A DNA stretch of 64,000 nt from Acidobacteriota bacterium (GTDB lineage Bacteria; Acidobacteriota; Blastocatellia; Pyrinomonadales; Pyrinomonadaceae): positions 124,001-188,000 of the forward strand of contig JAOAPY010000011.1 in NCBI GenBank assembly GCA_025463135.1, in the 5' to 3' direction. The translations under genes and the position numbers were made by a program. The number at the start of each line of letters is the position of its first letter. The stretch's first letter is position 1. The notes under the pieces were generated by a model. It ran no database searches. It was not told the origin of the DNA and saw only the letters and a program-made list of their open reading frames with translations. This document shows positions 1 through 64,000 of the stretch, piece after piece.

Positions 1-1593
1 AGAAGAGATTTAGCTAAGAAGGGGCTGCTACGATTTTGGGCACCCATTGGTTATGTATACGGGGAAGGTGGAAAGCTCATTCTTGATCCGAAACAGGAAG
101 TTCAGGAAGCCGTGCGACTGTTGTTCAGTACTTTCGATCGCACACGTTCCTGCTGCGGTGTGGCGAATTATTTTTGGCGGCAACAGCTGAAGTTTCCTTC
201 AATCATACGGAGTGGTACGAAGCTGGGTGAATACAAATGGGGGAGGCTTAAACAGGCCCGCGCGCAGTTCATATTACATAACCCGGCCTATTCTGGTACC
301 TACGTTTATGGACGCGCAGTAACGAAGCGAAAAGCAGTCCTTGATAACGCTGGCATTCCGCAATTTCAGAAATACAGCGTCAATCTCCCGCGCGAGGAGT
401 GGGACGTTGTGATCAAGGATGCGCATGCGGCCTACATTTCTTGGCCACGATTCATTGAGAACCAGGATCTCATAAGAAACAACGGTAGGACCTCGACGTT
501 TAGGGGTACTGGCGCGGCGCGGGCCGGTGGAGCGCTTCTGCAGGGTCTTGCCATATGCGGCAAATGTGGTCGCCGAATAAAGGTCAAATATCCTCACCGG
601 GGACCTTATCCGCACTACCAGTGCAGCTACGAGAGTGAGAGTGCCTCGTCCGATCTGTGCCAGTACGTGCCTGGTGCTGCAATCGACGCGGCAATCGAGA
701 GACTATTTCTACAAGCGGTCGAGCCAGCTCAACTAAGGATGTCCTTCAAGGCATTTGAGCAAGTTGAGGAACAGGTCAGACAACAAGATCAGTTGTGGAA
801 TATACATCTCAAACGAGCGAAAGCCTTAGTCGACCAAGCTAAAGAGCGACTGCTGAATGTTGACTTCAGTAATAAATACGCCTTTGCTTGCGTGCAGGAG
901 GATTTGAGGAAGAAGGAGGAGGAAGTCTCCGACCTCAAGAGGCGACATATTAATCCCAAAGCCTCACTGTTGCGGAATCCCACGCCAGATGAACGACGGT
1001 CAATTGAAAGATTAATACGGAACCTGCCGTTAATATGGGGAGCGCCGACCACTGATATGGTGGCGAAGAAAAACCTGTTACGTTGCTTGATCCAAGACGT
1101 CACAATTAGAAGAGATGGACACACCGTTCACGTTGCCGCGCGATGGAAGACTTTGGCAAGTACACAACTCAAGATTGAGTTACGGAGACGAGGTTGTGGC
1201 GGCGGCAGAAAACTCGCCGCCAACATAGTCGAATTCATCACTGACTTAGCCCGAGATCACACTAACACCGAGATAGCGGAGAAGTTGAATGTATCAGGCA
1301 TCCTCGTCGGAGCTGACCGTTTTACTAGAGCGCGGGTTGGATGCGTTCGTCGTAGGTATGATTTGGCGCGCTACCACTTCGGCTCCTACCCAGATCAGCG
1401 AAAAGATGGCCGTTATCAGGTGAGCGCGGTAGCGAAGATATTGGAACTTAACATGGGCACAGTGCACCGTTGGGTTCAAATCGGAAAGTTGGATGCGGTA
1501 CGAGATGCTGAATCCAAAATATGGTGGATTAAGTTGATCCCAGAGCAGGTTGCTAACTTCAAGCAAACCATTCGACGGTCCAATCGTAGCTAG
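1..1593 (+). CDS. Large serine recombinase, 3' part (5' end outside window)
   Basis: The frame is open from base 1 to a TAG at 1591, so the catalytic N-terminal resolvase domain lies upstream of the window. What is visible matches the C-terminal half of large serine recombinases: a recombinase (DNA-binding) domain with the typical 'NPAYSGTYVYGR' segment near residue 100, a zinc-ribbon with paired cysteines ('CGKCGRR', then two further Cys near residues 205-218), and a Lys/Glu-rich coiled coil around residues 255-320. An added C-terminal stretch looks like one or two helix-turn-helix segments ('NTEIAEKLNVSG', 'GTVHRWVQIGKLDAV'). Such enzymes integrate or excise mobile DNA with a Ser nucleophile. 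The stop codon sits inside the inverted repeat of the element at 1590-1712, so the native C-terminus may have been altered. The family call is firm; substrate and activity are unknown. Confidence 0.85.
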   Translation, partial: RRDLAKKGLLRFWAPIGYVYGEGGKLILDPKQEVQEAVRLLFSTFDRTRSCCGVANYFWRQQLKFPSIIRSGTKLGEYKWGRLKQARAQFILHNPAYSGTYVYGRAVTKRKAVLDNAGIPQFQKYSVNLPREEWDVVIKDAHAAYISWPRFIENQDLIRNNGRTSTFRGTGAARAGGALLQGLAICGKCGRRIKVKYPHRGPYPHYQCSYESESASSDLCQYVPGAAIDAAIERLFLQAVEPAQLRMSFKAFEQVEEQVRQQDQLWNIHLKRAKALVDQAKERLLNVDFSNKYAFACVQEDLRKKEEEVSDLKRRHINPKASLLRNPTPDERRSIERLIRNLPLIWGAPTTDMVAKKNLLRCLIQDVTIRRDGHTVHVAARWKTLASTQLKIELRRRGCGGGRKLAANIVEFITDLARDHTNTEIAEKLNVSGILVGADRFTRARVGCVRRRYDLARYHFGSYPDQRKDGRYQVSAVAKILELNMGTVHRWVQIGKLDAVRDAESKIWWIKLIPEQVANFKQTIRRSNRS

Positions 1594-1712
1594 TGGAGTG
1601 TAACAGTTGAATTGCTAGTAGCCCGAAAGCTCTCTAGTAGTCGGAATTTGGATCGCTTTGCTACCAGATAGATCGCCGAGCCACTAGCAGTCTCTTAGTT
1701 ACAGTCCACTAG
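1590..1712. mobile_element. ~123-bp MITE-like inverted-repeat element, copy 1
   Basis: The left end CTAGTGGAGTGTAAC (1590-1604) is the reverse complement of the right end GTTACAGTCCACTAG (1698-1712) with one mismatch. It has no coding capacity. A second diverged copy of nearly equal length lies at 7190-7311. The right-hand 45 bases of the two copies align well (shared GAGCCAC, AGCA, TCTC, AGTCCACTAG). The serine recombinase ends on the TAG of the left repeat. It could be a non-autonomous transposon or a recombinase-related site; the transposase that would move it is not seen here. Confidence 0.6.
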
Positions 1713-1785
1713 TTTCAACATGGAATGATAATAAGAAGACCCAGCCCAAGATTGCAGAGGTTTCCAAAGTCGGAAAAGGTGCATT

Positions 1786-2124
1786 ATGAATGATCCATAT
1801 CAAAGGACATTGCAGACTACGTCAACTGAGCGACTTGCGCCCACACATGTAACTGTAACTCATCCCAACCATCCTCTAACTGGTCTGAAGCTTGAAATCG
1901 TGACTGGTCAGGGGAACCCTTCTTCAACTCTCTTTGTTAGGGCCCCCGACGAGTCGACTCTGAAAATCCGTAAAGAATGGACGGACTATGGAAAATCGCC
2001 TGGGGATGAGGAACCGGCGGAACCCTCTCATTTGTGCAGTTTGGAAGGCCTAAAGCAATTGGCGCTAATGCTTGGTTCCCACCAAGTCGCCGAAGAACCC
2101 ACAAACATCCAGGAGTCCCAATAG
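1786..2124 (+). CDS. Small recombinase-associated protein (DUF5372-like)
   Basis: A 112-residue protein with an ATG start preceded by an AAAAGG ribosome site. The N-terminal region reads 'VTVTHPNHPLTGLKLEI', and a C-terminal helix reads 'SLEGLKQLALML'. The 'HP-x-HPL-x-G' motif resembles small unknown proteins that often follow serine recombinases; the match to DUF5372 is from memory and not searched. It sits downstream of the recombinase, separated from it by the inverted-repeat element. No catalytic motif is visible. A role with the recombinase is suggested only by position. Confidence 0.55.
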   Translation: MNDPYQRTLQTTSTERLAPTHVTVTHPNHPLTGLKLEIVTGQGNPSSTLFVRAPDESTLKIRKEWTDYGKSPGDEEPAEPSHLCSLEGLKQLALMLGSHQVAEEPTNIQESQ

Positions 2125-2175
2125 GAAGGCGCGAGGGGATTCTGAATCCATAATTCTCAACATTTCCCAGATGCT

Positions 2176-2526
2176 ATGGCAGCTATAAACAAATTCGATG
2201 TAATACGTCGTGGTGGTACTTCCGGATCGGACTGGGTTGAAGAACAACCAGGCGATACCGAGCCGACCAAACAACTTGCCTCCGAGGTTGGCGACCTCGT
2301 CGAGCGCTTGGTGTCGTTGCTGGTCAGCCCGGAGCCAACGAAGCCAGGGCAGCTTCTAAGAGCTGACGAGGTAGCGGAATTACTGAATACGAATTCGCAG
2401 GTGGTCTACAGGCTAGCGCGTACCCAGGAACTGCCTGCCATTAATCTGGGTGAGCGGATGTTGCGATTCACTGAAGTTTCCATTTCCGACTTTATTAAGC
2501 GCGGGGGAGTGCGTACCGCCGCGTAA
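2176..2526 (+). CDS. Excisionase-like helix-turn-helix protein
   Basis: A 116-residue protein whose C-terminal half (about residues 58-110) is a winged helix-turn-helix of the excisionase/HTH_17 type: 'LRADEVAELLNTNSQVVYRL' followed by 'LPAINLGERMLRFTEVSISDFI'. The N-terminal 55 residues are acidic and without a recognised domain. It lies 72 bases before the tyrosine integrase on the same strand, the usual arrangement of an xis/int pair. It probably binds the attachment site and biases the integrase toward excision, or represses the module. The HTH fold is clear; the exact role is inferred from the neighbour. Confidence 0.75.
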   Translation: MAAINKFDVIRRGGTSGSDWVEEQPGDTEPTKQLASEVGDLVERLVSLLVSPEPTKPGQLLRADEVAELLNTNSQVVYRLARTQELPAINLGERMLRFTEVSISDFIKRGGVRTAA

Positions 2527-2598
2527 ATCCGGGGCACTTTGCTGATCCTATAAGTGTTCCGGACGCTCCCACTCTGCAGCCCTCGAAAAGGGGACTCT

Positions 2599-3759
2599 AT
2601 GGCACAAATAATTAGCCGAGGCCCGAACAAGCATCTGGTCAGAATCTTCCTTAAGCGAAATTCCAAAGGCAAGCGGCTTTATCTCAATCGAACGATCACC
2701 GGCACCAAGAAAGACGCGCAGCGGTGGGCGCGTGAGAATGAGTTCAAGCGTGATCGAAATCGCGAGGAAAATCCAGATACTTGGATCAGCGCGATGACGC
2801 TGACCGTGAATGAATTCTTGGACAAATGGTTGGAGGCCTGGCGACACACGACTCGAGAGAACACGTTCTCGTCTTATGAAAACCTCATGAGACTGTATGT
2901 CCGGCCCATCATTGGCGATCATGTCCTCACGCAACTCCGACCGCACCACGTGGAATCTCTGTACAAGGAACTCAGAGACAAGGGCCTCTCAGGTAGAACA
3001 ATCCGACATGTTCACGCGCGATTGTGTACTGCAATGAATTGGGGTATGACTATTGAACTGATATCGAAAAGTCCGATGCGCTCCGTGAGAGGGCCTCGCA
3101 TTGAAAGGAAGGAAATGCATTTCCTTTCCCCAGCGGAGGCCAAGCGCTTCCTGGCCACGACGGAGCTAAGTTCCTGGGGCCTCATTCTGAAGTTTGCCCT
3201 GGCAACCGGACTAAGGCCGGAAGAGTACTTGGGCTTGCAATGGGCCTGGCTTGATTTAACTGATCCGAAACGGGGAGCCGCGCACGTTCGCAGAGTGGTC
3301 ATCGAACTTGTAAAGGGCGGGGGCTGGCGCTGGGATGATCCCAAATCCAAGGCCGCAGTAAGAAGCGTCTACTTTCCCGCGGCATTAGTTCAGGAGTTCA
3401 AACGGCATCGCATTAAACAAAGTGAGTTGCGCTTAAAGATGGGATCTGATTATCAGGATAACGACCTAGTATTTGCGACTAGTGTCGGAACTCCGATCGG
3501 CCGGCGGTTTCTAACTTTCTACCATTTTAAGCCAACTCTCCGCAGAGCCGAACTCCCGAAGGATATTCGTTTGTATGATCTTCGGCATTCCTACGTCACT
3601 CTGAGCTTGTTAAGTGGCGTCCCGCCAAAGGTCGTGAGTGAGCAGGCCGGGCACGCAAGAGTCTCATTTACATTGGATAATTATGCCCATGTTCTGCCCG
3701 AGGAGCGAGAGGGTGCCAGCGACAGACTTGAGCGTCTCTTATCTTTTGGATTTCAGTAG
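2599..3759 (+). CDS. Phage-type tyrosine recombinase/integrase
   Basis: A 386-residue integrase. ATG 2599 was chosen because AAAAGGGG stands six bases upstream; an in-frame GTG at 2554 has no such site. The N-terminal segment ('ITGTKKDAQRWARENE') is the arm-binding region, followed by a SAM-like core-binding domain (about residues 70-155). The catalytic domain has the full set: Arg in 'ATGLRPEEYLGLQW', Lys in the 'DDPKSKAAVR' strand, 'LYDLRHSYVTL' (H-x-x-R), His in 'QAGHAR', and the nucleophile Tyr in 'TLDNYAHVL'. It should cut and rejoin attachment sites through a phosphotyrosine intermediate. It appears intact. No tRNA or flanking direct repeat was found next to it, so its integration target is unknown. 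Confidence 0.92.
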   Translation: MAQIISRGPNKHLVRIFLKRNSKGKRLYLNRTITGTKKDAQRWARENEFKRDRNREENPDTWISAMTLTVNEFLDKWLEAWRHTTRENTFSSYENLMRLYVRPIIGDHVLTQLRPHHVESLYKELRDKGLSGRTIRHVHARLCTAMNWGMTIELISKSPMRSVRGPRIERKEMHFLSPAEAKRFLATTELSSWGLILKFALATGLRPEEYLGLQWAWLDLTDPKRGAAHVRRVVIELVKGGGWRWDDPKSKAAVRSVYFPAALVQEFKRHRIKQSELRLKMGSDYQDNDLVFATSVGTPIGRRFLTFYHFKPTLRRAELPKDIRLYDLRHSYVTLSLLSGVPPKVVSEQAGHARVSFTLDNYAHVLPEEREGASDRLERLLSFGFQ

Positions 3760-3982
3760 GGATGCGAGTTTGAGTTTCCGATCGGTTCAGGCGATCAGAT
3801 TTCGTGGTCTGGCATACGATAGCCACCTGACAAGATCCCAGAAGCTAACGTTTCCGACGCAACAATCGATTAAGATCAGCGGCAAGCCGTTACTCCAAAA
3901 ATTCATCGTGGTTCAAGTTGTAATGGCACAGCGCCGCTTTGGACCGCCAGATCGTGCTATGAGAAAATACCCGGTTTGGAAA

Positions 3983-5866
<1,884 letters not shown>

Positions 5867-5902
5867 AAAAAGAAAGAAGGCCTGGCTGGCGACCAGACCT
5901 CC
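5867..5902 (-). terminator. Rho-independent terminator hosting the intron
   Basis: On the minus strand the stem GGTCTGG/CCAGGCC (loop of 7), extended outward by further pairs, is followed by TTCTTTCTTTTT. It lies about 25 bases past the stop of the minus-strand gene at 5928-6305. The group II intron begins immediately after the T-tract. Confidence 0.75.
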
Positions 5903-5927
5903 CTACTGTGACGCTGCTAATCCGAGA

Positions 5928-6305
5928 CTACAGTATGGTTAAGTAAACAGTGGTGCTCATCGTCCGGCTTCCTGACCTTCCGTCCACACGTACTTTAAAA
6001 GTTCCTCGTGGGGTTGAGGAATTCGTATTGACTCTTAAGGTGGATAGGTACCAAACATTGTTCGCCTGAACACTGATAGACTGGGGCGAAAAGCCCGTTC
6101 CGGGTAAGACTTGGTTAGCGGGCAATCCGATTGCACAGAGACTAACGTTGCCACGAAAGCCGCTGTCGGCGTTCAGATAGATTGTAAAGTAGGCCGTCGC
6201 GCCACGATTGAGTATTACGGTGCCTGAACCCGAAAGATATGCATCGTAGTATCGTAGGGCTGTGCCAGATCTCCAGTAAGGACGGTAGTTGTAGTGATGA
6301 ACCAT
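5928..6305 (-). CDS. Ig-like beta-sandwich protein, probably 5'-truncated
   Basis: A 125-residue product with no signal peptide. It is rich in Tyr, Ser, Gly and Thr, with alternating hydrophobic strands and an ending of the kind '[15 protein letters not shown]'. The pattern (strand, '[17 protein letters not shown]', then 'PRGTFKV' and a final strand) resembles Ig-like domains found at the C-terminus of secreted bacterial proteins. Its ATG at 6305 has no clear ribosome site, and a broken transposase lies just upstream. It is therefore probably the surviving 3' end of a longer exported protein. A proper terminator follows it. Function unknown. Confidence 0.45.
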
Positions 6306-6474
6306 CCGTGGAAGTTGGCCTCATTTGGACCTGAATTGATTACTGCTTATCCCGATCGCTGAATGGTCTTTGGCCTCAGGATAAGACTCAGCTTGCTGTT
6401 CTTCTTTTAATGATTCGTGAGTAGTCTCGAGGGTATTATCAGGTTAAGCGTTATAACGAGTAAATTAGAGATGC

Positions 6475-6876
6475 ATGCGGCATACTTTACTGAAGCACTC
6501 CATCTCACTCTATCATCGTCATCGCTTTCCTGGCGAGATCATCAGTCATTGCATTTGGCTATATCTTCGCTTCGCTCTCAGCTTCCGCGATGTCGAAGAA
6601 ATGTTAGCGATGCGAGGCGTGGTACTCACTTACGAAACAGTCAGAGAATGGTGCCTCAAGTTCGGTCAGACTTACGCGAACAGTTTGCGACGCAGGGCTC
6701 CTCGCCCCGGCGACCGTTGGCACCTCAACGAAGTGTTCCTCAAGATCAAGGGCCGGCTCCATTATCTTTGCCGTGCGGTAGATCAGGATGGTGAGGTGTT
6801 GGATATTCTGGTCCAAAGCCACAGAGATAAGAAAGCAGCCAAAAAGTTCTTTGCTTCCACCCAATCGGGAAAATAA
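6475..6876 (+). pseudogene. IS6-family transposase remnant
   Basis: 133 residues matching the first half of IS6/IS240-type DDE transposases: N-terminal zinc/HTH part ('RHRFPGEIISHCIWLYLRF', 'LSFRDVEEMLAMRGVVLTYE', 'TVREWCLKFG') and the start of the catalytic core ('DRWHLNEVFLKIKGRLHYL', then 'RAVDQDGEVLDILVQ'). Family members are about 230 residues, so the second half is missing. The first catalytic Asp, normally in 'WHxDE', is Asn here ('WHLNE'). Both points say the protein is dead. Its ends and terminal inverted repeats could not be defined. Confidence 0.82.
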
Positions 6877-7189
6877 TTCAAAACTACAAGAGTTAGCCCC
6901 GTCACCCACCTCAATGCTTACTAATAAGACGGTTTTAGCCTCTCGTAATTCGAGAAACCTCTGACTCCACTGCGATCGCAGTTAAGTCGGCACCAGACTT
7001 AACACCACTTGCAGTGAAATGATAATCAGACGAGGCTGCATACTTACGTCCAATTAGGACGATCTTATCCTGCCACAACTCCGCGCGCTAGGCTGAAACA
7101 GTTGCGAGCTTTCGTGTAGGCCGGACCCGAACGATCCCCACTGCCCCGCAGGGGTTATTGATCATACTATTCGTCTCTGTAGCCGTAAG
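6877..7189. other. Non-coding stretch with two adjacent palindromes
   Basis: No convincing gene. TGCGATCGCA (6971-6980) is a perfect 10-base palindrome. It is followed at once by an 8-base perfect stem, GTTAAGTC (6981-6988) and GACTTAAC (6996-7003), with a 7-base loop. They may be an operator or mobile-element debris. The rest looks like decayed IS sequence. Confidence 0.4.
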
Positions 7190-7311
7190 CTAGTGGACTG
7201 TAACAGTGAGTTTGATAGTGCTAAAAGAAACGTCACGAATCGATTTTCGAACAACTCGACACCAAATAAACGCAATGAGCCACAAGCAATCTCGATCTTA
7301 TAGTCCACTAG
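7190..7311. mobile_element. ~122-bp MITE-like inverted-repeat element, copy 2
   Basis: The left end CTAGTGGACTGTAAC (7190-7204) is matched by the right end CTTATAGTCCACTAG (7297-7311) as an inverted repeat, 13 of 15. It has the same length class, same ends and partly alignable interior as the element at 1590-1712, in the same orientation. The minus-strand DUF4384 gene uses the TAG within the right end (7308-7310) as its stop codon, mirroring what copy 1 does to the serine recombinase. Confidence 0.6.
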
Positions 7312-8240
7312 CTGTCCCTGAGTTTTAGTGGGACCGAAAAGATTACCGGGTTCTCCGGCTTGATTGGTACGCGATACACAGTTTGCGGACCGGGATCACC
7401 CTGCGTTAATTCTACTGAAGAATCAGCGGCCGCAGCCTGCTCTTGCTCTGTCATGGCCTGCCCTGTTCCGCCGTCCATTTCATACGTAGTGGGCACGGTG
7501 CCCCATTTACTTTCCCATTCAGCCACCTGTTCTGCCGGCAGGTAAGGCTTAGTGCCCAGCTTTGCCGTGTCCACCAACGGCGTGGCGGACACCACGATCG
7601 TTAAGAGCTCTGCAACTTGTTTCTTACCGCTTGGCTTTGGCTCAATCTTAAACCCTTTTCCTTTCGCCGATGGGATCGAGATGACGCGACCGGCTTTGAC
7701 TTGATTCCCTTTTGGCAGTCTCCTGGATGGAAAGATAAGTAAGGGATCGCTCAAAGAGCCATCCGCATACTGCTCGCGATCGATCACGTACAGATAGCCG
7801 TCACGCGAAAGCGATTCGATGCTAAGGCGCACTATTTGCCCGGTAATAAAAGGCGTGCCGTTCTGCACACGCTCGAGCGTGAATTCGACCGGACCTTCCT
7901 CCGCGTCAACTTCGACCAGTTCCTTGGTCCTGTCGCGCGCCGTTGACTTGCGAAAGCGCCAGGTCGTTACTCCCACCTCGGCAAAAGCTAAACCTGCTGG
8001 CGGCTTTGTGGCGACCACAGTGCCCGCAGGCGGCTTGTTAGTAGCCTTATATCTGGCGTGAGTTTGAGCTGTTTTTCTCGACGGGTTCATCGGCGGACGA
8101 TTATCGAGAAACTCTTCGGCTCTGATGCCCTTCTCTTGATCATCCTGGGCACCAGTCACAGTGAGGCCTTCTGCCGCGACCAATAGCGAACAGCACCACA
8201 GAATCATGGCGAATCGTGTTCGGCGCGTTTTGGTTTTCAT
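7308..8240 (-). CDS. Secreted DUF4384-domain protein
   Basis: 310 residues. ATG 8240 was chosen because GGAGG lies five bases upstream; an in-frame start at 8282 would overlap the kinase gene. A signal peptide ('FAMILWCCSLLVAAEGLTVTGA') exports it. The middle (about residues 110-230) resembles DUF4384: 'IVRLSIESLSRDGYLYVIDR' followed by 'PLLIFPSRRLPKGNQV', the pattern seen in proteins linked to kinases and caspases. It follows the kinase by 28 bases and is surely cotranscribed with it. The kinase's own C-terminal domain looks like the same fold, which suggests a shared ligand or interaction. The stop codon comes from the inverted-repeat element, so the last few residues may be new. Exact function unknown. 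Confidence 0.72.
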   Translation of the reverse strand: MKTKTRRTRFAMILWCCSLLVAAEGLTVTGAQDDQEKGIRAEEFLDNRPPMNPSRKTAQTHARYKATNKPPAGTVVATKPPAGLAFAEVGVTTWRFRKSTARDRTKELVEVDAEEGPVEFTLERVQNGTPFITGQIVRLSIESLSRDGYLYVIDREQYADGSLSDPLLIFPSRRLPKGNQVKAGRVISIPSAKGKGFKIEPKPSGKKQVAELLTIVVSATPLVDTAKLGTKPYLPAEQVAEWESKWGTVPTTYEMDGGTGQAMTEQEQAAAADSSVELTQGDPGPQTVYRVPIKPENPVIFSVPLKLRDS

Positions 8241-8268
8241 GATGCCTCCACGGAATTCGGGTTGAGAA

Positions 8269-10026
8269 TCACTGATTTTCATGCAATAGCTCGACCAGGC
8301 TAACCAGAGTCTTAGCCCGACCCTTAACTATGGTCTGCTTTGGTTCGGCAAATGGAAGGATAGTGGGACGCTGGTTGGTGTCATCCCAAAGTTTTAGGTA
8401 GCCTTTGATGGTGTCTATCTCGGTAGCATTCTCAATGACGCCGCGAGTTTTTGCGGCATCAGCGAAGGCCACCTCCAAATCCGGGAGCGGTTTCTCGGAC
8501 CAGATAATCCAGAGCCGCTCGATCCCCTTGAACTCATCAAACCGATTACCGTCTATTTGGATGGTCTGTTCGGCGGCGAGTTGCGAGCTAGCATTCCTGG
8601 GTGTGGGAAAAAGTATATTGAATACCTTTTGTCCTCCTGGTCCCGGTCCTTCATTTACCAGATAGAGAGAACCCGATTGCGCGGCAGTAACGTTAAAAGC
8701 AAACCGCCAGTTGTTTCCGTAAATGTGGTTGCCTTCAGACTTGAATGGTTCGCCAAGCGGCTTGCCGTTTTGAATCTTCTGCACCACCAACCAGTATGCC
8801 AAGCACCGTTCGGGTCCAGCGTTGGCTGTGGCTGTGCCTGGAGGAGTAGTGGTTCTGGATCTGTTTTTCGCAACGTACCTGGCACCAACGCCAATCAAGA
8901 CCAGCAGCAAGGTCGCGGCCACTCCTCCGGTAATGTAAGGGCGTTTCTTTTTCGGGTCCTTGATTTTGGTTGACTCGAGAGGATCAACAATCAAGGTAGG
9001 CATTATCTTACGCTGATCCTGATCAATCCGAGGCGAAGGCGCCGCACCGGGCTGGGAGTCAATCAAGCCAACTGCCTGTGGTCGCGTGCGATCCGGATCC
9101 CCGAGGAGGGCCCAACTAACTTCATCGCCAAAGTCTCGTGCCTTTTGGTGTCGTGCTTCGGGCTCAAAGGACAGAGCTTTTAGAATCGCGTCCTGAGCCG
9201 CCTGCGGTAAGCTCGGACGCAAGTCCATTGGTTTGACGCGTACGCCGGCTCTTTGCATTTCCAGCAACTGGAACACTGACTCGGGATTGGTGGGTCTTCT
9301 GCCGGTCAACATTTCATAAGCCATCACGCCAAACGAGTAGACGTCGCTGGCGGGTGTCAACTTCCGAACGTTCAATTGCTCAGGCGACATGTAAGCGATT
9401 GTGCCCACCGCGCGCTCTTTGCCCGTACTCAACGAGGTAATTGAGTTCCGTACTTTGGCAACCCCAAAGTCGATCACTTTCACCTGCTCGTCACCGTCGC
9501 TGGTCCCTTTCAACATGACGTTTTCCGGCTTAAGGTCACGATGATATATCTCCTTGCGATGCGCAGCGGTCAAGGCTCGTCCCACCTGACGGATGATGTT
9601 AGCAGCGCGGCCGAACTCCATTCCTTCAGATCTGATGGCCGCGCGTAGACTGATTCCCTCGACATATTGCATGACGAGATAGGGTTTACCGTCCGGCATT
9701 TCACCAGCGTCGAAAATGCCGACGATACTGGGATGATCTACGCGCGCGAGGGCTTCGATCTCCTGTTTGAACTTTCTTACGCTGTATTCGTCACCGGGGG
9801 CTTGCTCCAGAACTACCTTCACCACGACAGGGCGAGAAACCATCTTCTGATCAAGAGCCAGGTAAACCACGCCGAAGCCGCCCTGGCCCAGCTTCGATTT
9901 GATCAGATAACGCCCAGCGATGAGGGTGCCCATAAGTGAATCTTCCGGTTCGCGAATGGTTGACAGTGAGTCTCCCCTACTCCAGTCGGCAATTTGGTTA
10001 TCCGTGCGTTCTGATGATTTATCCAT
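8269..10026 (-). CDS. Transmembrane Ser/Thr protein kinase with DUF4384-like C-terminal domain
   Basis: 585 residues from ATG 10026; a TTG at 10047 is an alternative. The kinase domain (about residues 35-295) is complete: Gly-rich loop 'GQGGFGVVY', lysine in 'RPVVVKVV', catalytic loop 'HRDLKPENV', 'DFG' and 'MSPEQL'. A basic linker leads to one membrane helix ('VAATLLLVLIGVGARYVA', about residue 370). The C-terminal outside domain (about 400-560) has 'SGSLYLVNEGPG' and 'FNILFPTPRN', like DUF4384. The layout is that of PknB-type receptors: cytoplasmic kinase, external sensor. It lies between the WD40-caspase gene and the DUF4384 gene on the same strand. Kinase activity is expected; substrates are unknown, the caspase being an obvious candidate. 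Confidence 0.88.
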   Translation of the reverse strand: MDKSSERTDNQIADWSRGDSLSTIREPEDSLMGTLIAGRYLIKSKLGQGGFGVVYLALDQKMVSRPVVVKVVLEQAPGDEYSVRKFKQEIEALARVDHPSIVGIFDAGEMPDGKPYLVMQYVEGISLRAAIRSEGMEFGRAANIIRQVGRALTAAHRKEIYHRDLKPENVMLKGTSDGDEQVKVIDFGVAKVRNSITSLSTGKERAVGTIAYMSPEQLNVRKLTPASDVYSFGVMAYEMLTGRRPTNPESVFQLLEMQRAGVRVKPMDLRPSLPQAAQDAILKALSFEPEARHQKARDFGDEVSWALLGDPDRTRPQAVGLIDSQPGAAPSPRIDQDQRKIMPTLIVDPLESTKIKDPKKKRPYITGGVAATLLLVLIGVGARYVAKNRSRTTTPPGTATANAGPERCLAYWLVVQKIQNGKPLGEPFKSEGNHIYGNNWRFAFNVTAAQSGSLYLVNEGPGPGGQKVFNILFPTPRNASSQLAAEQTIQIDGNRFDEFKGIERLWIIWSEKPLPDLEVAFADAAKTRGVIENATEIDTIKGYLKLWDDTNQRPTILPFAEPKQTIVKGRAKTLVSLVELLHENQ

Positions 10027-10103
10027 AGCCTTATTGAAATGACGCAAGAATTGAGACCGCAGTATTACAACATTAGTCGGAATCGGTTGAGTTTTTCATA
10101 AGA

Positions 10104-13100
10104 TCATTGCCTGCCGGGGCTGGATAGCTGGGCGACTATCAACCGTTGTGGCCCTGTTTTGGCGGCATAGAACGCCCTGGGCCTTTGTACTCGCCGCTCG
10201 TCAGCATCAACTAATTCGAGTTCTTTGCTGAGCTTGTCCGTTCCCATTTGCGGCACCCGCGCCATAGCGTAATCGAACCACTCATCAAGCAACACACGTC
10301 CGTCGAGGTCAGCGTCAGCTGCTCCGGATTTCATGCCCTCTTCGACCAAAGCGTAGGCCAGATAGCTGTGTTTAAAAGTTTCGGACTCGAAAGCCGCTTC
10401 GATGCTTTGGGAAGCGGTCAGGACGTACATTCCCTTTTCATATGCGAGTTGAGCCAGACCCCGCGTGTTCATAGGCCCACGACGTTTATCCACAGCCTCG
10501 AGGGCCTGGCCAGAATGGCATGCATCTATCACCAGCAGCAACTGCTCGGCATCCAGCGGTTTAAGTGCCTCTTCCAAATCCAAATCCGAGACACTGTGGC
10601 CCACAATTGCTTGAATCCCTCCCTGGGCACCAATATCGTGAGGGATCAGATAGAAGCGATCTTTCTGCGCAGTACCGTGGCCGGAAAAATAAATTACTAC
10701 AACATCTTCTGGCTGAGCCGCGCGAATTTTTGACAACTCAGCCGGCGCGCCTGGCGCCAATGGCGCCACGTTCGTTCCTGCCAGGCGTTGCAGCGCCAGC
10801 AAGATATTCGCCCTGGTGGCCTCTTCATTCAGAAGCGAGATGACCACGATCGGATTGTATTGGCCCACCAGTCGTTGCTGCTGCGCCCACTGATCGCCCA
10901 TGGCGAGGGCGTCGGCAGCGGAATAGTTCAGGTTGTATTTTGAATTCTCGTAGCGGCTCACCCCTATGCAAAGAACATACGCGGTCCCGATCCGTTTTAG
11001 GCTGTCATCACCGCGAACTGAAAGCGTAACATCAGCGCTCTTGACGTTCTCTCGATTGAAAGCATAGGCAGTAAATCGATTCTCGCCGGCAACCACTGGA
11101 ACAGGGGCTTCCAGGGTTTGGTCACTGCCCCCGGAAAGCACGTTACCGCTCCAAAGTTTGACCATCAACCCGTTGCGAAACAAGCGCAGATCCTGGGCGC
11201 CGCTTCCCTCTGAATGATCTTGATCGGGCTGAGCTTCTTTAACCTTGAGACGCACTGTGACGTTACGTTTATCGGGACTTGTGACAGAAGTCTCAGCAGC
11301 CACGAGTGAGATATCGATTTCCGGTTGGCGGCGATCTTTTTGTGCGATCTCAAACGGGGCCTTAGACTTGCTGCCCGAGAGAACCTCGGTTAACAGTCCG
11401 GGATAGAAGAACTCGGTGAAGAATGATTCGACTGGTGAAACGGCAAAGGTGTTCTTTGCGAATCGCCAGAGCAGCAATCCCCAGGATGACGGCGAGCCAT
11501 CAAACTGGCCTTCCGGAGTTACAACCAGCCAATCATCGCTCTCGCGCATTGAGACAAGGGTGACCATCAGTTCGCCGGTTGCCGGATCTGAAATGGTCAT
11601 AGTGCCATCAATGTCGCCGCACACGACCCATCTGGACGTGTTGCCAAAACTCACGCTGTGGATATTCCCCGCGCCTCGCACCAGCGTCTGAATTTCGCTC
11701 CCGCTCTCAACGTCCCAGATTCTGGCTGTATGATCACTGCTGCCGGAAACAAGCCATGGGCGATCGGGGCTGAAAGCCAGGGCCAGAACTTCTCCGTTAT
11801 GCCCGGTTAAGGTCTTCATAAGTCGTCCGCCAGCTACTTCCCAGATCGTGATGGTCTTGTCGGCGCACCCCACCGCAAGTGATTTGCCGTCAGGACTGAA
11901 CGTTAGCGCGTCGACATCATCAGCGAGAGTCGCCAGAATTCTTAGGAGTTGACCTGAGTTGGGATCCCAAAGCCTGATGGTCTTGTCCCTACCGGCAGAA
12001 GCGAGCAGCTCTTCTTGCGGGCTAAAACTAATACTGGTCACCTCGCCGTCATGTCCCGCGAGTATGCGCGAACTTCTTGTAGCGACGTCCCAGAGTTGAA
12101 TCGTCCGGTTACCTCCGGCTGCACCTAACCACTTCCCGTTGCTGCTGAAAGACACCGAATTGATTCCTCTCGGGCTGCTGGTGAGCTTGTAGGCTTCGCG
12201 GCCGGAACGCAGATCCCAAACCTTAACCTCGCCGCTGATGCTGCCCGAAACGAGAAAACGGTTGTTGTGGCTAAACGAGATGCTGGTAATAACGCCGCTT
12301 GATCCAAGCATGCGCGGTAGCTGCTGTCCGTTTGCTACTTGCCATAATCTGACGAAGCGGTCATTTGCGCCTGAAGCCAGCCACTTTCCGTCACTGCTGA
12401 CAGCCACCGCATAAAAGCCAGTTGAGCGGCTCTCGAAGGTCCGCACTGTTTTTCCATTCCTGCTGTCAAGCAGGGCGACTGTCCGCCTACCGGCAGTTGC
12501 GGCTACGTACTTTCCATCCGGGCTGAACGCGACCGACATTAAGGTCTCGGCAGCCTGTTTTCCTGCTGCCGGGCGTTTGGTTCCCTTCTCTTTTCCGTTC
12601 GTAGTATCCCATTCTCTGATCGCACCATCAGCGCTGGCGGCCCTCAACACGTTGTCAGTGAATGCAAGGGCCAGTACCCTGGCAGTTCCCTTGATGACAA
12701 AGCGCTCCTGGTCGGAGCCCTGCTTCCACACGTAAATTGACCCATCAGCGCTCGCAGAGGCGAGGGACTTGTTGTCGGGGCTGAAGGCTAATGAGGTAAT
12801 TCCATCATTGTGCTTTTGCAGTTTTGCCTTTTCACGCCACGTACCGGTATCCCAGAGTTCGATCGAACGATCCGCGCTGCCCGAGGCCAGCAGCTTTCCG
12901 TCTGAACTAAAGGCCAACGCTACTACCGCGCCGGCATGGCCCTTCAACAACTGCGACTCACCTCCAGCAGTGAGGTCCCAAATCCTGATGGAGTTGTCCC
13001 CGCTTCCTGAAGCTAGCCAACGTCCGTCTTGACTAAAGGAAACCGATTCGACTGACCGCAAATGCCCAGAAAAGTTGTGCAACTCTTGTCCGGTGACCAC

Positions 13101-13484
13101 GTCCCAAACGCGCACCGAGAGGTCATTGCTGCCTGATGCCAGCCAGTGTCCATCCGCGCTGACAGCGAGCGCCTTTACGTATCCCGTATGTCCTCTCAGA
13201 GCACGCAACTCTCGTCCGCTGGCTACCTCCCAGATTTTGATGGCATTGTCACTCCCGCCCGAAGCCAGCCAGCGACCACCAGGCCCAAAAGCTACACAAT
13301 TCACCCCCGACGTGTGACCGGTTTGCAGGACCAGTTCAGGGCGCGCAGTGGTATGAACATCTTCGGTCGAACTGATTGCCGGGCGGGACATCCACAACAC
13401 AAACCCAGTCAGGCATGAGAGGAAGAACATTGCCGTCAACGCCAAGCTGTTATCGCGCCATCCATAATTGGTTTTTCTCGTCAT
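10104..13484 (-). CDS. Membrane-anchored WD40-repeat caspase-like protease (C14 / metacaspase type)
   Basis: 1126 residues from ATG 13484 (a GTG at 13544 is possible but has no ribosome site). An N-terminal hydrophobic helix ('SLALTAMFFLSCLTGFVLWM') acts as anchor or signal. I count 14 WD40 repeats (about residues 53-648, e.g. 'LASGSADRSIELWD'), enough for two seven-bladed propellers. A linker of about 180 residues with Ig-like character follows. The caspase-fold domain (about 833-1085) keeps the catalytic dyad: His in 'VVIYFSGHG' and Cys in 'VIDACHSG'. Such proteins cleave after basic residues in known metacaspases and are linked to signalling or cell death. The gene sits between a TonB receptor and a transmembrane kinase. 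Protease activity looks intact; target and trigger are unknown. Confidence 0.88.
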   Translation of the reverse strand: MTRKTNYGWRDNSLALTAMFFLSCLTGFVLWMSRPAISSTEDVHTTARPELVLQTGHTSGVNCVAFGPGGRWLASGGSDNAIKIWEVASGRELRALRGHTGYVKALAVSADGHWLASGSNDLSVRVWDVVTGQELHNFSGHLRSVESVSFSQDGRWLASGSGDNSIRIWDLTAGGESQLLKGHAGAVVALAFSSDGKLLASGSADRSIELWDTGTWREKAKLQKHNDGITSLAFSPDNKSLASASADGSIYVWKQGSDQERFVIKGTARVLALAFTDNVLRAASADGAIREWDTTNGKEKGTKRPAAGKQAAETLMSVAFSPDGKYVAATAGRRTVALLDSRNGKTVRTFESRSTGFYAVAVSSDGKWLASGANDRFVRLWQVANGQQLPRMLGSSGVITSISFSHNNRFLVSGSISGEVKVWDLRSGREAYKLTSSPRGINSVSFSSNGKWLGAAGGNRTIQLWDVATRSSRILAGHDGEVTSISFSPQEELLASAGRDKTIRLWDPNSGQLLRILATLADDVDALTFSPDGKSLAVGCADKTITIWEVAGGRLMKTLTGHNGEVLALAFSPDRPWLVSGSSDHTARIWDVESGSEIQTLVRGAGNIHSVSFGNTSRWVVCGDIDGTMTISDPATGELMVTLVSMRESDDWLVVTPEGQFDGSPSSWGLLLWRFAKNTFAVSPVESFFTEFFYPGLLTEVLSGSKSKAPFEIAQKDRRQPEIDISLVAAETSVTSPDKRNVTVRLKVKEAQPDQDHSEGSGAQDLRLFRNGLMVKLWSGNVLSGGSDQTLEAPVPVVAGENRFTAYAFNRENVKSADVTLSVRGDDSLKRIGTAYVLCIGVSRYENSKYNLNYSAADALAMGDQWAQQQRLVGQYNPIVVISLLNEEATRANILLALQRLAGTNVAPLAPGAPAELSKIRAAQPEDVVVIYFSGHGTAQKDRFYLIPHDIGAQGGIQAIVGHSVSDLDLEEALKPLDAEQLLLVIDACHSGQALEAVDKRRGPMNTRGLAQLAYEKGMYVLTASQSIEAAFESETFKHSYLAYALVEEGMKSGAADADLDGRVLLDEWFDYAMARVPQMGTDKLSKELELVDADERRVQRPRAFYAAKTGPQRLIVAQLSSPGRQ

Positions 13485-13549
13485 CGTGGAAATTACTCTC
13501 ACCCAACAAATCCTCAGAGCCACATGCAAAGTCTTCTCATTCACAAAAA

Positions 13550-16500
13550 CTACAACGAATATTTCAAAGCGAGCTGCACCCGCCGCGCTGGAGTGACAGT
13601 ATCAGTTGCACGGCCAAAGCCGGCGGCGCCCAAATAACGGACCGGGATGCCAAAGTTCGCGCGGTTTATGAAATTGAAAATGTCCACGCGCAGGGTTAGC
13701 TTACGCTGGGCCGCTAAGGAAAAGTGCTTCGCCAATGACAGATCAAGGTCCAACAAGTTGCCCGACCGAAAAGTATTGCGGCCGATGCGTCCATCCTGCC
13801 CAATCGCTGCGAGCAGAGATCGCGGATCTGAGGCCGTCACAATTATTGGCTGACGCCTGTCGCCGGTGACGACAAGTCCCATCGTCGTGTCGAGCCGATC
13901 AGTGAGATTGCCGTCAAGGTTTACGTCGAAGATGCTATTCACCGTGAAGGGCTGACCGGTTTGAAATCGTCCGATGCCGGCAAGCTCCAGTTTCCCAACC
14001 AGCCAGCGAACGGCCTTTCGGCGAGTCTTGAAAGAGGGCAGAGCGTAAGTGAGATTATATGACAAACGGTGTCGGGCATCGAAGTTCGCCGGCCCGCGCT
14101 CCCCGGCAAAGCTCAAGCTGTCCTGAGGCAGAGCCGGTGCTCCAGCCAAATCGAACACATCGGAAACGTCATCGGTAACTCGCGACCAGGTATATGAAAG
14201 CTGATAGTGCGCCGCCTGCGGCAAGCGTCCGCGGAGTTGCACCTGCAGCGAATCGTATCTCGAATTCGCGGAGGATTCGTAAATGTTCACGGAGCCCGCC
14301 TGACTTACGGGACGCCCGCCCACGATCGCGCCACTGGGATCAAGGCTCTGCCCCGGTCCGATTGCGCGTCCCGATACGTTAGGTTGAAAATTAACAACGT
14401 TGATGACAGTCGGAATCAAAAACGCGTTGGGCCCGAGATTCGGAGTGGTCAGGCGCAGCAGATGCCGTCCCAGTGTGCCGACGTATGCAACCGAAACAAC
14501 CAGATTCTGGCGCAACTGCTGTTCGAAGGTGAATGCATAGTGATGCGCCGCCGGCATTTGAAAACTACGACTTGGCAACGTGAAACCAAAGCCGCCCGGA
14601 AAAGCTGTATTGATCGCCACCAGGCACTGCAGGGAGACGTCGGGATTGAGTCGATTAAGCGTGCCCGGCTGCGTCAGCGCCAAAAATTGCACTGTGCCGT
14701 TACTGTCGCGACAGGGAAAGAACGGCAAGCTCGGGTCAGTGATTCTAAACCCAACACCGCTCGCACTGGGCAAGCCACCGGCGAGATTGAGAGTGAGGAA
14801 GTTCGGAAACACATTGCGCGACTGGCTGACTACGGCGCCGATTGCCTGATCGTAAAAGAGTCCATAACCGGCGCGAAAGACTGTCGCCAGACTGCGCCCA
14901 AACAAGTTTGGTGAATAAGCAATTCCCAGGCGCGGTCCAATGTTGTTGTGATCGGGATTGAAGATTGAAGTCCGCCCTCCCAAAAAACCTCGAAATCCCG
15001 GAACGAGATCAAGCGACGGATCATTGAAAGTGTTTTCAATCCGGCGATTCGATTCGCGCGGCGGAGTGTTGTATTCGTAACGAACCCCAAAGGACAAGGA
15101 AAGGTTTGGCTTTACCCTCCACTGGTCCTGCCAGTAAAAGTTGTACTGATAATAACGGAGATTAATCCCCGAACCGCTTCCCCGCGTCACTGCCTGCAGC
15201 ACACCGCTGGGCGCGGAAGCCGCCACCAGATCGATCGGCTGGACAAATGTCTGAAACGTAACATTCCCCTGCGCATCCAGGGACAATTTTGGCCCGCCGT
15301 TGAAAGTGATTAACGGCCGCGCGTTGACGGGCAACTGACTGTTGAGCTCGGAGCGACGCACATCGCCTCCCAAGCCAAAGTTGTGACTGCCGACTCGAAC
15401 TGTGAGGGCATCGGCCAACTGATAGGTGTTATTGACGCGACGCTGCGGAAAGTTGAAAACATCAACGCCGGCAGGGCTAAACCCGGCGATCGTAACCTGG
15501 CCAAGCGGTCCCAGGATGTCTTCCGTGTTGAAATTGAAGAAATTGGCGTAAGGGACACTATTGGAACCCGGTACTGTATCGTTTACGCGCAAGGGGGCAT
15601 TCAGCAAAAAGGTCCCATCGTCCTTATTTGACCCGGCGCTGAGTTTGCTCGGCCGCAGGAATTGGTTATCGCGTCTTTCATCGAACACGAGCCGCGTGCG
15701 ACCGTAAGAAGCGCGGACCTGATTGAAAACCTGTCGCGAGGATCCGGGCGCGCTGATTTCGCTGTTAAGAAAGTTGGAGAGATTCTGCGTTCGCACGCGC
15801 GGCCTCAAGGTGGAAAAGAGAGCGCCGCCTGTTACCGGAATATCGCGCCAGTCGTTGGTGAAGTTGTAACGCGAAGCCACGCCCTGTTGCCGCTGTTTAT
15901 ATCTAAAGTTAGCGTCAACTTTTCCCGAGAACACCATGCCCCGCTCACCCGCCGGCAGCGACTGCGTGAAGGTGTTCGCGCCATAGATACCATTGGGATT
16001 GTTGGGAAAAGGATAGAGACTGAAGATTGCCTCGCCACTGATCGTGGCGGGAAAGCTGATTGCGGGCTGGCCAGTGAAAGGATCCACTGAAAGACCTGTC
16101 GCGCCGCTATTGAATAAGCCTCGTTGTTCGACTGTGGGAACCGCAAAGCTGGCTTCCTTTGAAGCATTAATCAGTTGCCCTTCTGCAGAGATGAAATAGA
16201 AAACGCTCGTTCCGGACTTCGCGGGCGTGGCGCGTTTCAATGGACCTCCCAGAACCATGCCACCGTTGACCAACGTCAGCGAATCCTGGCCGTCACTTTG
16301 ATTTCTGACTGAACCGGGCCTGCCGTCAAAGAGCACTGGCTTGCCCGCGGCAGTCAACGGCGTAACTGCGTTGCCAAAAGTAGTGTCAAAGAAGTTGCGC
16401 GCGTTCAAATGGCTGGAGTTGAAGAAAGCGTAGGCCGTGCCGTGGATCTGGTTACCGCCGGATCTGGAGACGGCGTTGACTTGTCCGCCAATGTTGCGGC

Positions 16501-17311
16501 CAAACTGCGCGGGAGCCAGCAGAGTGATCGTCTGATACTCCTGGATCGATTCCATCGGCTGAGCGATGAGCGCCACGAATCCCTGTCGCCGCACGCCGAT
16601 GTCCTCATCGTTGTTGTCTGATCCATCGACAGTGAAATTGTTCGCGCGTGAACGCAGACCGTTTACGGAAAACTGACCGGCTGAACCGACCCCGGCGCCC
16701 ACTCCAGGTCCCGCAACATTGCCCAGAGTTTGCGGTGGCGGCGCCACACCAGGAAGCAACAGGGCGAGCTCGTCAAAAGAACGGCTCGAGTGAGAGCTGA
16801 GGGGAAGGGTTGTTACCTCTTCGTGTGAAAAGGATCCACTGCGATGCCCGTCGACTCTGTTCATGCCGGCACGAATGTCGGTGTCCTCTATTCCGAGAGT
16901 AACCGCAGGCGTCGGCGTGGTCGTCGGAACCACCGGACTCACTTGGTCGAGTGCTACGGGCACGGGCACCACTTCGCCGGTAACCGTGATCCTCAGCAGC
17001 TGCCTCACCTCGTGGGTTTGATAGCCGGGCATTGATACGCGAACCCTGTACTCACCCGGGATTAGCAGTCCTTGAAAAAAACGTCCAAGGTAATCGCTAA
17101 GAAGAGGAGGATTGATCGCCACTTCAGTCTGCAGGTTGATGATTTCGACAACTGCTCCTTTCAGTGGCGCTCCGGTCTGGCTATCGGTGACGGTACCCCA
17201 GAAGGCTCCGGTAACAGTATCCTGGCCCTCAGTGGACTGAGCAGCAAGAAACAGCACGCATAGAACGGCCAGCGATAATTTAGTCAGAACAGTGCTTGAG
17301 GTGACCGTCAT
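13550..17311 (-). CDS. TonB-dependent receptor, Oar-like, with carboxypeptidase-regulatory-like domain
   Basis: 1253 residues from ATG 17311, preceded by AAGG; an in-frame GTG at 17377 lacks support. The signal peptide is 'LSLAVLCVLFLAAQSTEG'. Residues about 35-115 form a carboxypeptidase-regulatory-like beta domain ('GTVTDSQTGAPLKGAVVEII'), followed by a Thr/Pro linker, the plug ('NVAGPGVGAGVG', 'FSVNGLRSRANNFTVDGSDN') and a long beta-barrel. The C-terminus 'RRVQLALKYSL' fits an outer-membrane barrel end. It is the acidobacterial/Myxococcus Oar type: outer-membrane uptake or adhesion. The substrate is unknown. It lies 65 bases upstream of the WD40-caspase gene, on the same strand, suggesting co-expression. 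Confidence 0.88.
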   Translation of the reverse strand: MTVTSSTVLTKLSLAVLCVLFLAAQSTEGQDTVTGAFWGTVTDSQTGAPLKGAVVEIINLQTEVAINPPLLSDYLGRFFQGLLIPGEYRVRVSMPGYQTHEVRQLLRITVTGEVVPVPVALDQVSPVVPTTTPTPAVTLGIEDTDIRAGMNRVDGHRSGSFSHEEVTTLPLSSHSSRSFDELALLLPGVAPPPQTLGNVAGPGVGAGVGSAGQFSVNGLRSRANNFTVDGSDNNDEDIGVRRQGFVALIAQPMESIQEYQTITLLAPAQFGRNIGGQVNAVSRSGGNQIHGTAYAFFNSSHLNARNFFDTTFGNAVTPLTAAGKPVLFDGRPGSVRNQSDGQDSLTLVNGGMVLGGPLKRATPAKSGTSVFYFISAEGQLINASKEASFAVPTVEQRGLFNSGATGLSVDPFTGQPAISFPATISGEAIFSLYPFPNNPNGIYGANTFTQSLPAGERGMVFSGKVDANFRYKQRQQGVASRYNFTNDWRDIPVTGGALFSTLRPRVRTQNLSNFLNSEISAPGSSRQVFNQVRASYGRTRLVFDERRDNQFLRPSKLSAGSNKDDGTFLLNAPLRVNDTVPGSNSVPYANFFNFNTEDILGPLGQVTIAGFSPAGVDVFNFPQRRVNNTYQLADALTVRVGSHNFGLGGDVRRSELNSQLPVNARPLITFNGGPKLSLDAQGNVTFQTFVQPIDLVAASAPSGVLQAVTRGSGSGINLRYYQYNFYWQDQWRVKPNLSLSFGVRYEYNTPPRESNRRIENTFNDPSLDLVPGFRGFLGGRTSIFNPDHNNIGPRLGIAYSPNLFGRSLATVFRAGYGLFYDQAIGAVVSQSRNVFPNFLTLNLAGGLPSASGVGFRITDPSLPFFPCRDSNGTVQFLALTQPGTLNRLNPDVSLQCLVAINTAFPGGFGFTLPSRSFQMPAAHHYAFTFEQQLRQNLVVSVAYVGTLGRHLLRLTTPNLGPNAFLIPTVINVVNFQPNVSGRAIGPGQSLDPSGAIVGGRPVSQAGSVNIYESSANSRYDSLQVQLRGRLPQAAHYQLSYTWSRVTDDVSDVFDLAGAPALPQDSLSFAGERGPANFDARHRLSYNLTYALPSFKTRRKAVRWLVGKLELAGIGRFQTGQPFTVNSIFDVNLDGNLTDRLDTTMGLVVTGDRRQPIIVTASDPRSLLAAIGQDGRIGRNTFRSGNLLDLDLSLAKHFSLAAQRKLTLRVDIFNFINRANFGIPVRYLGAAGFGRATDTVTPARRVQLALKYSL

Positions 17312-17398
17312 TGGCAAAACCTTAGCAGGAAGCACGCCCTGGAGACGTCGACTTCGAAGACTCTTGATTCGGGACACGGAATCCGCAACCAGAAGTTT

Positions 17399-20300
17399 TC
17401 ACTGGCACTCCGTGTTGTTATGCGTAACTACGGGACTGAGGCGGAGCTGGTATTCCTGCGCGGTAATGAATGCACAAACCATAGAGCGCTGCTTGTCGAG
17501 GCTGCGCAGCGGAGCGCTGTTGACTTGACCCAGCCAGAAAAGATAGCCGGCGATATCCGGATTGCGTCGCAGGTATCCAAAATATTGCGTCAACACGAAC
17601 GTGCGATTGTATTCCGCATCGACAAAGGCCCGGTTGTTCACAGGATCGGTCGCGTTGTCGTCAGCCAACCGGTACATCACCTTGCCCCGGCCCCCCTGAT
17701 TAAAGAGATCGATCAAAGCCGTGCGCTGCGACGCCAGGTTCGGGCCGATGTCGGAGTTAATGGTAGCCAGCACCGCATCGACAAAGGCCGCCCCGCTGAG
17801 ACTACCGGGATACTTCGCTAAGAACTGGGGACGGAGCACAAAAGCATTCGCCAGATCCAATTGAGTCTCGGCCAGAGATGGGCCACCTCGGATCTGCGCC
17901 CGGTCGGGGGAAAACGCCGCGTAACTCACCAGCTTCTTTGCTTCTACCTGGTTTGCAGTGTCCGGATTCGGGAAGGGTTGATTGTTGCCATAGGCCGCGC
18001 GAAACAATCGTACTACATAAGCTCCTGTTTGCTGGTACTCCTGTTCGAAGAAGAAGGCATTGCTGACGGAGACACGTTGCGTGCGCAGGCAGGCCACGGT
18101 CGTACCACACATAGTGATCTGCCCCGTCCAGTAATCCAGCCCACTCTGATCCGGCACGCGACTGAGAAAATCGGAGTACTGCTGCTTGACGAAGAATTGT
18201 GCATTATCTAGGGGGTTCGAAGTAGGGGTTGTCGTATCGTTGTCGTTAATGGTTAAGGTAACCGTCGTTGGCCCACTGATGGTGCCTCCCGTAGCGTTAC
18301 TCAAAGTCAAATTCACTGTCTCGATGCTCTCAGCGTACAAATCATCATTGATGAGCACGCGAAACGTCTTGCTGGTCTCTCCGGGAGCGAAGGTCAATGT
18401 CCCAGCGGCGATGATGTAGTCGCTTTTTTGCAGCGCCGTCCCGTCGCTGGTGGCAAAGTTCACCGAACAACTTCCCGCTGTGTCTCCGGTGCGGACCACG
18501 TTAATGGTCGCGAAGCCGTCATTCTCCCCCGCGCTATAACTTGCGGCGCCGTATTGCAGCGTGGCCGGCGTGGAAAGATTAACGGGGAAGCAACCGGAGT
18601 ACTCAGACGTATTACCGGTGGGATCGGTGGCGGTCGTGTTTATGACACCACTGGTAAACCCTGCCGGAAAATCAAAAGGGATATTGAAGGGAGCATCTCC
18701 GTTGGCGTTGGTGATCACTCCGGGAATTCTTCCGAAGGCGAGAGGCCGCGAGCTTTGCGCATTGTTGATGCACTGCAAGTCGGGACTGAAATACCAATGC
18801 ACGGTGAAAGTTGTATTCGGCGCGCTGTTCAGCGTGCCGGCGACATTTAGGAATAAAGTGTGAGCTGGGTTCTGCTCATCCTGCCGGTCTTCGTGACGGG
18901 CTATTGTCGACGAGGAAAGTACGGGAAAGTTCTGTTGCAAATTAGCGCCGCCGTCCCCGTCGCGCAGATCGTTAGGCGTGAGTCCTTCAAAGCCGAGATC
19001 GACTGCTCGACTGGCGTTGCCGAAGATGTAGTTCAGGTCGAGGTTGACCAGCCTTCCGGAATTGTCATTGTCGTCAACGATACCGTTGGCATCAGGAATA
19101 CGAACACCATTCCTGCCATTGAAGGCAATGACGTTGGAATTGACATAGATGTTGACCGAATCAGCATCGACAAAGACGCCGTCCAGTCCGTTGCCTAGTC
19201 GCAGGGTTTGACTCGGATCGCTGCCTATTACATTGTAGACTATGTCCACGCTATCGCCTCCGGTAATGAACTGGCCGGGATTTTGGTCATTCAAGCGTCG
19301 GATGCCCACTCCAATTCCGTAGCGGCCGTTCGCAGCGATGTAGTTGGTTGTTCCTTGAACATCGGCGCGAACGTCAGCGCCGATAAAGTTGTTGGGAGCG
19401 CGAGTAATGAAGACTCCGCTGCCCGCGTTAGGAAGCGCGCCGTTGCCGTTGGCATTCAAGCCAATGTAGTTGCCCTGGACCTTATTGCGTTGAGAACCGT
19501 CGTTGATGATCTCGAGACCGTTGCCGCTGTCGAGGTTAGGATCGCCGGGGATCCGAAGATTCCCGGAGATGACGTTACGCGCCGCCGGCGTAGTTCCGCC
19601 GATGGTATTGTCGGTCGCAGTGACTGCCTGTCCGTTAAGCTGAAAGAACCCGCCAATGATTATGCCTCCGCCCAAATTAGGGATCGCGGCGGAGCCGGCA
19701 GCGTTGGTCCCAATGTAGTTCCCTTGTACGAGAATGCCGGCTGGATCGCTGAAGCCGATACCGATGCCTGGGGAGTTGTTGCCCGATACCAGATTGCGCG
19801 AGCCTGGCACTGTGCCCCCGATAACGTGGCTCGTCCCATTGATAAGAAAGATTCCGTTCGACTGGTTACCGAGATCGACCGTCCCGGTTACGTCCGTGCC
19901 CACAAAATTTCCCTGCACCCGGTTGGAGATTGAAAATTCTCCGCCGATTGCAATGCCGGGAGCGCGGTTCGCCGAAACTATGTTACGCGCCGCGGCCGCG
20001 GTCCCGCCGACCGTGTTGAACGACGAGTTGAAGAGATAGATACCGTTGCCGCTATTACACATACCGGCCGTCCCGCTCAGGTTCGTCCCGATAAAGTTGC
20101 CGTCAATAAGGTTATTGCCTCCTGAAACCAATTGTATGGCAGTGCCCACGCTCACGTTAGCATTCAAAGGGAGACTGCAATCCGTGGCCCCGAATCGATT
20201 GATGACCAGGCCGCGCACGCGACTGCTGCCGGAGCTGATCTTTAGACCAGACGTCCCTCGTGGTGTGAACTGGCCATTCAACTCGATCAGCGGTGTGCCG

Positions 20301-22894
20301 GCGAAGCCAGGCTGCGTTGTGCCATCGATTACCACCGGATCGGTGATTTCGGGTAAGGCCGTCAGCGGACTGATAGTACGCGGCGGCGGAACCTGGAAGC
20401 TGATGATGTCGACACCCAGATTGGCGTTGGCGTTGATAATTGCTTGTCGCAAGCTGCCGGGTCCACTGTCGTTGGTGTTGGTAACGATGGTGGGAGCTCC
20501 GCCCACGATGATTCCAATCGCATAACTGCCGGTCGCTCCGGGGAAAAATGAAGTTGCGTAGATGGTATAAAGGCCACTGACTGGCAAGATCGCTGAGCCC
20601 ACCGGCGGGATTCGGGAATTTGTGTCGAAGCCGGGTTGAACGTCGTTGTTCTCAGCTTGGGCTCCATTGGGAGCAGTCAAGTAAAGAAATGTGTCGAAGC
20701 TGTTAGAGGCCATTGCCACGATGGCCTGCTGACCCGCTATCCCGTTAAACGTATAGACGTCAGAAAATGAACCGAAGCGCGGCCCCGACGTGAATACGCA
20801 GTCGGCGGTGCTTAGGAAGCCTGAAACAGCCAGGCCGTTTGGGATTGGTATTGCCGGACAGGGTCCGCCGCCTCCGATCCCAATAAGGGTCAGCGAGTAA
20901 CTGCCGATCTGTGCGGGGCCAAAAGACGTCGCGTAAATCGTGTAAATTCCATTAGCCGGCAAGGAAATGAAACCGCCCGCCGTCGGAATATTAGCGTTCG
21001 TTCCAGCGCCGCCGTCGTCATCACTGGATAACAACGAACCGTTGGGCGAGACCAGGTAAAGGTAGGCATCGAAAGCGGACGAGTTCAACGTGATAGCCAC
21101 GAGCTGGCCGGCCGTACCGCTGAAGGTGTAGAAATCCACATAGGCCCCATCCTGCAGAAAACAATCCGTCGTGGCGAGCGTGCCGTTGATCGTTTGGCCA
21201 ACACTAATGGGCAAGGGCGAACAACCTCCGAACAGGTTAGGCGCTTGCCATTGCTTTACGCCTGGCTTTACCTGCTTATTCTCTCTTGGGTCGCCGGTGT
21301 TCGCGGCTTTGGTTGGATGCCCTTGACCACCGCTTGACCGATAGCCCCCTTGGTTAGGCACTCCAAATAAGTCCCCTGCCGGCGTGTCGCCTGGCCGGGC
21401 GGCCTCTTGATTTGGTCTTTCCGCAGTCAGCACGACGACCGGATCCGTCTGGTCTTGCCGCAAGACAACCAGCTCAGTTAGAGCGTCGACGTCAAGCTGC
21501 ATTGGCAGCACTGCCACTGGCTCTGCTCCTTCAAAGGCCAGGTCTGACAATTCGTTCTGCGAATCTTTTAGTCCTGCCCGCGCGTCGTTGGCGGAGTCCT
21601 TAGCACTGCCGGTCTGCAGAATTCGCACTCGCCGACCCGCTGAATCGAGCAGCAACAGATCCTCCTCGGCAGACGTCGAGAAGTCCGCAGCAATTAAACG
21701 TTCAGCACCTGGCCAGGTTGAGGGAAAATCGCTTTTCACCCATTCAGTGAGCGCTAGTCCGGCGCTGCTCTTGGGGTCAAGGTTTCTACCGGGGCTCAAC
21801 ACCTGCACCGCGCCTCCCAAGAAGAGTAATGCGATTTCAGGCTGCGAGTTTCCGTTGACTCGCCGTAGCGCCAACGACTTCAAATCCTGGTTGAATGAGC
21901 GACTCTCGATGCGAGCGGGAAGCACTGCCGTCCTTTTGTCCGGGGCAGCCGTTAACATTCGATCACGACCGTAGACGATCAGCACCTGGGGGCCGGCGGC
22001 AATAGCCAGATCGATAGTATAGGCGGAAGTTAGCTGGCCCAGCGCAAGCGAAGTGGCTGGTGCTGATAGTCCAAAGCTTTCTGGCTCAGCGTTGAGCGCC
22101 CCAGCCGGCCCTTCGTAAACGAGGGCCTCTGATCCGTTCTCCCCAGTAACGCCGACTACGACATCGGTTAGCCCATCGGCGCGATTGATCTCACCGGCAA
22201 CCAACGCGGTGACGGCCCCCGGCAAATAAACTTGCCTTGCCATTCCAAAATTACCCTGCCCGTCACCGGGCAAAAACGCTAGAGACCGATTTCCGCGCGC
22301 TGCTATTACAAGATCACAATGACCATCGGCGTCGAAATCACCAGTGCCAAGATAGTCAGGCGCCAACGACACCACACTGACCTGGGCGGAGGATAGAAAT
22401 GGCGCCGGGCGCATACCCATGGTCTCTCTTTCTTTCGCCGCGGGAGTATTGGGATAGATCGAATCAACATTTCCTCGCCGCAGTGCGATGATTCCACGAC
22501 CCTCGAGGGAGTAACCGCTGACGAGGTCCGGTACGCCATCTTCATCAAAGTCACCGGCTGCCAAGCTTAGAGGTTTGGCTTGGTTCTGGGTCAGCGCCCG
22601 CCGCAAGTCCTCCGGACCCTCGTAAGAAGTACGCACATTGAGGCCCGCATTCAAGGCGTTCGGGAGAGCGCCGGCAGGGCGCGCACTTGGGTTGGGTGCG
22701 GAGCGATCAGGATTCGGCGGCTTGGCCATTGTACTTTTGGCCCCATCCCCGGAAAAGGAGCGCGCAATGACTCGCAGTGGCGCGGGCATGAAGATCAGCG
22801 ACGTTGAACCAATCAGCAAAAGTGTCATCCAAAACAGGCCCTGGTGTCGATCATACGCTTGAGGTGTTCGGAGCCGGGTAGTGTGAGAGTTCAT
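17399..22894 (-). CDS. Giant secreted FG-GAP / PPC / beta-helix / Calx-beta / DUF4214 protein
   Basis: 1831 residues. A hydrophobic N-terminal segment ('FWMTLLLIGSTSLIFM') is followed by FG-GAP/VCBS-like repeats ('GDFDEDGVPDLVSGYS', 'GDFDADGHCDLVIAARGNRS'). Two PPC-type domains (about residues 558-672 and 678-798, 'SSDDDGGAGTNANIPTAGG') come next, then a right-handed beta-helix (about 800-1300, rungs such as 'GNNLIDGNFIGTN'). A Calx-beta domain (about 1438-1555, 'CSVNFATSDGTALQKSDY') and a DUF4214 region (1558-1828, 'YSDFLSRVPDQSGLDYW') end it. The FG-GAP and Calx-beta parts probably bind Ca2+. It is a clear paralogue of the 2823-residue neighbour upstream, almost collinear outside the expanded FG-GAP block. 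Likely a cell-surface or released adhesin; function not known. Confidence 0.85.
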   Translation of the reverse strand: MNSHTTRLRTPQAYDRHQGLFWMTLLLIGSTSLIFMPAPLRVIARSFSGDGAKSTMAKPPNPDRSAPNPSARPAGALPNALNAGLNVRTSYEGPEDLRRALTQNQAKPLSLAAGDFDEDGVPDLVSGYSLEGRGIIALRRGNVDSIYPNTPAAKERETMGMRPAPFLSSAQVSVVSLAPDYLGTGDFDADGHCDLVIAARGNRSLAFLPGDGQGNFGMARQVYLPGAVTALVAGEINRADGLTDVVVGVTGENGSEALVYEGPAGALNAEPESFGLSAPATSLALGQLTSAYTIDLAIAAGPQVLIVYGRDRMLTAAPDKRTAVLPARIESRSFNQDLKSLALRRVNGNSQPEIALLFLGGAVQVLSPGRNLDPKSSAGLALTEWVKSDFPSTWPGAERLIAADFSTSAEEDLLLLDSAGRRVRILQTGSAKDSANDARAGLKDSQNELSDLAFEGAEPVAVLPMQLDVDALTELVVLRQDQTDPVVVLTAERPNQEAARPGDTPAGDLFGVPNQGGYRSSGGQGHPTKAANTGDPRENKQVKPGVKQWQAPNLFGGCSPLPISVGQTINGTLATTDCFLQDGAYVDFYTFSGTAGQLVAITLNSSAFDAYLYLVSPNGSLLSSDDDGGAGTNANIPTAGGFISLPANGIYTIYATSFGPAQIGSYSLTLIGIGGGGPCPAIPIPNGLAVSGFLSTADCVFTSGPRFGSFSDVYTFNGIAGQQAIVAMASNSFDTFLYLTAPNGAQAENNDVQPGFDTNSRIPPVGSAILPVSGLYTIYATSFFPGATGSYAIGIIVGGAPTIVTNTNDSGPGSLRQAIINANANLGVDIISFQVPPPRTISPLTALPEITDPVVIDGTTQPGFAGTPLIELNGQFTPRGTSGLKISSGSSRVRGLVINRFGATDCSLPLNANVSVGTAIQLVSGGNNLIDGNFIGTNLSGTAGMCNSGNGIYLFNSSFNTVGGTAAAARNIVSANRAPGIAIGGEFSISNRVQGNFVGTDVTGTVDLGNQSNGIFLINGTSHVIGGTVPGSRNLVSGNNSPGIGIGFSDPAGILVQGNYIGTNAAGSAAIPNLGGGIIIGGFFQLNGQAVTATDNTIGGTTPAARNVISGNLRIPGDPNLDSGNGLEIINDGSQRNKVQGNYIGLNANGNGALPNAGSGVFITRAPNNFIGADVRADVQGTTNYIAANGRYGIGVGIRRLNDQNPGQFITGGDSVDIVYNVIGSDPSQTLRLGNGLDGVFVDADSVNIYVNSNVIAFNGRNGVRIPDANGIVDDNDNSGRLVNLDLNYIFGNASRAVDLGFEGLTPNDLRDGDGGANLQQNFPVLSSSTIARHEDRQDEQNPAHTLFLNVAGTLNSAPNTTFTVHWYFSPDLQCINNAQSSRPLAFGRIPGVITNANGDAPFNIPFDFPAGFTSGVINTTATDPTGNTSEYSGCFPVNLSTPATLQYGAASYSAGENDGFATINVVRTGDTAGSCSVNFATSDGTALQKSDYIIAAGTLTFAPGETSKTFRVLINDDLYAESIETVNLTLSNATGGTISGPTTVTLTINDNDTTTPTSNPLDNAQFFVKQQYSDFLSRVPDQSGLDYWTGQITMCGTTVACLRTQRVSVSNAFFFEQEYQQTGAYVVRLFRAAYGNNQPFPNPDTANQVEAKKLVSYAAFSPDRAQIRGGPSLAETQLDLANAFVLRPQFLAKYPGSLSGAAFVDAVLATINSDIGPNLASQRTALIDLFNQGGRGKVMYRLADDNATDPVNNRAFVDAEYNRTFVLTQYFGYLRRNPDIAGYLFWLGQVNSAPLRSLDKQRSMVCAFITAQEYQLRLSPVVTHNNTECQ

Positions 22895-23103
22895 CTGGTT
22901 TTCTCCTGGCGAGTATTGCTTGAGGTTGAGTCACGTACAGGCCGACGACATCACGGGTGTAGGTTCGCGGAGTGCTTGCGCCGGCCATTTGAGTCTCGTT
23001 CGCGGACATAATACGTCAGCCTTACTTCATAACAGAAGGGATTTCACGGAAGAATTCTGCAACAAACTACCAACGTTGAAGTTGAATGCCGCAGCTTGGA
23101 CCT

Positions 23104-26100
23104 TTACTGTGGGCACTCGGTGTTATTGTGCGTGGTGACCGGGCTGAAGCGCTGCTGATACTCCGCGGAGGTGACGAACGAACATACCATCGCCCTTTGC
23201 TTTTCCAACGCTCGCAATGGTGCGCTGTTGACTTGGCTCAGCCAGAACACGTAGCCCCCAATATCCGGATTGCGTCGCAGATACCCAAAATATTGCGTCA
23301 ACACGAACGCGCGATTGTATTCAGCGTCAATGAAGGCCCGGTTGTTCACCGGATTGCTCGCGTTGTCATCAGCCAGCCGGTACATCACCTTGCCACGGCC
23401 ACCCTGATTGAACAGATCGATCAACGCGCTTCGCTGGGGAGTGAGGTTCACACCAATGTCGGTATTGATAGCAGCCACAACCGCATCGACAAAAGCCGGA
23501 CCATTGAGAGTGCCTGGATATTTCGCCAAAAACTGCGGCCGCAATACGAATGCATTCGCCAGCTCGAGTTGCGTCTGGGCTAGCGACGAGCCACCGCGGA
23601 CTTGGGCTCGGTCAAGGGAAAAAGCCGAGTAATTCACCAGCTTCTTGTTCTCGTTGGGAAACTGCGGATTGGCATCGCTGTTGGAAATTGGTTGGTTGTT
23701 GCCGAAAGCAGCCCGGTAAAGCCGGACCACGTAAGAACCCGTCTCTTGATATTCCTGTTCGTAGAAGAATGCATTGCTAACGGTGATGCGTTGCGAGCTT
23801 AGGCAACCGGCGTTAGTGCCGCACTGGGTGATCTGTCCCATCCAGTAATCAAGGCCGCTCTGATCCGGCACGCGGCTGAGAAAGTCATAGTAGTGCTGGC
23901 CGACAAAGTAACGAGTGTCATCAAGCGGGTTCATAGTCGGCGTTGTCACATCGTTGTCATTAATTGTTAAGGTAACGGTTGCCGGTCCACTTACCGTAGC
24001 TCCGTTGGCGTTACTCAAATTCAAGTTCACCGTCTCGTTGCTCTCCGGGTATGAGTCGTCACTAATCAGCACCCGAAATGTCTTGCTGGTGTCGCTAGGC
24101 GCAAAGGTAAGCGTTCCGCCCGCGATTGTGTAGTCGTTCCTTTGCTGCGCTGTCCCATCGCTGGTGGCAAAGTTCACCGAGCAAGTGCCGGCAGTGTCAC
24201 CACTCCGTGTGACAGTTATCGTAGCGAATCCCGCATTTTCTGCCACGGAATAACTGCCGGCAGCGAATTGCACAAAAGCCGGAGAGGGCGCAGTAACCGG
24301 CAGACAGGCGGAAAACTCTGAAGTATTGCCCTGCGGATCAGTTGCGGTGCAGTTGATAACGCCGCTGTTTGTGCCTACCGGAAATTCAAAAGGAAAACTA
24401 AACGACGCGTTGCCACTTGCGTCGGTCAACACCCCTGGTATTCGCCCACTGGCCAGCGGCCGACTGGTCTGTTGGCTGTTCGAACACTGTGAGTCCGAGC
24501 TGAAATACCAGTGCACTGTGAAGGTTGTGTTAGGTGTGCTGTTGAGCGTGGCATTGACGTTCAATGTGACGGCCGGACTAGTGGGCTTTCGCTTTCTGGC
24601 GTTCCTCTCGCTCGAGACAGGCAAGCTCAGTGAAATTAGCACCGGAAAGTTCTGTTGCAGATTGGCGCCCGCATCCGCGTCCAGCGGATCATTCGGCGTT
24701 ATTCCTGCCTCGCCAAGATCTATTCCCAACACGCTGTTCGAGAAGATTGAGTTGTCCACAATCTGAATTCTGAAGCCGGGCGTGCCGGGATTTGTCGTGG
24801 TGTTGGGAATTCGCACGCCGCTGTTGCCATTGAATCCGATCAGATTTTCCTGGATCGTGTGCGTGATGGATTGGACTTCGACAAAGACCCCGTCCGCCTG
24901 ATTTCCTAAGGCTCCGGTTCCGGCGGCATTCGTGCCGATGTAGTTGCGCTGAATCGTGGTGCCGGTACCACCAAGTTGCCCATTGTTCAGGAAACCGATG
25001 CTGACGCCGGTCAGCGTATTACCCGAGATCACGTTGCGCGCCGAATCAAGCGCACCGCCTATGGTGCTGCCGGTAGCCTGCGTCGCGGTGATACCGTAAA
25101 TGTTCGGCAACGCTGCCGCACCATCAATCCTGGTGCCGATGTAGTTACCCTGGACCAAAGTCGCAGTGGCGCCTTCGCCCAGTACAATACCGTAAGGGTC
25201 GTTACCGGAAATGATATTGCGGGCGGATGGAGCCGTACCGCCGATCGTATTGTTGAGCTGGGATCCTAAGCCTCCCGGGCGAGATATGAAAACCCCGGCG
25301 TTGCCATTCGGTACCGGAGTCGTGCCGTTCCCATTCGAGCCGATGAGATTTCCGACGATGAGATTGTTAGACGAGTCATCCTGCAGAAAAACGCCGTAGT
25401 CAATATTTCCCGAGATTAGGTTGCCGGGAGGTGTGCCCGGAATTGCTGTTTGGCCTCCGATTGTGTTTCCGTTTGCTCCCTGGATATATACGCCGACGTG
25501 TTGGCGACCTAAGCTCAGACTACCGGTCACGTCCGTACCGATATAGTTTCCCTGTATTAGATTGTTCGTCGAAGCACCGGTGATGATAACGCCGGAGCCG
25601 TCAATACCCGAGATAATGTTGCGTGCGGTTGCAGTCGTGCCACCGATACGGTTACCAGTCGAACTGCGAAGGTCGATGCCGGCAGCAAGTGGCACCGCGC
25701 CGCCAACCTGGCCGGATGAACGCGTACCGCTTGCATCTGTGCCGACGTAGCAGCCCTCTACCACATTCCCACCGTTCGTAATAAGCAGCAGCGCCGCGTC
25801 ACGATTGCCGCTGGCAAAGCCAGTTAAGGTAAGACCGCGCACTGTGCTGCTGCCCGCCGTAATTACCAGACCGTTGCCCCCGCCGGCGCTGGCAAGACCC
25901 GCGCCATTAATGACGATCAGAGGCGTACCGGAAAAGCCAGGTTGAGTAGAACCGTCAATGATGACCGAATCAGTAATCTTCGGCAGGGGTGATGCCAGAT
26001 TTATCGTAAAGGTGTTGGTAGTCGCACCTCCCTGGACAACTGTGAAAGTTTGTCCGGCAATGGTCAGCGTGCCCGTTCGCGTAGCGAAACTGGTGTTGGC

Positions 26101-29100
26101 AGTTACCGTGAAACTGGCAATGCCGTTTCCGTTGCCATTACCTCCGTTCACTATGATGAAACTCGCATTGCTCGTCGCGGTCCAGGCGCAGCCATTCGGC
26201 GCCACGACCGATGCTGAGCCGCTGCCACCTACGGCTTGAAAACTTTGGCTCATTGGATTGATGTTGTAGACACAGCTGGAGCCAGCGGCCTGCGAGACCG
26301 TAAAAGTCTGTCCGGCAATCGTCAACGTCCCAATGCGTGAGCTGCTTGTCGAGTTGGCAGCCACGGTGAATGTGACGGCGCCATTGCCGGTACCGTTCTC
26401 GCCGCTATTGACGATTATGAAACTGGAATTGCTGCTGGCTGTCCACTGGCAGTTGCTTGGCGTCGTAACTGCCACCGTCGCAGTGCCCCCCGCGCCATTG
26501 AAAGCTTGTGCGGTCGGCGCAATATTGTAAGTACAAGTGGGCGTGCCGGTAGCCAGACTCAACGTGTAGTTCCCGGTTTCATTGGTGCGCGCCGAAGTCA
26601 CTTCAATCGTGTACGTGCCGTTGGCGGGCAAAATGAAAAATCCGGAACCTGCCAGGATACGCGAGTTGGTGCCACCGCCGCCGTCGTCATCCGAGCCAAT
26701 CACTGTCCCGCTCGGTCCAATGAAGTAAAGGAACGTGTCGAAGTTACTAGACGAAAGTGTTATGGCAATTGGCTGACCCGATGCCCCAGTGAAAGTGTAG
26801 CGATCGGCACGAGGACTATTTGGGCTCAGTGGCGAGTAGCAATCTGTCGAGGTAAGCGCCCCATTCACAACCTGTCCAATGCTGACAGGCTGAGCGGCGC
26901 ATGATCCGCCGACCAGCGTAAAATCGTTGGCAGTGTTGTTTGCTGCGTTGTTATCACCTGTTACAGCCACTGTGGCGTTGTTAGTAACGGCGGGTACGGC
27001 TGCCGGAGCTACGTCGACGAACAGGTTGACTGAGCTGGAAGTATTCGGAGGCAGCAACAAAGGGTTAGTGCAAGTCACGGTTTGCCCAGACAGCCCACAG
27101 TTCCATCTGCCGTCAAGCGGGTAATAACTGATCCCGGCAAAGCTTAGTCCGGCCGGCAGATTATCTGTGAGCGTAATTGCACTCGAGGTGCTAATCGTGC
27201 CGACGTTGGTCACCGTTAGCTGAAAGACTCCTTCCGAGCCGACAGTGAGGTTGCCAACATGACTTTTGCTCAGCGTGAGATCGGGTGCCATTCCCGTGGT
27301 GCCGCATGCATTAAGGAGGAACGCGACGCTGTTACCGTCTGCGGCTGCGGTCATCAGGTCTGGCCGACCATCCATGTTGAAGTCGCCGACAGCGACGAAA
27401 TAGGGAAGCGCATCTCCGCCCAGACTGAAAGTCTTAGGGAATCCAAAGCTGCCATTTCCATTGCCCAGAAACACGCTTATGTTGCTCGAATAAAGATTTG
27501 ACGTCAGCAGATCGAGCTTGCCATCTCCATTAAAGTCGCTCACCGTAACGAATACAGGATGACTCGCTTCAGCACCAATACTGATCAAGTTGGGTGGACC
27601 AAATCCGCCTGCTCCATTACCAAACAGTATACTAAGGCTGTTGGAATTGAAGTTGGTCGTGACCAGGTCCGGCCTGCCATCAACGTTGAAGTCGGCTACG
27701 GCGACGGATACTGGATCAATTCCTGAACCCAAACTCATCGTATTCGGCGGGCCAAAGCCACCAGCGCCATTTCCCAACATCACGGTGATGCTGCTCGCCT
27801 CGCGATTTGCCGTAACCACGTCCACCTTGGCATCGCCGTTGAAATCACCAACAGCCACAAACAAGGTAGAAAACAAAGGACCGAGATCGAAGAGGGTAGG
27901 CCCCCCAAAGCCGCCAGCGCCATCGCCAAGCAACACGGTGATGTTGTTAGAGTAGCCCACTGCTACGACATCCAGCTTTCCATCTCGGTTAAAGTCGGCG
28001 ACAGCGAGGGATTCCGAATCTATTATCTTTGGACCACCCAGCGTGAAAGTGTGCGCTATTCCAAAGCCACCGAATCCATTTCCCAGGAGGAGGGCAATAT
28101 TTCGCGAATTAGAGTTTGCTGTCACTATGTCTAACTTGCCATCGAGATTAAAGTCCCCGAACGCCACCGAACGGGGATCAAGCCCATCGGCCAGCCCTAT
28201 GGTGTTAGGCGCTCCGAACCCGCCAGAAGCGTTAGCCAGGAGCACGGAAATGTTGCTCGACCCAAAGTTCGCCGTCACCACATCCGCTCTCCCATCTCCA
28301 TTAAGATCAGCGCTGGCGCCGGCTATCGGGAAGTTGGCTGTAGCACCCAAATCAAATATGCTAGCCACGCCAAAGCCTCCGCCGCCATTGCCTAACAGTA
28401 AACTCACGTTGTCTGTGTTGCTGTTCGCGGTCACCACATCACGCTTGCCGTCCCCGTTGAAGTCGCCGATGGCCACGGAAAGCGGAAAGCCGCTATTAAC
28501 ACCAATATAAAAAGTGTTAGGAGGTCCAAAGGCGCCAGCACCATTGCCCAGGACTAGAGTGACGTTGTCCGAAATTGATGCCGCCACTACATCCGGCTTG
28601 CTGTCACCGTTGAAGTCGCCTATGGCCACGGAAAACGGATTGTTCGCGCCGCCCAAACCGAAAGTGTCAGGCACACTAAAGCCACCGGTGCCGTTTCCCA
28701 ACAACACCTTGATCGTACTTAAAGAGGAGGCATCGGCCACTACCAGATCCGGCTTACGATCCCCGTTAAGATCTCCAACGGCCACTGAGTACGGTTTTCC
28801 AAAACTACCACCCATATTAATCGTGTTGGGCGGGCCAAATCCGCCGGCACCATTACCCAGGAACACCGTGATGTTGTTCGTATCGTAGTTCGCCGTCACC
28901 ACGTCGACCTTCAGATCCAGATTGAAGTCGCCCGTGGCTATCGCGAACGGGATATTCGCACCAGCCCCCAAACTAAGACTGTTGGGTATTCCAAAACCAC
29001 CGCTACCATTGCCCAAGAGCACCGTGATGCTGTTTGAAATCCTGTTCGCAGTCACCACGTCCAGCCTGCCATCCCGGTTTAAGTCGTCAAGCGCGACCGA

Positions 29101-31575
29101 CCCCGGATCAACCACCCCGCCCAAACCGAACGGCCTGGCTGGGCCAAAGCTACCGGCTCCATTTCCCAACAGGACGGTGACGTTGTTTGCAATGGAGTTC
29201 GACGTCACCACATCTGGGCTGCCATCCCCGTTGAGGTCGCCAACAGCTACAGATATAGGGCGAATTGGCCCAGCCCCAAGACTAAAGCTATTTGGTGGAC
29301 CAAAGCCGCCCGCGCCATTGCCGAGGCGCACGGTGACGTTGTCGGACTCTTGATTTGCCGTCACCAAATCCAGCTTGCCATCCCTGTTAAAGTCGGCGAC
29401 GGCGACGGAATAAGGATTAAATCCGCCATTGCCCACAACGATCGTGTTGAGCGGGCCAAAGGCTGGCGTGGAGCATGAAAAGACATCGGGCGAAGCGATC
29501 TGCGTGGCTTGAGTAGGGCGTATTGACGGCTGAGATAGCGGCCGGCTGTCTGCGGCTGGTCTCTGAAAGAATGTTGGAACAGGTGGTGAATTCGTTGCGC
29601 TCGACCTAATACTTTGTGGCGGCCACTCGTCAGGATACCAGCGACAAAACTCTTTGGGTGTTTCCGGATCCAGCGGCGTGCGCACTCTCAAACCGAGTAC
29701 TCTCCGGTCCACCGTTGGTGACCGACGTGCTGGGTAAACCGGAGTTGAGCCGTTCAACGGCTGCGATCGCTGGGACTCATTGTCCTGCTCGGCCTCACTA
29801 GTCGTCGCCGCGGCCCCATTCATGAAAGCAGGGGCACTCCCTTGAGAGATAGGGGGAATGTTGAACCTTATTTCGTCGAGTTGATTTGCGCCGGGAGTGC
29901 CCTGCACCTGCGCTCTTTCTGCCGAAGTCAGTTCCGCCTTGCTGAGACCGCCTGAGGCTGAAGTACCACCGTTGGAAAGGAGGATTGCCTCGCGCAGCGT
30001 CAGCAGGTTATCTCTGATATTTGTATCATCGGAACTGTTGACGGTTATGATTGCTCCGGACGAGGGTGCGATGACGGTTGGGCCAACCTGTCCGCCCCGC
30101 ATCACGACCAGACCATCTGAAGCGGCTGCACTTAAACGCATCGGGAGCACAGCCAGCGGCAACGCCGAGGCCGACAGCGCAGCAACGGTCGGTTCCGTTG
30201 CGTCGCTAAGGCGCAATAAGATGCCAGTCTCATCCCGGGCGCCCGGATCGGCGTTAATCACCTGGACTTGTGATTGCGCCGCGGCAAAGAACAACAGATC
30301 GTCTGTCTGGCGTGCAGACAAATGCGCAGCCATCAAAACTGAACCGTTCGGCGGGGCACTTTGGATCCGCAGTGAAGGTCCAAGCACCCGAACAGAGCGT
30401 TGCTCGCGCCAGGAAACTGCCAACTTGCCTACGCGTGCCGTTGAGCTTTCGAGTGAACCTAAGCCTGCATCAGCCGACAGGAAATGCACGACTCCATCTG
30501 CAGCCAACAGCGCGAGGTCGGTCTGGTGCGCTTTGTCCCAAATGAAATCACCAGCGGTCAGCTTGCTGACGGAATAGGGCATTGTACGCCTTACGACCTC
30601 TGCCGGAGCCACTTTGCCTTGTTCGCTGATATTGATCGACAACTTGCGATCACGCCCCGCAATTATCACCAGGGAAGTTCCCGATGCGACAACCAAGTCG
30701 CTTTCCGGCCCCCCGGCAAGCCGGGCTAAGGCAAGCGCTGTTACCCTCGCAGGCAAAGCGAAACGTTCCGGGACCGCGCGCATTGCGCCTTCGGGACTTT
30801 CAAACACTAATACGTGGGCGCCGCCCTCGCTCAAAACTCCGACGACAATGTCAGTCAATCCGTCGGCGCGGTTAATGTCACCCGTTGCGAATGAAGTGAC
30901 ACTGCCGCCGACACTAATTCCTCGCGCAGCGTCGAAATGTCCCTGGCCGTCACCCAGCAAAAAGCTAAGTTTGTTGCCACCGTTCGTCGCCACAACTATG
31001 TCTTGGTGACCATCAGCATTGAAATCTCCTGTGCCGATGAAGTCGGGTGCAGTGGGGAGCGGAAAGACGTCGGCTGCAGCAAAAAAGGCGGAATCAGACT
31101 CGCGTTTGTCGCTGTTTTGAGGAGTACTTATCCCCGGTGTGCGGAGTTGTGCTGGTGCTGAATTTGAGTATAGGGCGTCGATATTGCCGCGCTGCAACGT
31201 CGCGATGCCCCGTTGTTGATATTCATAAGCGCAGATCAGATCGGGTACGCCGTCTTCGTCGAAATCCGCTGAAGTCAAACTCCGCGGATGCGCCAAATTC
31301 TGCTCGAGCGCCATTCGCAGTTCGCTGGGGCCATGATAGTTAACGGCTAACTGTCGTTCAGCATTTAGTGGCTCATGACTCGCACGCACCTCTGCCGAGG
31401 GTTTCGCGCTGAGACCATGCGAAGAAGCGGAACTGGTGGCGCTACCTGGATAACAAAGCACCAGAAGCGCCAAGAGGCTGAGAATTAAAGAGAACGATAT
31501 TAATTCGGTTCTTTGATCCCGTTGAGGTTGGCACCGGGAGGTAAGAGGAGCCCGAGGTATAGCTGAAATCTTCAA
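23104..31575 (-). CDS. Giant secreted protein with 14 tandem FG-GAP repeats, DUF11, PPC, BACON-like, beta-helix, Calx-beta, DUF4214
   Basis: 2823 residues, the largest gene here. It starts with a hydrophobic segment ('LISFSLILSLLALLVLC') and N-terminal FG-GAP-like repeats. A CSLREA-like motif follows at about 510-535 ('LLTLREAILLSNGG'). Fourteen tandem units of about 50 residues span about 708-1412, each with 'VAVGDFNGDGKxD'-type Ca2+-loop motifs. After these come a DUF11-type domain (about 1428-1555), a PPC domain (1556-1675) and two BACON-like domains (1680-1850, 'NCQWTASSNSSFIIVN'). A beta-helix (1855-2290), Calx-beta (2428-2548) and DUF4214 (2550-2820) complete it. The C-terminal third closely parallels the downstream 1831-residue paralogue, indicating duplication plus repeat expansion. 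Presumably exported and Ca2+-stabilised; an adhesin or matrix protein is the best guess. Confidence 0.86.
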   Translation of the reverse strand: MKISAIPRAPLTSRCQPQRDQRTELISFSLILSLLALLVLCYPGSATSSASSHGLSAKPSAEVRASHEPLNAERQLAVNYHGPSELRMALEQNLAHPRSLTSADFDEDGVPDLICAYEYQQRGIATLQRGNIDALYSNSAPAQLRTPGISTPQNSDKRESDSAFFAAADVFPLPTAPDFIGTGDFNADGHQDIVVATNGGNKLSFLLGDGQGHFDAARGISVGGSVTSFATGDINRADGLTDIVVGVLSEGGAHVLVFESPEGAMRAVPERFALPARVTALALARLAGGPESDLVVASGTSLVIIAGRDRKLSINISEQGKVAPAEVVRRTMPYSVSKLTAGDFIWDKAHQTDLALLAADGVVHFLSADAGLGSLESSTARVGKLAVSWREQRSVRVLGPSLRIQSAPPNGSVLMAAHLSARQTDDLLFFAAAQSQVQVINADPGARDETGILLRLSDATEPTVAALSASALPLAVLPMRLSAAASDGLVVMRGGQVGPTVIAPSSGAIITVNSSDDTNIRDNLLTLREAILLSNGGTSASGGLSKAELTSAERAQVQGTPGANQLDEIRFNIPPISQGSAPAFMNGAAATTSEAEQDNESQRSQPLNGSTPVYPARRSPTVDRRVLGLRVRTPLDPETPKEFCRWYPDEWPPQSIRSSATNSPPVPTFFQRPAADSRPLSQPSIRPTQATQIASPDVFSCSTPAFGPLNTIVVGNGGFNPYSVAVADFNRDGKLDLVTANQESDNVTVRLGNGAGGFGPPNSFSLGAGPIRPISVAVGDLNGDGSPDVVTSNSIANNVTVLLGNGAGSFGPARPFGLGGVVDPGSVALDDLNRDGRLDVVTANRISNSITVLLGNGSGGFGIPNSLSLGAGANIPFAIATGDFNLDLKVDVVTANYDTNNITVFLGNGAGGFGPPNTINMGGSFGKPYSVAVGDLNGDRKPDLVVADASSLSTIKVLLGNGTGGFSVPDTFGLGGANNPFSVAIGDFNGDSKPDVVAASISDNVTLVLGNGAGAFGPPNTFYIGVNSGFPLSVAIGDFNGDGKRDVVTANSNTDNVSLLLGNGGGGFGVASIFDLGATANFPIAGASADLNGDGRADVVTANFGSSNISVLLANASGGFGAPNTIGLADGLDPRSVAFGDFNLDGKLDIVTANSNSRNIALLLGNGFGGFGIAHTFTLGGPKIIDSESLAVADFNRDGKLDVVAVGYSNNITVLLGDGAGGFGGPTLFDLGPLFSTLFVAVGDFNGDAKVDVVTANREASSITVMLGNGAGGFGPPNTMSLGSGIDPVSVAVADFNVDGRPDLVTTNFNSNSLSILFGNGAGGFGPPNLISIGAEASHPVFVTVSDFNGDGKLDLLTSNLYSSNISVFLGNGNGSFGFPKTFSLGGDALPYFVAVGDFNMDGRPDLMTAAADGNSVAFLLNACGTTGMAPDLTLSKSHVGNLTVGSEGVFQLTVTNVGTISTSSAITLTDNLPAGLSFAGISYYPLDGRWNCGLSGQTVTCTNPLLLPPNTSSSVNLFVDVAPAAVPAVTNNATVAVTGDNNAANNTANDFTLVGGSCAAQPVSIGQVVNGALTSTDCYSPLSPNSPRADRYTFTGASGQPIAITLSSSNFDTFLYFIGPSGTVIGSDDDGGGGTNSRILAGSGFFILPANGTYTIEVTSARTNETGNYTLSLATGTPTCTYNIAPTAQAFNGAGGTATVAVTTPSNCQWTASSNSSFIIVNSGENGTGNGAVTFTVAANSTSSSRIGTLTIAGQTFTVSQAAGSSCVYNINPMSQSFQAVGGSGSASVVAPNGCAWTATSNASFIIVNGGNGNGNGIASFTVTANTSFATRTGTLTIAGQTFTVVQGGATTNTFTINLASPLPKITDSVIIDGSTQPGFSGTPLIVINGAGLASAGGGNGLVITAGSSTVRGLTLTGFASGNRDAALLLITNGGNVVEGCYVGTDASGTRSSGQVGGAVPLAAGIDLRSSTGNRIGGTTATARNIISGIDGSGVIITGASTNNLIQGNYIGTDVTGSLSLGRQHVGVYIQGANGNTIGGQTAIPGTPPGNLISGNIDYGVFLQDDSSNNLIVGNLIGSNGNGTTPVPNGNAGVFISRPGGLGSQLNNTIGGTAPSARNIISGNDPYGIVLGEGATATLVQGNYIGTRIDGAAALPNIYGITATQATGSTIGGALDSARNVISGNTLTGVSIGFLNNGQLGGTGTTIQRNYIGTNAAGTGALGNQADGVFVEVQSITHTIQENLIGFNGNSGVRIPNTTTNPGTPGFRIQIVDNSIFSNSVLGIDLGEAGITPNDPLDADAGANLQQNFPVLISLSLPVSSERNARKRKPTSPAVTLNVNATLNSTPNTTFTVHWYFSSDSQCSNSQQTSRPLASGRIPGVLTDASGNASFSFPFEFPVGTNSGVINCTATDPQGNTSEFSACLPVTAPSPAFVQFAAGSYSVAENAGFATITVTRSGDTAGTCSVNFATSDGTAQQRNDYTIAGGTLTFAPSDTSKTFRVLISDDSYPESNETVNLNLSNANGATVSGPATVTLTINDNDVTTPTMNPLDDTRYFVGQHYYDFLSRVPDQSGLDYWMGQITQCGTNAGCLSSQRITVSNAFFYEQEYQETGSYVVRLYRAAFGNNQPISNSDANPQFPNENKKLVNYSAFSLDRAQVRGGSSLAQTQLELANAFVLRPQFLAKYPGTLNGPAFVDAVVAAINTDIGVNLTPQRSALIDLFNQGGRGKVMYRLADDNASNPVNNRAFIDAEYNRAFVLTQYFGYLRRNPDIGGYVFWLSQVNSAPLRALEKQRAMVCSFVTSAEYQQRFSPVTTHNNTECPQ

Positions 31576-32114
31576 GATTAAGTCTCTCTCAAATAGAGAT
31601 CCGTCTAATATACGCGGCTCGGATCCTCAAGGGATGTGGCATGAGGCCACTTGGGGAGGTTTAACCCGGCCAGGAAAAGCAACTGAGTGAAATATACATG
31701 CGGAAGCGGCAAACCGCTAGCCCTTTATAGCAATGTGAGTTCTTCCAGGTCGTCATAACTTCCCTTCAAGTTTCGATCAGGCCCGTTTTCCCATTTCTTA
31801 GCATTTCCATTTACATCTTGTCAGGTTCATTGGCTTCAACTAAGAGATGGAACCGAAGTTTTCAATCTAGTAGCATTGATTGCTTGGTGCGGCGCAGCGT
31901 AAGATAAACGATCACGAGCGAATGCTTCCTGATACTCCGGTCCGATTAGCGAGGTAGGAGGCGAGGTTCGAAAGACTTACGCTTATCTGTTTTTGATAGA
32001 TTTGAGAGCGACTTGCAAAACTCTCACACACACCCGTTTCAAACAGGCGATAAGGGTAACGACGATACACTTAACGAGTTATGGATCCGGCATTAACGGA
32101 CTGAGGGCTGTTCG
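31576..32114. other. Intergenic divergent region
   Basis: About 540 bases between two divergently transcribed genes (minus-strand giant protein and plus-strand membrane protein). It must hold both promoters. I see no convincing ORF, repeat or strong sigma-70 match. Confidence 0.4.
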
Positions 32115-33236
32115 GTGAAAGCCAGTAATAGAATCTTCAAAGCTTTGGTAGAAGCTCTAGGCTTGCTTGGACTAATGGCCGCCGCAGTGGAGAACTTTCG
32201 CCATTTTCACTCCGCGATCGAAGAGTATTATTGGTATGTATTAGCCGTCGCCTATATACTTTCAACCGCTGCGGCTTGGCCGCAGTCTTCGAGTACAACG
32301 GTTCCCGGTCGTCAAGATACTTACCGGATTCCCTTAGTGAGATTCTTATTGAAATACATTTGGATCATTCTTATCAGCATAGCTTTCTTAGCCGTTGGCT
32401 TGTATCGCTACCGTCTTATTCACATTCCCGAGTCAGGTGATCGTCCCGTGATCAAACCCGGAGATGTTCGAAGACAACCCTCGCGTTTCGATGAATGGCC
32501 CTTGGGCACGGCATATGCACAGAGTCAGGCCGCTAAGCCAAGGCTTTTGCAATTCAACCTGGTGCCAGAAAAGACCTCATACATAAGAACGGACACCCAA
32601 TATGACTTGCCCCGGAAAACCGTGAGCCGCGTTGTTCTCGGGGAATGTGATCCTAATTTCGATCCCGAGCCCGCATTGAAGTCACTCAGAGATTACGCCA
32701 AGACCTCGGGTAAGGAATCCTTGCTTAAGTTCCTTGGCAGCGCGGATCAACTGAAGAAACTGATAAAAGAGCATCCGGGCAGGGCCAGGGAGCTGATGCC
32801 CACTAAAGCTGAATTAAGCAAAATGAATCAGTCGGACTACACGGCAATAATGAGTTGGATGCGAAACTGTGTTGGGATTCTTTTCCCGGTATTCGCGGTT
32901 GTTATTGAGAATCCCTTCGATCAGGATCTCATGGTCACGAGCGCAAAATACCACTACTATCGCATCACCCTTGCCAAAGGAGTAGAAAGTGCCGCCCCCT
33001 TATATCCTACGGCGTCGTATGTTCATAAACTCGAGCCGCAGGCTGGTGGCTCACAGCAAATCGATCTGTTGCCTGGTTTCAATATTCCGGCACGGCGGAA
33101 TGGAAGTTTGGAGCTTCAACTCTGGACAGACGTCTCGGCCGACGAGTATCTCATGATGGATATTGAATTCATTACAAGTAGAGGAACAGTTAAGACAGAC
33201 AAATTTATGTTAGGTTTTCGATCTCTTCCATCCTAG
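32115..33236 (+). CDS. Unrecognised membrane-anchored protein
   Basis: 373 residues from a GTG; no good ribosome site. Two hydrophobic segments, near residues 38-58 ('YYWYVLAVAYILSTAAAW') and 78-97 ('FLLKYIWIILISIAFLAVGL'), form a membrane hairpin. A soluble domain of about 270 residues follows, containing 'VLGECDPNFDPEPALKSL', a helical stretch and then beta-rich sequence ending 'DIEFITSRGTVKTDKFMLG'. I do not recognise the family. It stands alone between the giant protein gene (divergent) and a DUF4214 fragment. Real coding is supported by length and by the coherent topology. Confidence 0.6.
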   Translation: MKASNRIFKALVEALGLLGLMAAAVENFRHFHSAIEEYYWYVLAVAYILSTAAAWPQSSSTTVPGRQDTYRIPLVRFLLKYIWIILISIAFLAVGLYRYRLIHIPESGDRPVIKPGDVRRQPSRFDEWPLGTAYAQSQAAKPRLLQFNLVPEKTSYIRTDTQYDLPRKTVSRVVLGECDPNFDPEPALKSLRDYAKTSGKESLLKFLGSADQLKKLIKEHPGRARELMPTKAELSKMNQSDYTAIMSWMRNCVGILFPVFAVVIENPFDQDLMVTSAKYHYYRITLAKGVESAAPLYPTASYVHKLEPQAGGSQQIDLLPGFNIPARRNGSLELQLWTDVSADEYLMMDIEFITSRGTVKTDKFMLGFRSLPS

Positions 33237-33328
33237 AAAGAGTGTCCTAGCAATTAATCTGCCGAACTTCAGAACTTAAGACATGAAAGCATGAACTAAC
33301 ACTTTCATGTGGGATAACCGTTCCTGCT

Positions 33329-33625
33329 ATGGCTAACCCGGGTTCGCCCAATTTTGATCCGGCGATTTATGATCCAGCGTTCGTTAGGCATTGCTACGAG
33401 AATTTCCTCCGCCGTCCGCCAGATTCTGGGGGCTTTGCGTTCTGGGTGGTGGTGCTGAACAGCAGTGGTGACTACTCCGGCGTAATCAGCGCTGTCAGTA
33501 GCTTTCCTGAGTATCGCAACCGAAACAACTTTCATTGTTGCCCGAGCTTGGGACGTGATGAGAAAAAAATATTCAGTGCTTTGTTCTCGATGCTGTTTGT
33601 GACTTCTCTCGAGTTCGTCGCATAA
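33329..33625 (+). pseudogene. DUF4214-domain fragment
   Basis: 98 residues. The core 'FVRHCYENFLRRPPDSGGFA' followed by 'FWVVVLNSSGDYSGV' and 'ISAVSSFPEYRNR' matches one DUF4214 repeat, the module that ends the two giant proteins at 17399 and 23104. Here it stands without signal peptide or partner domains, and the tail after residue 75 looks unrelated. It is probably the leftover of a larger gene, though a short free-standing protein cannot be excluded. Confidence 0.5.
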
Positions 33626-33823
33626 GAGCCCCAACAGTTTTTGCTAAAAGACCCGTCTGCTATTCAGATCGAGCCGATATAGTAATGAACCATGATGAGT
33701 CACTTGATTCGCGAGAGAACCCAGCCCACAGAGTTTTTGAGGCTGGGTCGAAAGTATCTGTTCGACTTAATGCCCTCCAATACGCCGCAGGAACCTGCTC
33801 CAACAAAGAATGACTCCGGCAAT

Positions 33824-34564
33824 CTACTGTGCTGCCCTAGATAGATAGTTCAAATACTGTTCAGGGGCAGCAAATCCGAACGATCCACCAGCACACTCGA
33901 CCTGGCGTACGCTGTCCACGGCGTCCTCGAAGTCTACGATCACCACGGTGCGTTGTATGGCGTGAACCAGCACATTTCGCGGCGCGAGGTCCAAGTGATA
34001 AATCTGGGCGTTTTCCATTGCTACAAGTGCTCGCAATAAGTCGCGTGTGATATCAAGCACTTCGTCTTTTCTGGGCCGTGTGTTAAGCCACACGTTAAGA
34101 GGAACGTGTCCAGCCACGAACAACATGCGCGTTGCGCCCTCATGATCGCTACCGCGTTCGGATTGTGGTAGAAACCACCGGCCGGGAAGCTTGCGAAGAG
34201 TCGACTCTTCTTCAGAGCGAACACCACTCTCATGATCGGGTCGGCAAAGTTTCAGCACTTCGATGTATTCACGAGCTTGAGCGCTAACAGCTGCAAGCAC
34301 ATGCGTTTGTGTTGCGGTGACAACGCCGATTGCGTTAGAGGCGCCGGAGGATTGTGGAAACGAGACTCTTTCCGCTGCGTCTACAATCGCGCGAACGTCT
34401 ATATCCCAGACGTTCGCGATAAACGCCATTTCATCTTCGACGCTTTCAAGCTCGGGAGCCATTTCATCAAATCTAACGCATCGATCCACAATTGTTGAGC
34501 GATTAAAGGCATGATGATCAACTGTCAGTACACGGGCGCCAAGTCGCGACCGGACGCGGAGCAT
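33824..34564 (-). pseudogene. Truncated protein-kinase-like gene
   Basis: 246 residues. The last third holds kinase motifs in order: 'IYHLDLAPRNVLV' (the HxDLxxxN catalytic loop), 'VIVDFEDAV' (DFE in place of DFG) and 'GSFGFAAPEQY' (activation segment). The chain stops 10 residues later, where an active kinase needs about 100 more residues of C-lobe helices. The N-terminal part has no Gly-rich loop that I can identify, but 'TRMLFVAGHVPLNVWLNT' could be hinge-like. The gene is therefore a kinase relic, or possibly an atypical small kinase/aminoglycoside-phosphotransferase-like protein. No clear ribosome site precedes the ATG. Confidence 0.5.
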
Positions 34565-34678
34565 GAGAATGCAGGCAAGCGACTTGTAAAACTGCGCCCG
34601 ATTTCTATCATTTAGATTGGTTGGGAAGCACGATCCCGCCAGATAAGACTGATCACTCGGGCAAAATTGGCAGGACCG

Positions 34679-34927
34679 TTATCTGCGTTTTTGAGAAGCG
34701 CCCGGCCCTTTGGGCAGTTCGTTTCTAGGGAAGAGTCCTGGGGTAGACCAGACAAAGAAGATCCCAATAAGAAGGAATATAACAAAAACACCTGCTCCGA
34801 CTAAGTATCGATTCTTCCGAGCCTCGTTATCGCTTTGGATCTTGACCGATGGACTGCCACACTTTGTGCATGCGAAAGCATCATCCGCAACTTCATTCCT
34901 ACATACCGGACAAAGTAACAATGGCAT
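34679..34927 (-). CDS. Zinc-ribbon single-pass membrane protein
   Basis: 82 residues, ATG 34927 with AAGGGAG five bases upstream. A zinc ribbon ('LLCPVCRNEVADDAFACTKC') occupies residues 5-24, followed by a charged linker and one membrane helix ('LVGAGVFVIFLLIGIFFVW', about residues 42-60). The C-terminus is basic. It is a common small-protein layout; the zinc ribbon would lie in the cytoplasm. No partner gene is evident. Function unknown. Confidence 0.7.
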   Translation of the reverse strand: MPLLLCPVCRNEVADDAFACTKCGSPSVKIQSDNEARKNRYLVGAGVFVIFLLIGIFFVWSTPGLFPRNELPKGPGASQKRR

Positions 34928-35469
34928 ACATTCTCCCTTATCATCGTCTGCAAAAATAAGATCACGAGTTCTAATTTAATAAGTTCCTACTCGCTTGCCT
35001 CTCAATTGCAAGCAAGTTGTATGCCCGAGGCTCGATAATCTGATGGTTATGTTGATCGACTGCGAAACACTCAACACGAGCAACCGAGGACTTGGGGGAG
35101 AGCTTTAGAGGCCGATCTTGAGCGAAGGGGACCAGTGTCGGATGCTCGCGTCAAGAGAATTTACAAGAGCTCTTGCATAGCGTGGCTGCTCTAAGATGTA
35201 GTCACTCACCGGAGCAGCTTCGAGCGTTCGCGGTATCCGATCACAATTGAAATTAGTCGGACAGCGGTTGGGTAGGTTACCGCCGAATCTTCGCGACCCC
35301 CTTAAGCTGACACGCATGCTGTCGGTGATGTGGCTGATGCTGCAAAAGGGGCTGTACAAGCGTATTATGACGCCGATAACGCAGGCATTGTGACTCCTCA
35401 GTTTTAGATCCTTTCCCGGTAAGTCCCAGGACGTGCTGCGCGTTTCTGACAACCTCTCAAAGGAACATC
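34928..35469. other. Intergenic region, no convincing gene
   Basis: About 540 bases between divergent genes. A minus-strand ORF at 35105-35452 looks non-coding. On the plus strand, a short frame near 35330-35406 reads 'VADAAKGAVQAYYDADNAGI', protein-like but open for only about 35 codons, so it may be debris of a lost gene. Confidence 0.35.
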
Positions 35470-36501
35470 ATGAAAAAGGTTCTTGCAGCCATGGTATTTG
35501 CCGTGATGGCACTACACTCCGCATTCGGTCAGAATCAGACTGTTACCTATCAAGGGGTCACGCTTGAGCCCGGCGACGTGATCAACTTCTACGGAGGGAT
35601 ATTCACAACCGGAGGCTTCCTCACCTATGGGCATAGCGCGCTCTACCTGGGCGTGAACCCGGAAACGAAGCAGCGAGTATTTCTCGACTTTGCGACAACG
35701 GAGAAGTATTTTGGCGGCCCGGCCAAGAAAGCCGAGCGCGCCTTTGTAGGGCGCATTCTTCCCGAGAATGATTTTTGGGTTGCGAGTGCCAGGGGCCACA
35801 AAGCCTTTGACGTTTTCCGACTACGAGATCGCTCGACGCTGAACCAGGCACGAATGCTCCAGGCCGCGAAGCAGATTGCGATTCCAGCTAACTCGTTCTT
35901 TTTCTCGAAAGTTTGTTCTACCTCAGTCGCTGCCGTCCTTTCGAAAGCCACTCGCTCAAAAATCAGTGCCTGGACGCCGGACGCTTTTACTGGAGGACGC
36001 TTCAGAAAACATCCGGATCTCGTGGCCAGAATACTTATCCAGGATCTCATGGATGAGCATGACCTGCTTCCCAAGAACGCGCTGGTTGACATAACCAGGC
36101 GTTCCTGTGCAAACCCGGGAAGCGTGACGCAAGCGGAGTTGAACAGGTTGCCCCGACCGTATCGAGAGAACTTTCATATCAATGCGGATGGGTTACTTCG
36201 ATCTGGACTGGGAGAGTGCATGTGGGTGTATGTAAATCTTAGCATGGGTGAAAGGGATGCCGGGAAGATCAGAGGGCTCTCCGTGCCGGAGCAGCCGGTC
36301 GCCGTCCGTCCGGTAGAGCAGCCTGCAGCCCTCAACGTCAGCATTCCTTTTGAAGCAATTGAAAACATTTGCAATCACAGCGTGCCGGTCCTCCGATTAT
36401 GTCTCGTTACCAAGGGACGTTTACAAACCGCGGCTGCCGTTGAGCTTCAACAGGCAAATGGACAACTCCATCGCCAATTTCCTCTCGAGGGGAATGGGTG
36501 A
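35470..36501 (+). CDS. Secreted permuted papain-like (YiiX/NlpC-P60 superfamily) amidase homologue
   Basis: 343 residues, ATG with AAAGGA upstream. A signal peptide ('KKVLAAMVFAVMALHSAFG') is followed by 'LEPGDVINFYGG' and 'YGHSALYLGVNPETKQRVF'. That is the pattern of the permuted NlpC/P60 families (YiiX/YaeF type), in which the catalytic His precedes the Cys. The candidate Cys is in 'FFFSKVCSTSVAAVLSKATR' near residue 147. These enzymes hydrolyse amide or ester bonds in peptidoglycan or lipids; the actual substrate is unknown. The last 60 residues may be out of frame: the overlapping frame to 36727 looks more protein-like, so the true product may be longer. Confidence 0.65.
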   Translation: MKKVLAAMVFAVMALHSAFGQNQTVTYQGVTLEPGDVINFYGGIFTTGGFLTYGHSALYLGVNPETKQRVFLDFATTEKYFGGPAKKAERAFVGRILPENDFWVASARGHKAFDVFRLRDRSTLNQARMLQAAKQIAIPANSFFFSKVCSTSVAAVLSKATRSKISAWTPDAFTGGRFRKHPDLVARILIQDLMDEHDLLPKNALVDITRRSCANPGSVTQAELNRLPRPYRENFHINADGLLRSGLGECMWVYVNLSMGERDAGKIRGLSVPEQPVAVRPVEQPAALNVSIPFEAIENICNHSVPVLRLCLVTKGRLQTAAAVELQQANGQLHRQFPLEGNG

Positions 36502-36727
36502 TTGTGAGAGACAATTGTTCTATAAACTAATAGAGATGATTCGCGCCGGGCAAGGCGCGCAAATCGAGGGGAAGTGGGTTGGGGGCATGGTGGCGCTCTA
36601 TAAACCCGCGCCGAAACCGGCACCTGGCTCGGATAGAAGCAACACTCCTCCCCCGAAGGACAATGGATGCTTCATGCAGGATAATCCGTTTGGCCCGCCT
36701 TACTGGGTCTGCCCCGTGCCAAAATAA
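36458..36727 (+). CDS. Possible frameshifted 3' part of the preceding gene, or a small separate gene
   Basis: A frame entering before 36458 continues past the stop of the amidase homologue: 'IANFLSRGMGDCERQLFYKL', 'EMIRAGQGAQIEGKWVGGMV', then a Pro-rich tail ending 'NPFGPPYWVCPVP'. It overlaps the 3' end of the amidase gene by 44 bases. It reads like genuine protein but has no good ribosome site, which fits a one-base frameshift in the amidase gene between about 36380 and 36460. A separate 89-residue gene starting at ATG 36458 is the alternative. Confidence 0.4.
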   Translation: MDNSIANFLSRGMGDCERQLFYKLIEMIRAGQGAQIEGKWVGGMVALYKPAPKPAPGSDRSNTPPPKDNGCFMQDNPFGPPYWVCPVPK

Positions 36728-36872
36728 TTTCCATGAGTTCAAAGGTAACCGATTTCGAGGAGCGGGCCGGCGAACTCTCGCAAGTGTTTCGTTGGCTTTT
36801 CGTTCGCAGGGTAAGAGTCCTTAGTGGGAAGCCGTCTAGCGCTCGGAGAAAGCTGCATAAAGGAGTTCAGAA

Positions 36873-37241
36873 TTGGAAGTCTTCAACGTGTATCTGAAAG
36901 AAGGGAAACAGTTTTCAGTGACCTGTGAGCGCTTTGAATTGAAGGTGAACGAATTCATTTTCTTCGATTCAGATTCTCAGCCATCTAATAGAGCCTTCCT
37001 CTCGTTCAGTGATGTGGCAGCCATCGTTCCCGAGCACCAGAGTTTTTGCGAGACTTATAAGCCGTTCCAGGTTTACCTGAGGAAGAGGAATAAGCCTATT
37101 CAAGTATACGCACTATCTTTCGATATCGGGCAGGACCAGAGGATCAGGTTCTATCACTCTCCCGGCTTATTAGAGTTCCAAGATATCTACGTGGCATCGG
37201 CCGAGGTCGTAGCGATCTTCCCATCAGAAGGCTTGACCTGA
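36873..37241 (+). CDS. Unrecognised small protein (TTG start)
   Basis: 122 residues. The start is a TTG placed seven bases after a perfect AAGGAG, which is why I trust it. The sequence is beta-rich with aromatic residues ('KVNEFIFFDSDSQPSNRAFL', 'PFQVYLRKRNKPIQVYALSF'). It has no signal peptide, membrane helix or known motif. It converges on the minus-strand gene at 37187-37516 and overlaps it by 55 bases tail to tail. Confidence 0.55.
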   Translation: MEVFNVYLKEGKQFSVTCERFELKVNEFIFFDSDSQPSNRAFLSFSDVAAIVPEHQSFCETYKPFQVYLRKRNKPIQVYALSFDIGQDQRIRFYHSPGLLEFQDIYVASAEVVAIFPSEGLT

Positions 37242-37516
37242 CTACGAAACCACTCGACTAGCAGTTTTCCGTCTTGAGGCTTTAGCGATAGTTCCTTACC
37301 ACTGTCGAACATGACGATGTACTTTTCTGTTGAATGTACGAGCCGCTCATCAATTTCCCAACGTTCTTCCACTTGGACATAGTAGAGTTTTGACGATTCT
37401 GGAATCTCCGAATCAGAGTTGTAGAAAGGCTTCAGCTTCCGAGTATCTGAGCGATGCTCTATCGCCAACAGCCGGACCGAGTTGATCACTGTCTCGTTGA
37501 TAACAATAAAATCCAT
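37187..37516 (-). CDS. Unrecognised small protein
   Basis: 109 residues from ATG 37516. Acidic and soluble, with 'LYYVQVEERWEIDERLVHST' and 'EKYIVMFDSGKELSLKPQDG'. The strand pattern resembles that of the convergent neighbour at 36873 ('FEL...ADVAAI' versus 'KYIVMFDSGKEL...WF'), but I cannot show homology. The overlap of 55 bases with that neighbour means that one of the two could be spurious at its 3' end. Confidence 0.45.
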   Translation of the reverse strand: MDFIVINETVINSVRLLAIEHRSDTRKLKPFYNSDSEIPESSKLYYVQVEERWEIDERLVHSTEKYIVMFDSGKELSLKPQDGKLLVEWFRSQVKPSDGKIATTSADAT

Positions 37517-37580
37517 TTAGGCACACCATAGGCACACATTTGAATTTGCATGCGTCATAAACCATTGACGCTGCGCTGGT

Positions 37581-37967
37581 TTATCTTGACATGCCTTTGT
37601 GTTGCCAGCAGCGCACGGGTCCGTGAACTCGACGGCTGCAGGGTGTTCCCTTTTTGGTGCGCGCACCGCAGGTGTAGATCTCTTCCGTTGGCGCTGCCGA
37701 AGCGTTCGCGGTCTTCAACGGTGCGGCTGAAGACGGGCGTAGCTCCTGAGTCCGTTGCATCACCACAGCCGGTGGCGTTCGTCGGGTCGCATGGCCGATT
37801 ATGATCCCTGTAAGCAGTACAGTAATGCCTGCTGACGCGATTCGAATCAATTGGTCCCTGATAAAGCGCGGCGCACAATCATCGCAGAACATGCGGCTGG
37901 TCCAGACACGCCAGCGCAGCCGAATAATTTTTTCACCACACTCGGCACAGAATTTTGGACGATACAT
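37581..37967 (-). CDS. Zinc-ribbon membrane protein with C-terminal Cys/His motif
   Basis: 128 residues from ATG 37967, where the sensible protein begins; the upstream extension to 38255 is low-quality sequence. An N-terminal zinc ribbon ('KFCAECGEKI' and 'FCDDCAPRF') is followed by one membrane helix ('IASAGITVLLTGIIIGHA'). A linker leads to a C-terminal 'CGARTKKGTPCSRRV' and 'RCWQHKG' motif, a likely second metal site (three Cys plus His) seen in many small unknown proteins. Architecture is like that at 34679. Function unknown. Confidence 0.6.
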   Translation of the reverse strand: MYRPKFCAECGEKIIRLRWRVWTSRMFCDDCAPRFIRDQLIRIASAGITVLLTGIIIGHATRRTPPAVVMQRTQELRPSSAAPLKTANASAAPTEEIYTCGARTKKGTPCSRRVHGPVRCWQHKGMSR

Positions 37968-38457
37968 AGAAACGGCTCCAGTCAGGAAGTCCGGTGGGAT
38001 GAGCATTCCGCGAGCCGCATTGAACGCCTGAGTCTGTGAAGCATCTGCTAAGACAGATGGACTGGAAAATGTTCCGCGGCGTTCGTGGTCATTATCACGC
38101 AAAAGTATCAGAATTTGTAGCGCAAACTGTAAGGCCAGCCCAGTGGGTTTGGCACCCCAGCCGAGACGCTCGCCGGCGACCCCGCTCTGCCACGCCGGGG
38201 ACCCTGGGCTTGTGACCGTTGTATGGCATTCACCGCGCGCCCAAGCTAACTGCATATATTACGGAGAAACCAAAATTGGGATGCCCCCTCTTTCTCTTTT
38301 CCCCCCTCGCCTTTCTGTCTTTGTTTGCTGCCTTAAGCAACTGAACCAACCTTGTGCGCGTCCGAGAATGGCAACTCGGCGACATGAGCGGTGAGTAGCG
38401 TTTGCTAATTCGTCGACCTGCCGGGCATACTTATCAACCATTTTCTACAAAAATCAC

Positions 38458-39492
38458 ATGACACTTTTCTCATTCACTAAAGCCAATACGCGCCCTCTTG
38501 CTGGTCCGATTTTTTTGGTGCTGATGGTGCTTTGCGCCGGGCTCTCGAGCGCACAGGCGCAGGATGACGACACGCTGCGCACTGAAACCACCGTTGTTCA
38601 ACTGAATGTCGGCGTGGTGAACAAGCAGGGTCGAGCAATAGTCAATCTTTCACGTAACGACTTCTCGATCTTTGAAGATGGCGTCAAACAGACGATTCAA
38701 AGTTTTGAACCGACCGAAGCTCCGTTCAGCCTGGTGATGTTGTTGGACATGTCGGGATCGACTGTTAATTTTCGTCAGCAAGTGCAAGCGTCCGCGATTC
38801 GGTTTCTAGATGCGCTAAAACCCGAAGACCGCGTGGCGGTAGTGCAATTCAACGGCAAAGGCGTCAAGTCGCTGCTGGGCTTCAGCACCGATCGACGTCG
38901 TGTTGCTTACGCGATCAGCCTGGCCACGGGGGCCGGCAGCACACCGTTCTACGATGCTTTGAAATTCTCGTTGCGAGAGCTGGCGAAAGAGGGCCCGAGA
39001 CGAAAGGCCATCGTTGTGCTGACCGATGGCATCGACACCGATGTTCGCAGGCTTGATACCGAGGCGGTGTCGCGGGCGCAGACAGACGCCGACATTTCCA
39101 CGGCGATCAAACCCGAAGCAAACCCGGCATTGAATGCGGTGTTGAACGAAGCTGCGCGACAGGGCGTTACGATCTTTCCCCTGGCACTTCCATCGGGCGA
39201 TCCCAAACGCTTACCACTGCCGGACCCGCTGATTACCGCCAAGTACACGGCCGCGCGCACGCGCATGCAACTGCTTGCCGATCGCACCGGCGGCGCAGTG
39301 AACGAGATCAATAGCCTTGATCAGATGGCGCGAATCTACGTTGAGGTCGCGGCAAATCTAAGGACATTATATACCGTCGCTTACCAGCCCTCCGGCCCGC
39401 ATCCACGCGATGGCAAGTGGCACGAGATCCGCATCGAAGTAACTTACCCTGAGTTGATCGCCCGCACCCGGCCCGGATATTTTGCGCGGTGA
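38458..39492 (+). CDS. VWA-domain protein of the acidobacterial VWFA-related type
   Basis: 344 residues. The signal peptide is 'LVLMVLCAGLSSAQAQ'. Residues 40-80 carry the conserved lead-in ('VVNKQGRAIVNLSRNDFSIF', 'EDGVKQTIQSFEP') that precedes the von Willebrand A domain. The MIDAS metal site is 'LLDMSGST' (near residue 96), with 'GSTPFYDAL' and 'IVVLTDGIDTD' completing it. The end 'WHEIRIEVTYPELIARTRPG' is typical of this acidobacterial family. It is exported, probably to the periplasm or cell surface, and binds a divalent cation and a protein partner. It stands alone just before the tRNA-Arg island. Confidence 0.88.
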   Translation: MTLFSFTKANTRPLAGPIFLVLMVLCAGLSSAQAQDDDTLRTETTVVQLNVGVVNKQGRAIVNLSRNDFSIFEDGVKQTIQSFEPTEAPFSLVMLLDMSGSTVNFRQQVQASAIRFLDALKPEDRVAVVQFNGKGVKSLLGFSTDRRRVAYAISLATGAGSTPFYDALKFSLRELAKEGPRRKAIVVLTDGIDTDVRRLDTEAVSRAQTDADISTAIKPEANPALNAVLNEAARQGVTIFPLALPSGDPKRLPLPDPLITAKYTAARTRMQLLADRTGGAVNEINSLDQMARIYVEVAANLRTLYTVAYQPSGPHPRDGKWHEIRIEVTYPELIARTRPGYFAR

Positions 39493-39724
39493 AATCAAAG
39501 TAGCACAGACTTCAGTCTCTGTTTTCTTACTCGAGATTCCACTTCTCAGGAATCACAGGTGCACTGCCTGCTCAGTGCCGCCGTGCGTTTCGCCCGTGAG
39601 TTTCGCAGGGATACTTATCGTGCCTCGGCATTCGAGCCAACTACCATTTCCACGACGAAACAAATCCAAAGCGGCGTCGCGCTGGGCTTGCCAGCGCACT
39701 CCAAAAAGTGGAAGTTTGCCTCGC

Positions 39725-39753
39725 TTGACACTCTGAAAACCCGCCCGTATATT
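39725..39753 (+). promoter_or_regulatory. Sigma-70-type promoter of the tRNA-Arg gene
   Basis: TTGACA (39725-39730), a 17-base spacer and TATATT (39748-39753), ending 52 bases before the tRNA. It is the best promoter match noticed in the window. Confidence 0.75.
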
Positions 39754-39805
39754 CAATTTCCAACGCTGTTAGTTCAAAGGTTTTCACACCTTTCAACTTC
39801 CCAGT

Positions 39806-39882
39806 GCACCCGTAGCTCAGCTGGATAGAGTACCTGACTACGAATCAGGGGGTCGCATGTTCGAATCATGCCGGGTGCACCA
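39806..39882 (+). tRNA. tRNA-Arg (anticodon ACG)
   Basis: The acceptor stem GCACCCG pairs with CGGGTGC, followed by A and an encoded CCA. The D-arm is 'AGCTCAGCTGGATAGAGT', the anticodon arm is CCTGA-CTACGAA-TCAGG, and the T-arm contains 'GTTCGAATC'. ACG would be edited to ICG and read CGU/CGC/CGA. Its 3' half is the left attachment repeat of the following island, so the gene stays intact after integration. Confidence 0.95.
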
Positions 39883-39883
39883 A
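39836..39883 (+). repeat. attL-type 48-bp direct repeat within the tRNA 3' half
   Basis: These 48 bases, from the anticodon arm through CCA and one extra A, recur without a mismatch at 43882-43929. This is the classic footprint of an integrase using a tRNA 3' end. Confidence 0.88.
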
Positions 39884-39888
39884 TTTCA

Positions 39889-40384
39889 TCAACGATTTGC
39901 GGCAGGTTGTAGAATCTGCCGCTTTTCGTTTGTGACAATCTTGCGACAATGCTGCTGTCGATACTCCGACAAGACAGTGATCGCTCCATGCCTTCCTTGA
40001 TCGGTGGCATGAATGTAACGCATGGTTGTCACTATCGAAGCGTGCCCCATCAACTCCTTGATCTTCACCAGATCGACGCCGGCATCGGCTAGCCGAGTAC
40101 CGAACGTATGGCGCAGGTCATGAAATCTGAAATCGGTGATACTCACTTCTCGACATGCCGCCGAGAAGGATTTTTTGACGTCGGCATACCGCGTCCCGGT
40201 ATTAGGATTGACAAAAAAAGTACTCCGCATCGCTGGCACTGTCGCGCAGCTCCGATAGCGCCTCCCGCACAATCGGATCCATCGGTACGGAATGGTCTTT
40301 GTTGGTTTTTGTTTCCGTGAAATTGATGGCGTTGAGGTCAAAATCCACGTTCGACCCGCTTTCGATGTTTCCGAAGGCACATTA
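39889..40384 (-). pseudogene. Tyrosine integrase remnant of the island
   Basis: The C-terminal catalytic half is clear: 'FRFHDLRHTFGTRLADAGVD' (H-x-x-R), 'LMGHAS' and the nucleophile Tyr in 'TTMRYIHATD'. Upstream, the reading frame switches at a run of seven T (minus strand, near 40213). Removing one T joins 'NAINFTETKTNKDHSVPMDP' and 'SDAEYF' to 'FVNPNTGTRY'. Further upstream the restored frame meets a stop near 40385, so the arm- and core-binding domains and the first catalytic Arg are absent. It is therefore non-functional. The tail overlaps nothing else and ends just beyond the tRNA. Confidence 0.8.
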
Positions 40385-40491
40385 GGTGTGAACATCACCG
40401 ACATCGTTTCAACTTTTCTGAGGCGAAATCGGGTTGGACTTCCCTCGTCTAGTAACACTCATGGGGTCGGAAACTCCGATGCGAAAGGCGG

Positions 40492-40998
40492 CTATTTGCG
40501 AAGCCGGAGCCTGATGGATTCCACTGCGACCGATATGTCTCCGGTCTTCGTCAAGCATTCGTTCGCTCCGGCGCGGCGTGCGCGTTTTGCTAACTGGTCG
40601 GTTACTTCTTCACCGGCAACGATGATAATAGGCAGGTGCTCGCGATGCGGCAAAGATCGCGCAAGTCGCATCGGTTCTAGTCCGGGCGTGCCGCGCGGTT
40701 CATGCTCAAATAGCAGCAAGTGATATCTGGGATCGCCTCTGAGAAAGAGAATGGCTGAGCCACGATCCGGGCAGGATACGATGTGGAATTCGGGCTTCCG
40801 GAGAACCTTCCTTAGATCGGCGAGCCAGTGCTGATCGCTTCCGACATAGAGCAACCTAGACCCAGGGTTCTGATATGGGATTGCGGGCTCTTCTATTCTG
40901 ATTGCATGTGATGAGAGTCTGATTAAGGGGATTATCAAAGCTGGCGCGGTCTGGTATGCTGTGGGCGCTCTAGTCTTTGAAAATCCGACAACGGCCAA
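40492..40998 (-). CDS. Degenerate response-regulator receiver-like protein
   Basis: 168 residues if a TTG at 40998 is used; the start is uncertain because no ATG precedes the domain. From about residue 48 the sequence follows a CheY-like fold: 'RLLYVGSDQHWLADLRKVL', a strand 'YHLLLFEHEP' where the phosphoacceptor Asp should be, then 'LPIIIVAGEEV', and finally 'GANECLTKTGDI' with the conserved Lys. The Asp position appears to be Glu, and the usual acidic pair is weak. It could be a permanently active or phosphorylation-independent receiver. No output domain. It lies inside the island, beside the integrase remnant. Confidence 0.55.
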   Translation of the reverse strand: MAVVGFSKTRAPTAYQTAPALIIPLIRLSSHAIRIEEPAIPYQNPGSRLLYVGSDQHWLADLRKVLRKPEFHIVSCPDRGSAILFLRGDPRYHLLLFEHEPRGTPGLEPMRLARSLPHREHLPIIIVAGEEVTDQLAKRARRAGANECLTKTGDISVAVESIRLRLRK

Positions 40999-41161
40999 AT
41001 GCGTAGCTCACCCTCTCGTGTGTTCGAGTAATGAGCATCGCCGTTGAGCATGGAAGGTTCCAACTCACGGCGGTCATCGCGTACGGCAACAGGCTATCAC
41101 TAAATAGCGATAGCCGCAATCACTCGCGTACAAGGCCGGTCCGGTCAGGAGGCGACTCCTG

Positions 41162-41452
41162 ATGGGACGAAAGGCGCGTATGAAACCGGAGCGTTTGTCT
41201 GAGAAGCTGCTTCAGATTCGACTTGCCCTTGGGCTGTCACAGTCGGAGTTACTGAGAAGTTTGGGATTAGAAGATGCTATGGACTACCGCCGCATTTCGG
41301 AGTTCGAGCGAGGAACAACGGAACCTCATCTATCGGTGGTTCTTCAGTATGCGCGCGTAGCGGGCGTTCACATGGAAGACATCGTAGATGATGAAATAGA
41401 CCTGCCTGAAAAACTTCCCGGCAATGTGAAATACCAGGGCATCCAAACGTAA
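41162..41452 (+). CDS. Xre-type helix-turn-helix regulator
   Basis: 96 residues, ATG 41162 with GGAGG upstream. The HTH domain covers about residues 10-72: 'LSEKLLQIRLALGLSQSELL' (helices 1-2), 'YRRISEFERGTTEPHLSVVL' (recognition helix and following loop), then 'QYARVAGVHMEDIVDDEID'. This is the Cro/C1 fold that binds operator DNA. It is probably the island's regulator or the partner of a lost gene. Divergent from the receiver-like gene. Confidence 0.82.
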   Translation: MGRKARMKPERLSEKLLQIRLALGLSQSELLRSLGLEDAMDYRRISEFERGTTEPHLSVVLQYARVAGVHMEDIVDDEIDLPEKLPGNVKYQGIQT

Positions 41453-41666
41453 GTCCTCATCGCGAAAAACAAAGCGGTAACCTCGCAGGACATGCGGCGC
41501 GATTTGATGCCTTTGAAAATGAATCCCTAACAGCGACAAAAGGGACCCGACCGGGAACTCCCGAACCGTTTCATCCGATGCCGGAGTGGTCACTGGGGCT
41601 ATCCGGAAAACCGAAGAAATCATGATCACTGTTGCCTAACGATGGTTGCGAAGAGTAGGAAACCAC

Positions 41667-42016
41667 ATGGGAAGAGAATCAAAGAGAAATATTGCACGGG
41701 CACACCATTATATTCCTCAATTTTACTTGGCAGGTTTTACGTCGTCAGGTAGCAAGAACGGCACTCTCTACGTTCACGATCTTGAACAGCTAAAGAGTTG
41801 GCCAAGCAATCCTGCGGCTGCTGGGCATCAGAAAGATTTTTATCGTATCAATGTACCGGGCAGAAGCCCTGATGAGCTTGAGAAAATACTTGGGTAATTG
41901 AAGCTCCCGCCTCGAGAGTCATTAAGGAACTGGCGGCTAAAAGTGTGATCCCGTCTGGAAACGATTTTAACGCGTTGATGCAGTTTCCTCGCAGCAGTTG
42001 CGGAGGGTCGGAGTAA
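41667..42016 (+). pseudogene. DUF4238-like gene, frameshifted and truncated
   Basis: 'ARAHHYIPQFYLAGFT' and 'GTLYVHDLEQ' near the start are the hallmark of DUF4238 proteins, which are accessory genes of unknown function of about 250-350 residues. The first frame stops at 41897 after 'DELEKILG'. Shifting by one base continues the protein as 'VIEAPASRVIKELAAKSVIP' up to a stop at 42014-42016. The remaining two thirds are missing. The gene is inactive. Confidence 0.6.
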
Positions 42017-42199
42017 TAAAGATGCCGCTTAAATTCGACGATGAGTAAGAACCAACGCGCGTAGCCAAAGAAGGAAACGAGGAAAGAATTATGGTTCAAC
42101 GTCGATGCTTCAGGGAGCAGTGGGCCGCTAGAAGGGAGGCTTCTAACTCTTGAAGAGCGGGTGCATTGCGCAAAGATTGAGAAGCTAGAGATCCTCTTG

Positions 42200-43390
42200 T
42201 TACTTCGCCGCCGTGCGATACTCATAAGTGCGATTTGTTAATAACTGTCCGGCTCGATAGTAAAAATAAAGTTGGTTTTGCTGAACCGCTTGCTGTGCCT
42301 TTTGCGACTCTTTGATAGCGTCGTAAATGGCCGTGCCCGCCACTACGCTGGCGGCAATTGAAAGATTTGTTATCGTGGGCAGCGATGTAAGCTGCGCCAC
42401 GATGAACGATAACACCGAAGTGCCCAACAAAGGCGCACCAACAAGCTTTCGTGTTGCTAACTCGAGTAACGAAGGATTAGTCTTTACGGCGTCTTCAATA
42501 TCTAGAACTGCAGCTTCAATGTCTCGGTGAAACACTTCTTCCGCTTCGGCAGAGAACTCGCTATCCCATGATGCATTTTTGATCATATCCGAGTACTTCA
42601 TTATTGCGCTTCGAAAACGCACCAAATGACCTGCAAGCTCTCGGCGGACATCTAGAATCTCGTTCATTGACGCGTCATCAAAAAGCGGCAGGCGGTTCAG
42701 CAGATTAGCCGCTAGTTGAGTTTGTTTCGCCTGAGCAGCCCGCGTAGCAGTTGGTGAAATAACGCCCAGCTCTATGCCTAGCTTAACAATGCTACCAGTT
42801 CCATCGTCGAACAATGGGTGGGTGGTGCTGTCGGTCATGGCATCTGTCACCACGCGGTTAAACTCGTCAGCAAGTTTCTCCACACTCTGAACAAATGTAC
42901 CCCGAAGATGGCTAGCAGTGATGTTATTTTCCGTCTCCCGAAACTGATGTATTTCCAGCAAACCAGCTTTCACTGCGCGGTCGAATTCTTGTTGGGTATT
43001 GTCCAAGTCGAGTGTCCCGAAACGCCTTTTGAACTCTTCGTATTGCTTGGCCTCCAGGTTCTTGCTGTCAATGTAAAACTTGACGTCTCTAACTGTGGGG
43101 GTAGGGGATTGAAACGACTCACGTGATAAGCGATTCGCATGGAGCGCTGAGCCGATTTCGGCTCGGGTGTGGTACATGTAGGGAATCATTTCGTCGAGTT
43201 TGTAGGTTTGCTGGATCAGGTCCTCCAAGCTCATATTTTTCTTTGCCAATACAGAAATCCATGTTGAATAGATCGAGCTGCAGAGCCTCACCTTGTCAGC
43301 GTATAACAAGGCGGCCTTAGTCATCCTGAGGTCTGGCTCTAAGGTCGGCGGTAACTCGCCACCAATCGTGCCAATAGTGATATGAAACAT
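42200..43390 (-). CDS. Unrecognised island cargo protein
   Basis: 396 residues from ATG 43390; the in-frame extension to 43450 looks non-native. It begins 'MFHITIGTIGGELPPTLEPD', then 'MTKAALLYADKVRLCSSIYS'. A mostly helical middle with many charged residues follows, and near the C-terminus two hydrophobic stretches ('LLGTSVLSFIVAQL', 'IAASVVAGTAIYDAI') that may be membrane-inserting. The opening resembles proteins that track a set of listed sites or days ('ALLYADKV'), but I can name no family. It is the only intact large gene on the island, so it may be the reason the island is kept: a defence or toxin role is possible but unsupported. Confidence 0.6.
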   Translation of the reverse strand: MFHITIGTIGGELPPTLEPDLRMTKAALLYADKVRLCSSIYSTWISVLAKKNMSLEDLIQQTYKLDEMIPYMYHTRAEIGSALHANRLSRESFQSPTPTVRDVKFYIDSKNLEAKQYEEFKRRFGTLDLDNTQQEFDRAVKAGLLEIHQFRETENNITASHLRGTFVQSVEKLADEFNRVVTDAMTDSTTHPLFDDGTGSIVKLGIELGVISPTATRAAQAKQTQLAANLLNRLPLFDDASMNEILDVRRELAGHLVRFRSAIMKYSDMIKNASWDSEFSAEAEEVFHRDIEAAVLDIEDAVKTNPSLLELATRKLVGAPLLGTSVLSFIVAQLTSLPTITNLSIAASVVAGTAIYDAIKESQKAQQAVQQNQLYFYYRAGQLLTNRTYEYRTAAK

Positions 43391-43450
43391 TTCTTGCCCG
43401 CCTTCTCGGTCTGAGCGGACCATTAGAAATGAATGACGTCGCCGCAACAC

Positions 43451-43881
43451 TTCCGCTTGTACGCAGGCGAGCGCGCGCGCCCTTCATCAATGATCTGTTC
43501 TAAGGTTGCTATGATCTCCATTGTCCGCTGACGTCCAGTTTATTATCTACCGCCAATCGCACAGTGTCTAATTAACGCAATACTCCGCATCGCCAATGAT
43601 GAGGGCTGACGAGTCGGGAAATCTCAGGTGCGAAGCGTCTTGCAGGTGAATGAGCAGTGCCTTGAACGATGCTATACTCTCAGAACGTTGGGCTCGCCTG
43701 TTTTATTACCGAATGGACAGATTTGCTGGCAGGCTTTGGACGGAAGCCATGTGATAATCATGGTCGTTGCCCCTACGGAGTGCCAAATAGAATAGGGGAA
43801 TCCTCACCCAGCGATGGAGGTCGGTCGTTGTAAAGGAATTTCTGAGACACTAGCCATGACCTGACGGAGTAGTCCTGAACG
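43451..43881. other. Non-coding right end of the island
   Basis: About 430 bases between the orphan gene and the right attachment repeat. No gene, hairpin with T-tract or repeat is convincing here. Confidence 0.4.
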
Positions 43882-43929
43882 GACTACGAATCAGGGGGTC
43901 GCATGTTCGAATCATGCCGGGTGCACCAA
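43882..43929 (+). repeat. attR-type 48-bp direct repeat
   Basis: A perfect copy of 39836-39883 (3' half of tRNA-Arg). The preceding bases do not complete a tRNA, so this is the right attachment site and not a second tRNA gene. Confidence 0.88.
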
Positions 43930-44278
43930 ATACTTTCCGACTTCTCACTGTCTAAGCTGATAGAGCACTTCAAGTATTCTGGACTGGCTTGTCACAACGA
44001 TCGATCTTAACTTCTTCAAGCGGAACACCGACTCAACTAACTTCGGTCTAGTATCGGATGTTTACTGCACCTGCGGCTGAGGTCTAGTCGTTTATCCCGA
44101 AGATTGCCTTGGATATTGCAGGGCCGCTTTGGCATCGTGGTTGCGATTGGGGTTGGTGGGTTCGAGTAGGGCTGAAAATCGCGAACGCCTTCGACGCAGT
44201 AGCCGTAACCCAGCGGCTCTAAGGGGGGCGCCGCGAAATTTGGAAATTCATAAAACATATTTGTAAACGGAATATCAA
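43930..44278. other. Chromosomal sequence just outside the island, no gene seen
   Basis: About 350 bases. A minus-strand ORF at 44037-44258 lacks a start context and family resemblance. The region must include the promoter of the phosphatidyltransferase gene. Confidence 0.35.
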
Positions 44279-45013
44279 ATGAAAAGCAAAACCTTCAATG
44301 ATGCAGAGCGAGAGCAGACCAGTATCCTCGCGCCGCTTGAAAGGGTGGTGTTAAGAGGACTGGTGCAGCGCCTGCCGGGGTGGGTTAATTCAGATCACCT
44401 GTCGGTGCTGGGGCTGGTGGCGATGTTGCTGGCGGGAGTGTTCTATGCCATGAGCCGCCAGAACTCGCTGATGCTGCACCTGGTGAATGTGTGCATCTTT
44501 CTCAACTGGTTCGGCGACAGCCTGGATGGCACCCTGGCACGTTATAGAGATCGCCTGCGTCCGCGCTATGGCTTTTACGTGGACCACATCATCGACACCT
44601 TCGGAACGTTGTTTCTGATCGTTGGCCTCGCCGTTTCGGGCTACATGAGCGAGCGCGTGGCCGCCGCGGTGCTGATCGTTTTTCTGATGCTGGCGATCAA
44701 CTCTTATCTCGCGGCCTATGCACTGGGAGTGTTCAAGATCTCGCAATGGAAAATGGGGCCGACAGAGATGCGTTTGCTGCTCATGGTGGGAAATGTTTTT
44801 CTGGTCTATCGTCCGTATACAAAAATCCTGGGCCATCGTTATCTGCTATACGATGTCGGCGGCGTGATTGCCATCGTCGGCATGGGCTTCATCCTGGTAT
44901 TCCTCTCAATCCAGAATACGCACACGCTGTATGAGCTGGAGCGCCTGCCGCAGCGGAGGGCTCCTCGGACTCCCCTGATTGAAGCGATAGCCGCCGCTAC
45001 AGAACCCGACTGA
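44279..45013 (+). CDS. CDP-alcohol phosphatidyltransferase family membrane enzyme
   Basis: 244 residues. The family signature is complete near residues 78-105: 'NWFGDSLDGTLARYRD' then 'RYGFYVDHIID', i.e. D-x2-D-G-x2-A-R-x8-G-x3-D-x3-D. About six membrane helices are visible (e.g. 'LSVLGLVAMLLAGVFYAM'). Such enzymes transfer a phospho-alcohol group from a CDP-lipid, using divalent metal held by the Asp residues, to make phospholipids. The particular acceptor is not evident. It is followed 34 bases later by a GtrA-like gene, with which it probably forms an operon. Confidence 0.88.
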   Translation: MKSKTFNDAEREQTSILAPLERVVLRGLVQRLPGWVNSDHLSVLGLVAMLLAGVFYAMSRQNSLMLHLVNVCIFLNWFGDSLDGTLARYRDRLRPRYGFYVDHIIDTFGTLFLIVGLAVSGYMSERVAAAVLIVFLMLAINSYLAAYALGVFKISQWKMGPTEMRLLLMVGNVFLVYRPYTKILGHRYLLYDVGGVIAIVGMGFILVFLSIQNTHTLYELERLPQRRAPRTPLIEAIAAATEPD

Positions 45014-45047
45014 AGTCGGAACTCTAAACACCGCGGTAAGCAGTTCC

Positions 45048-45494
45048 ATGCTCCATTGGCTAAAGTTTAATGCTGTCGGTGTGCTCGGCTTCGCGCTGCA
45101 ATCGGGCGCACTCTTTCTGCTCACCCACACGGTCCCATACATTGGCTACCTGATGGCGACGGCTATCGCCGTTGAGCTGGCGGTGCTGAATAATTTTATC
45201 TGGCACCAACGCTGGACCTGGAGGGACAGACCATCAACAACAGCAGCTGAAACGCTGGGCCGGCTGCTGAAGTTCAATCTGACAAATGGTCTGGTTTCGC
45301 TGGTGGGCAATTTGATTTTTATGAGTCTGCTCGTAGGACGCCTCAGCCTGCCCGTCAATGGCGCTAATTTGATCAGCGTCGCGCTTTGTTCAATTGTCAA
45401 TTTCATTCTCGCCGATCGTGTTGCTTTCCAAATGAGCAAAGGCACAACGAATCCCACAACCAGGGTTATTGTTTCTACACCTGCGGATTTCTAG
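45048..45494 (+). CDS. GtrA-like membrane protein
   Basis: 148 residues, four predicted membrane helices. The sequence follows the GtrA family pattern: 'LKFNAVGVLGFALQSGALFL' at the start, then 'AVELAVLNNFIWHQRWTWRD' and 'RLLKFNLTNGLVSLVGNLIF'. GtrA proteins are small membrane proteins that help move polyprenyl-linked sugars or assemble surface glycans. It directly follows the phosphatidyltransferase, which supports a shared role in the cell envelope. Confidence 0.85.
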   Translation: MLHWLKFNAVGVLGFALQSGALFLLTHTVPYIGYLMATAIAVELAVLNNFIWHQRWTWRDRPSTTAAETLGRLLKFNLTNGLVSLVGNLIFMSLLVGRLSLPVNGANLISVALCSIVNFILADRVAFQMSKGTTNPTTRVIVSTPADF

Positions 45495-45884
45495 ATTCTT
45501 TTTCTTTTCGCATTTGCGGATGGAACAACGATCTCCCGCCAGCACGCAAAGCAATCAAGGTAAATCGCAGACTGGAAGTCTGCGCTACTTCACCCTTCTT
45601 CACAAATCCGTATCGCATCTTCATTTTTGTGAAGCATTTCAGAAATTTCATGGCTGTAGCGAACAAATCTTGTCACATGCGATCACTATGGGGTGTTTAC
45701 AACATTGAAGAGCAAAGCGAGATCGCTAGTCACATCTTTGCCTTGCAGCACAAACACAAGCTGCAGAGTTAGCGCGTCGAAGTGCAAAGGTTTTCTGAAA
45801 CTCCACTCACGTTCGCGCGTACTAACCTGTGGTACATCGCACTGGCGAAACCAGGGTTGTCAAAAATTTTCAAGGAGTAAAGAA
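45495..45884. other. Intergenic region with a small palindrome
   Basis: CGCAGACT (45566-45573) and AGTCTGCG (45577-45584) form a tight 8-base hairpin with a three-base loop. A related 'CAGACTTCAGTCTCTG' lies near 39507-39522. These look like members of a dispersed intergenic palindrome family. Otherwise no feature before the ribosome site of the next gene. Confidence 0.45.
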
Positions 45885-46247
45885 ATGATGTTTTTTGTAA
45901 ATCGCATTGTATTGGCATTGGTAATCGGCGCCATGGCAGGTTCCCTGGCGCTCGGCAAGAACAAGCGGGACTCGATAACGTTTCCCGAGAATGTCAAGAT
46001 CAACGGGACGCTCGTCAAAAGCGGAACCTACGATGTATCGTTCGACGACAAGACGAACGAACTGGCAATCATCAAAGGCGGCAAGGTAGTGGCAAAGGTT
46101 ACCGGCACACTGGAGAAGCGCGCTGAAAAAGCCCGCCGTACAGAATACCGAACGGCCAACGGTACTGAAGGCACGCAACTGGTGCGCGTCGCTTTCAGCG
46201 GCAGCGATCAGGACATAGTGGTCGGTAGTTCCTCCGCCAGCAATTAA
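45885..46247 (+). CDS. Small secreted protein, unrecognised
   Basis: 120 residues. ATG 45885 follows AAGGAG by seven bases; the longer frame to 45693 is upstream noise. The signal peptide is 'IVLALVIGAMAGSLALG'. The mature part is beta-rich: 'DSITFPENVKINGTLVKSGT', 'YDVSFDDKTNELAIIKGGKV'. The pattern (expression of 'VNGTxVKxGxYxVxFD') is typical of small acidobacterial exported proteins. No enzyme motif. A strong terminator follows. Confidence 0.78.
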   Translation: MMFFVNRIVLALVIGAMAGSLALGKNKRDSITFPENVKINGTLVKSGTYDVSFDDKTNELAIIKGGKVVAKVTGTLEKRAEKARRTEYRTANGTEGTQLVRVAFSGSDQDIVVGSSSASN

Positions 46248-46269
46248 TTTAGAGAGCAAGGGGGAGAAG

Positions 46270-46303
46270 GCGGTTGACAGGTTGAGGCTGTCAACCGCTT
46301 TTG
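46270..46303 (+). terminator. Rho-independent terminator
   Basis: An 11-bp perfect stem, GCGGTTGACAG (46270-46280) and CTGTCAACCGC (46288-46298), with a 7-base loop and TTTT behind it, 23 bases after the secreted protein gene. Confidence 0.88.
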
Positions 46304-46508
46304 TCCCTGGACCGAATTCGTAACGTAATTTCCCGCCACTAACCAAAGCAGCTTCGTTTAGACAGCACTGCTCCGCCAAACTCGCAATAGAAATCAGCCG
46401 CCTGTTGCTAAAAGCCTTCTGCTGTATCTGAGTGATTATCGTGAGCGGGCTGACAAGTCTTTCTAAACGGAAGGAAAACCTTACAACCCCTTACGTTGAG
46501 AGCAGGGT

Positions 46509-46856
46509 TCACTCATCGGTAGAGGGTTTGGAGCGCAGTCGCTTCACGTTTGAACGTCGCGCCTTCTCTTCAAGGGTGCGATTTTTCGCACTGCGCGGGA
46601 TACGCGTCGGCACCCGCGTCGCAGGCCGATAATTCAGACGCTCAATTCTGGCGCGCAGCTTCTCCAGGCAGATGGCCTTATTCCGATGCTGGCTGCGTTC
46701 CTGTTGAGAAGTGACCACCACACCGGAAGGCAGATGCTTAAGACGGACTGCGCTTTCAGTCTTGTTGACGTGCTGCCCGCCGGGCCCGCTCGAGCGAAAG
46801 GTATCGACCTCGCATTCGCGCAGCAGGTCTTCGTCTGATTCCGGTACGATGATCAT
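46509..46856 (-). CDS. Stand-alone GGQ-domain peptidyl-tRNA hydrolase (release-factor-like)
   Basis: 115 residues. '[20 protein letters not shown]' places the catalytic GGQ at residues 26-28, then '[20 protein letters not shown]' and a basic Arg/Lys-rich tail. There is no stop-codon recognition domain. This is the ArfB/YaeJ-like or RF-H-like layout, which frees peptides from stalled ribosomes. The basic tail could enter the mRNA channel as in ArfB. Divergent to the pseudouridine synthase gene. Confidence 0.85.
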
Positions 46857-46971
46857 GATTGGTGCTCTCCAAAATCCGGTCCATGGTTAGATTCAGAGGG
46901 AGCGAAATGTTTATAGTAGACCAGTTATTAGTTTTAGACGGAACGAATCTAAAAAACATCCATCAGAATCG

Positions 46972-47898
46972 ATGAGTAGGGTCCAGATTAATTTGAAAGC
47001 GCCTCTGCCCATGATCGAAGGAGTTGGTCCAAGTTCCCAATGGTTGCCGGTGGGATCATGGAAAACTGTCCTGGAATTTCTGCACGAACAGTTTCCTCTG
47101 GTTGAAACAACAACGTGGGCGGCGCGCATGGAAAGAGGCGAGGTCGTCGACGAAACCGGGCTCGTACTGAAACCGCAAAGTCCTTACCGGGTGGGCGCCT
47201 GCGTTTTCTATTATCGCGAGACGGACAACGAAACCCGAATCCCCTTCGCGGAACAGATACTGTTTGAGAATGAACACATCCTGGTAGTCGATAAGCCTCA
47301 CTTTCTGCCAACCGTCCCTGCCGGTCGCTTTTTAAAGGAAACACTACTGGTGCGTTTAAGAAAACAGGGTAAGCCGGAATCGCTGGTTCCAATTCACCGC
47401 ATCGATCGCGAAACAGCCGGCGTGGTGCTTTTCTCTCTTAACCCACAGACCAGGAGTCATTACACGGCACTGTTTCGGGAGCGTAAAGTCAGGAAAGTGT
47501 ACGAAGCGCTGGCGCGCACTCCTTCCTCGACGCACGCATTCCCAATAACTCGCCGCAGTCGAATAGTCAGAGGCGAGCCTTTCTTTCGCATGAAGGAAGT
47601 TCAAGGTGAGCCAAACACTGAGACACGCGTCGAACTGCTCAAGCGTGGCCACTGCGGAGAAAAGGCGGTGAGCCTTTTTCAATTGCATCCCATCACCGGA
47701 AAGAAGCATCAACTGCGCCTGCATTTGGCGATGCTGGGAATCCCGATCATGAACGACAGGCTATACCCAGTTTATGTTCGCGATCCGGAAGGCGAGACTG
47801 ATTTCTCGCGCCCACTTAAGTTGCTGGCGAAATCGATCGCGTTTGAAGATCCGGTGACTGGTAGTGAATACTATTTTGAGAGTAAACAAGAATTGTGA
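46972..47898 (+). CDS. RluA-family RNA pseudouridine synthase
   Basis: 308 residues. The catalytic motif 'PIHRIDRETAGVVLFS' (Asp near residue 145) is followed by 'RKVRKVYEALA' and 'LHPITGKKHQLRLHLAMLG', the RluA-type core. 'ILVVDKPHFLPTVPAG' precedes it. The first 90 residues look like a degraded S4-like domain. The enzyme isomerises uridine in rRNA or tRNA; the exact site is not deducible. Confidence 0.9.
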   Translation: MSRVQINLKAPLPMIEGVGPSSQWLPVGSWKTVLEFLHEQFPLVETTTWAARMERGEVVDETGLVLKPQSPYRVGACVFYYRETDNETRIPFAEQILFENEHILVVDKPHFLPTVPAGRFLKETLLVRLRKQGKPESLVPIHRIDRETAGVVLFSLNPQTRSHYTALFRERKVRKVYEALARTPSSTHAFPITRRSRIVRGEPFFRMKEVQGEPNTETRVELLKRGHCGEKAVSLFQLHPITGKKHQLRLHLAMLGIPIMNDRLYPVYVRDPEGETDFSRPLKLLAKSIAFEDPVTGSEYYFESKQEL

Positions 47899-48012
47899 TC
47901 TTTGGTCTTTGCTTTTCTGAATACCCAGTCAAGCTCACCGACTGAAAATTGCAAAGAACGAAGACCAGGCACAAAGAACCAGCGAATAGATTCGCACCAC
48001 AAGGAGTCCTTC

Positions 48013-48234
48013 ATGAGTACACCGATTAACATGCACGCCGCCAGGACCGCACTCAATAACGATCCGGAAGTTCGGCAATGGGTTGAACTGTGGCTCAAGA
48101 ATAAAGAGCGAGCGACCCAGCCGACGATGTCAGACGAGGAGTTTGAGAAGCACTGGCTTTACACCCGCCCCGAGCGAATGCACGAGGGAGCAATCGAGGG
48201 TGTCACCGCTTACAAACAACAACACGAAGGGTAG
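48013..48234 (+). CDS. Unrecognised 73-residue protein
   Basis: ATG 48013 lies seven bases after AAGGAG. The product is helical and charged ('DPEVRQWVELWLKNKERATQ', 'MSDEEFEKHWLYTRPERMHE'), rich in Trp and Glu, with no signal peptide. It probably is a real small soluble protein. No family recognised. Confidence 0.65.
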   Translation: MSTPINMHAARTALNNDPEVRQWVELWLKNKERATQPTMSDEEFEKHWLYTRPERMHEGAIEGVTAYKQQHEG

Positions 48235-48357
48235 ACCGAAGGGACGCTGAGAAAGACGATGTGGCGGGCGTCCCGCCCATAGACCATGCGTAAGATGGTT
48301 GTGACGGTTGCTTTTCAAATCATGATGAGTGTAGCTACTCGCTTGTAATATCGGATC

Positions 48358-49167
48358 ATGTCTTCCCGTGATCGACTTTGTGTTCGCCCGACGGCTCCTG
48401 GCCGTTTGATTGGGCTCGTCTTGCTGGTCCTCGCCCTTCAGTTTGGCCCAGCCGTATCTGCGACTGCGCAAAAGAAACGGCCGGTAAAACAGAAACCAAA
48501 AACCACCGTCCCGGAGCCGACCCAACTGGACAAGCTCCGAGATGAATACATCAATGCTACTAAGGACTACAAAGCGAGCCTGGAAAAACTCCTGCCACTT
48601 TATGAAAAGGAATTGAAGAGGGCCGAAGATCGGTGGACTCAAAGTCAGGAACTATTCAAGCAGGGATTGATTGCCAAAAAGGAACTTGACGCGACCGAAA
48701 GGGCGGTGACCGAGGCGAAAATAAAGATCGACGATGTGCGCAAGCAGATGGGCAATGCGGAAACCCAAATGGCGCAAGTGCTGGTTGAGGTTGAAACCGA
48801 AAAACAAATGGCCAGGATCCACCGCATTCCCAAAGGTGGGATGGTCCTGACAAACTCGTTCATACGTTTCAACGGCGCAGGGCCCTGGTCGATTTCGCAG
48901 GCCGGATCGGTTGATGCTTTCTTTCGTCAAAAGTTCGGCCGCGCTTTGCCCATCGCCGTCCTGGGCCAGGGGGCCATTCATAACCGCTGGCGGTTGGACC
49001 ATCATAATGCCATGGATCTTTCTCTTAATCCGGACGGCGCCGAAGGAAAAGCTGTGATGGAGTACTTGCGCGGTCGCGGAATTCCCTTTTCGGCTTTTCG
49101 CGTGGCGATTCCCGGTACAGCCACGGGACCGCATATTCATGTTGGTTTGCCATCGCACCGGTATTGA
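48358..49167 (+). CDS. Secreted coiled-coil protein with metallopeptidase-like C-terminal domain
   Basis: 269 residues. The signal peptide is 'GLVLLVLALQFGPAVSATA'. A long coiled coil (about residues 55-155, 'KELDATERAVTEAKIKIDDV') resembles HlyD-type hairpins. The C-terminal 100 residues end with candidate zinc ligands: 'LDHHNAMDLSL' and 'GPHIHVGL', i.e. H-x3-D and H-x-H, like peptidoglycan LD/DD-peptidases of the M15/M23 sort. The combination of coiled coil and peptidase recalls EnvC-like hydrolase regulators, but the order of motifs is closer to M15. Active or not is unknown. Confidence 0.68.
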   Translation: MSSRDRLCVRPTAPGRLIGLVLLVLALQFGPAVSATAQKKRPVKQKPKTTVPEPTQLDKLRDEYINATKDYKASLEKLLPLYEKELKRAEDRWTQSQELFKQGLIAKKELDATERAVTEAKIKIDDVRKQMGNAETQMAQVLVEVETEKQMARIHRIPKGGMVLTNSFIRFNGAGPWSISQAGSVDAFFRQKFGRALPIAVLGQGAIHNRWRLDHHNAMDLSLNPDGAEGKAVMEYLRGRGIPFSAFRVAIPGTATGPHIHVGLPSHRY

Positions 49168-49180
49168 ATTTTTTTTGTTC

Positions 49181-49255
49181 TTCGGGGCGGACCTATGTGT
49201 CCCACGCGATAGTTAGATTTGCGCGACCATGGCGGACACACGGGTGCGCCCCTAC
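49181..49255. repeat. Imperfect inverted repeat
   Basis: The left part 'GGGGCGGACCTATGTGTCC' is mirrored by the right part 'GGACACACGGGTGCGCCCC' with a few mismatches, separated by about 35 bases. It resembles dispersed intergenic palindromes of this genome. Confidence 0.5.
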
Positions 49256-49295
49256 AAACACTCTTGGCTGATAGTCGATTCGACAAGGACACTGA

Positions 49296-49670
49296 ATGTT
49301 GAGGACGAAATTACGGACTTTCATCAATAAACGCTTGCACAATTTGTCGCTGACTATCGCTTTATTGTCGCTGTGCGGTTTGACGGCGTGCATGCGCGAT
49401 CGCTCAACGCCTCCCAAAGTTGCTGGTCCGGCCGCTGCCGTAGCGACAACCAGCTATGAGGGCGAGGGGAAAATCATTTCCGTCAATGAAAAGCGGCCCT
49501 CGATTGAGATCGATCATCAAGAGATCAAAGGTTTGATGCCGGCCATGACAATGGAATTTTACGTCAGCGATAAATCGTTGCTTGCCGGTCTCAAAGCCGG
49601 CGATAAGATCGAGTTTACGATAGACAATGGCGTCGGTGGGTTGGTAATCACGAAAATCAAAAAACTCTGA
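49296..49670 (+). CDS. CusF-like copper-binding lipoprotein
   Basis: 124 residues. A lipobox 'LTAC' puts the lipidated Cys at residue 32. The mature region carries the copper-binding beta-barrel pattern: 'SIEIDHQEIKGLMPAMTMEF', where the His and the Met pair of 'PAMTM' are the usual ligands, then 'LAGLKAGDKIEFTI'. It should hold Cu(I)/Cu(II) in the periplasm. It stands at the front of a group with a DUF2946-like protein, a TonB receptor and a copper ATPase. Confidence 0.85.
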   Translation: MLRTKLRTFINKRLHNLSLTIALLSLCGLTACMRDRSTPPKVAGPAAAVATTSYEGEGKIISVNEKRPSIEIDHQEIKGLMPAMTMEFYVSDKSLLAGLKAGDKIEFTIDNGVGGLVITKIKKL

Positions 49671-49689
49671 AGTCTGTCTCTTGTGATTT

Positions 49690-49787
49690 GTGGCGTGGCA
49701 TCCTGCCCATGTTCCTGGCGCCACACTCTTGGCTCATCTTTACTTGCGCGTTGCCCAACGTTCACGGGCGGGACGCCCGTGCCACAT
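49690..49787 (-). repeat. Dispersed ~100-bp intergenic repeat (single copy, inverted relative to 63276)
   Basis: It aligns along its length with the reverse complement of the tandem repeat at 63276-63585: shared 'GTGGCATCCTGCCCATG' style start, 'CTGGCGC', 'GGCTCAT' and the end 'CACGGGCGGGACGCCCGTG'. A single such unit lies here between the CusF-like gene and the DUF2946-like gene. Confidence 0.65.
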
Positions 49788-49900
49788 ATCAGGGTCGTCG
49801 CACTTCAACTTAAGAGACTACCGATGATTATCAAGATTTGACAACGGCCGGCATACAGTATTAAGGTCGCGATGGTTGGACCCTTTTCAATTCTGCAAAA

Positions 49901-50287
49901 GTGACTAAACGGCTCAGCATTTTCGATATTCCAAGGCGCACGCGTTCGGCGCGAGTGTTGAGCTATGTACTACTCTTTCTCTTCGCCTATGGAACAACGA
50001 CCGAAGCCGTTCATAGTCACGGAACCAATCAGCGCAGCACTGCCACCGTCACGAGCGGCTTTCTGCAGGACGGCGGTGGAACATCCTCAAACAGAGGACC
50101 TGCTAAATCCGGCGAGTGCCTTGTCTGTCAGTTCCAACAGAATCTATCCAGCGCAGAAACCTTCACACCGCTTCTGGTAAGCGCCCCGGCGACAGCATCG
50201 TCGTCGCCTGTCAGTACTCAAATAGTTTCCTTTCTTTCCCACACCGGTAGCACCGGTCAGGGCCGCGCACCACCAGTTATCTCCTAA
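49901..50287 (+). CDS. DUF2946-like small membrane/periplasmic protein
   Basis: 128 residues from a GTG. A hydrophobic segment 'LSYVLLFLFAYGTTTEAVHS' is followed by His residues ('VHSHG'), a low-complexity linker and 'ECLVCQFQQNL' (CxxC). This resembles the DUF2946 family of small exported proteins, often near copper genes. The His and Cys pair could bind metal. The neighbours (CusF-like lipoprotein, TonB receptor, copper ATPase) support that. Start codon choice is uncertain. Confidence 0.55.
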   Translation: MTKRLSIFDIPRRTRSARVLSYVLLFLFAYGTTTEAVHSHGTNQRSTATVTSGFLQDGGGTSSNRGPAKSGECLVCQFQQNLSSAETFTPLLVSAPATASSSPVSTQIVSFLSHTGSTGQGRAPPVIS

Positions 50288-50426
50288 ATCATCCAGCACG
50301 GGGTTCGCCGGGATCTGCTATTGAGTGGACCGCGAAGCCGATTCTGCTGATCCGGACTCTCGCGTTCAAACGCGACCCAGGTCAGCAAAGATTCCACCGG
50401 TAGATAATTTAGTGAGGGTAACAGCA

Positions 50427-52952
50427 ATGATTCATCGATTCTCTCTTCGCGTTGCTCAAGCAGCAACTCTTATAACTATGGTCCTGGTTCTGGTCGTTTC
50501 AGCCTGGGGCCAATCAATGAGTGCGGGAACGGTAACGGGCACGGTCACAGATCCCAATAACGCAGTGGTGCCGAACGCCAGCGTCACGATTGAAAATGCC
50601 ATTACAGGTTACCGGCAAACCGTTAATACAGGTCTCGACGGAGTGTTTCGTCTCAATAACATTCCCTTCAACAACTATGTTGTCAGCGTCTCAGCTCCAG
50701 GTTTTACCGGAACTCGCGGCAGCTTGAGTATACGCAGTTCGGTGCCCCTCACCTCAAACATACAGCTCACTGTGGGCGCTACTTCTGAAACGGTCACCGT
50801 TACTGGCGTCGAACTGATTGAAAATGATCCCAAGGCGCACGTAGATGTCGACAAGAGCCTGATGGACAGACTTCCCGTTCGAGATCCGGGCAGCGGCCTG
50901 AGTTCTGTGGTCACCCTCGCGGCCCCGGGCGTTGCGGCTGATTCAAATGGTGGTTTTCACCCGTTGGGCGATCACTTCGAATCCAACATTTCGCTGGATG
51001 GTCAACCCATTTCCGACCAGCAAAGCAAATTCTTTTCTACCCAGATTCCCGTAAACACCATTCAATCGATCGAAGTGATTACCGGCGCGGTGCCGCCGGA
51101 GTTTGGCGATAAGACGAGCCTGATCATCAATGCCACCAGCCGCTCGGGCTTGAATCAGATAAAGCCAACCGGAAACTTCAATGCCCTTTATGGCAGTTTC
51201 GGCACGACTCACGAAGACGGATCGCTCGCTTATGGAAATGCCAAAGGTGGAAATTTCGTCGCCTTCAATTACGAACGCTCTAACCGTTTTCTGGATTCCG
51301 CGGAATTCAAGGCCCTGCATGATCGCGGCACGGCAGTGAACATCTTCGACCGCCTCGATTACAGTCCTAACTCAAAGGACACATTCCATTTGAATCTCTT
51401 CCTGGCACGCAACCGCTTCCAGACGCCCAATGAATTTGACCAGCAGGCTCTGGGGCAGGACCAGGGTCAAGTAGTCCGGACGATCAACATTGCGCCCGGC
51501 TTCGTTCATATCTTTAGTCCCACAACGGTGCTGTCTCTCAATCCTTACTACCGGCTGGACAACGTAAAATATTTTTCAAGTCCTGATCCGTTTGCCGATC
51601 AGCCTCTAACTTTTGGTGAGTCACGCAGGCTGAATAATGTGGGGCTCAAGGGAGATTTGTCATACGTCAAAGGAAAGCATAATGCCAAGTTTGGTATGCA
51701 GATCTCGCACACGTTCCTGACGGAAGGATTTCAATTCGGAATTACCGATCCGGGATTCAACGATCCGGCGAGCCCGGATTTCCTGCCCGGTCTGTTGCCC
51801 TTTGACTTGACGCGTGGTGGACACCTGTTCGGCTTCCGCGGTCACACCGACATCAAGCAGGAAGCATTCTTTGCCCAGGACAACCTGACAATCGGCAACG
51901 CGAATATTTTATTGGGCGTGCGCTTTGATAACTACAACGGAATCACGCATGACAAGCTGATTCAACCACGTCTGGGCATCTCATATCTCGTTAAGCCGAC
52001 GAACACGGTCTTGCGTGCTTCCTACACTCGCAACTTCGAAACCCCGTATAACGAGAATTTGATTCTGTCGAGTACGACCGGCGCCGGCGGATTGGCAAAC
52101 GGTATTCTGGGAGACTCGAGCAACCTCCCTTTGTTACCTGGCAAACGCCACCAGTTCAACGTTGGTTTCCAACAGGCACTGGGCAAGCGCATTGTAGTTG
52201 ACGGCGATTACTTCTATAAGCGCACGACGAATGCCTACGATTTCAACGTGCTCTTTAACACTTCGGTTGTATTTCCGATCTCCTGGCAGAGTTCAAAGCT
52301 GGATGGAGTCAGTGCCCGCATCAACCTGACGAACTACAAGGGGCTGTCCGCCTTTATGGTCGCCGGGCACACGCGAGCACGTTACTTTCCTCCTGAGAGC
52401 GGTGGATTGTTCTTCAATTCAGATTTACCGAGCGGGGTCTTTCGCATCGATCACGATCAGGCGTTCCAGCAGACAACACAAGTACAGTATCAGGTGCAGC
52501 GTTGGAAGCGACTGTCGCCTTACTTCGCCTTTACGTGGCGCTATGACAGCGGTCTGGTTGCCGGTGCGGTGCCCGACTTTGACACGGCGTTAACGTTTAC
52601 GGCAGATCAACAGGCACAGATTGGATTGTTCTGCGGCAGTACCTTTGCCACTCCTACCCAGGGCATCACGACCTGTAGCGATACAAATCGAGGTGCCTTG
52701 CGCGTGAGGATTCCGGCTGACGGGACGGCCAACGACGATCACAATCCGCCTAGAATCGCGCCTCGTCACCTGTTTGATTTCAGCGCGGGAACCGACAATC
52801 TGTTGCGGACGGAACATACAAAACTGAGTTTGCGCTTTACGGTACTCAACCTGACGAATAAGGAAGCGCTCTATAACTTTCAATCAACCTTTAGTGGGAC
52901 GCACTTTGTATCACCTCGAAGTTTTCAAGGACAGATCGGAGTTAGTTTCTAA
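50427..52952 (+). CDS. TonB-dependent receptor of the copper cluster
   Basis: 841 residues from ATG 50427 with GAGGG upstream; the frame extends to 50325 but without support. The signal peptide is 'LITMVLVLVVSAWG'. A carboxypeptidase-regulatory-like domain (about residues 30-110, 'VTGTVTDPNNAVVPNASVTI') is followed by a plug ('VNTIQSIEVITGAVPPEFGD', 'TSLIINATSRSG') and a beta-barrel. The C-terminal strand 'SFQGQIGVSF' fits outer-membrane insertion. Position between copper-binding proteins and a copper ATPase suggests metal or metal-chelate traffic, but the substrate cannot be read from sequence. Confidence 0.88.
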   Translation: MIHRFSLRVAQAATLITMVLVLVVSAWGQSMSAGTVTGTVTDPNNAVVPNASVTIENAITGYRQTVNTGLDGVFRLNNIPFNNYVVSVSAPGFTGTRGSLSIRSSVPLTSNIQLTVGATSETVTVTGVELIENDPKAHVDVDKSLMDRLPVRDPGSGLSSVVTLAAPGVAADSNGGFHPLGDHFESNISLDGQPISDQQSKFFSTQIPVNTIQSIEVITGAVPPEFGDKTSLIINATSRSGLNQIKPTGNFNALYGSFGTTHEDGSLAYGNAKGGNFVAFNYERSNRFLDSAEFKALHDRGTAVNIFDRLDYSPNSKDTFHLNLFLARNRFQTPNEFDQQALGQDQGQVVRTINIAPGFVHIFSPTTVLSLNPYYRLDNVKYFSSPDPFADQPLTFGESRRLNNVGLKGDLSYVKGKHNAKFGMQISHTFLTEGFQFGITDPGFNDPASPDFLPGLLPFDLTRGGHLFGFRGHTDIKQEAFFAQDNLTIGNANILLGVRFDNYNGITHDKLIQPRLGISYLVKPTNTVLRASYTRNFETPYNENLILSSTTGAGGLANGILGDSSNLPLLPGKRHQFNVGFQQALGKRIVVDGDYFYKRTTNAYDFNVLFNTSVVFPISWQSSKLDGVSARINLTNYKGLSAFMVAGHTRARYFPPESGGLFFNSDLPSGVFRIDHDQAFQQTTQVQYQVQRWKRLSPYFAFTWRYDSGLVAGAVPDFDTALTFTADQQAQIGLFCGSTFATPTQGITTCSDTNRGALRVRIPADGTANDDHNPPRIAPRHLFDFSAGTDNLLRTEHTKLSLRFTVLNLTNKEALYNFQSTFSGTHFVSPRSFQGQIGVSF

Positions 52953-52975
52953 CGCAAGTTAGATCGAATCATAAC

Positions 52976-53001
52976 GCCGCGTCCAATCAAATGGGCGCGG
53001 C
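52976..53001 (+). terminator. Probable Rho-independent terminator
   Basis: GCCGCGTCC pairs with GGGCGCGGC (one G-T), 8-base loop, 24 bases after the receptor stop. The T-tract is weak (ATTCTATGTTGG). Confidence 0.6.
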
Positions 53002-53237
53002 ATTCTATGTTGGTTTGTTGTAACGAATGCTGTTAGCTGCGCCCGCGTTGAATGCCATTCAACGATCGCAAAATAAAAGTTTGGGTTACAAAGGTGGATA
53101 CGGCATTCTCTCAACCTCATAAATATCGCCGCAGAGGCCGAGCAGAGAAGCTTGGACCAATTCCTCTAGTCGGATCTTCCGAGGCTGCGTAGAATGGTCC
53201 ATCGCATTCAGACAATTCCTGCCAGGACAGCTGAAAG

Positions 53238-55565
53238 ATGGACAGGTTACACGACACTGACGTACCCGCGGAACATGATGAAGCTCTTGATCCTGTCTGC
53301 CACATGCTCGTTAAGCGATCCAAATCCGGTTCGCTTACCCATGAAGGCGTAAGTTACTACTTTTGTAGTCCTCACTGTCTGGCAAAGTTCAGCAAAGATC
53401 CTGCCGGCTTCATAGTGCCTGTCGAGCCCGAGACTCGAGCGCCAGGTGCCGGCGCGATCTACACCTGCCCGATGCATCCCGAAATTGAACGCGACGGACC
53501 AGGCAATTGTCCGATCTGCGGCATGGCTTTAGAGCCACGCACCGTCTCGCTGACCGAAGAAGAGAATCCCGAACTGATCGAAATGACCCGACGGTTTTGG
53601 ATCAGCCTTGCGTTGACTGTGCCCATCTTTCTAATCGGCATGAGTGATTTTCTTCCGGGAAGACCGCTTGAGCGGATCGGCTCGATGCAAACTCTGGCTT
53701 GGATTCAGTTCGGACTCGCCACGCCGGTAGTCTTGTGGGGCGGTTGGCCGTTCTTTGTGCGCGCAGGGCAGTCAGTTATCAATCGCAGCTTGAACATGTT
53801 TACGCTGATCGGGCTGGGCGTTTCCGTGGCTTATGTTTACAGCGTGATTGCGATGCTCTTTCCTGATCTGTTTCCCGCTTCGTTTCGAGAAATGGGCGTA
53901 GTGCCCGTTTATTTCGAAGCTGCCGCGGTAATCACAACGCTCGTGTTGTTGGGCCAGGTGATGGAGCTACGCGCTCGCAGCCGCACTGGCGCCGCGATCA
54001 AAGCGCTGCTCAAATTAGCGCCAAAAACTGCGCGCCGACTCAAAGACGACGGCACCGAGGAAGACATAACGCTCGATCAGGTCCATGTTGGCGATCGCCT
54101 GCGCGTACGACCCGGCGAAAAAATACCGGTGGACGGAGTCGTGACTGAAGGAGCAAGCGCCGTAGATGAATCGATGGTTACGGGCGAATCAATTCCCGTT
54201 GAAAAGCACTCAGGCGATCAGCTCATTGGCTCAACGGTGAACGGCACCGGCGCATTCGTGATGCGGGCCGAACGAGTCGGCGCCGAGACGCTGCTTTCGC
54301 AGATTGTGCGAATGGTCGCTGAGGCGCAACGCAGTCGCGCTCCGATTCAAAAGCTGGCTGACCTGGTCGCCGCCTATTTCGTGCCGATTGTCATCACTGC
54401 CGCGGTGATCACGTTCATTGTCTGGGCCACAATCGGACCAGAACCGCGCCTGGCCCACGCTCTTATCAATGCTGTGGCTGTTCTCATCATTGCCTGCCCC
54501 TGTGCGCTCGGCCTGGCGACGCCGATGTCCGTCATGGTGGCCATGGGTAAGGGTGCGAACGCCGGCGTGCTTTTCACAAATGCGGAAGCTATCGAATTAA
54601 TGCACCGGGTGGATACTTTAGTCGTCGACAAAACGGGAACTCTGACTGAGGGGAAACCAAAACTGACCAACATCATCGCAGCGAACGGATGGGAAGTGCA
54701 GATGTTATTGGGACTGGCGGCAAGTCTGGAACGGGCCAGCGAACATCCCCTGGCGGCCGCCATCGTCGCCGGCGCCCAGGAACGCGGCGTAGAACTGAGC
54801 AACGCAGCGGAGTTTGCGTCGTTGACGGGAAAGGGAGTAACCGGAACCGTCAACGGTCGCGCGGTCGTGCTCGGCAATCAACTGTTGTTGGAAGATCTAA
54901 AAATCACACCGGGCGATCTTGCGGAGCAGGCCGACAACCTCCGCGCCGAAGGTCAGACGGTAATGTTCATCGCAGTTGATGGCGAGGCAGCCGGATTAAT
55001 CGCCGTCAGCGATCCAATCAAGGTCACGACTGAGGCTGCTATTGGGCAACTGCGGGACGAAGGGCTGAGGATAGTGATGCTGACAGGCGACAATCGCCGG
55101 ACTGCCGAGGCGGTAGCGCGAAAACTCGAACTCGACGAAGTCGTTGCCGAGGTCTTGCCCGATGAAAAACTCGAATTCATTAAACGCTTGCAAAACGAAG
55201 GACGAGTAGTCGCGATGGCCGGCGACGGCGTCAACGATGCGCCCGCGTTGGCTCTGGCAAATGTCGGTATTGCGATGGGTACGGGCACCGACGTCGCTAT
55301 CCAGAGCGCCGGCATTTCTTTGGTCAAGGGCGATCTAACCGGTATCGTGCGCGCTCGCCGCCTGAGCCGCGCCACCATGCGCAATATCAAGCAGAATCTC
55401 TTCTGGGCGTTTGCCTACAACACGTTGGGCGTACCTATCGCTGCCGGGATCCTTTATCCATTCTTCGGCCTCCTGCTGAGTCCGATGCTCGCTGCCGCCG
55501 CCATGAGCTTCAGCTCAGTCTCGGTAATCGCCAACGCGCTCCGACTTCGCCGCGTACAGCTGTGA
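53238..55565 (+). CDS. copA: Copper-exporting P1B-type ATPase with YHS and heavy-metal-binding domains
   Basis: 775 residues. N-terminal: a YHS domain (about 15-55, '[12 protein letters not shown]', '[12 protein letters not shown]') and a heavy-metal-binding domain ('[20 protein letters not shown]', about 74-95). Eight membrane helices. The metal-site motif is 'IACPCALG' (near 419), so Cu(I) type (P1B-1). The catalytic residues are '[11 protein letters not shown]' (Asp near 464), '[10 protein letters not shown]' and '[13 protein letters not shown]'. It pumps Cu(I) from cytoplasm to periplasm, where the CusF-like lipoprotein may accept it. The C-terminus ends at 'LRLRRVQL'. Complete and presumably active. 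Confidence 0.93.
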
Positions 55566-55601
55566 GAGAAGATTCAGTTGTTGTCGATGAAGTAATTCGG
55601 A

Positions 55602-55991
55602 TTAAGTGGTCAACCAGGGCATCGCTGCAGCCGGAACCGGACCCGCCGCGACTAACTTCTTTTGTCTGGCATCAACTGTGAGGTTTAGTCCTTCCAGCGT
55701 TCTGGCCCCAAGCAGCAATAGATCACCCTTCTCAGCGAAGACAACTTCATCGACCGTGAAGTACTTGTCCAAACGAACGATTGCAAATCCAACACTGCGC
55801 GTGATCTGTTGGCCCTTGGCCATCAGAAATGCCACATCCTTCTTTTCTCGCTGAATGCCAAGTTTTTCGAGAGTAGTCGCCGGAACCCAGGTATATTCGC
55901 TGCCGGTATCCACCAACATTTTCGCCAGTACGGCGGACTTCATCCGCTCGCTCACATTCTCAATTTTGCAACGCACAAAAAAGGTGCCCAT
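55602..55991 (-). CDS. Retropepsin-like aspartyl protease
   Basis: 129 residues from ATG 55991, favoured because GGAGG lies 10 bases upstream; an ATG at 56033 is possible. 'MLVDTGSEYTWVP' carries the catalytic Asp-Thr-Gly. 'DLLLLGARTLEGLNLTVDAR' matches the C-terminal flap/helix pattern of clan AA single-domain proteases, which work as dimers. No signal peptide. It is divergent from the copper ATPase neighbour (convergent stops) and is probably independent of it. Confidence 0.82.
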   Translation of the reverse strand: MGTFFVRCKIENVSERMKSAVLAKMLVDTGSEYTWVPATTLEKLGIQREKKDVAFLMAKGQQITRSVGFAIVRLDKYFTVDEVVFAEKGDLLLLGARTLEGLNLTVDARQKKLVAAGPVPAAAMPWLTT

Positions 55992-56040
55992 GAATACTAC
56001 GCCTCCGCTATTGCCACCGAGGCTAGTCATCATATCAGAT

Positions 56041-56073
56041 AAAAGTAGGCCGCCTCGAAATGCCGAGGCGGCC
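56041..56073 (-). terminator. Rho-independent terminator of the nuclease gene
   Basis: On the minus strand, GGCCGCCTCG and CGAGGCGGCC make a perfect 10-bp stem with a 6-base loop, followed by TACTTTTAT. It begins 12 bases after the nuclease stop. Confidence 0.88.
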
Positions 56074-56084
56074 CTTCATCCTTC

Positions 56085-57005
56085 TTAGTTCGGCCAGACG
56101 GCGTTCAGCAATGCCGCCAAACGATACCCGCCCCACGCGACTCGCTTGCGCGCGACTTTTAACGCCTTGCTCTTGTAGGCGACTGACGGCTTTGCGCCGC
56201 TCTGCATGCCGTCGTACGCGACATCTTTGGCCAACGCAAAGCTCTCATTCGCCCAGGCACTGAAGTTGAACGGGTCATCAAGCTTCAAGTCCGGATCATT
56301 GGCCGGATTCCCTGCCTTGGCTTTGGCAGCCGCTGGGGGAATCTTGCTCAGCGCGGGCGGTTTGAAATTTGCCCCGGTGGTTGGAAAGTCGCCTATACCT
56401 CCGTCCCAAAAACTGTGCAGATTGGTTGTCTTCAGCTTTCCATTGGTGCCCGGAACCTTTATAGACACCAGATTTCCGCCCCGATCCCCGTCCGGGTGAT
56501 TACGGTCAACTCTGGTGGCGCAATGAAGTGGTTGGTGTATGTCACCGACAAAGTGAATGATCAACCGCAACGCCTGGGCCTGCGCGTCCTTGTCCGTGCT
56601 GGTCTTAAGGATATTCAGATTGTCCTCAAGTGCTTTGACTATGTTGTCGGGTTCAGGCACACCAGCCGGCAACGGTGTGTCGTCGATCGAGAATGGGTTG
56701 TCGATGAAGTGCAGCGGTTTGAAGGAATCAAATTCCGTAAACGGCCTGAGGTCGTCGGCCCAATGCGAGGCGTTAACAAAGTCCTTGCTCTTCCTTGATT
56801 CGGCGGCGGGGTTTATTTCTATTGCCAGCAACTCATTCGCCTTAGCTTTAGCTTTGGGATTCAGGCGGCCATAGGCGATTTGCGCCACCATCATGTGTCC
56901 GGCCGCTCCCCAACCCAGTGAAATGGAGGGAGTGCAAAATATTAGAAGGACGAGACTAAGTGCTATTCCGCTTTTGTAAAAGCGCTGTTTACGTACATTC
57001 TTCAT
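56085..57005 (-). CDS. S1/P1-family secreted nuclease
   Basis: 306 residues. The signal peptide ends near Gly31, so Trp32 becomes the N-terminus, which coordinates zinc in this family. Other zinc ligands: His37 ('WGAAGHMMVA'), Asp in 'ASHWADDLR', 'HFVGDIHQPLHC', 'GDRGGNLVSI' and 'LHSFWDGG'. These make the three-zinc site of S1/P1 single-strand nucleases, which cut ssDNA and RNA outside the cell for nutrient scavenging. The gene is complete and followed by its own terminator. Confidence 0.92.
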   Translation of the reverse strand: MKNVRKQRFYKSGIALSLVLLIFCTPSISLGWGAAGHMMVAQIAYGRLNPKAKAKANELLAIEINPAAESRKSKDFVNASHWADDLRPFTEFDSFKPLHFIDNPFSIDDTPLPAGVPEPDNIVKALEDNLNILKTSTDKDAQAQALRLIIHFVGDIHQPLHCATRVDRNHPDGDRGGNLVSIKVPGTNGKLKTTNLHSFWDGGIGDFPTTGANFKPPALSKIPPAAAKAKAGNPANDPDLKLDDPFNFSAWANESFALAKDVAYDGMQSGAKPSVAYKSKALKVARKRVAWGGYRLAALLNAVWPN

Positions 57006-57217
57006 GCGATGCTCCTTTGCCTATCGCGACCCAGGCGAACAGCGATTGCGAAAGGCCGCACAGTGGTGCCAAGAATCTTCGGACTGTTGAGGTAAATCGT
57101 GGACGGTTAGAAGTGTCTCGGAGTTCCTGCCGCAAGCGAGCCTTTGCAAATACTGTGGTGGACAGATCCAAACGTCAGGTGCGGCACACGTATATCACAA
57201 GTAAAAACAAACTTCCA

Positions 57218-57428
57218 TGCCCTGGGACCGCACGCTTCCAGCGCGCTGAGGTTTGCCAACAATATCCTTAGCTCTGAAAATAGCGCTGACGAAACAAGGC
57301 ACGCTGGAAGCGTGCGGTCCCGGTAGTGGGTCAGTTTCGCAGCAAATGTCCGACAAACTTTAGTTTGTCGCGGCGTTACGACAAGCTGAAGCTTATCGGA
57401 CATCAAACTGCACCACTACCTGCGGTCC
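57218..57428. repeat. Long nested inverted repeats (intergenic palindrome)
   Basis: GGGACCGCACGCTTCCAGCG (about 57224-57243) is matched by CGCTGGAAGCGTGCGGTCCC further right. A larger hairpin follows: 'GGTAGTGGGTCAGTTT' pairs with 'AAACTGCACCACTACC', and within it 'TGTCCGACAAACTTTAGTTT' pairs with the segment ending 'GCTTATCGGACA'. The whole could fold into a stem of some 45 bp. It lies between the nuclease and the GWS-type secreted protein. Probably a mobile or dispersed palindromic element of acidobacterial genomes. Confidence 0.6.
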
Positions 57429-57496
57429 CAGGTAAAAATTGTTGACTTGGGCGAGCCTAAAGATGTTCACTGCACAGCGTCGTAAGGAGAAAAACG

Positions 57497-58213
57497 ATGA
57501 GATTTCAAAACCGGAAAGCAATTGCCTGTTTAGCGTCGCTCGGCTTGATGTGGGCCGGCAGTGTTTCTGCTCAATGGCAAAAGAAACCCTACCAGGAATG
57601 GTCGGAAAAGGAAGCTCTGAAAATCCTCAACGATTCACCCTGGGGCCAGACGCAAACCGTCACCGACACTTCGAAAATGTTTGATACCGGTCGCACGCTG
57701 GCCTCCGGCGAAAGCCGGGTTGCCGAAGTCCCTAAGACTAACTTTCGCATACGCTTTTTTTCGTCCCGACCCATTCGCCAGGCGACCAGTCGTTTCGTCG
57801 AGTTAAAGCAAAAGGGCCCAATTAACGAACAGTTGGCGGCGCAACTCCAGTCGCTGGCGAATGCAGACTTTCCCGACTACGTAATTATCACAGTGACAAC
57901 GGACTCTACGGACTCTGGCAGCCAGATGGGTTCCGCCGCGGTGATACTTGATAAGCAAACTACCTCGCAGTTGAAAAACGACACCTACCTCTTGGTAAGC
58001 GGCGGTCAACGCGTTTTTTTGCGGGAGTATCAACCGCCCCGCAAAGATGGTCTCGGGGCGCGTTTTATTTTTGCGCGGACGGTGGACGGAAAACCTTTTA
58101 TCACACCCGAAAGCAGCGAGCTGTTGTTCTATTCAAAGCTCACCGGCGGTCCGGAGTTGAGCATGCGCTTTAAGATCAAAGACATGTTATTCAACGGCAA
58201 GCTGGAGTATTAG
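57497..58213 (+). CDS. Small secreted protein of an acidobacterial family (GWxTD-like)
   Basis: 238 residues, ATG with AAGGAG upstream. The signal peptide is 'CLASLGLMWAGSVSA'. The opening 'KPYQEWSEKEALKILNDSPW' recalls GWxTD-type or related exported acidobacterial proteins, followed by a beta-rich region and 'ELSMRFKIKDMLFNGKLEY' at the end. The stop overlaps the stop of the next gene on the other strand by four bases. Exported; function unknown. Confidence 0.7.
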   Translation: MRFQNRKAIACLASLGLMWAGSVSAQWQKKPYQEWSEKEALKILNDSPWGQTQTVTDTSKMFDTGRTLASGESRVAEVPKTNFRIRFFSSRPIRQATSRFVELKQKGPINEQLAAQLQSLANADFPDYVIITVTTDSTDSGSQMGSAAVILDKQTTSQLKNDTYLLVSGGQRVFLREYQPPRKDGLGARFIFARTVDGKPFITPESSELLFYSKLTGGPELSMRFKIKDMLFNGKLEY

Positions 58214-58656
58214 ACGCGAGGCGTCGCTGCCTGGACCATTTCGGCCGACGGATGATCCATGTGAGTAACTATTTCCGGGCAACGGAAACAAGCGGCTTTG
58301 CCTTCCTGCTGATACCAGCGACACTCGGGTCGGATACGACACGGAGGCAGAGAATCAATTGCGATCGGCAGAATCTGTACAATCCTCGTAGCCAATTGGC
58401 AATCTTTCCCGTCAAAGTGTGCGCACTTTTGTTCTTCACACGTCGCGGCAAAGCGAAAGATGTTTCGCGGATCAACTTCTCCAGTTAAGGAAAGCAATTC
58501 CGGCGTAACCGGCAACGGCTCTTCGACCCAGGCCAGGCGACGGCCCTCGGTCGTGTCTTCCAACACGCCGAGGACCACGCTGCCTTCCATTTCCGGTTGG
58601 GCGCTGGGGCACATTAAAGACCGGCGCTGATCCCCATCATTTCCGGATTCGCTCAT
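58210..58656 (-). CDS. Cys-rich protein of unknown function
   Basis: 148 residues. After an acidic N-terminus, the C-terminal 70 residues carry eight cysteines: 'CEEQKCAHFDGKDC', 'PPCRIRPECRWYQQEGKAAC' and 'FRCPEI'. The spacing suggests two metal or iron-sulfur sites. It follows the 94-residue gene by three bases, so the two are co-translated. I do not recognise the family. The ATG at 58656 has no separate ribosome site, fitting translational coupling. Confidence 0.7.
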   Translation of the reverse strand: MSESGNDGDQRRSLMCPSAQPEMEGSVVLGVLEDTTEGRRLAWVEEPLPVTPELLSLTGEVDPRNIFRFAATCEEQKCAHFDGKDCQLATRIVQILPIAIDSLPPCRIRPECRWYQQEGKAACFRCPEIVTHMDHPSAEMVQAATPRV

Positions 58657-58659
58657 GAC

Positions 58660-58944
58660 CTACCCGATGGCGATTGGCCGGGCGATGAACCCACAGGTAA
58701 TCTCGCCGTCGCCGATGACTACTTTCGGTGTCAACTTGAAACCAGGCAAAGAAGGCGCCAGTTCCTTAGTTACGCTTTTGGCGAGGGCATTCAGATCCGT
58801 ATTAGCAGCCTGGGCCTTGGTAATCATGCGCCCCATGATTATGCCTCCGGGAAGTTTTGCCTTCCCGGCATTTGCGGCCACTGCTCTGTCGATAGCTGTT
58901 GAAAGGTCATTGAGCTTGATGATTTTTGCTTTTGTGGTTGCCAC
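58660..58944 (-). CDS. Conserved-looking 94-residue protein of unknown function
   Basis: GTG start at 58944 with GGAGG 11 bases upstream. The N-terminus is 'KLNDLSTAIDRAVAANAG', then 'KLPGGIIMGRMITKAQAANT' and a C-terminal part 'PGFKLTPKVVIGDGEITCGF'. No signal peptide or membrane helix. The layout (helical N-terminal half, Gly-rich end with a single Cys) could suit a peptide precursor, but that is speculation. Co-translated with the Cys-rich protein that follows. Confidence 0.65.
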   Translation of the reverse strand: MATTKAKIIKLNDLSTAIDRAVAANAGKAKLPGGIIMGRMITKAQAANTDLNALAKSVTKELAPSLPGFKLTPKVVIGDGEITCGFIARPIAIG

Positions 58945-59105
58945 TGAGTCATGTGCCTCCGAAGTGATGATTTCCCGAAGTCAGGCTTGAGAGTGTTTTG
59001 GGATGCGGAGCACTGTAGGGGTTCTCGCAAATACTGTCAACAAAATTGAGATCGTCTTTGATCGATCACTTTGGTTGGGACACGGAGTCCCGAACACCGC
59101 CAAGA

Positions 59106-59618
59106 TCAACGCTCGAGCATGATCTGTTTCACTAAATAGTATGACATGTGGTCCTTGTATTTCTCTTGCAGCTCAGGTCTTTGCCAATCTTTGCCAGTCA
59201 CGATCTTGCGACAAGCGGCGGCGCCGCATTTACATTCCATTTCGTAATCATCATCGTCCGTAGTGGCCCAGTCGTGTGTCAGCTCCTCGCCCGCTTCGAT
59301 ATCTCGCAACGCCACAAAGACAATTTGACCCTGAACGCCGATGTTTGGATCACAGGAATGATTACTGAAGATCATGCTGCCGGCGCGCTCGTGCTCATGC
59401 AGCGGCCCAATGAAAAGATCGGAGGCGATTTGGACTTCGGCCGCGCGAAACCATTCAGGCATGGAATTGAGAGTTCGCCGATCAAAGATATAGCCGCCTT
59501 TGACACAGACCATTTCACCTCGGGCGATCGGTTCACAGGCAAAGAGGCCCTGACCGTGAATAGCGCTCTCTTTCACAGCAGCTTTGGGTGAGATATACGA
59601 GTGACTAACGTGTTCCAT
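59106..59618 (-). CDS. SET-domain protein (putative lysine methyltransferase)
   Basis: 170 residues from ATG 59618; a GTG at 59651 is possible. SET motifs are present: 'AIHGQGLFACEPIARGEMVC' at the start (SAM-binding turn), 'SMIFSNHSCDPNIGVQG' (NHSC core) and 'AGEELTHDWATTDDDDYEME' near the end. A post-SET-like Cys cluster, 'CKCGAAACRKIVTGKDW', follows. Such proteins methylate lysines using S-adenosylmethionine. The target is unknown. It lies 160 bases upstream of the small gene pair, on the same strand. Confidence 0.85.
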   Translation of the reverse strand: MEHVSHSYISPKAAVKESAIHGQGLFACEPIARGEMVCVKGGYIFDRRTLNSMPEWFRAAEVQIASDLFIGPLHEHERAGSMIFSNHSCDPNIGVQGQIVFVALRDIEAGEELTHDWATTDDDDYEMECKCGAAACRKIVTGKDWQRPELQEKYKDHMSYYLVKQIMLER

Positions 59619-59661
59619 AGAAGTCGCGAGCTGAACATTTTCTTCGATCACAGCACTATGA

Positions 59662-60261
59662 TTAGTGACACATTTGCCAGGCCTTCAAAAAACCACTGGG
59701 ACGGATCAACATAAGAATTTCCAGCAGCAGGCTGTCCCTGATCCAGATCAGCAACACGAATTCCACCGCAAAGAAGACCAAAACCGACCGGCGCCAGCCC
59801 AACCGCCGCGCAATCATAAAGCCAACTACGCAACATAGTATGTCGCCAAAGGAATTGACGATCGTGTCGCCCTGATATCCGAGGGCCGCCGTTTCGGTCC
59901 GGTAACGGTTGATGACGAAGTCAGAGTTTTCAAATAATTCCCAGAGCGACCCCAGAGTGACGGCGAACCATAACTGCCAGGCCGCCGCCAGTCGCGGCAG
60001 AATCAACATCAACAACCAGGCGTACAGGAATCCATGAAGTACGTGAGTGAAACTATATGGATCCAGGAATTGCTGTGAGTTGTTGGCACTACAAACCTCA
60101 CCCGCCCAAATTGAAAATCTACCGCAGGCACAGATCCACAACCGTCCTTCCGCGCGCAGCGACACCACGGTGCAAAGCAATACGACAACAATCGCAAGCG
60201 ATGCCCAAAGGCGTTTAGTGTCACTGTCGCCGTTAGTCAGAATAGTCGATCTATGTTCCAT
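59662..60261 (-). CDS. DUF2585 membrane protein
   Basis: 199 residues from ATG 60261. The frame runs on to 60414, but that part overlaps the next gene. About five membrane helices, and the motif 'SQQFLDPYSFTHVLHGFLYA' with 'LGSLWELFENSDFVINRYR' and 'GDTIVNSFGDILCCVVGFMI' matches the DUF2585 (UPF0314) family. Conserved His, Glu and Asp lie in or near membrane helices. Function unknown. Confidence 0.78.
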   Translation of the reverse strand: MEHRSTILTNGDSDTKRLWASLAIVVVLLCTVVSLRAEGRLWICACGRFSIWAGEVCSANNSQQFLDPYSFTHVLHGFLYAWLLMLILPRLAAAWQLWFAVTLGSLWELFENSDFVINRYRTETAALGYQGDTIVNSFGDILCCVVGFMIARRLGWRRSVLVFFAVEFVLLIWIRDSLLLEILMLIRPSGFLKAWQMCH

Positions 60262-60325
60262 GCCGAACGGTCCGTTTAGAATGGGCACTTGCGCCCGGCC
60301 GCGCGGCGGACAAGTCTGATGCTCT

Positions 60326-60730
60326 CTAAACGTTGCGCCTGGCGGCAATTGTTCGCAACAGCTCTTCCCTGGTTTTTTTCCGCTCGTTGTATCCGCGCTC
60401 GCCAAAGGGTGCAAGCTTTTCCAGCCATAACTTTTCGAGTAACTGAAGCTCGTGACGATAGTCCCGATCCGGATTCTGACTTGGAGTCAGCTCATCTACT
60501 ATCTCGAACGCAAAGCTATTACTGCCGAACTCGTCCCAATCGGCCTGCAGTGTTTTATTCGGATGCCCGCCGCTCTTTAACGAGAATTTATGACGATTAA
60601 TTATGCCGTCGAGATTGAGGCTCGTGCCCAGAAAAACTTTGTCATTGACGTTGTTGCGAATCAGAAAAACACCCATCGGACGAGTGCTCTGCTGATAAGT
60701 TCGTTTCAATTTTTTCTTATCTGGCTGCAT
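60326..60730 (-). CDS. GIY-YIG nuclease family protein
   Basis: 134 residues. 'GVFLIRNNVNDKVFLGTSLN' is a diverged GIY-YIG core (GVF ... FLG), followed by 'INRHKFSLKSGGHPNKTLQA' with the conserved Arg/His region and 'WDEFGSNSFAFEIVDEL' with the catalytic Glu region. It is a small single-domain homologue of the type found in many bacteria, of unknown target. Nuclease activity is plausible but not certain. Confidence 0.82.
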   Translation of the reverse strand: MQPDKKKLKRTYQQSTRPMGVFLIRNNVNDKVFLGTSLNLDGIINRHKFSLKSGGHPNKTLQADWDEFGSNSFAFEIVDELTPSQNPDRDYRHELQLLEKLWLEKLAPFGERGYNERKKTREELLRTIAARRNV

Positions 60731-60839
60731 AACTTTCTAAGGCGTCGGCCTGGGTTTCAGCGGCACCAGGCTGAATGGATCGAATTGTGATTGACACCGC
60801 CACGCTGCGGTAATATCGTACGCGAGTCCTTCACAGAAA

Positions 60840-61595
60840 ATGACATTGGGAACATCGCTCACAAAGAAATTTCCTCGCGAATTTTCCGAATTGCTGACGC
60901 CCCGTGGGTTGCAAATACTTAACGGCCAGGCGCCGGAAGCATGCGCGCGGTTTGGTACGACTGAGGCCTACTTTGCTAACTTCCCAAAACTAATCCGGCG
61001 CCTGCAAGCCTCCCAGTGCATGCGGCTTCTCGACCAGAATCTCTATGAGTACATGCGCGTTGAGCAGCGACGTATTCCGCCTGATTCAATCACGGGCATG
61101 AAAGAGAATTACAGCGACACCCTCACCAAGACCATGCACATAAAAACCGGATGCCTGCTGACCAAAACGTCAAAGGTGTATCAGGCCGCCCGGAAGATCG
61201 GGTTGGTCCAGATGATGCAGTCAGAAAGCTTTGCGCGTTTTGCCGAAGTGGTTACCGGGCTTAAGCTGGAACGAAATCTGAATATGCAGGTCTCTTGTTA
61301 CGAGCCCGGTGACTATGCCGGCCCGCATAACGATCACCACCCGGAATTTCCAGACATCAGGAATGGTTACATCGACTTCCACGTGATGTTTGCCAATGAC
61401 GCCGTGGCCCACCATTATCTCGTCTATGCAGAGCGTGGTCACTTCTCAAAGATCGTAGACATCAATATTCACGGCGCAATCTCAGTTTACAAGCTTCCGT
61501 TTTGGCACTTTACGACGCCGCTGGCCGCGAAGCCCGGTCGTGAAGCAGAAGCGCGCCGCTGGTTGCTGCTGGGATCATTTGTGATTGCCGGCTGA
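60840..61595 (+). CDS. Fe(II)/2-oxoglutarate-like oxygenase homologue
   Basis: 251 residues. In the C-terminal half, 'MQVSCYEPGDYAGPHNDHHP' holds an H-x-D-like pair, followed by 'YIDFHVMFANDAVAHHYLVY' and 'VYKLPFWHFTTPLAAKPG' with a further His. Strand pattern and metal ligands resemble prolyl-hydroxylase-like dioxygenases, though the 2-oxoglutarate Arg is not obvious. Function unknown. It stands alone between divergent and convergent neighbours. Confidence 0.55.
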   Translation: MTLGTSLTKKFPREFSELLTPRGLQILNGQAPEACARFGTTEAYFANFPKLIRRLQASQCMRLLDQNLYEYMRVEQRRIPPDSITGMKENYSDTLTKTMHIKTGCLLTKTSKVYQAARKIGLVQMMQSESFARFAEVVTGLKLERNLNMQVSCYEPGDYAGPHNDHHPEFPDIRNGYIDFHVMFANDAVAHHYLVYAERGHFSKIVDINIHGAISVYKLPFWHFTTPLAAKPGREAEARRWLLLGSFVIAG

Positions 61596-61645
61596 TTGAC
61601 AGGTGTTCAGAGTATCAACTTCAGACGCCCCTAATTATTTTCTTC

Positions 61646-63031
61646 TTAGTCTCTGGGCAGGTTTGCAATCTCTTCAAAGTATTTCGCGAACGCTACCATG
61701 CCGCCTGACGCCTGTTGCCAATCAAAGTTCTCATTCGGGGCGTGGTAACCATGTTCAGGCAACGACAGTCCCAGGAAAAACATGGGGCACTTCAGGACCT
61801 TTTCAATGCTGGTCATTGCGCCAATCGTTCCACCATCTCGCACAAACACCGGATCACGCTTGAAAGCAAACTTGACCGCGCGCTTGAGGGCTTCGGGCAA
61901 TGGGCCTTCGACCGAGGTAAGAAAAGCCGGAGCCATTGATTCAAATGAGATCCTGACGTCCCTATTGAGTTCCTTGACTCTCTTCTCGATCTGCGCGGCG
62001 ATCTTCTTTGGATCCTGGCGCGCGACCAGGCGGCAGGATGCTTTTACTTCAGCGCGCGGCGGCACAATCGACTTCAAACCGGGACCCTGGTAGCCGCCTG
62101 TTACTCCATGAATCTCCAGAGTCGGCTGCCCCCAGATTCGCTTCATCACATCGAGCGAATCCTCGGTCCGCATGAGCTTGAGTTTGTGCGCCTTCTTAAA
62201 AGCCCTGGTTGTAAAGCCTGAGTTGGCCCAGTCATTCAATTCTTTCTTAGTCGGTGGAATGACATCTTCATAGAAGCCCGGGACTTTTACTTTACCCGTG
62301 TTGGGATCATAGAGGTCGCAGACAACCTTCATCAGTTCACCGAGCGGATTGCGCGCGGCGCCGCCGACTTCACCGGAATGTGTGTCCGTCGTTGCTGTCT
62401 CCAGGGTCAGCAGGAAGCCGAGCAAACCGCGCAGACCCGCTGAGTTGGCGGGTCGTTGCCGCGAAACCCAGACAGTGTCCGAGACCACCACCGAGTCAGT
62501 GGCCAAAGCCTTTCCGGCTTTGGTGATAATTTTTTCAAAATTAGGCGAGCCGATCTCCTCTTCGAATTCCCACAGGAAACGGATGTTGAGGGGCAGCCCT
62601 GCCTCGACTGCAGCGCGGGCGCCATACAACGCTGCCAATGCGGGGCCTTTGTCATCGGTGGTGCCACGACCGTAATAACTATCGCCTCGCGTCGTCATCA
62701 CGAAAGGTTCTGTATCCCAGGGCTCCGTCTCTTTTGAAGCCGGTTGCACATCCATGTGGTTATAAACTGTGACCGTCGGCAGGTTCTTGCCCGCGTCAAA
62801 GGCAGCATGAACGACCGGATTCCCCTCGCGTACTCGATGCACCTCAACCCTGGCCCCAAATCTATTGAATGTATCGACCACCATATCGACACCTTTGCTG
62901 ATGTCTGCGGCATGCGCCGGGTCAACAGAGACAGTGGGCGTCTCAACATAGCGCCGCAGCAACTCTTCGTATTCGTTCCGGTGGTTTTTGGCAAAAGAGA
63001 CCAGGCTATCGCGGCTCAATTCTTTCGGCAT
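61646..63031 (-). CDS. M20-family metallopeptidase (dipeptidase type)
   Basis: 461 residues, ATG 63031 with GGAGGA upstream. The zinc ligands follow the M20 pattern: 'VYNHMDVQPA' (His, Asp), 'YYGRGTTDDKGP' (bridging Asp), 'LWEFEEEIGSPN' (catalytic and metal Glu), and a C-terminal 'LPEHGYHAPNENFDW' (His). It hydrolyses dipeptides or acyl-amino acids in the cytoplasm. A lid domain lies between about residues 215 and 330. Complete. Confidence 0.92.
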   Translation of the reverse strand: MPKELSRDSLVSFAKNHRNEYEELLRRYVETPTVSVDPAHAADISKGVDMVVDTFNRFGARVEVHRVREGNPVVHAAFDAGKNLPTVTVYNHMDVQPASKETEPWDTEPFVMTTRGDSYYGRGTTDDKGPALAALYGARAAVEAGLPLNIRFLWEFEEEIGSPNFEKIITKAGKALATDSVVVSDTVWVSRQRPANSAGLRGLLGFLLTLETATTDTHSGEVGGAARNPLGELMKVVCDLYDPNTGKVKVPGFYEDVIPPTKKELNDWANSGFTTRAFKKAHKLKLMRTEDSLDVMKRIWGQPTLEIHGVTGGYQGPGLKSIVPPRAEVKASCRLVARQDPKKIAAQIEKRVKELNRDVRISFESMAPAFLTSVEGPLPEALKRAVKFAFKRDPVFVRDGGTIGAMTSIEKVLKCPMFFLGLSLPEHGYHAPNENFDWQQASGGMVAFAKYFEEIANLPRD

Positions 63032-63275
63032 TCACGAATCCTCCAAAGGTTGTGGGCTAAGCTTGCGGACGGGCCGGACATGTTAACACGGGCCGACGAT
63101 GGAATTAGCCACAGATGCACGCGGAATATGCAAGATCTGAAAAAGATTGCCTCTATTTCGCATAGTTGTGATTGATCTCTGGGCATCCGCGTAAATCTGT
63201 ACTTACCCTTCAGTAAAGGGAGCAACTTTTCACCCCGGTTTATGCTTCAAAGTCCCTGCGTCGAAGAAACTTTTA

Positions 63276-63585
63276 GTGGCACGGGCGTCCCGCCCGTGAA
63301 GTGGCGCAAGGTTCAAATGAAATGAACCAAGAATGTTGCGCCAGATACATGGGCAGGATGCCCATGCCACATTTAGTAGGTGGCACGGGCGTCCCGCCCG
63401 TGAAGTGGCGCAAGGTTCAAGTGAAATGAACCAGGCATGTTGCGCCAGATACATGGGCAGGATGCCCATGCCACATTTAGTAGTGGCACGGGCGTCTCGC
63501 CCGTGAAGTGGCGCAAGGTTCAAGTGAAATGAACCAGGCATGTTGCGCCAGATACATGGGCAGGATGCCCATGCCACATTTAGTG
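63276..63585 (+). repeat. Three tandem copies of a ~104-bp repeat
   Basis: Units start at 63276, 63380 and 63483, 103-104 bases apart and nearly identical. Each holds two inverted repeats, 'CACGGGCGTCCCGCCCGTG' and 'CATGGGCAGGATGCCCATG', plus 'GGCGCAAGGTTCAA'. Read on the minus strand they spell 'GMGILPM' and 'RDARAT', a known intergenic-repeat signature. A single diverged copy lies at 49690-49787. They lie between the M20 gene and the S41 peptidase. Confidence 0.85.
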
Positions 63586-63693
63586 GTCAATGGCGTAAGT
63601 TCAAATGGCAGCGGCTTCCGTGCTATGCTGGCTTCCCGGCTTTCAGTCGACCGGGTCGGCTGCCAAATCAACCCAGGCCATTTAGGAGGTTGC

Positions 63694-64000
63694 GTGAGAA
63701 ATAGATCAGCTTTAACGGGTTTTGTTGTCATTCTCGTTGCCCTTTGTCTTCCTTTAATCATATTTTCCCAACAGAATCGCTCCGCAAGCCGCGTTGCTCC
63801 GACTGAACGCCCGGCGCCGGTGCGCACTGCCGGCATCAAATCCGGTGTCACGCCGGCGGCAATTAAGCTTGATCTCAACGACGCTTTGGCAATCATTCAA
63901 GAAAATTATGTTGACGGCAACAAGCTTGATTACAACGCGGTCTTTAAGGCCTCCATCAGCGGCATGTTGAGCGTTCTCGATCCTCATTCAAACTACATGG
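63694..64000 (+). CDS. S41-family C-terminal processing peptidase, 5' part (runs off window)
   Basis: The frame opens at GTG 63694 with GGAGG five bases upstream and has no stop before 64000; 102 residues are visible. The signal peptide or anchor is 'FVVILVALCLPLIIFS'. Then 'LDLNDALAIIQENYVDGNKL' and 'SGMLSVLDPHSNYM' match the N-terminal helical region of CtpA-type S41 peptidases, which degrade or trim exported proteins. The PDZ and Ser/Lys catalytic parts lie outside. Confidence 0.85.
   Translation, partial: MRNRSALTGFVVILVALCLPLIIFSQQNRSASRVAPTERPAPVRTAGIKSGVTPAAIKLDLNDALAIIQENYVDGNKLDYNAVFKASISGMLSVLDPHSNYM

Follow-up and report, generated by a model that had tools for sequence, protein, structure and literature searches.

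A receptor-type Ser/Thr kinase, a secreted-type DUF4384 partner and an export-type protease form a conserved unit, recognised here by sequence, that recurs in soil Acidobacteriota. The set looks like a cell-surface sensing system rather than an internal cell-death pathway. We describe it from the genome of an Acidobacteriota bacterium of the Pyrinomonadaceae (GCA_025463135.1), in a stretch of 64,000 nt (contig JAOAPY010000011.1, 124,001-188,000) that we call the window.

Three minus-strand genes and their products

The trio occupies the minus strand with intergenic gaps of 77 and 28 bases, and the open reading frame (ORF) list confirms the arrangement given in the preliminary description of this DNA. 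Gene starts are those chosen there; the longest ORFs start at 13544 (caspase), 10047 (kinase) and 8282 (DUF4384 protein). The features, in window positions, are:

10104..13484, minus strand: metacaspase-type WD40-caspase, predicted exported; counted from the chosen start it has 1126 aa, and its longest ORF begins at 13544 (ORF; PF00656, 33.8 bits; WD40)
13389..13445, minus strand: hydrophobic stretch following basic residues at the N-terminus, a signal peptide or anchor that places the rest of the protein outside (hydropathy rule)
11580..13328, minus strand: 14 WD40 repeats, expected to fold as two seven-bladed propellers (repeat spacing, Pfam)
10122..10997, minus strand: caspase p20-like domain (PF00656, motifs, alignment)
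10677..10679, minus strand: predicted catalytic His956 in SGHG (motif; His in 40/40 aligned domains)
10518..10520, minus strand: predicted catalytic Cys1009 in DACHSG, with Asp1007 before it (motif; dyad intact in 37/40 aligned domains)
8269..10026, minus strand: transmembrane Ser/Thr receptor kinase (PF00069, 160 bits)
9148..9903, minus strand: kinase catalytic domain (PF00069, motifs)
8872..8940, minus strand: kinase transmembrane segment (hydropathy)
8272..8841, minus strand: DUF4384-related kinase ectodomain, predicted beta-sandwich, helices and C-terminal hairpin (hhalign; model pLDDT 90.6)
7308..8240, minus strand: predicted secreted DUF4384 protein with signal peptide, N-terminal motif, basic linker and DUF4384 (profile; model pLDDT 89.4)
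8091..8129, minus strand: motif GIRAEEFLDNRPP, close to the mature N-terminus; across the family it reads roughly [TS]R-x-[LI]-x(4)-F-[IL]-x-x-R-P (family alignment)
8046..8090, minus strand: basic linker from the N-terminal motif to the folded domain (alignment)
7611..7832, minus strand: DUF4384 profile match (profile search)

In the window clade, an operon-like run joins protease and kinase. Between positions 6800 and 18000, promoter-like sites (3 versus 5.3 in shuffles) and terminator-like sites (14 versus 13.5) occur as in shuffled sequence. No NTPase gene was seen among the three.

The 14 WD40 repeats and the intact His/Cys dyad initially ascribed to the caspase both hold. The repeats, counted by eye, are spaced by ~42 residues, and Pfam marks 11 WD40 stretches; the catalytic residues and Asp1007 are given in ORF numbering. 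With the dyad and a score of 33.8 bits against PF00656 (Peptidase_C14; cut-off 21.4), the protein falls among the metacaspases and orthocaspases. The dyad is intact in 37 of the 40 domains of the caspase alignment, and an Asp stands two residues N-terminal to the Cys in all 38 rows in which that column is filled. We take the Asp of this D-x-C motif to be the acidic S1 residue, giving a preference for Arg or Lys. Metacaspases carry D-S-C-H-S-G at the matching position (a weak match, E 0.34). Against the profile of the EACC1-associated caspase of conflict systems (NF047832), the window caspase scored 59.8 bits, below the cut-off of 140. The caspase and CHAT families far exceed the module in this genome, with 12 PF00656 and 21 PF12770 places. 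C11 carries a close WD40-caspase paralogue (51% identity over the domain), and the stretch read around it contains no labelled module gene.

The second product is indeed a receptor-type Ser/Thr kinase, as had been described. It combines the Hanks-type catalytic motifs (GxGxxG, HRDLKPEN and DFG) with one transmembrane segment near residue 370 and a C-terminal domain beyond it. It scored 262.1 bits against the PknB-type PASTA kinase profile (NF033483), below the cut-off of 450. The best score against the PD-T4-6 defence kinase (PADLOC), a profile that has no curated cut-off, was 245.6 bits over residues 41-316, which is the generic catalytic domain.

Against PF14326 (cut-off 27), the window DUF4384 protein reached 25.2 bits in hmmscan and 27.6 in the genome search. 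In the C34 and C25 modules, the small proteins scored 33.0 and 45.4 bits, whereas the kinases reached 19.5 and 22.4 bits, under the cut-off. The N-terminal motif of the small proteins was defined after looking at the sequences; a loose pattern for it occurs in 31/45 small proteins and 38/224 other exported proteins (shuffles: mean 12.2, maximum 21). Other patterns gave 31/45 versus 33/224, 21/45 versus 12/224 and 34/45 versus 72/224. Two incomplete rows (the first gene of L116, and L123) are excluded from these counts and included in the linker counts (47 rows).

A domain shared by the kinase and the secreted protein

The resemblance noticed at the outset between the secreted protein's domain and the external domain of the kinase is borne out by family alignments over a core of ~95 residues (hhalign, 98.0% and 97.4%). 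Structure prediction, suggested as a check, gave layouts that are similar and not identical, with the homologous core common to both. After the sandwich, the ectodomain is predicted to continue as helix-helix-strand-hairpin and the small protein as helix-strand-helix-hairpin. Foldseek returned no solved structure at E <= 0.001 for either model. The best VIA-align matches were middling (Z 7.3 for the ectodomain and 5.6 for the small protein, each with an rmsd of 3.3 over 107 aligned residues) and scattered over Ig-like sandwiches, with RhoGDI in each list; we draw no function from them.

The divergence of the ectodomain tracks that of the small protein (r=0.74; partial correlation 0.65 given the catalytic domain; 0/2000 permutations). 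Given the ectodomain, the partial correlation between catalytic domain and small protein is only 0.18.

Conservation of the gene set

The genome itself holds four such modules. A search for the neighbourhood in relatives, also proposed earlier, found the window's gene order in four other Acidobacteriota genomes (L091, L092, L093 and L102), with caspase identities to the window of 47-56% and, for L091-L093, small-protein identities of 48-54%.

We compared 37 module loci, comprising the four own-genome loci and 33 rows from other genomes whose open frame reaches 535 aa or more, with 33 control-kinase loci. A caspase or CHAT lies within ~9 kb in 25/37 module loci and in 0/33 controls, and a separate DUF4384 gene in 29/37 and 0/33, respectively. 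The grouping thus exceeds chance; from whole-genome counts, ~3 proteases would be expected across 37 stretches. Without the own-genome loci, which seeded the profiles, the DUF4384 gene is found in 25/33 and the protease in 21/33. Shorter DUF4384-only rows were left out, and several fetched stretches stop at a contig end. The small-gene count is low, since one gene inside L076 was missed and another lies just past the ends of L061 and L064.

The controls were hand-picked, not random, among the rows listed out of 534 matches in 8 genomes, skipping some near contig ends or in contigs already sampled. The own-genome kinase C51:58472 was passed over because it adjoins the C51 caspase cluster; it has one caspase and one CHAT piece within 9 kb, and with it the protease count in controls becomes 1/34 (p = 4e-9). 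One control (L134) has a DUF4384 match of its own, another (L138) has no profile-labelled kinase, and at G255:C16 a CHAT lies 435 bases past the end of the stretch taken as control.

Kinase and DUF4384 gene share a strand in 40/40 loci, and kinase and protease in 30/35. In 12/37 module loci no caspase or CHAT occurs within ~9 kb; thus, the protease is either non-obligatory or located elsewhere. Its type is exchangeable between WD40-caspase and TPR-CHAT, with at least six switches on a tree of 35 labelled kinases.

An Oar-like receptor, initially suggested as a possible part of the system, was rejected as a conserved part. Homologues lie near 2/33 module and 5/33 control loci, and the two module loci, L072 and L075, both lack a protease.

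Homologues of P0005, an FG-GAP/PPC/Calx-beta/DUF4214 protein, occur near five module-type loci (L072, L080, L093, L111 and L112) and near none of the controls. We do not claim P0005 as part of the module because these loci are too few.

Export signals and ECF sigma factors

A crude hydropathy rule of our own, applied to the proteins of the fetched loci, assigned an export-type N-terminus to 37/39 caspases, the window's included, and to 24/27 CHATs, together 61/66 proteases. The same rule selected 46/51 small proteins, 5/51 DUF4384 kinases and 0/14 ECFs. Thus, protease, DUF4384 protein and ectodomain are all predicted to be extracytoplasmic. Two caspases have no export signal, and that of L066 is the sole caspase of its module.

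An ECF gene (TIGR02999) stands beside the kinase in sister modules such as C34, where it overlaps or abuts the kinase gene of that lineage. The C21 stretch scanned (window positions 1-24000 and the 12 kb before it) gave no ECF hit and hence no ECF-kinase pair. ECF genes lie near 10/37 module kinases and 4/33 controls, which is not a significant enrichment (p=0.14), and adjacent ECFs are also found at three control kinases.

An outside-in model and its alternatives

We propose an outside-in extracytoplasmic sensing module, with an envelope protease upstream, the DUF4384 protein as partner and output through the kinase, and regard this reading of the sequences as evenly balanced between right and wrong. 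The secreted DUF4384 protein would be the cognate partner of the ectodomain, bound to or displaced from it. Upstream of both, the exported protease would work in the envelope and use its WD40 or TPR part to recognise something outside. It may then cut this partner after a basic residue, one that perhaps lies in the DUF4384 protein's linker, and so alter the partner and with it kinase activity. The output would be cytoplasmic phosphorylation, in the sister lineage probably of the ECF sigma factor next to the kinase.

Signalling that resembles protease-activated receptors is a long shot. An exported Arg/Lys-specific caspase or CHAT would cut the conserved basic linker of the secreted DUF4384 protein. 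Once freed, either the DUF4384 domain or the motif [TS]R-x-[LI]-x(4)-F at the N-terminus would engage the matching ectodomain, and the kinase would signal inside. A protease swap would alter what the module senses.

The protease could instead be the output, which we consider possible and rather doubtful. A competitor or stress on the envelope would be detected by kinase and DUF4384 protein, which through an ECF or other regulator would turn on synthesis of a protease that is exported to attack or process proteins at the surface; the kinase may act on the protease through transcription. In L065, L073 and L076, the ECF gene sits next to the CHAT gene in the same orientation, with a gap of 104 bp or, in two of these loci, an overlap of 48, and the kinase gene is divergent from them; this arrangement suits the protease as output better than as input. 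Moreover, the protease type switches while the sensor pair stays constant, as exchangeable effectors would. However, the scanned stretch around the window module has no ECF, and the window-clade protease shares its operon-like run with the kinase. Fusions of caspase with DUF4384, found by profile search in the window's own genome, also argue against an output role, as they put protease and sensing domain on one polypeptide.

Shared descent alone is an unlikely reason for the genes to lie together. On that reading, kinase and DUF4384 protein would make up a sensor of two genes, and the proteases would be surface enzymes of independent function that gather in the same neighbourhoods. The 12 protease-free loci would fit, as would C51, a broad caspase cluster with many proteases beside one module. 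Proteases are, however, absent from the control loci of the same genomes (save at the passed-over kinase), and both the kinase-protease strand agreement and the gene order preserved in four other genomes speak for a tie.

The direct step read from the preliminary description, with the kinase activating the caspase by phosphorylation in the cytoplasm and the caspase then killing or remodelling the cell, is very improbable: caspase and kinase are both intact and adjacent, the family has been linked to cell death (in the part of PMC7475262 available) and the L066 caspase has no export signal, but a protease predicted to lie on the ectodomain's side of the membrane, by an export signal or anchor, counts against such a relay, as does the predicted exported CHAT that replaces the caspase in sister modules.

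Comparison with known systems

ECF43-type signalling from kinase to sigma factor is described for PknS-EcfK of Xanthomonas citri and PknT-EcfP of Vibrio parahaemolyticus in the partial texts available (PMC13147305, PMC8999054). These are Hanks-type kinases like that of the window, and PknS has one transmembrane segment and a periplasmic C-terminal region. The ECF gene overlapping or abutting the kinase gene in the C34 sister lineage is a further likeness to PknS-EcfK, as far as its available account goes, and this precedent (PMC13147305) supports an ECF output of a receptor kinase. However, PknS bears periplasmic TPRs, and DUF4384 is not mentioned in the available part of that paper. In the portions available, the accounts of both pairs are without an exported caspase or CHAT and without a secreted DUF4384 partner, whereas the window module has no ECF beside it in the stretch scanned.

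The caspase resembles prokaryotic orthocaspases and metacaspases, which in the excerpts available have a p20 domain, a His/Cys dyad and WD40 or DUF4384 accessory domains (PMC6426788, PMC7475262, PMC8283722, PMC3501461). N-terminal helices, maybe signal peptides, are noted for prokaryotic metacaspases in the available text of PMC3501461. Fusions of DUF4384 with kinases and caspases are already known. What sets the module apart from the enzymes described in those excerpts is the three-gene set, which pairs a DUF4384 receptor kinase with a secreted DUF4384 protein encoded by a gene of its own.

NTP-dependent conflict systems likewise include caspase-type effectors and, in some, kinases, according to the available text of PMC7159879. 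Whereas they are described there as NTPase-centred, the proteases here bear export signals and no NTPase gene was seen in the trio. The main text of that paper, as available, contains neither 'secreted' nor 'signal peptide', and 'extracellular' five times. The literature searched gave no account of this kinase/DUF4384/protease module.

Bacterial caspase homologues are usually viewed as internal executioners of cell death or defence. Here, a caspase family with mostly intact active sites bears export signals, and a shared domain ties it to a receptor kinase. If the outside-in model is right, exported metacaspases and CHAT proteins would gain a testable role in envelope sensing, and DUF4384 a functional context as a paired ligand/receptor domain. 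About 50 defined loci would then be at hand for trying binding, cleavage and kinase activation.

Genes of the window and modules of the same genome

The three minus-strand genes lie where the preliminary description placed them:

10104-13484, minus strand: caspase with 14 WD repeats, an intact dyad and a PF00656 (caspase domain) match above cut-off
8269-10026, minus strand: receptor-type kinase with catalytic motifs, one transmembrane segment and about 190 residues beyond it (the ectodomain)
7308-8240, minus strand: small protein that begins with a signal peptide and whose DUF4384 match is borderline (25.2 bits in one search, 27.6 in another; cut-off 27)

Three large genes are found upstream:

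13550-17377, minus strand: Oar-like barrel protein
17399-22894, minus strand: FG-GAP/PPC/Calx-beta/DUF4214 protein, 1831 aa, with homologues near modules in loci L072 and L093
23104-31575, minus strand: very long ORF, 2823 aa

The genome (6.48 Mb) contains nine DUF4384 places, one below cut-off, and four modules that combine a kinase, a small DUF4384 protein and a clan CD protease.

Modules in the genome, by contig
C21 (window): protease a WD40-caspase
C51: protease a caspase, inside a caspase cluster
C34: ECF sigma factor, kinase, two TPR-CHAT proteins, DUF4384 protein
C25: kinase, DUF4384 protein, TPR-CHAT

In the C51 cluster, exported caspases have expanded locally to an unusual degree. Its ~53 kb (~63276-116447; L018-L021) carry 11 caspase-profile genes, among them several WD40-caspases and one with two caspase domains, and two CHAT genes alongside a full kinase/DUF4384 module. 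In two C51 caspases the polypeptide itself also matches DUF4384 (30.3 and 23.1 bits, the second 27.6 in the genome search), and the reading frame of another caspase gene takes in a third DUF4384 place (35.4 bits). The WD40-caspase at C51 82122-85442 has DAP for DAC in the alignment, lacking the catalytic Cys, and is possibly a pseudo-protease. A WD40-caspase on C11 (57622-61506) is 51% identical to that of the window across the caspase domain; no kinase or DUF4384 gene is labelled around it in the stretch read. Adjoining the C34 module is a DUF4214 and CarboxypepD_reg protein (13604-15877), which has DUF4214 in common with the window's 17399-22894 protein.

Conservation of the module

The neighbourhood is conserved: the gene order of the window, on one strand, recurs in L091, L093 and L102, and also in L092, where the contig stops within the caspase gene; the window's kinase clusters with those of L091-L093 (support 100). 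Among 297 genomes of the phylum, the ectodomain profile matched in 20 and the small-protein profile in 18; by our own reading of the two match lists, the small protein is present in 13 of the 15 genomes with a kinase-length match vs 5 of the 282 others (Fisher test). A single peptide pattern from the small protein, scanned against genome contigs, hit 34 loci, many of them on short contigs; 33 bear titles of Acidobacteriota-type bacteria and one is a planctomycete with a weak match. A DUF4384 kinase occurs in 19/34 and a caspase or CHAT in 23/34; without five repeats of earlier-fetched loci, the values are 14/29 and 19/29, with both present in 10 and neither in 6. In L124, a planctomycete (Thermoguttaceae) locus, a caspase with a weak DUF4384 match (9839-11245) adjoins a second caspase gene.

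We compared 37 DUF4384-kinase loci (4 from this genome, 33 from others) over a range of ~9 kb with 33 high-scoring kinases hand-picked from the same 8 genomes. A separate DUF4384 gene lies near 29, a caspase near 11, a CHAT near 15 and either protease near 25 (Fisher p = 5e-10), each vs 0/33 controls. Adding an omitted kinase of this genome beside the C51 caspase cluster brings the protease control to 1/34 (p = 4e-9), and a CHAT just past the end of another control stretch would bring it to 2/34 (p = 7e-8). Within the same 8 genomes only, the protease count is 21/30 vs 0/33; whole-genome counts (268 places in ~55 Mb) predict ~3 proteases per set of stretches by chance. ECF genes are not significantly enriched (10/37 vs 4/33). 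Kinase and DUF4384 gene share a strand in all 40 loci having both, at most 300 bp apart in 28, as do kinase and protease in 30/35. Ten large neighbours, one apiece from 10 of the 12 protease-less loci, comprise two Oar-like barrels, two proteins with NHL repeats and others with nothing in common.

Ectodomain and small protein

The ectodomain and the small protein are, as judged by their sequences, related, in line with the resemblance first proposed. Profile-profile comparison gave 98.0% for four of each and 97.4% for 20 ectodomains and 26 small proteins, with a core of 93-99 aligned columns in both, and iterated searches of the fetched loci from either profile converged on the same 66 proteins. 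Moreover, the C34 and C25 kinases themselves match PF14326 (DUF4384), under its cut-off. The predicted models (pLDDT 90.6 for the ectodomain, 89.4 for the small protein) agree in part: both have a beta-sandwich, then helices and a terminal hairpin, with two intervening elements ordered differently. Comparison with solved structures yielded only 'Ig-like sandwich' for both.

Ectodomain and small-protein distances correlate (r 0.74; 39 loci having both), and still do with the catalytic domain held constant (0.65; 0/2000 permutations as high), vs only 0.18 for catalytic domain and small protein with the ectodomain held constant (64/2000). Such co-divergence would be expected of a binding pair; it would also arise if the genes were inherited together while catalytic domains were swapped.

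Exchangeable proteases and ECF sigma factors

On a tree of 51 kinases built by a quick method, the nearest protease is a caspase for 18 and a CHAT for 17, with neither within 9 kb for 16. Caspase and CHAT changed places at least six times; the protease of the module is exchangeable. A clade of eight kinases, including that of C34, is all CHAT (support 98), and in seven of them a same-strand ECF gene overlaps the kinase gene or lies ≤35 bp from it. Six ECF proteins, four from outside this clade, are TIGR02999. In L065, L073 and L076, an ECF sigma gene and a TPR-CHAT gene form a same-strand pair divergent from the DUF4384 kinase, possibly an autoregulated circuit. Two papers offer a precedent for kinase-to-ECF signalling (PMC13147305, PMC8999054).

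Active sites and a candidate substrate

All 40 aligned caspase domains have the His and 37 keep both dyad residues; wherever the Asp column of D-x-C is filled (38 domains), it holds Asp. This Asp goes with a preference for Arg/Lys. A CHAT motif search found His and Cys together in 22/29, six of the seven misses lacking just the His pattern. In the small proteins the signal peptide is followed by a basic stretch (Lys+Arg 18.2% vs 10.8% among other exported proteins, n = 224, p = 1.4e-17). A basic pair occurs in 43/47 vs 98/224, and a motif ahead of the basic stretch in 31/45 vs 38/224. In the window's small-protein model, this motif covers residues of lower and higher mean pLDDT (60 for 1-10, 88 for 11-20). 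From these sequence features we infer that the protease might cut the basic stretch.

Topology and signalling

By a simple rule of our own, an export-type N-terminus is present in 37/39 caspases, 24/27 CHATs and 46/51 small proteins, and in 5/51 DUF4384 kinases, 0/14 ECFs and 0/5 other kinases. The three failing CHATs resemble fragments or late starts; the two failing caspases (L066, L080) have no such look, and that of L066 is the sole caspase of its module. Metacaspase N-terminal helices may be signal peptides, according to PMC3501461. If the rule holds, protease, small protein and ectodomain would all be on one side of the membrane and the kinase domain on the other. The kinase domain could then not phosphorylate the caspase directly, which argues against the relay from kinase to caspase in the preliminary description if that is taken as a direct step. 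We give about an even chance to a protease that acts upstream in signalling, and a lower but still appreciable one to a protease that is the output.

The term 'DUF4384' occurs in five papers of the literature searched, where subscription papers are mostly outside coverage, and no account of the module was found in the text available there. Published work covers metacaspase operons in general terms (PMC3501461) and conflict systems (PMC7159879, PMC10907252). The parts of the module are known and their combination is apparently undescribed; the module itself is conserved and probably extracytoplasmic.
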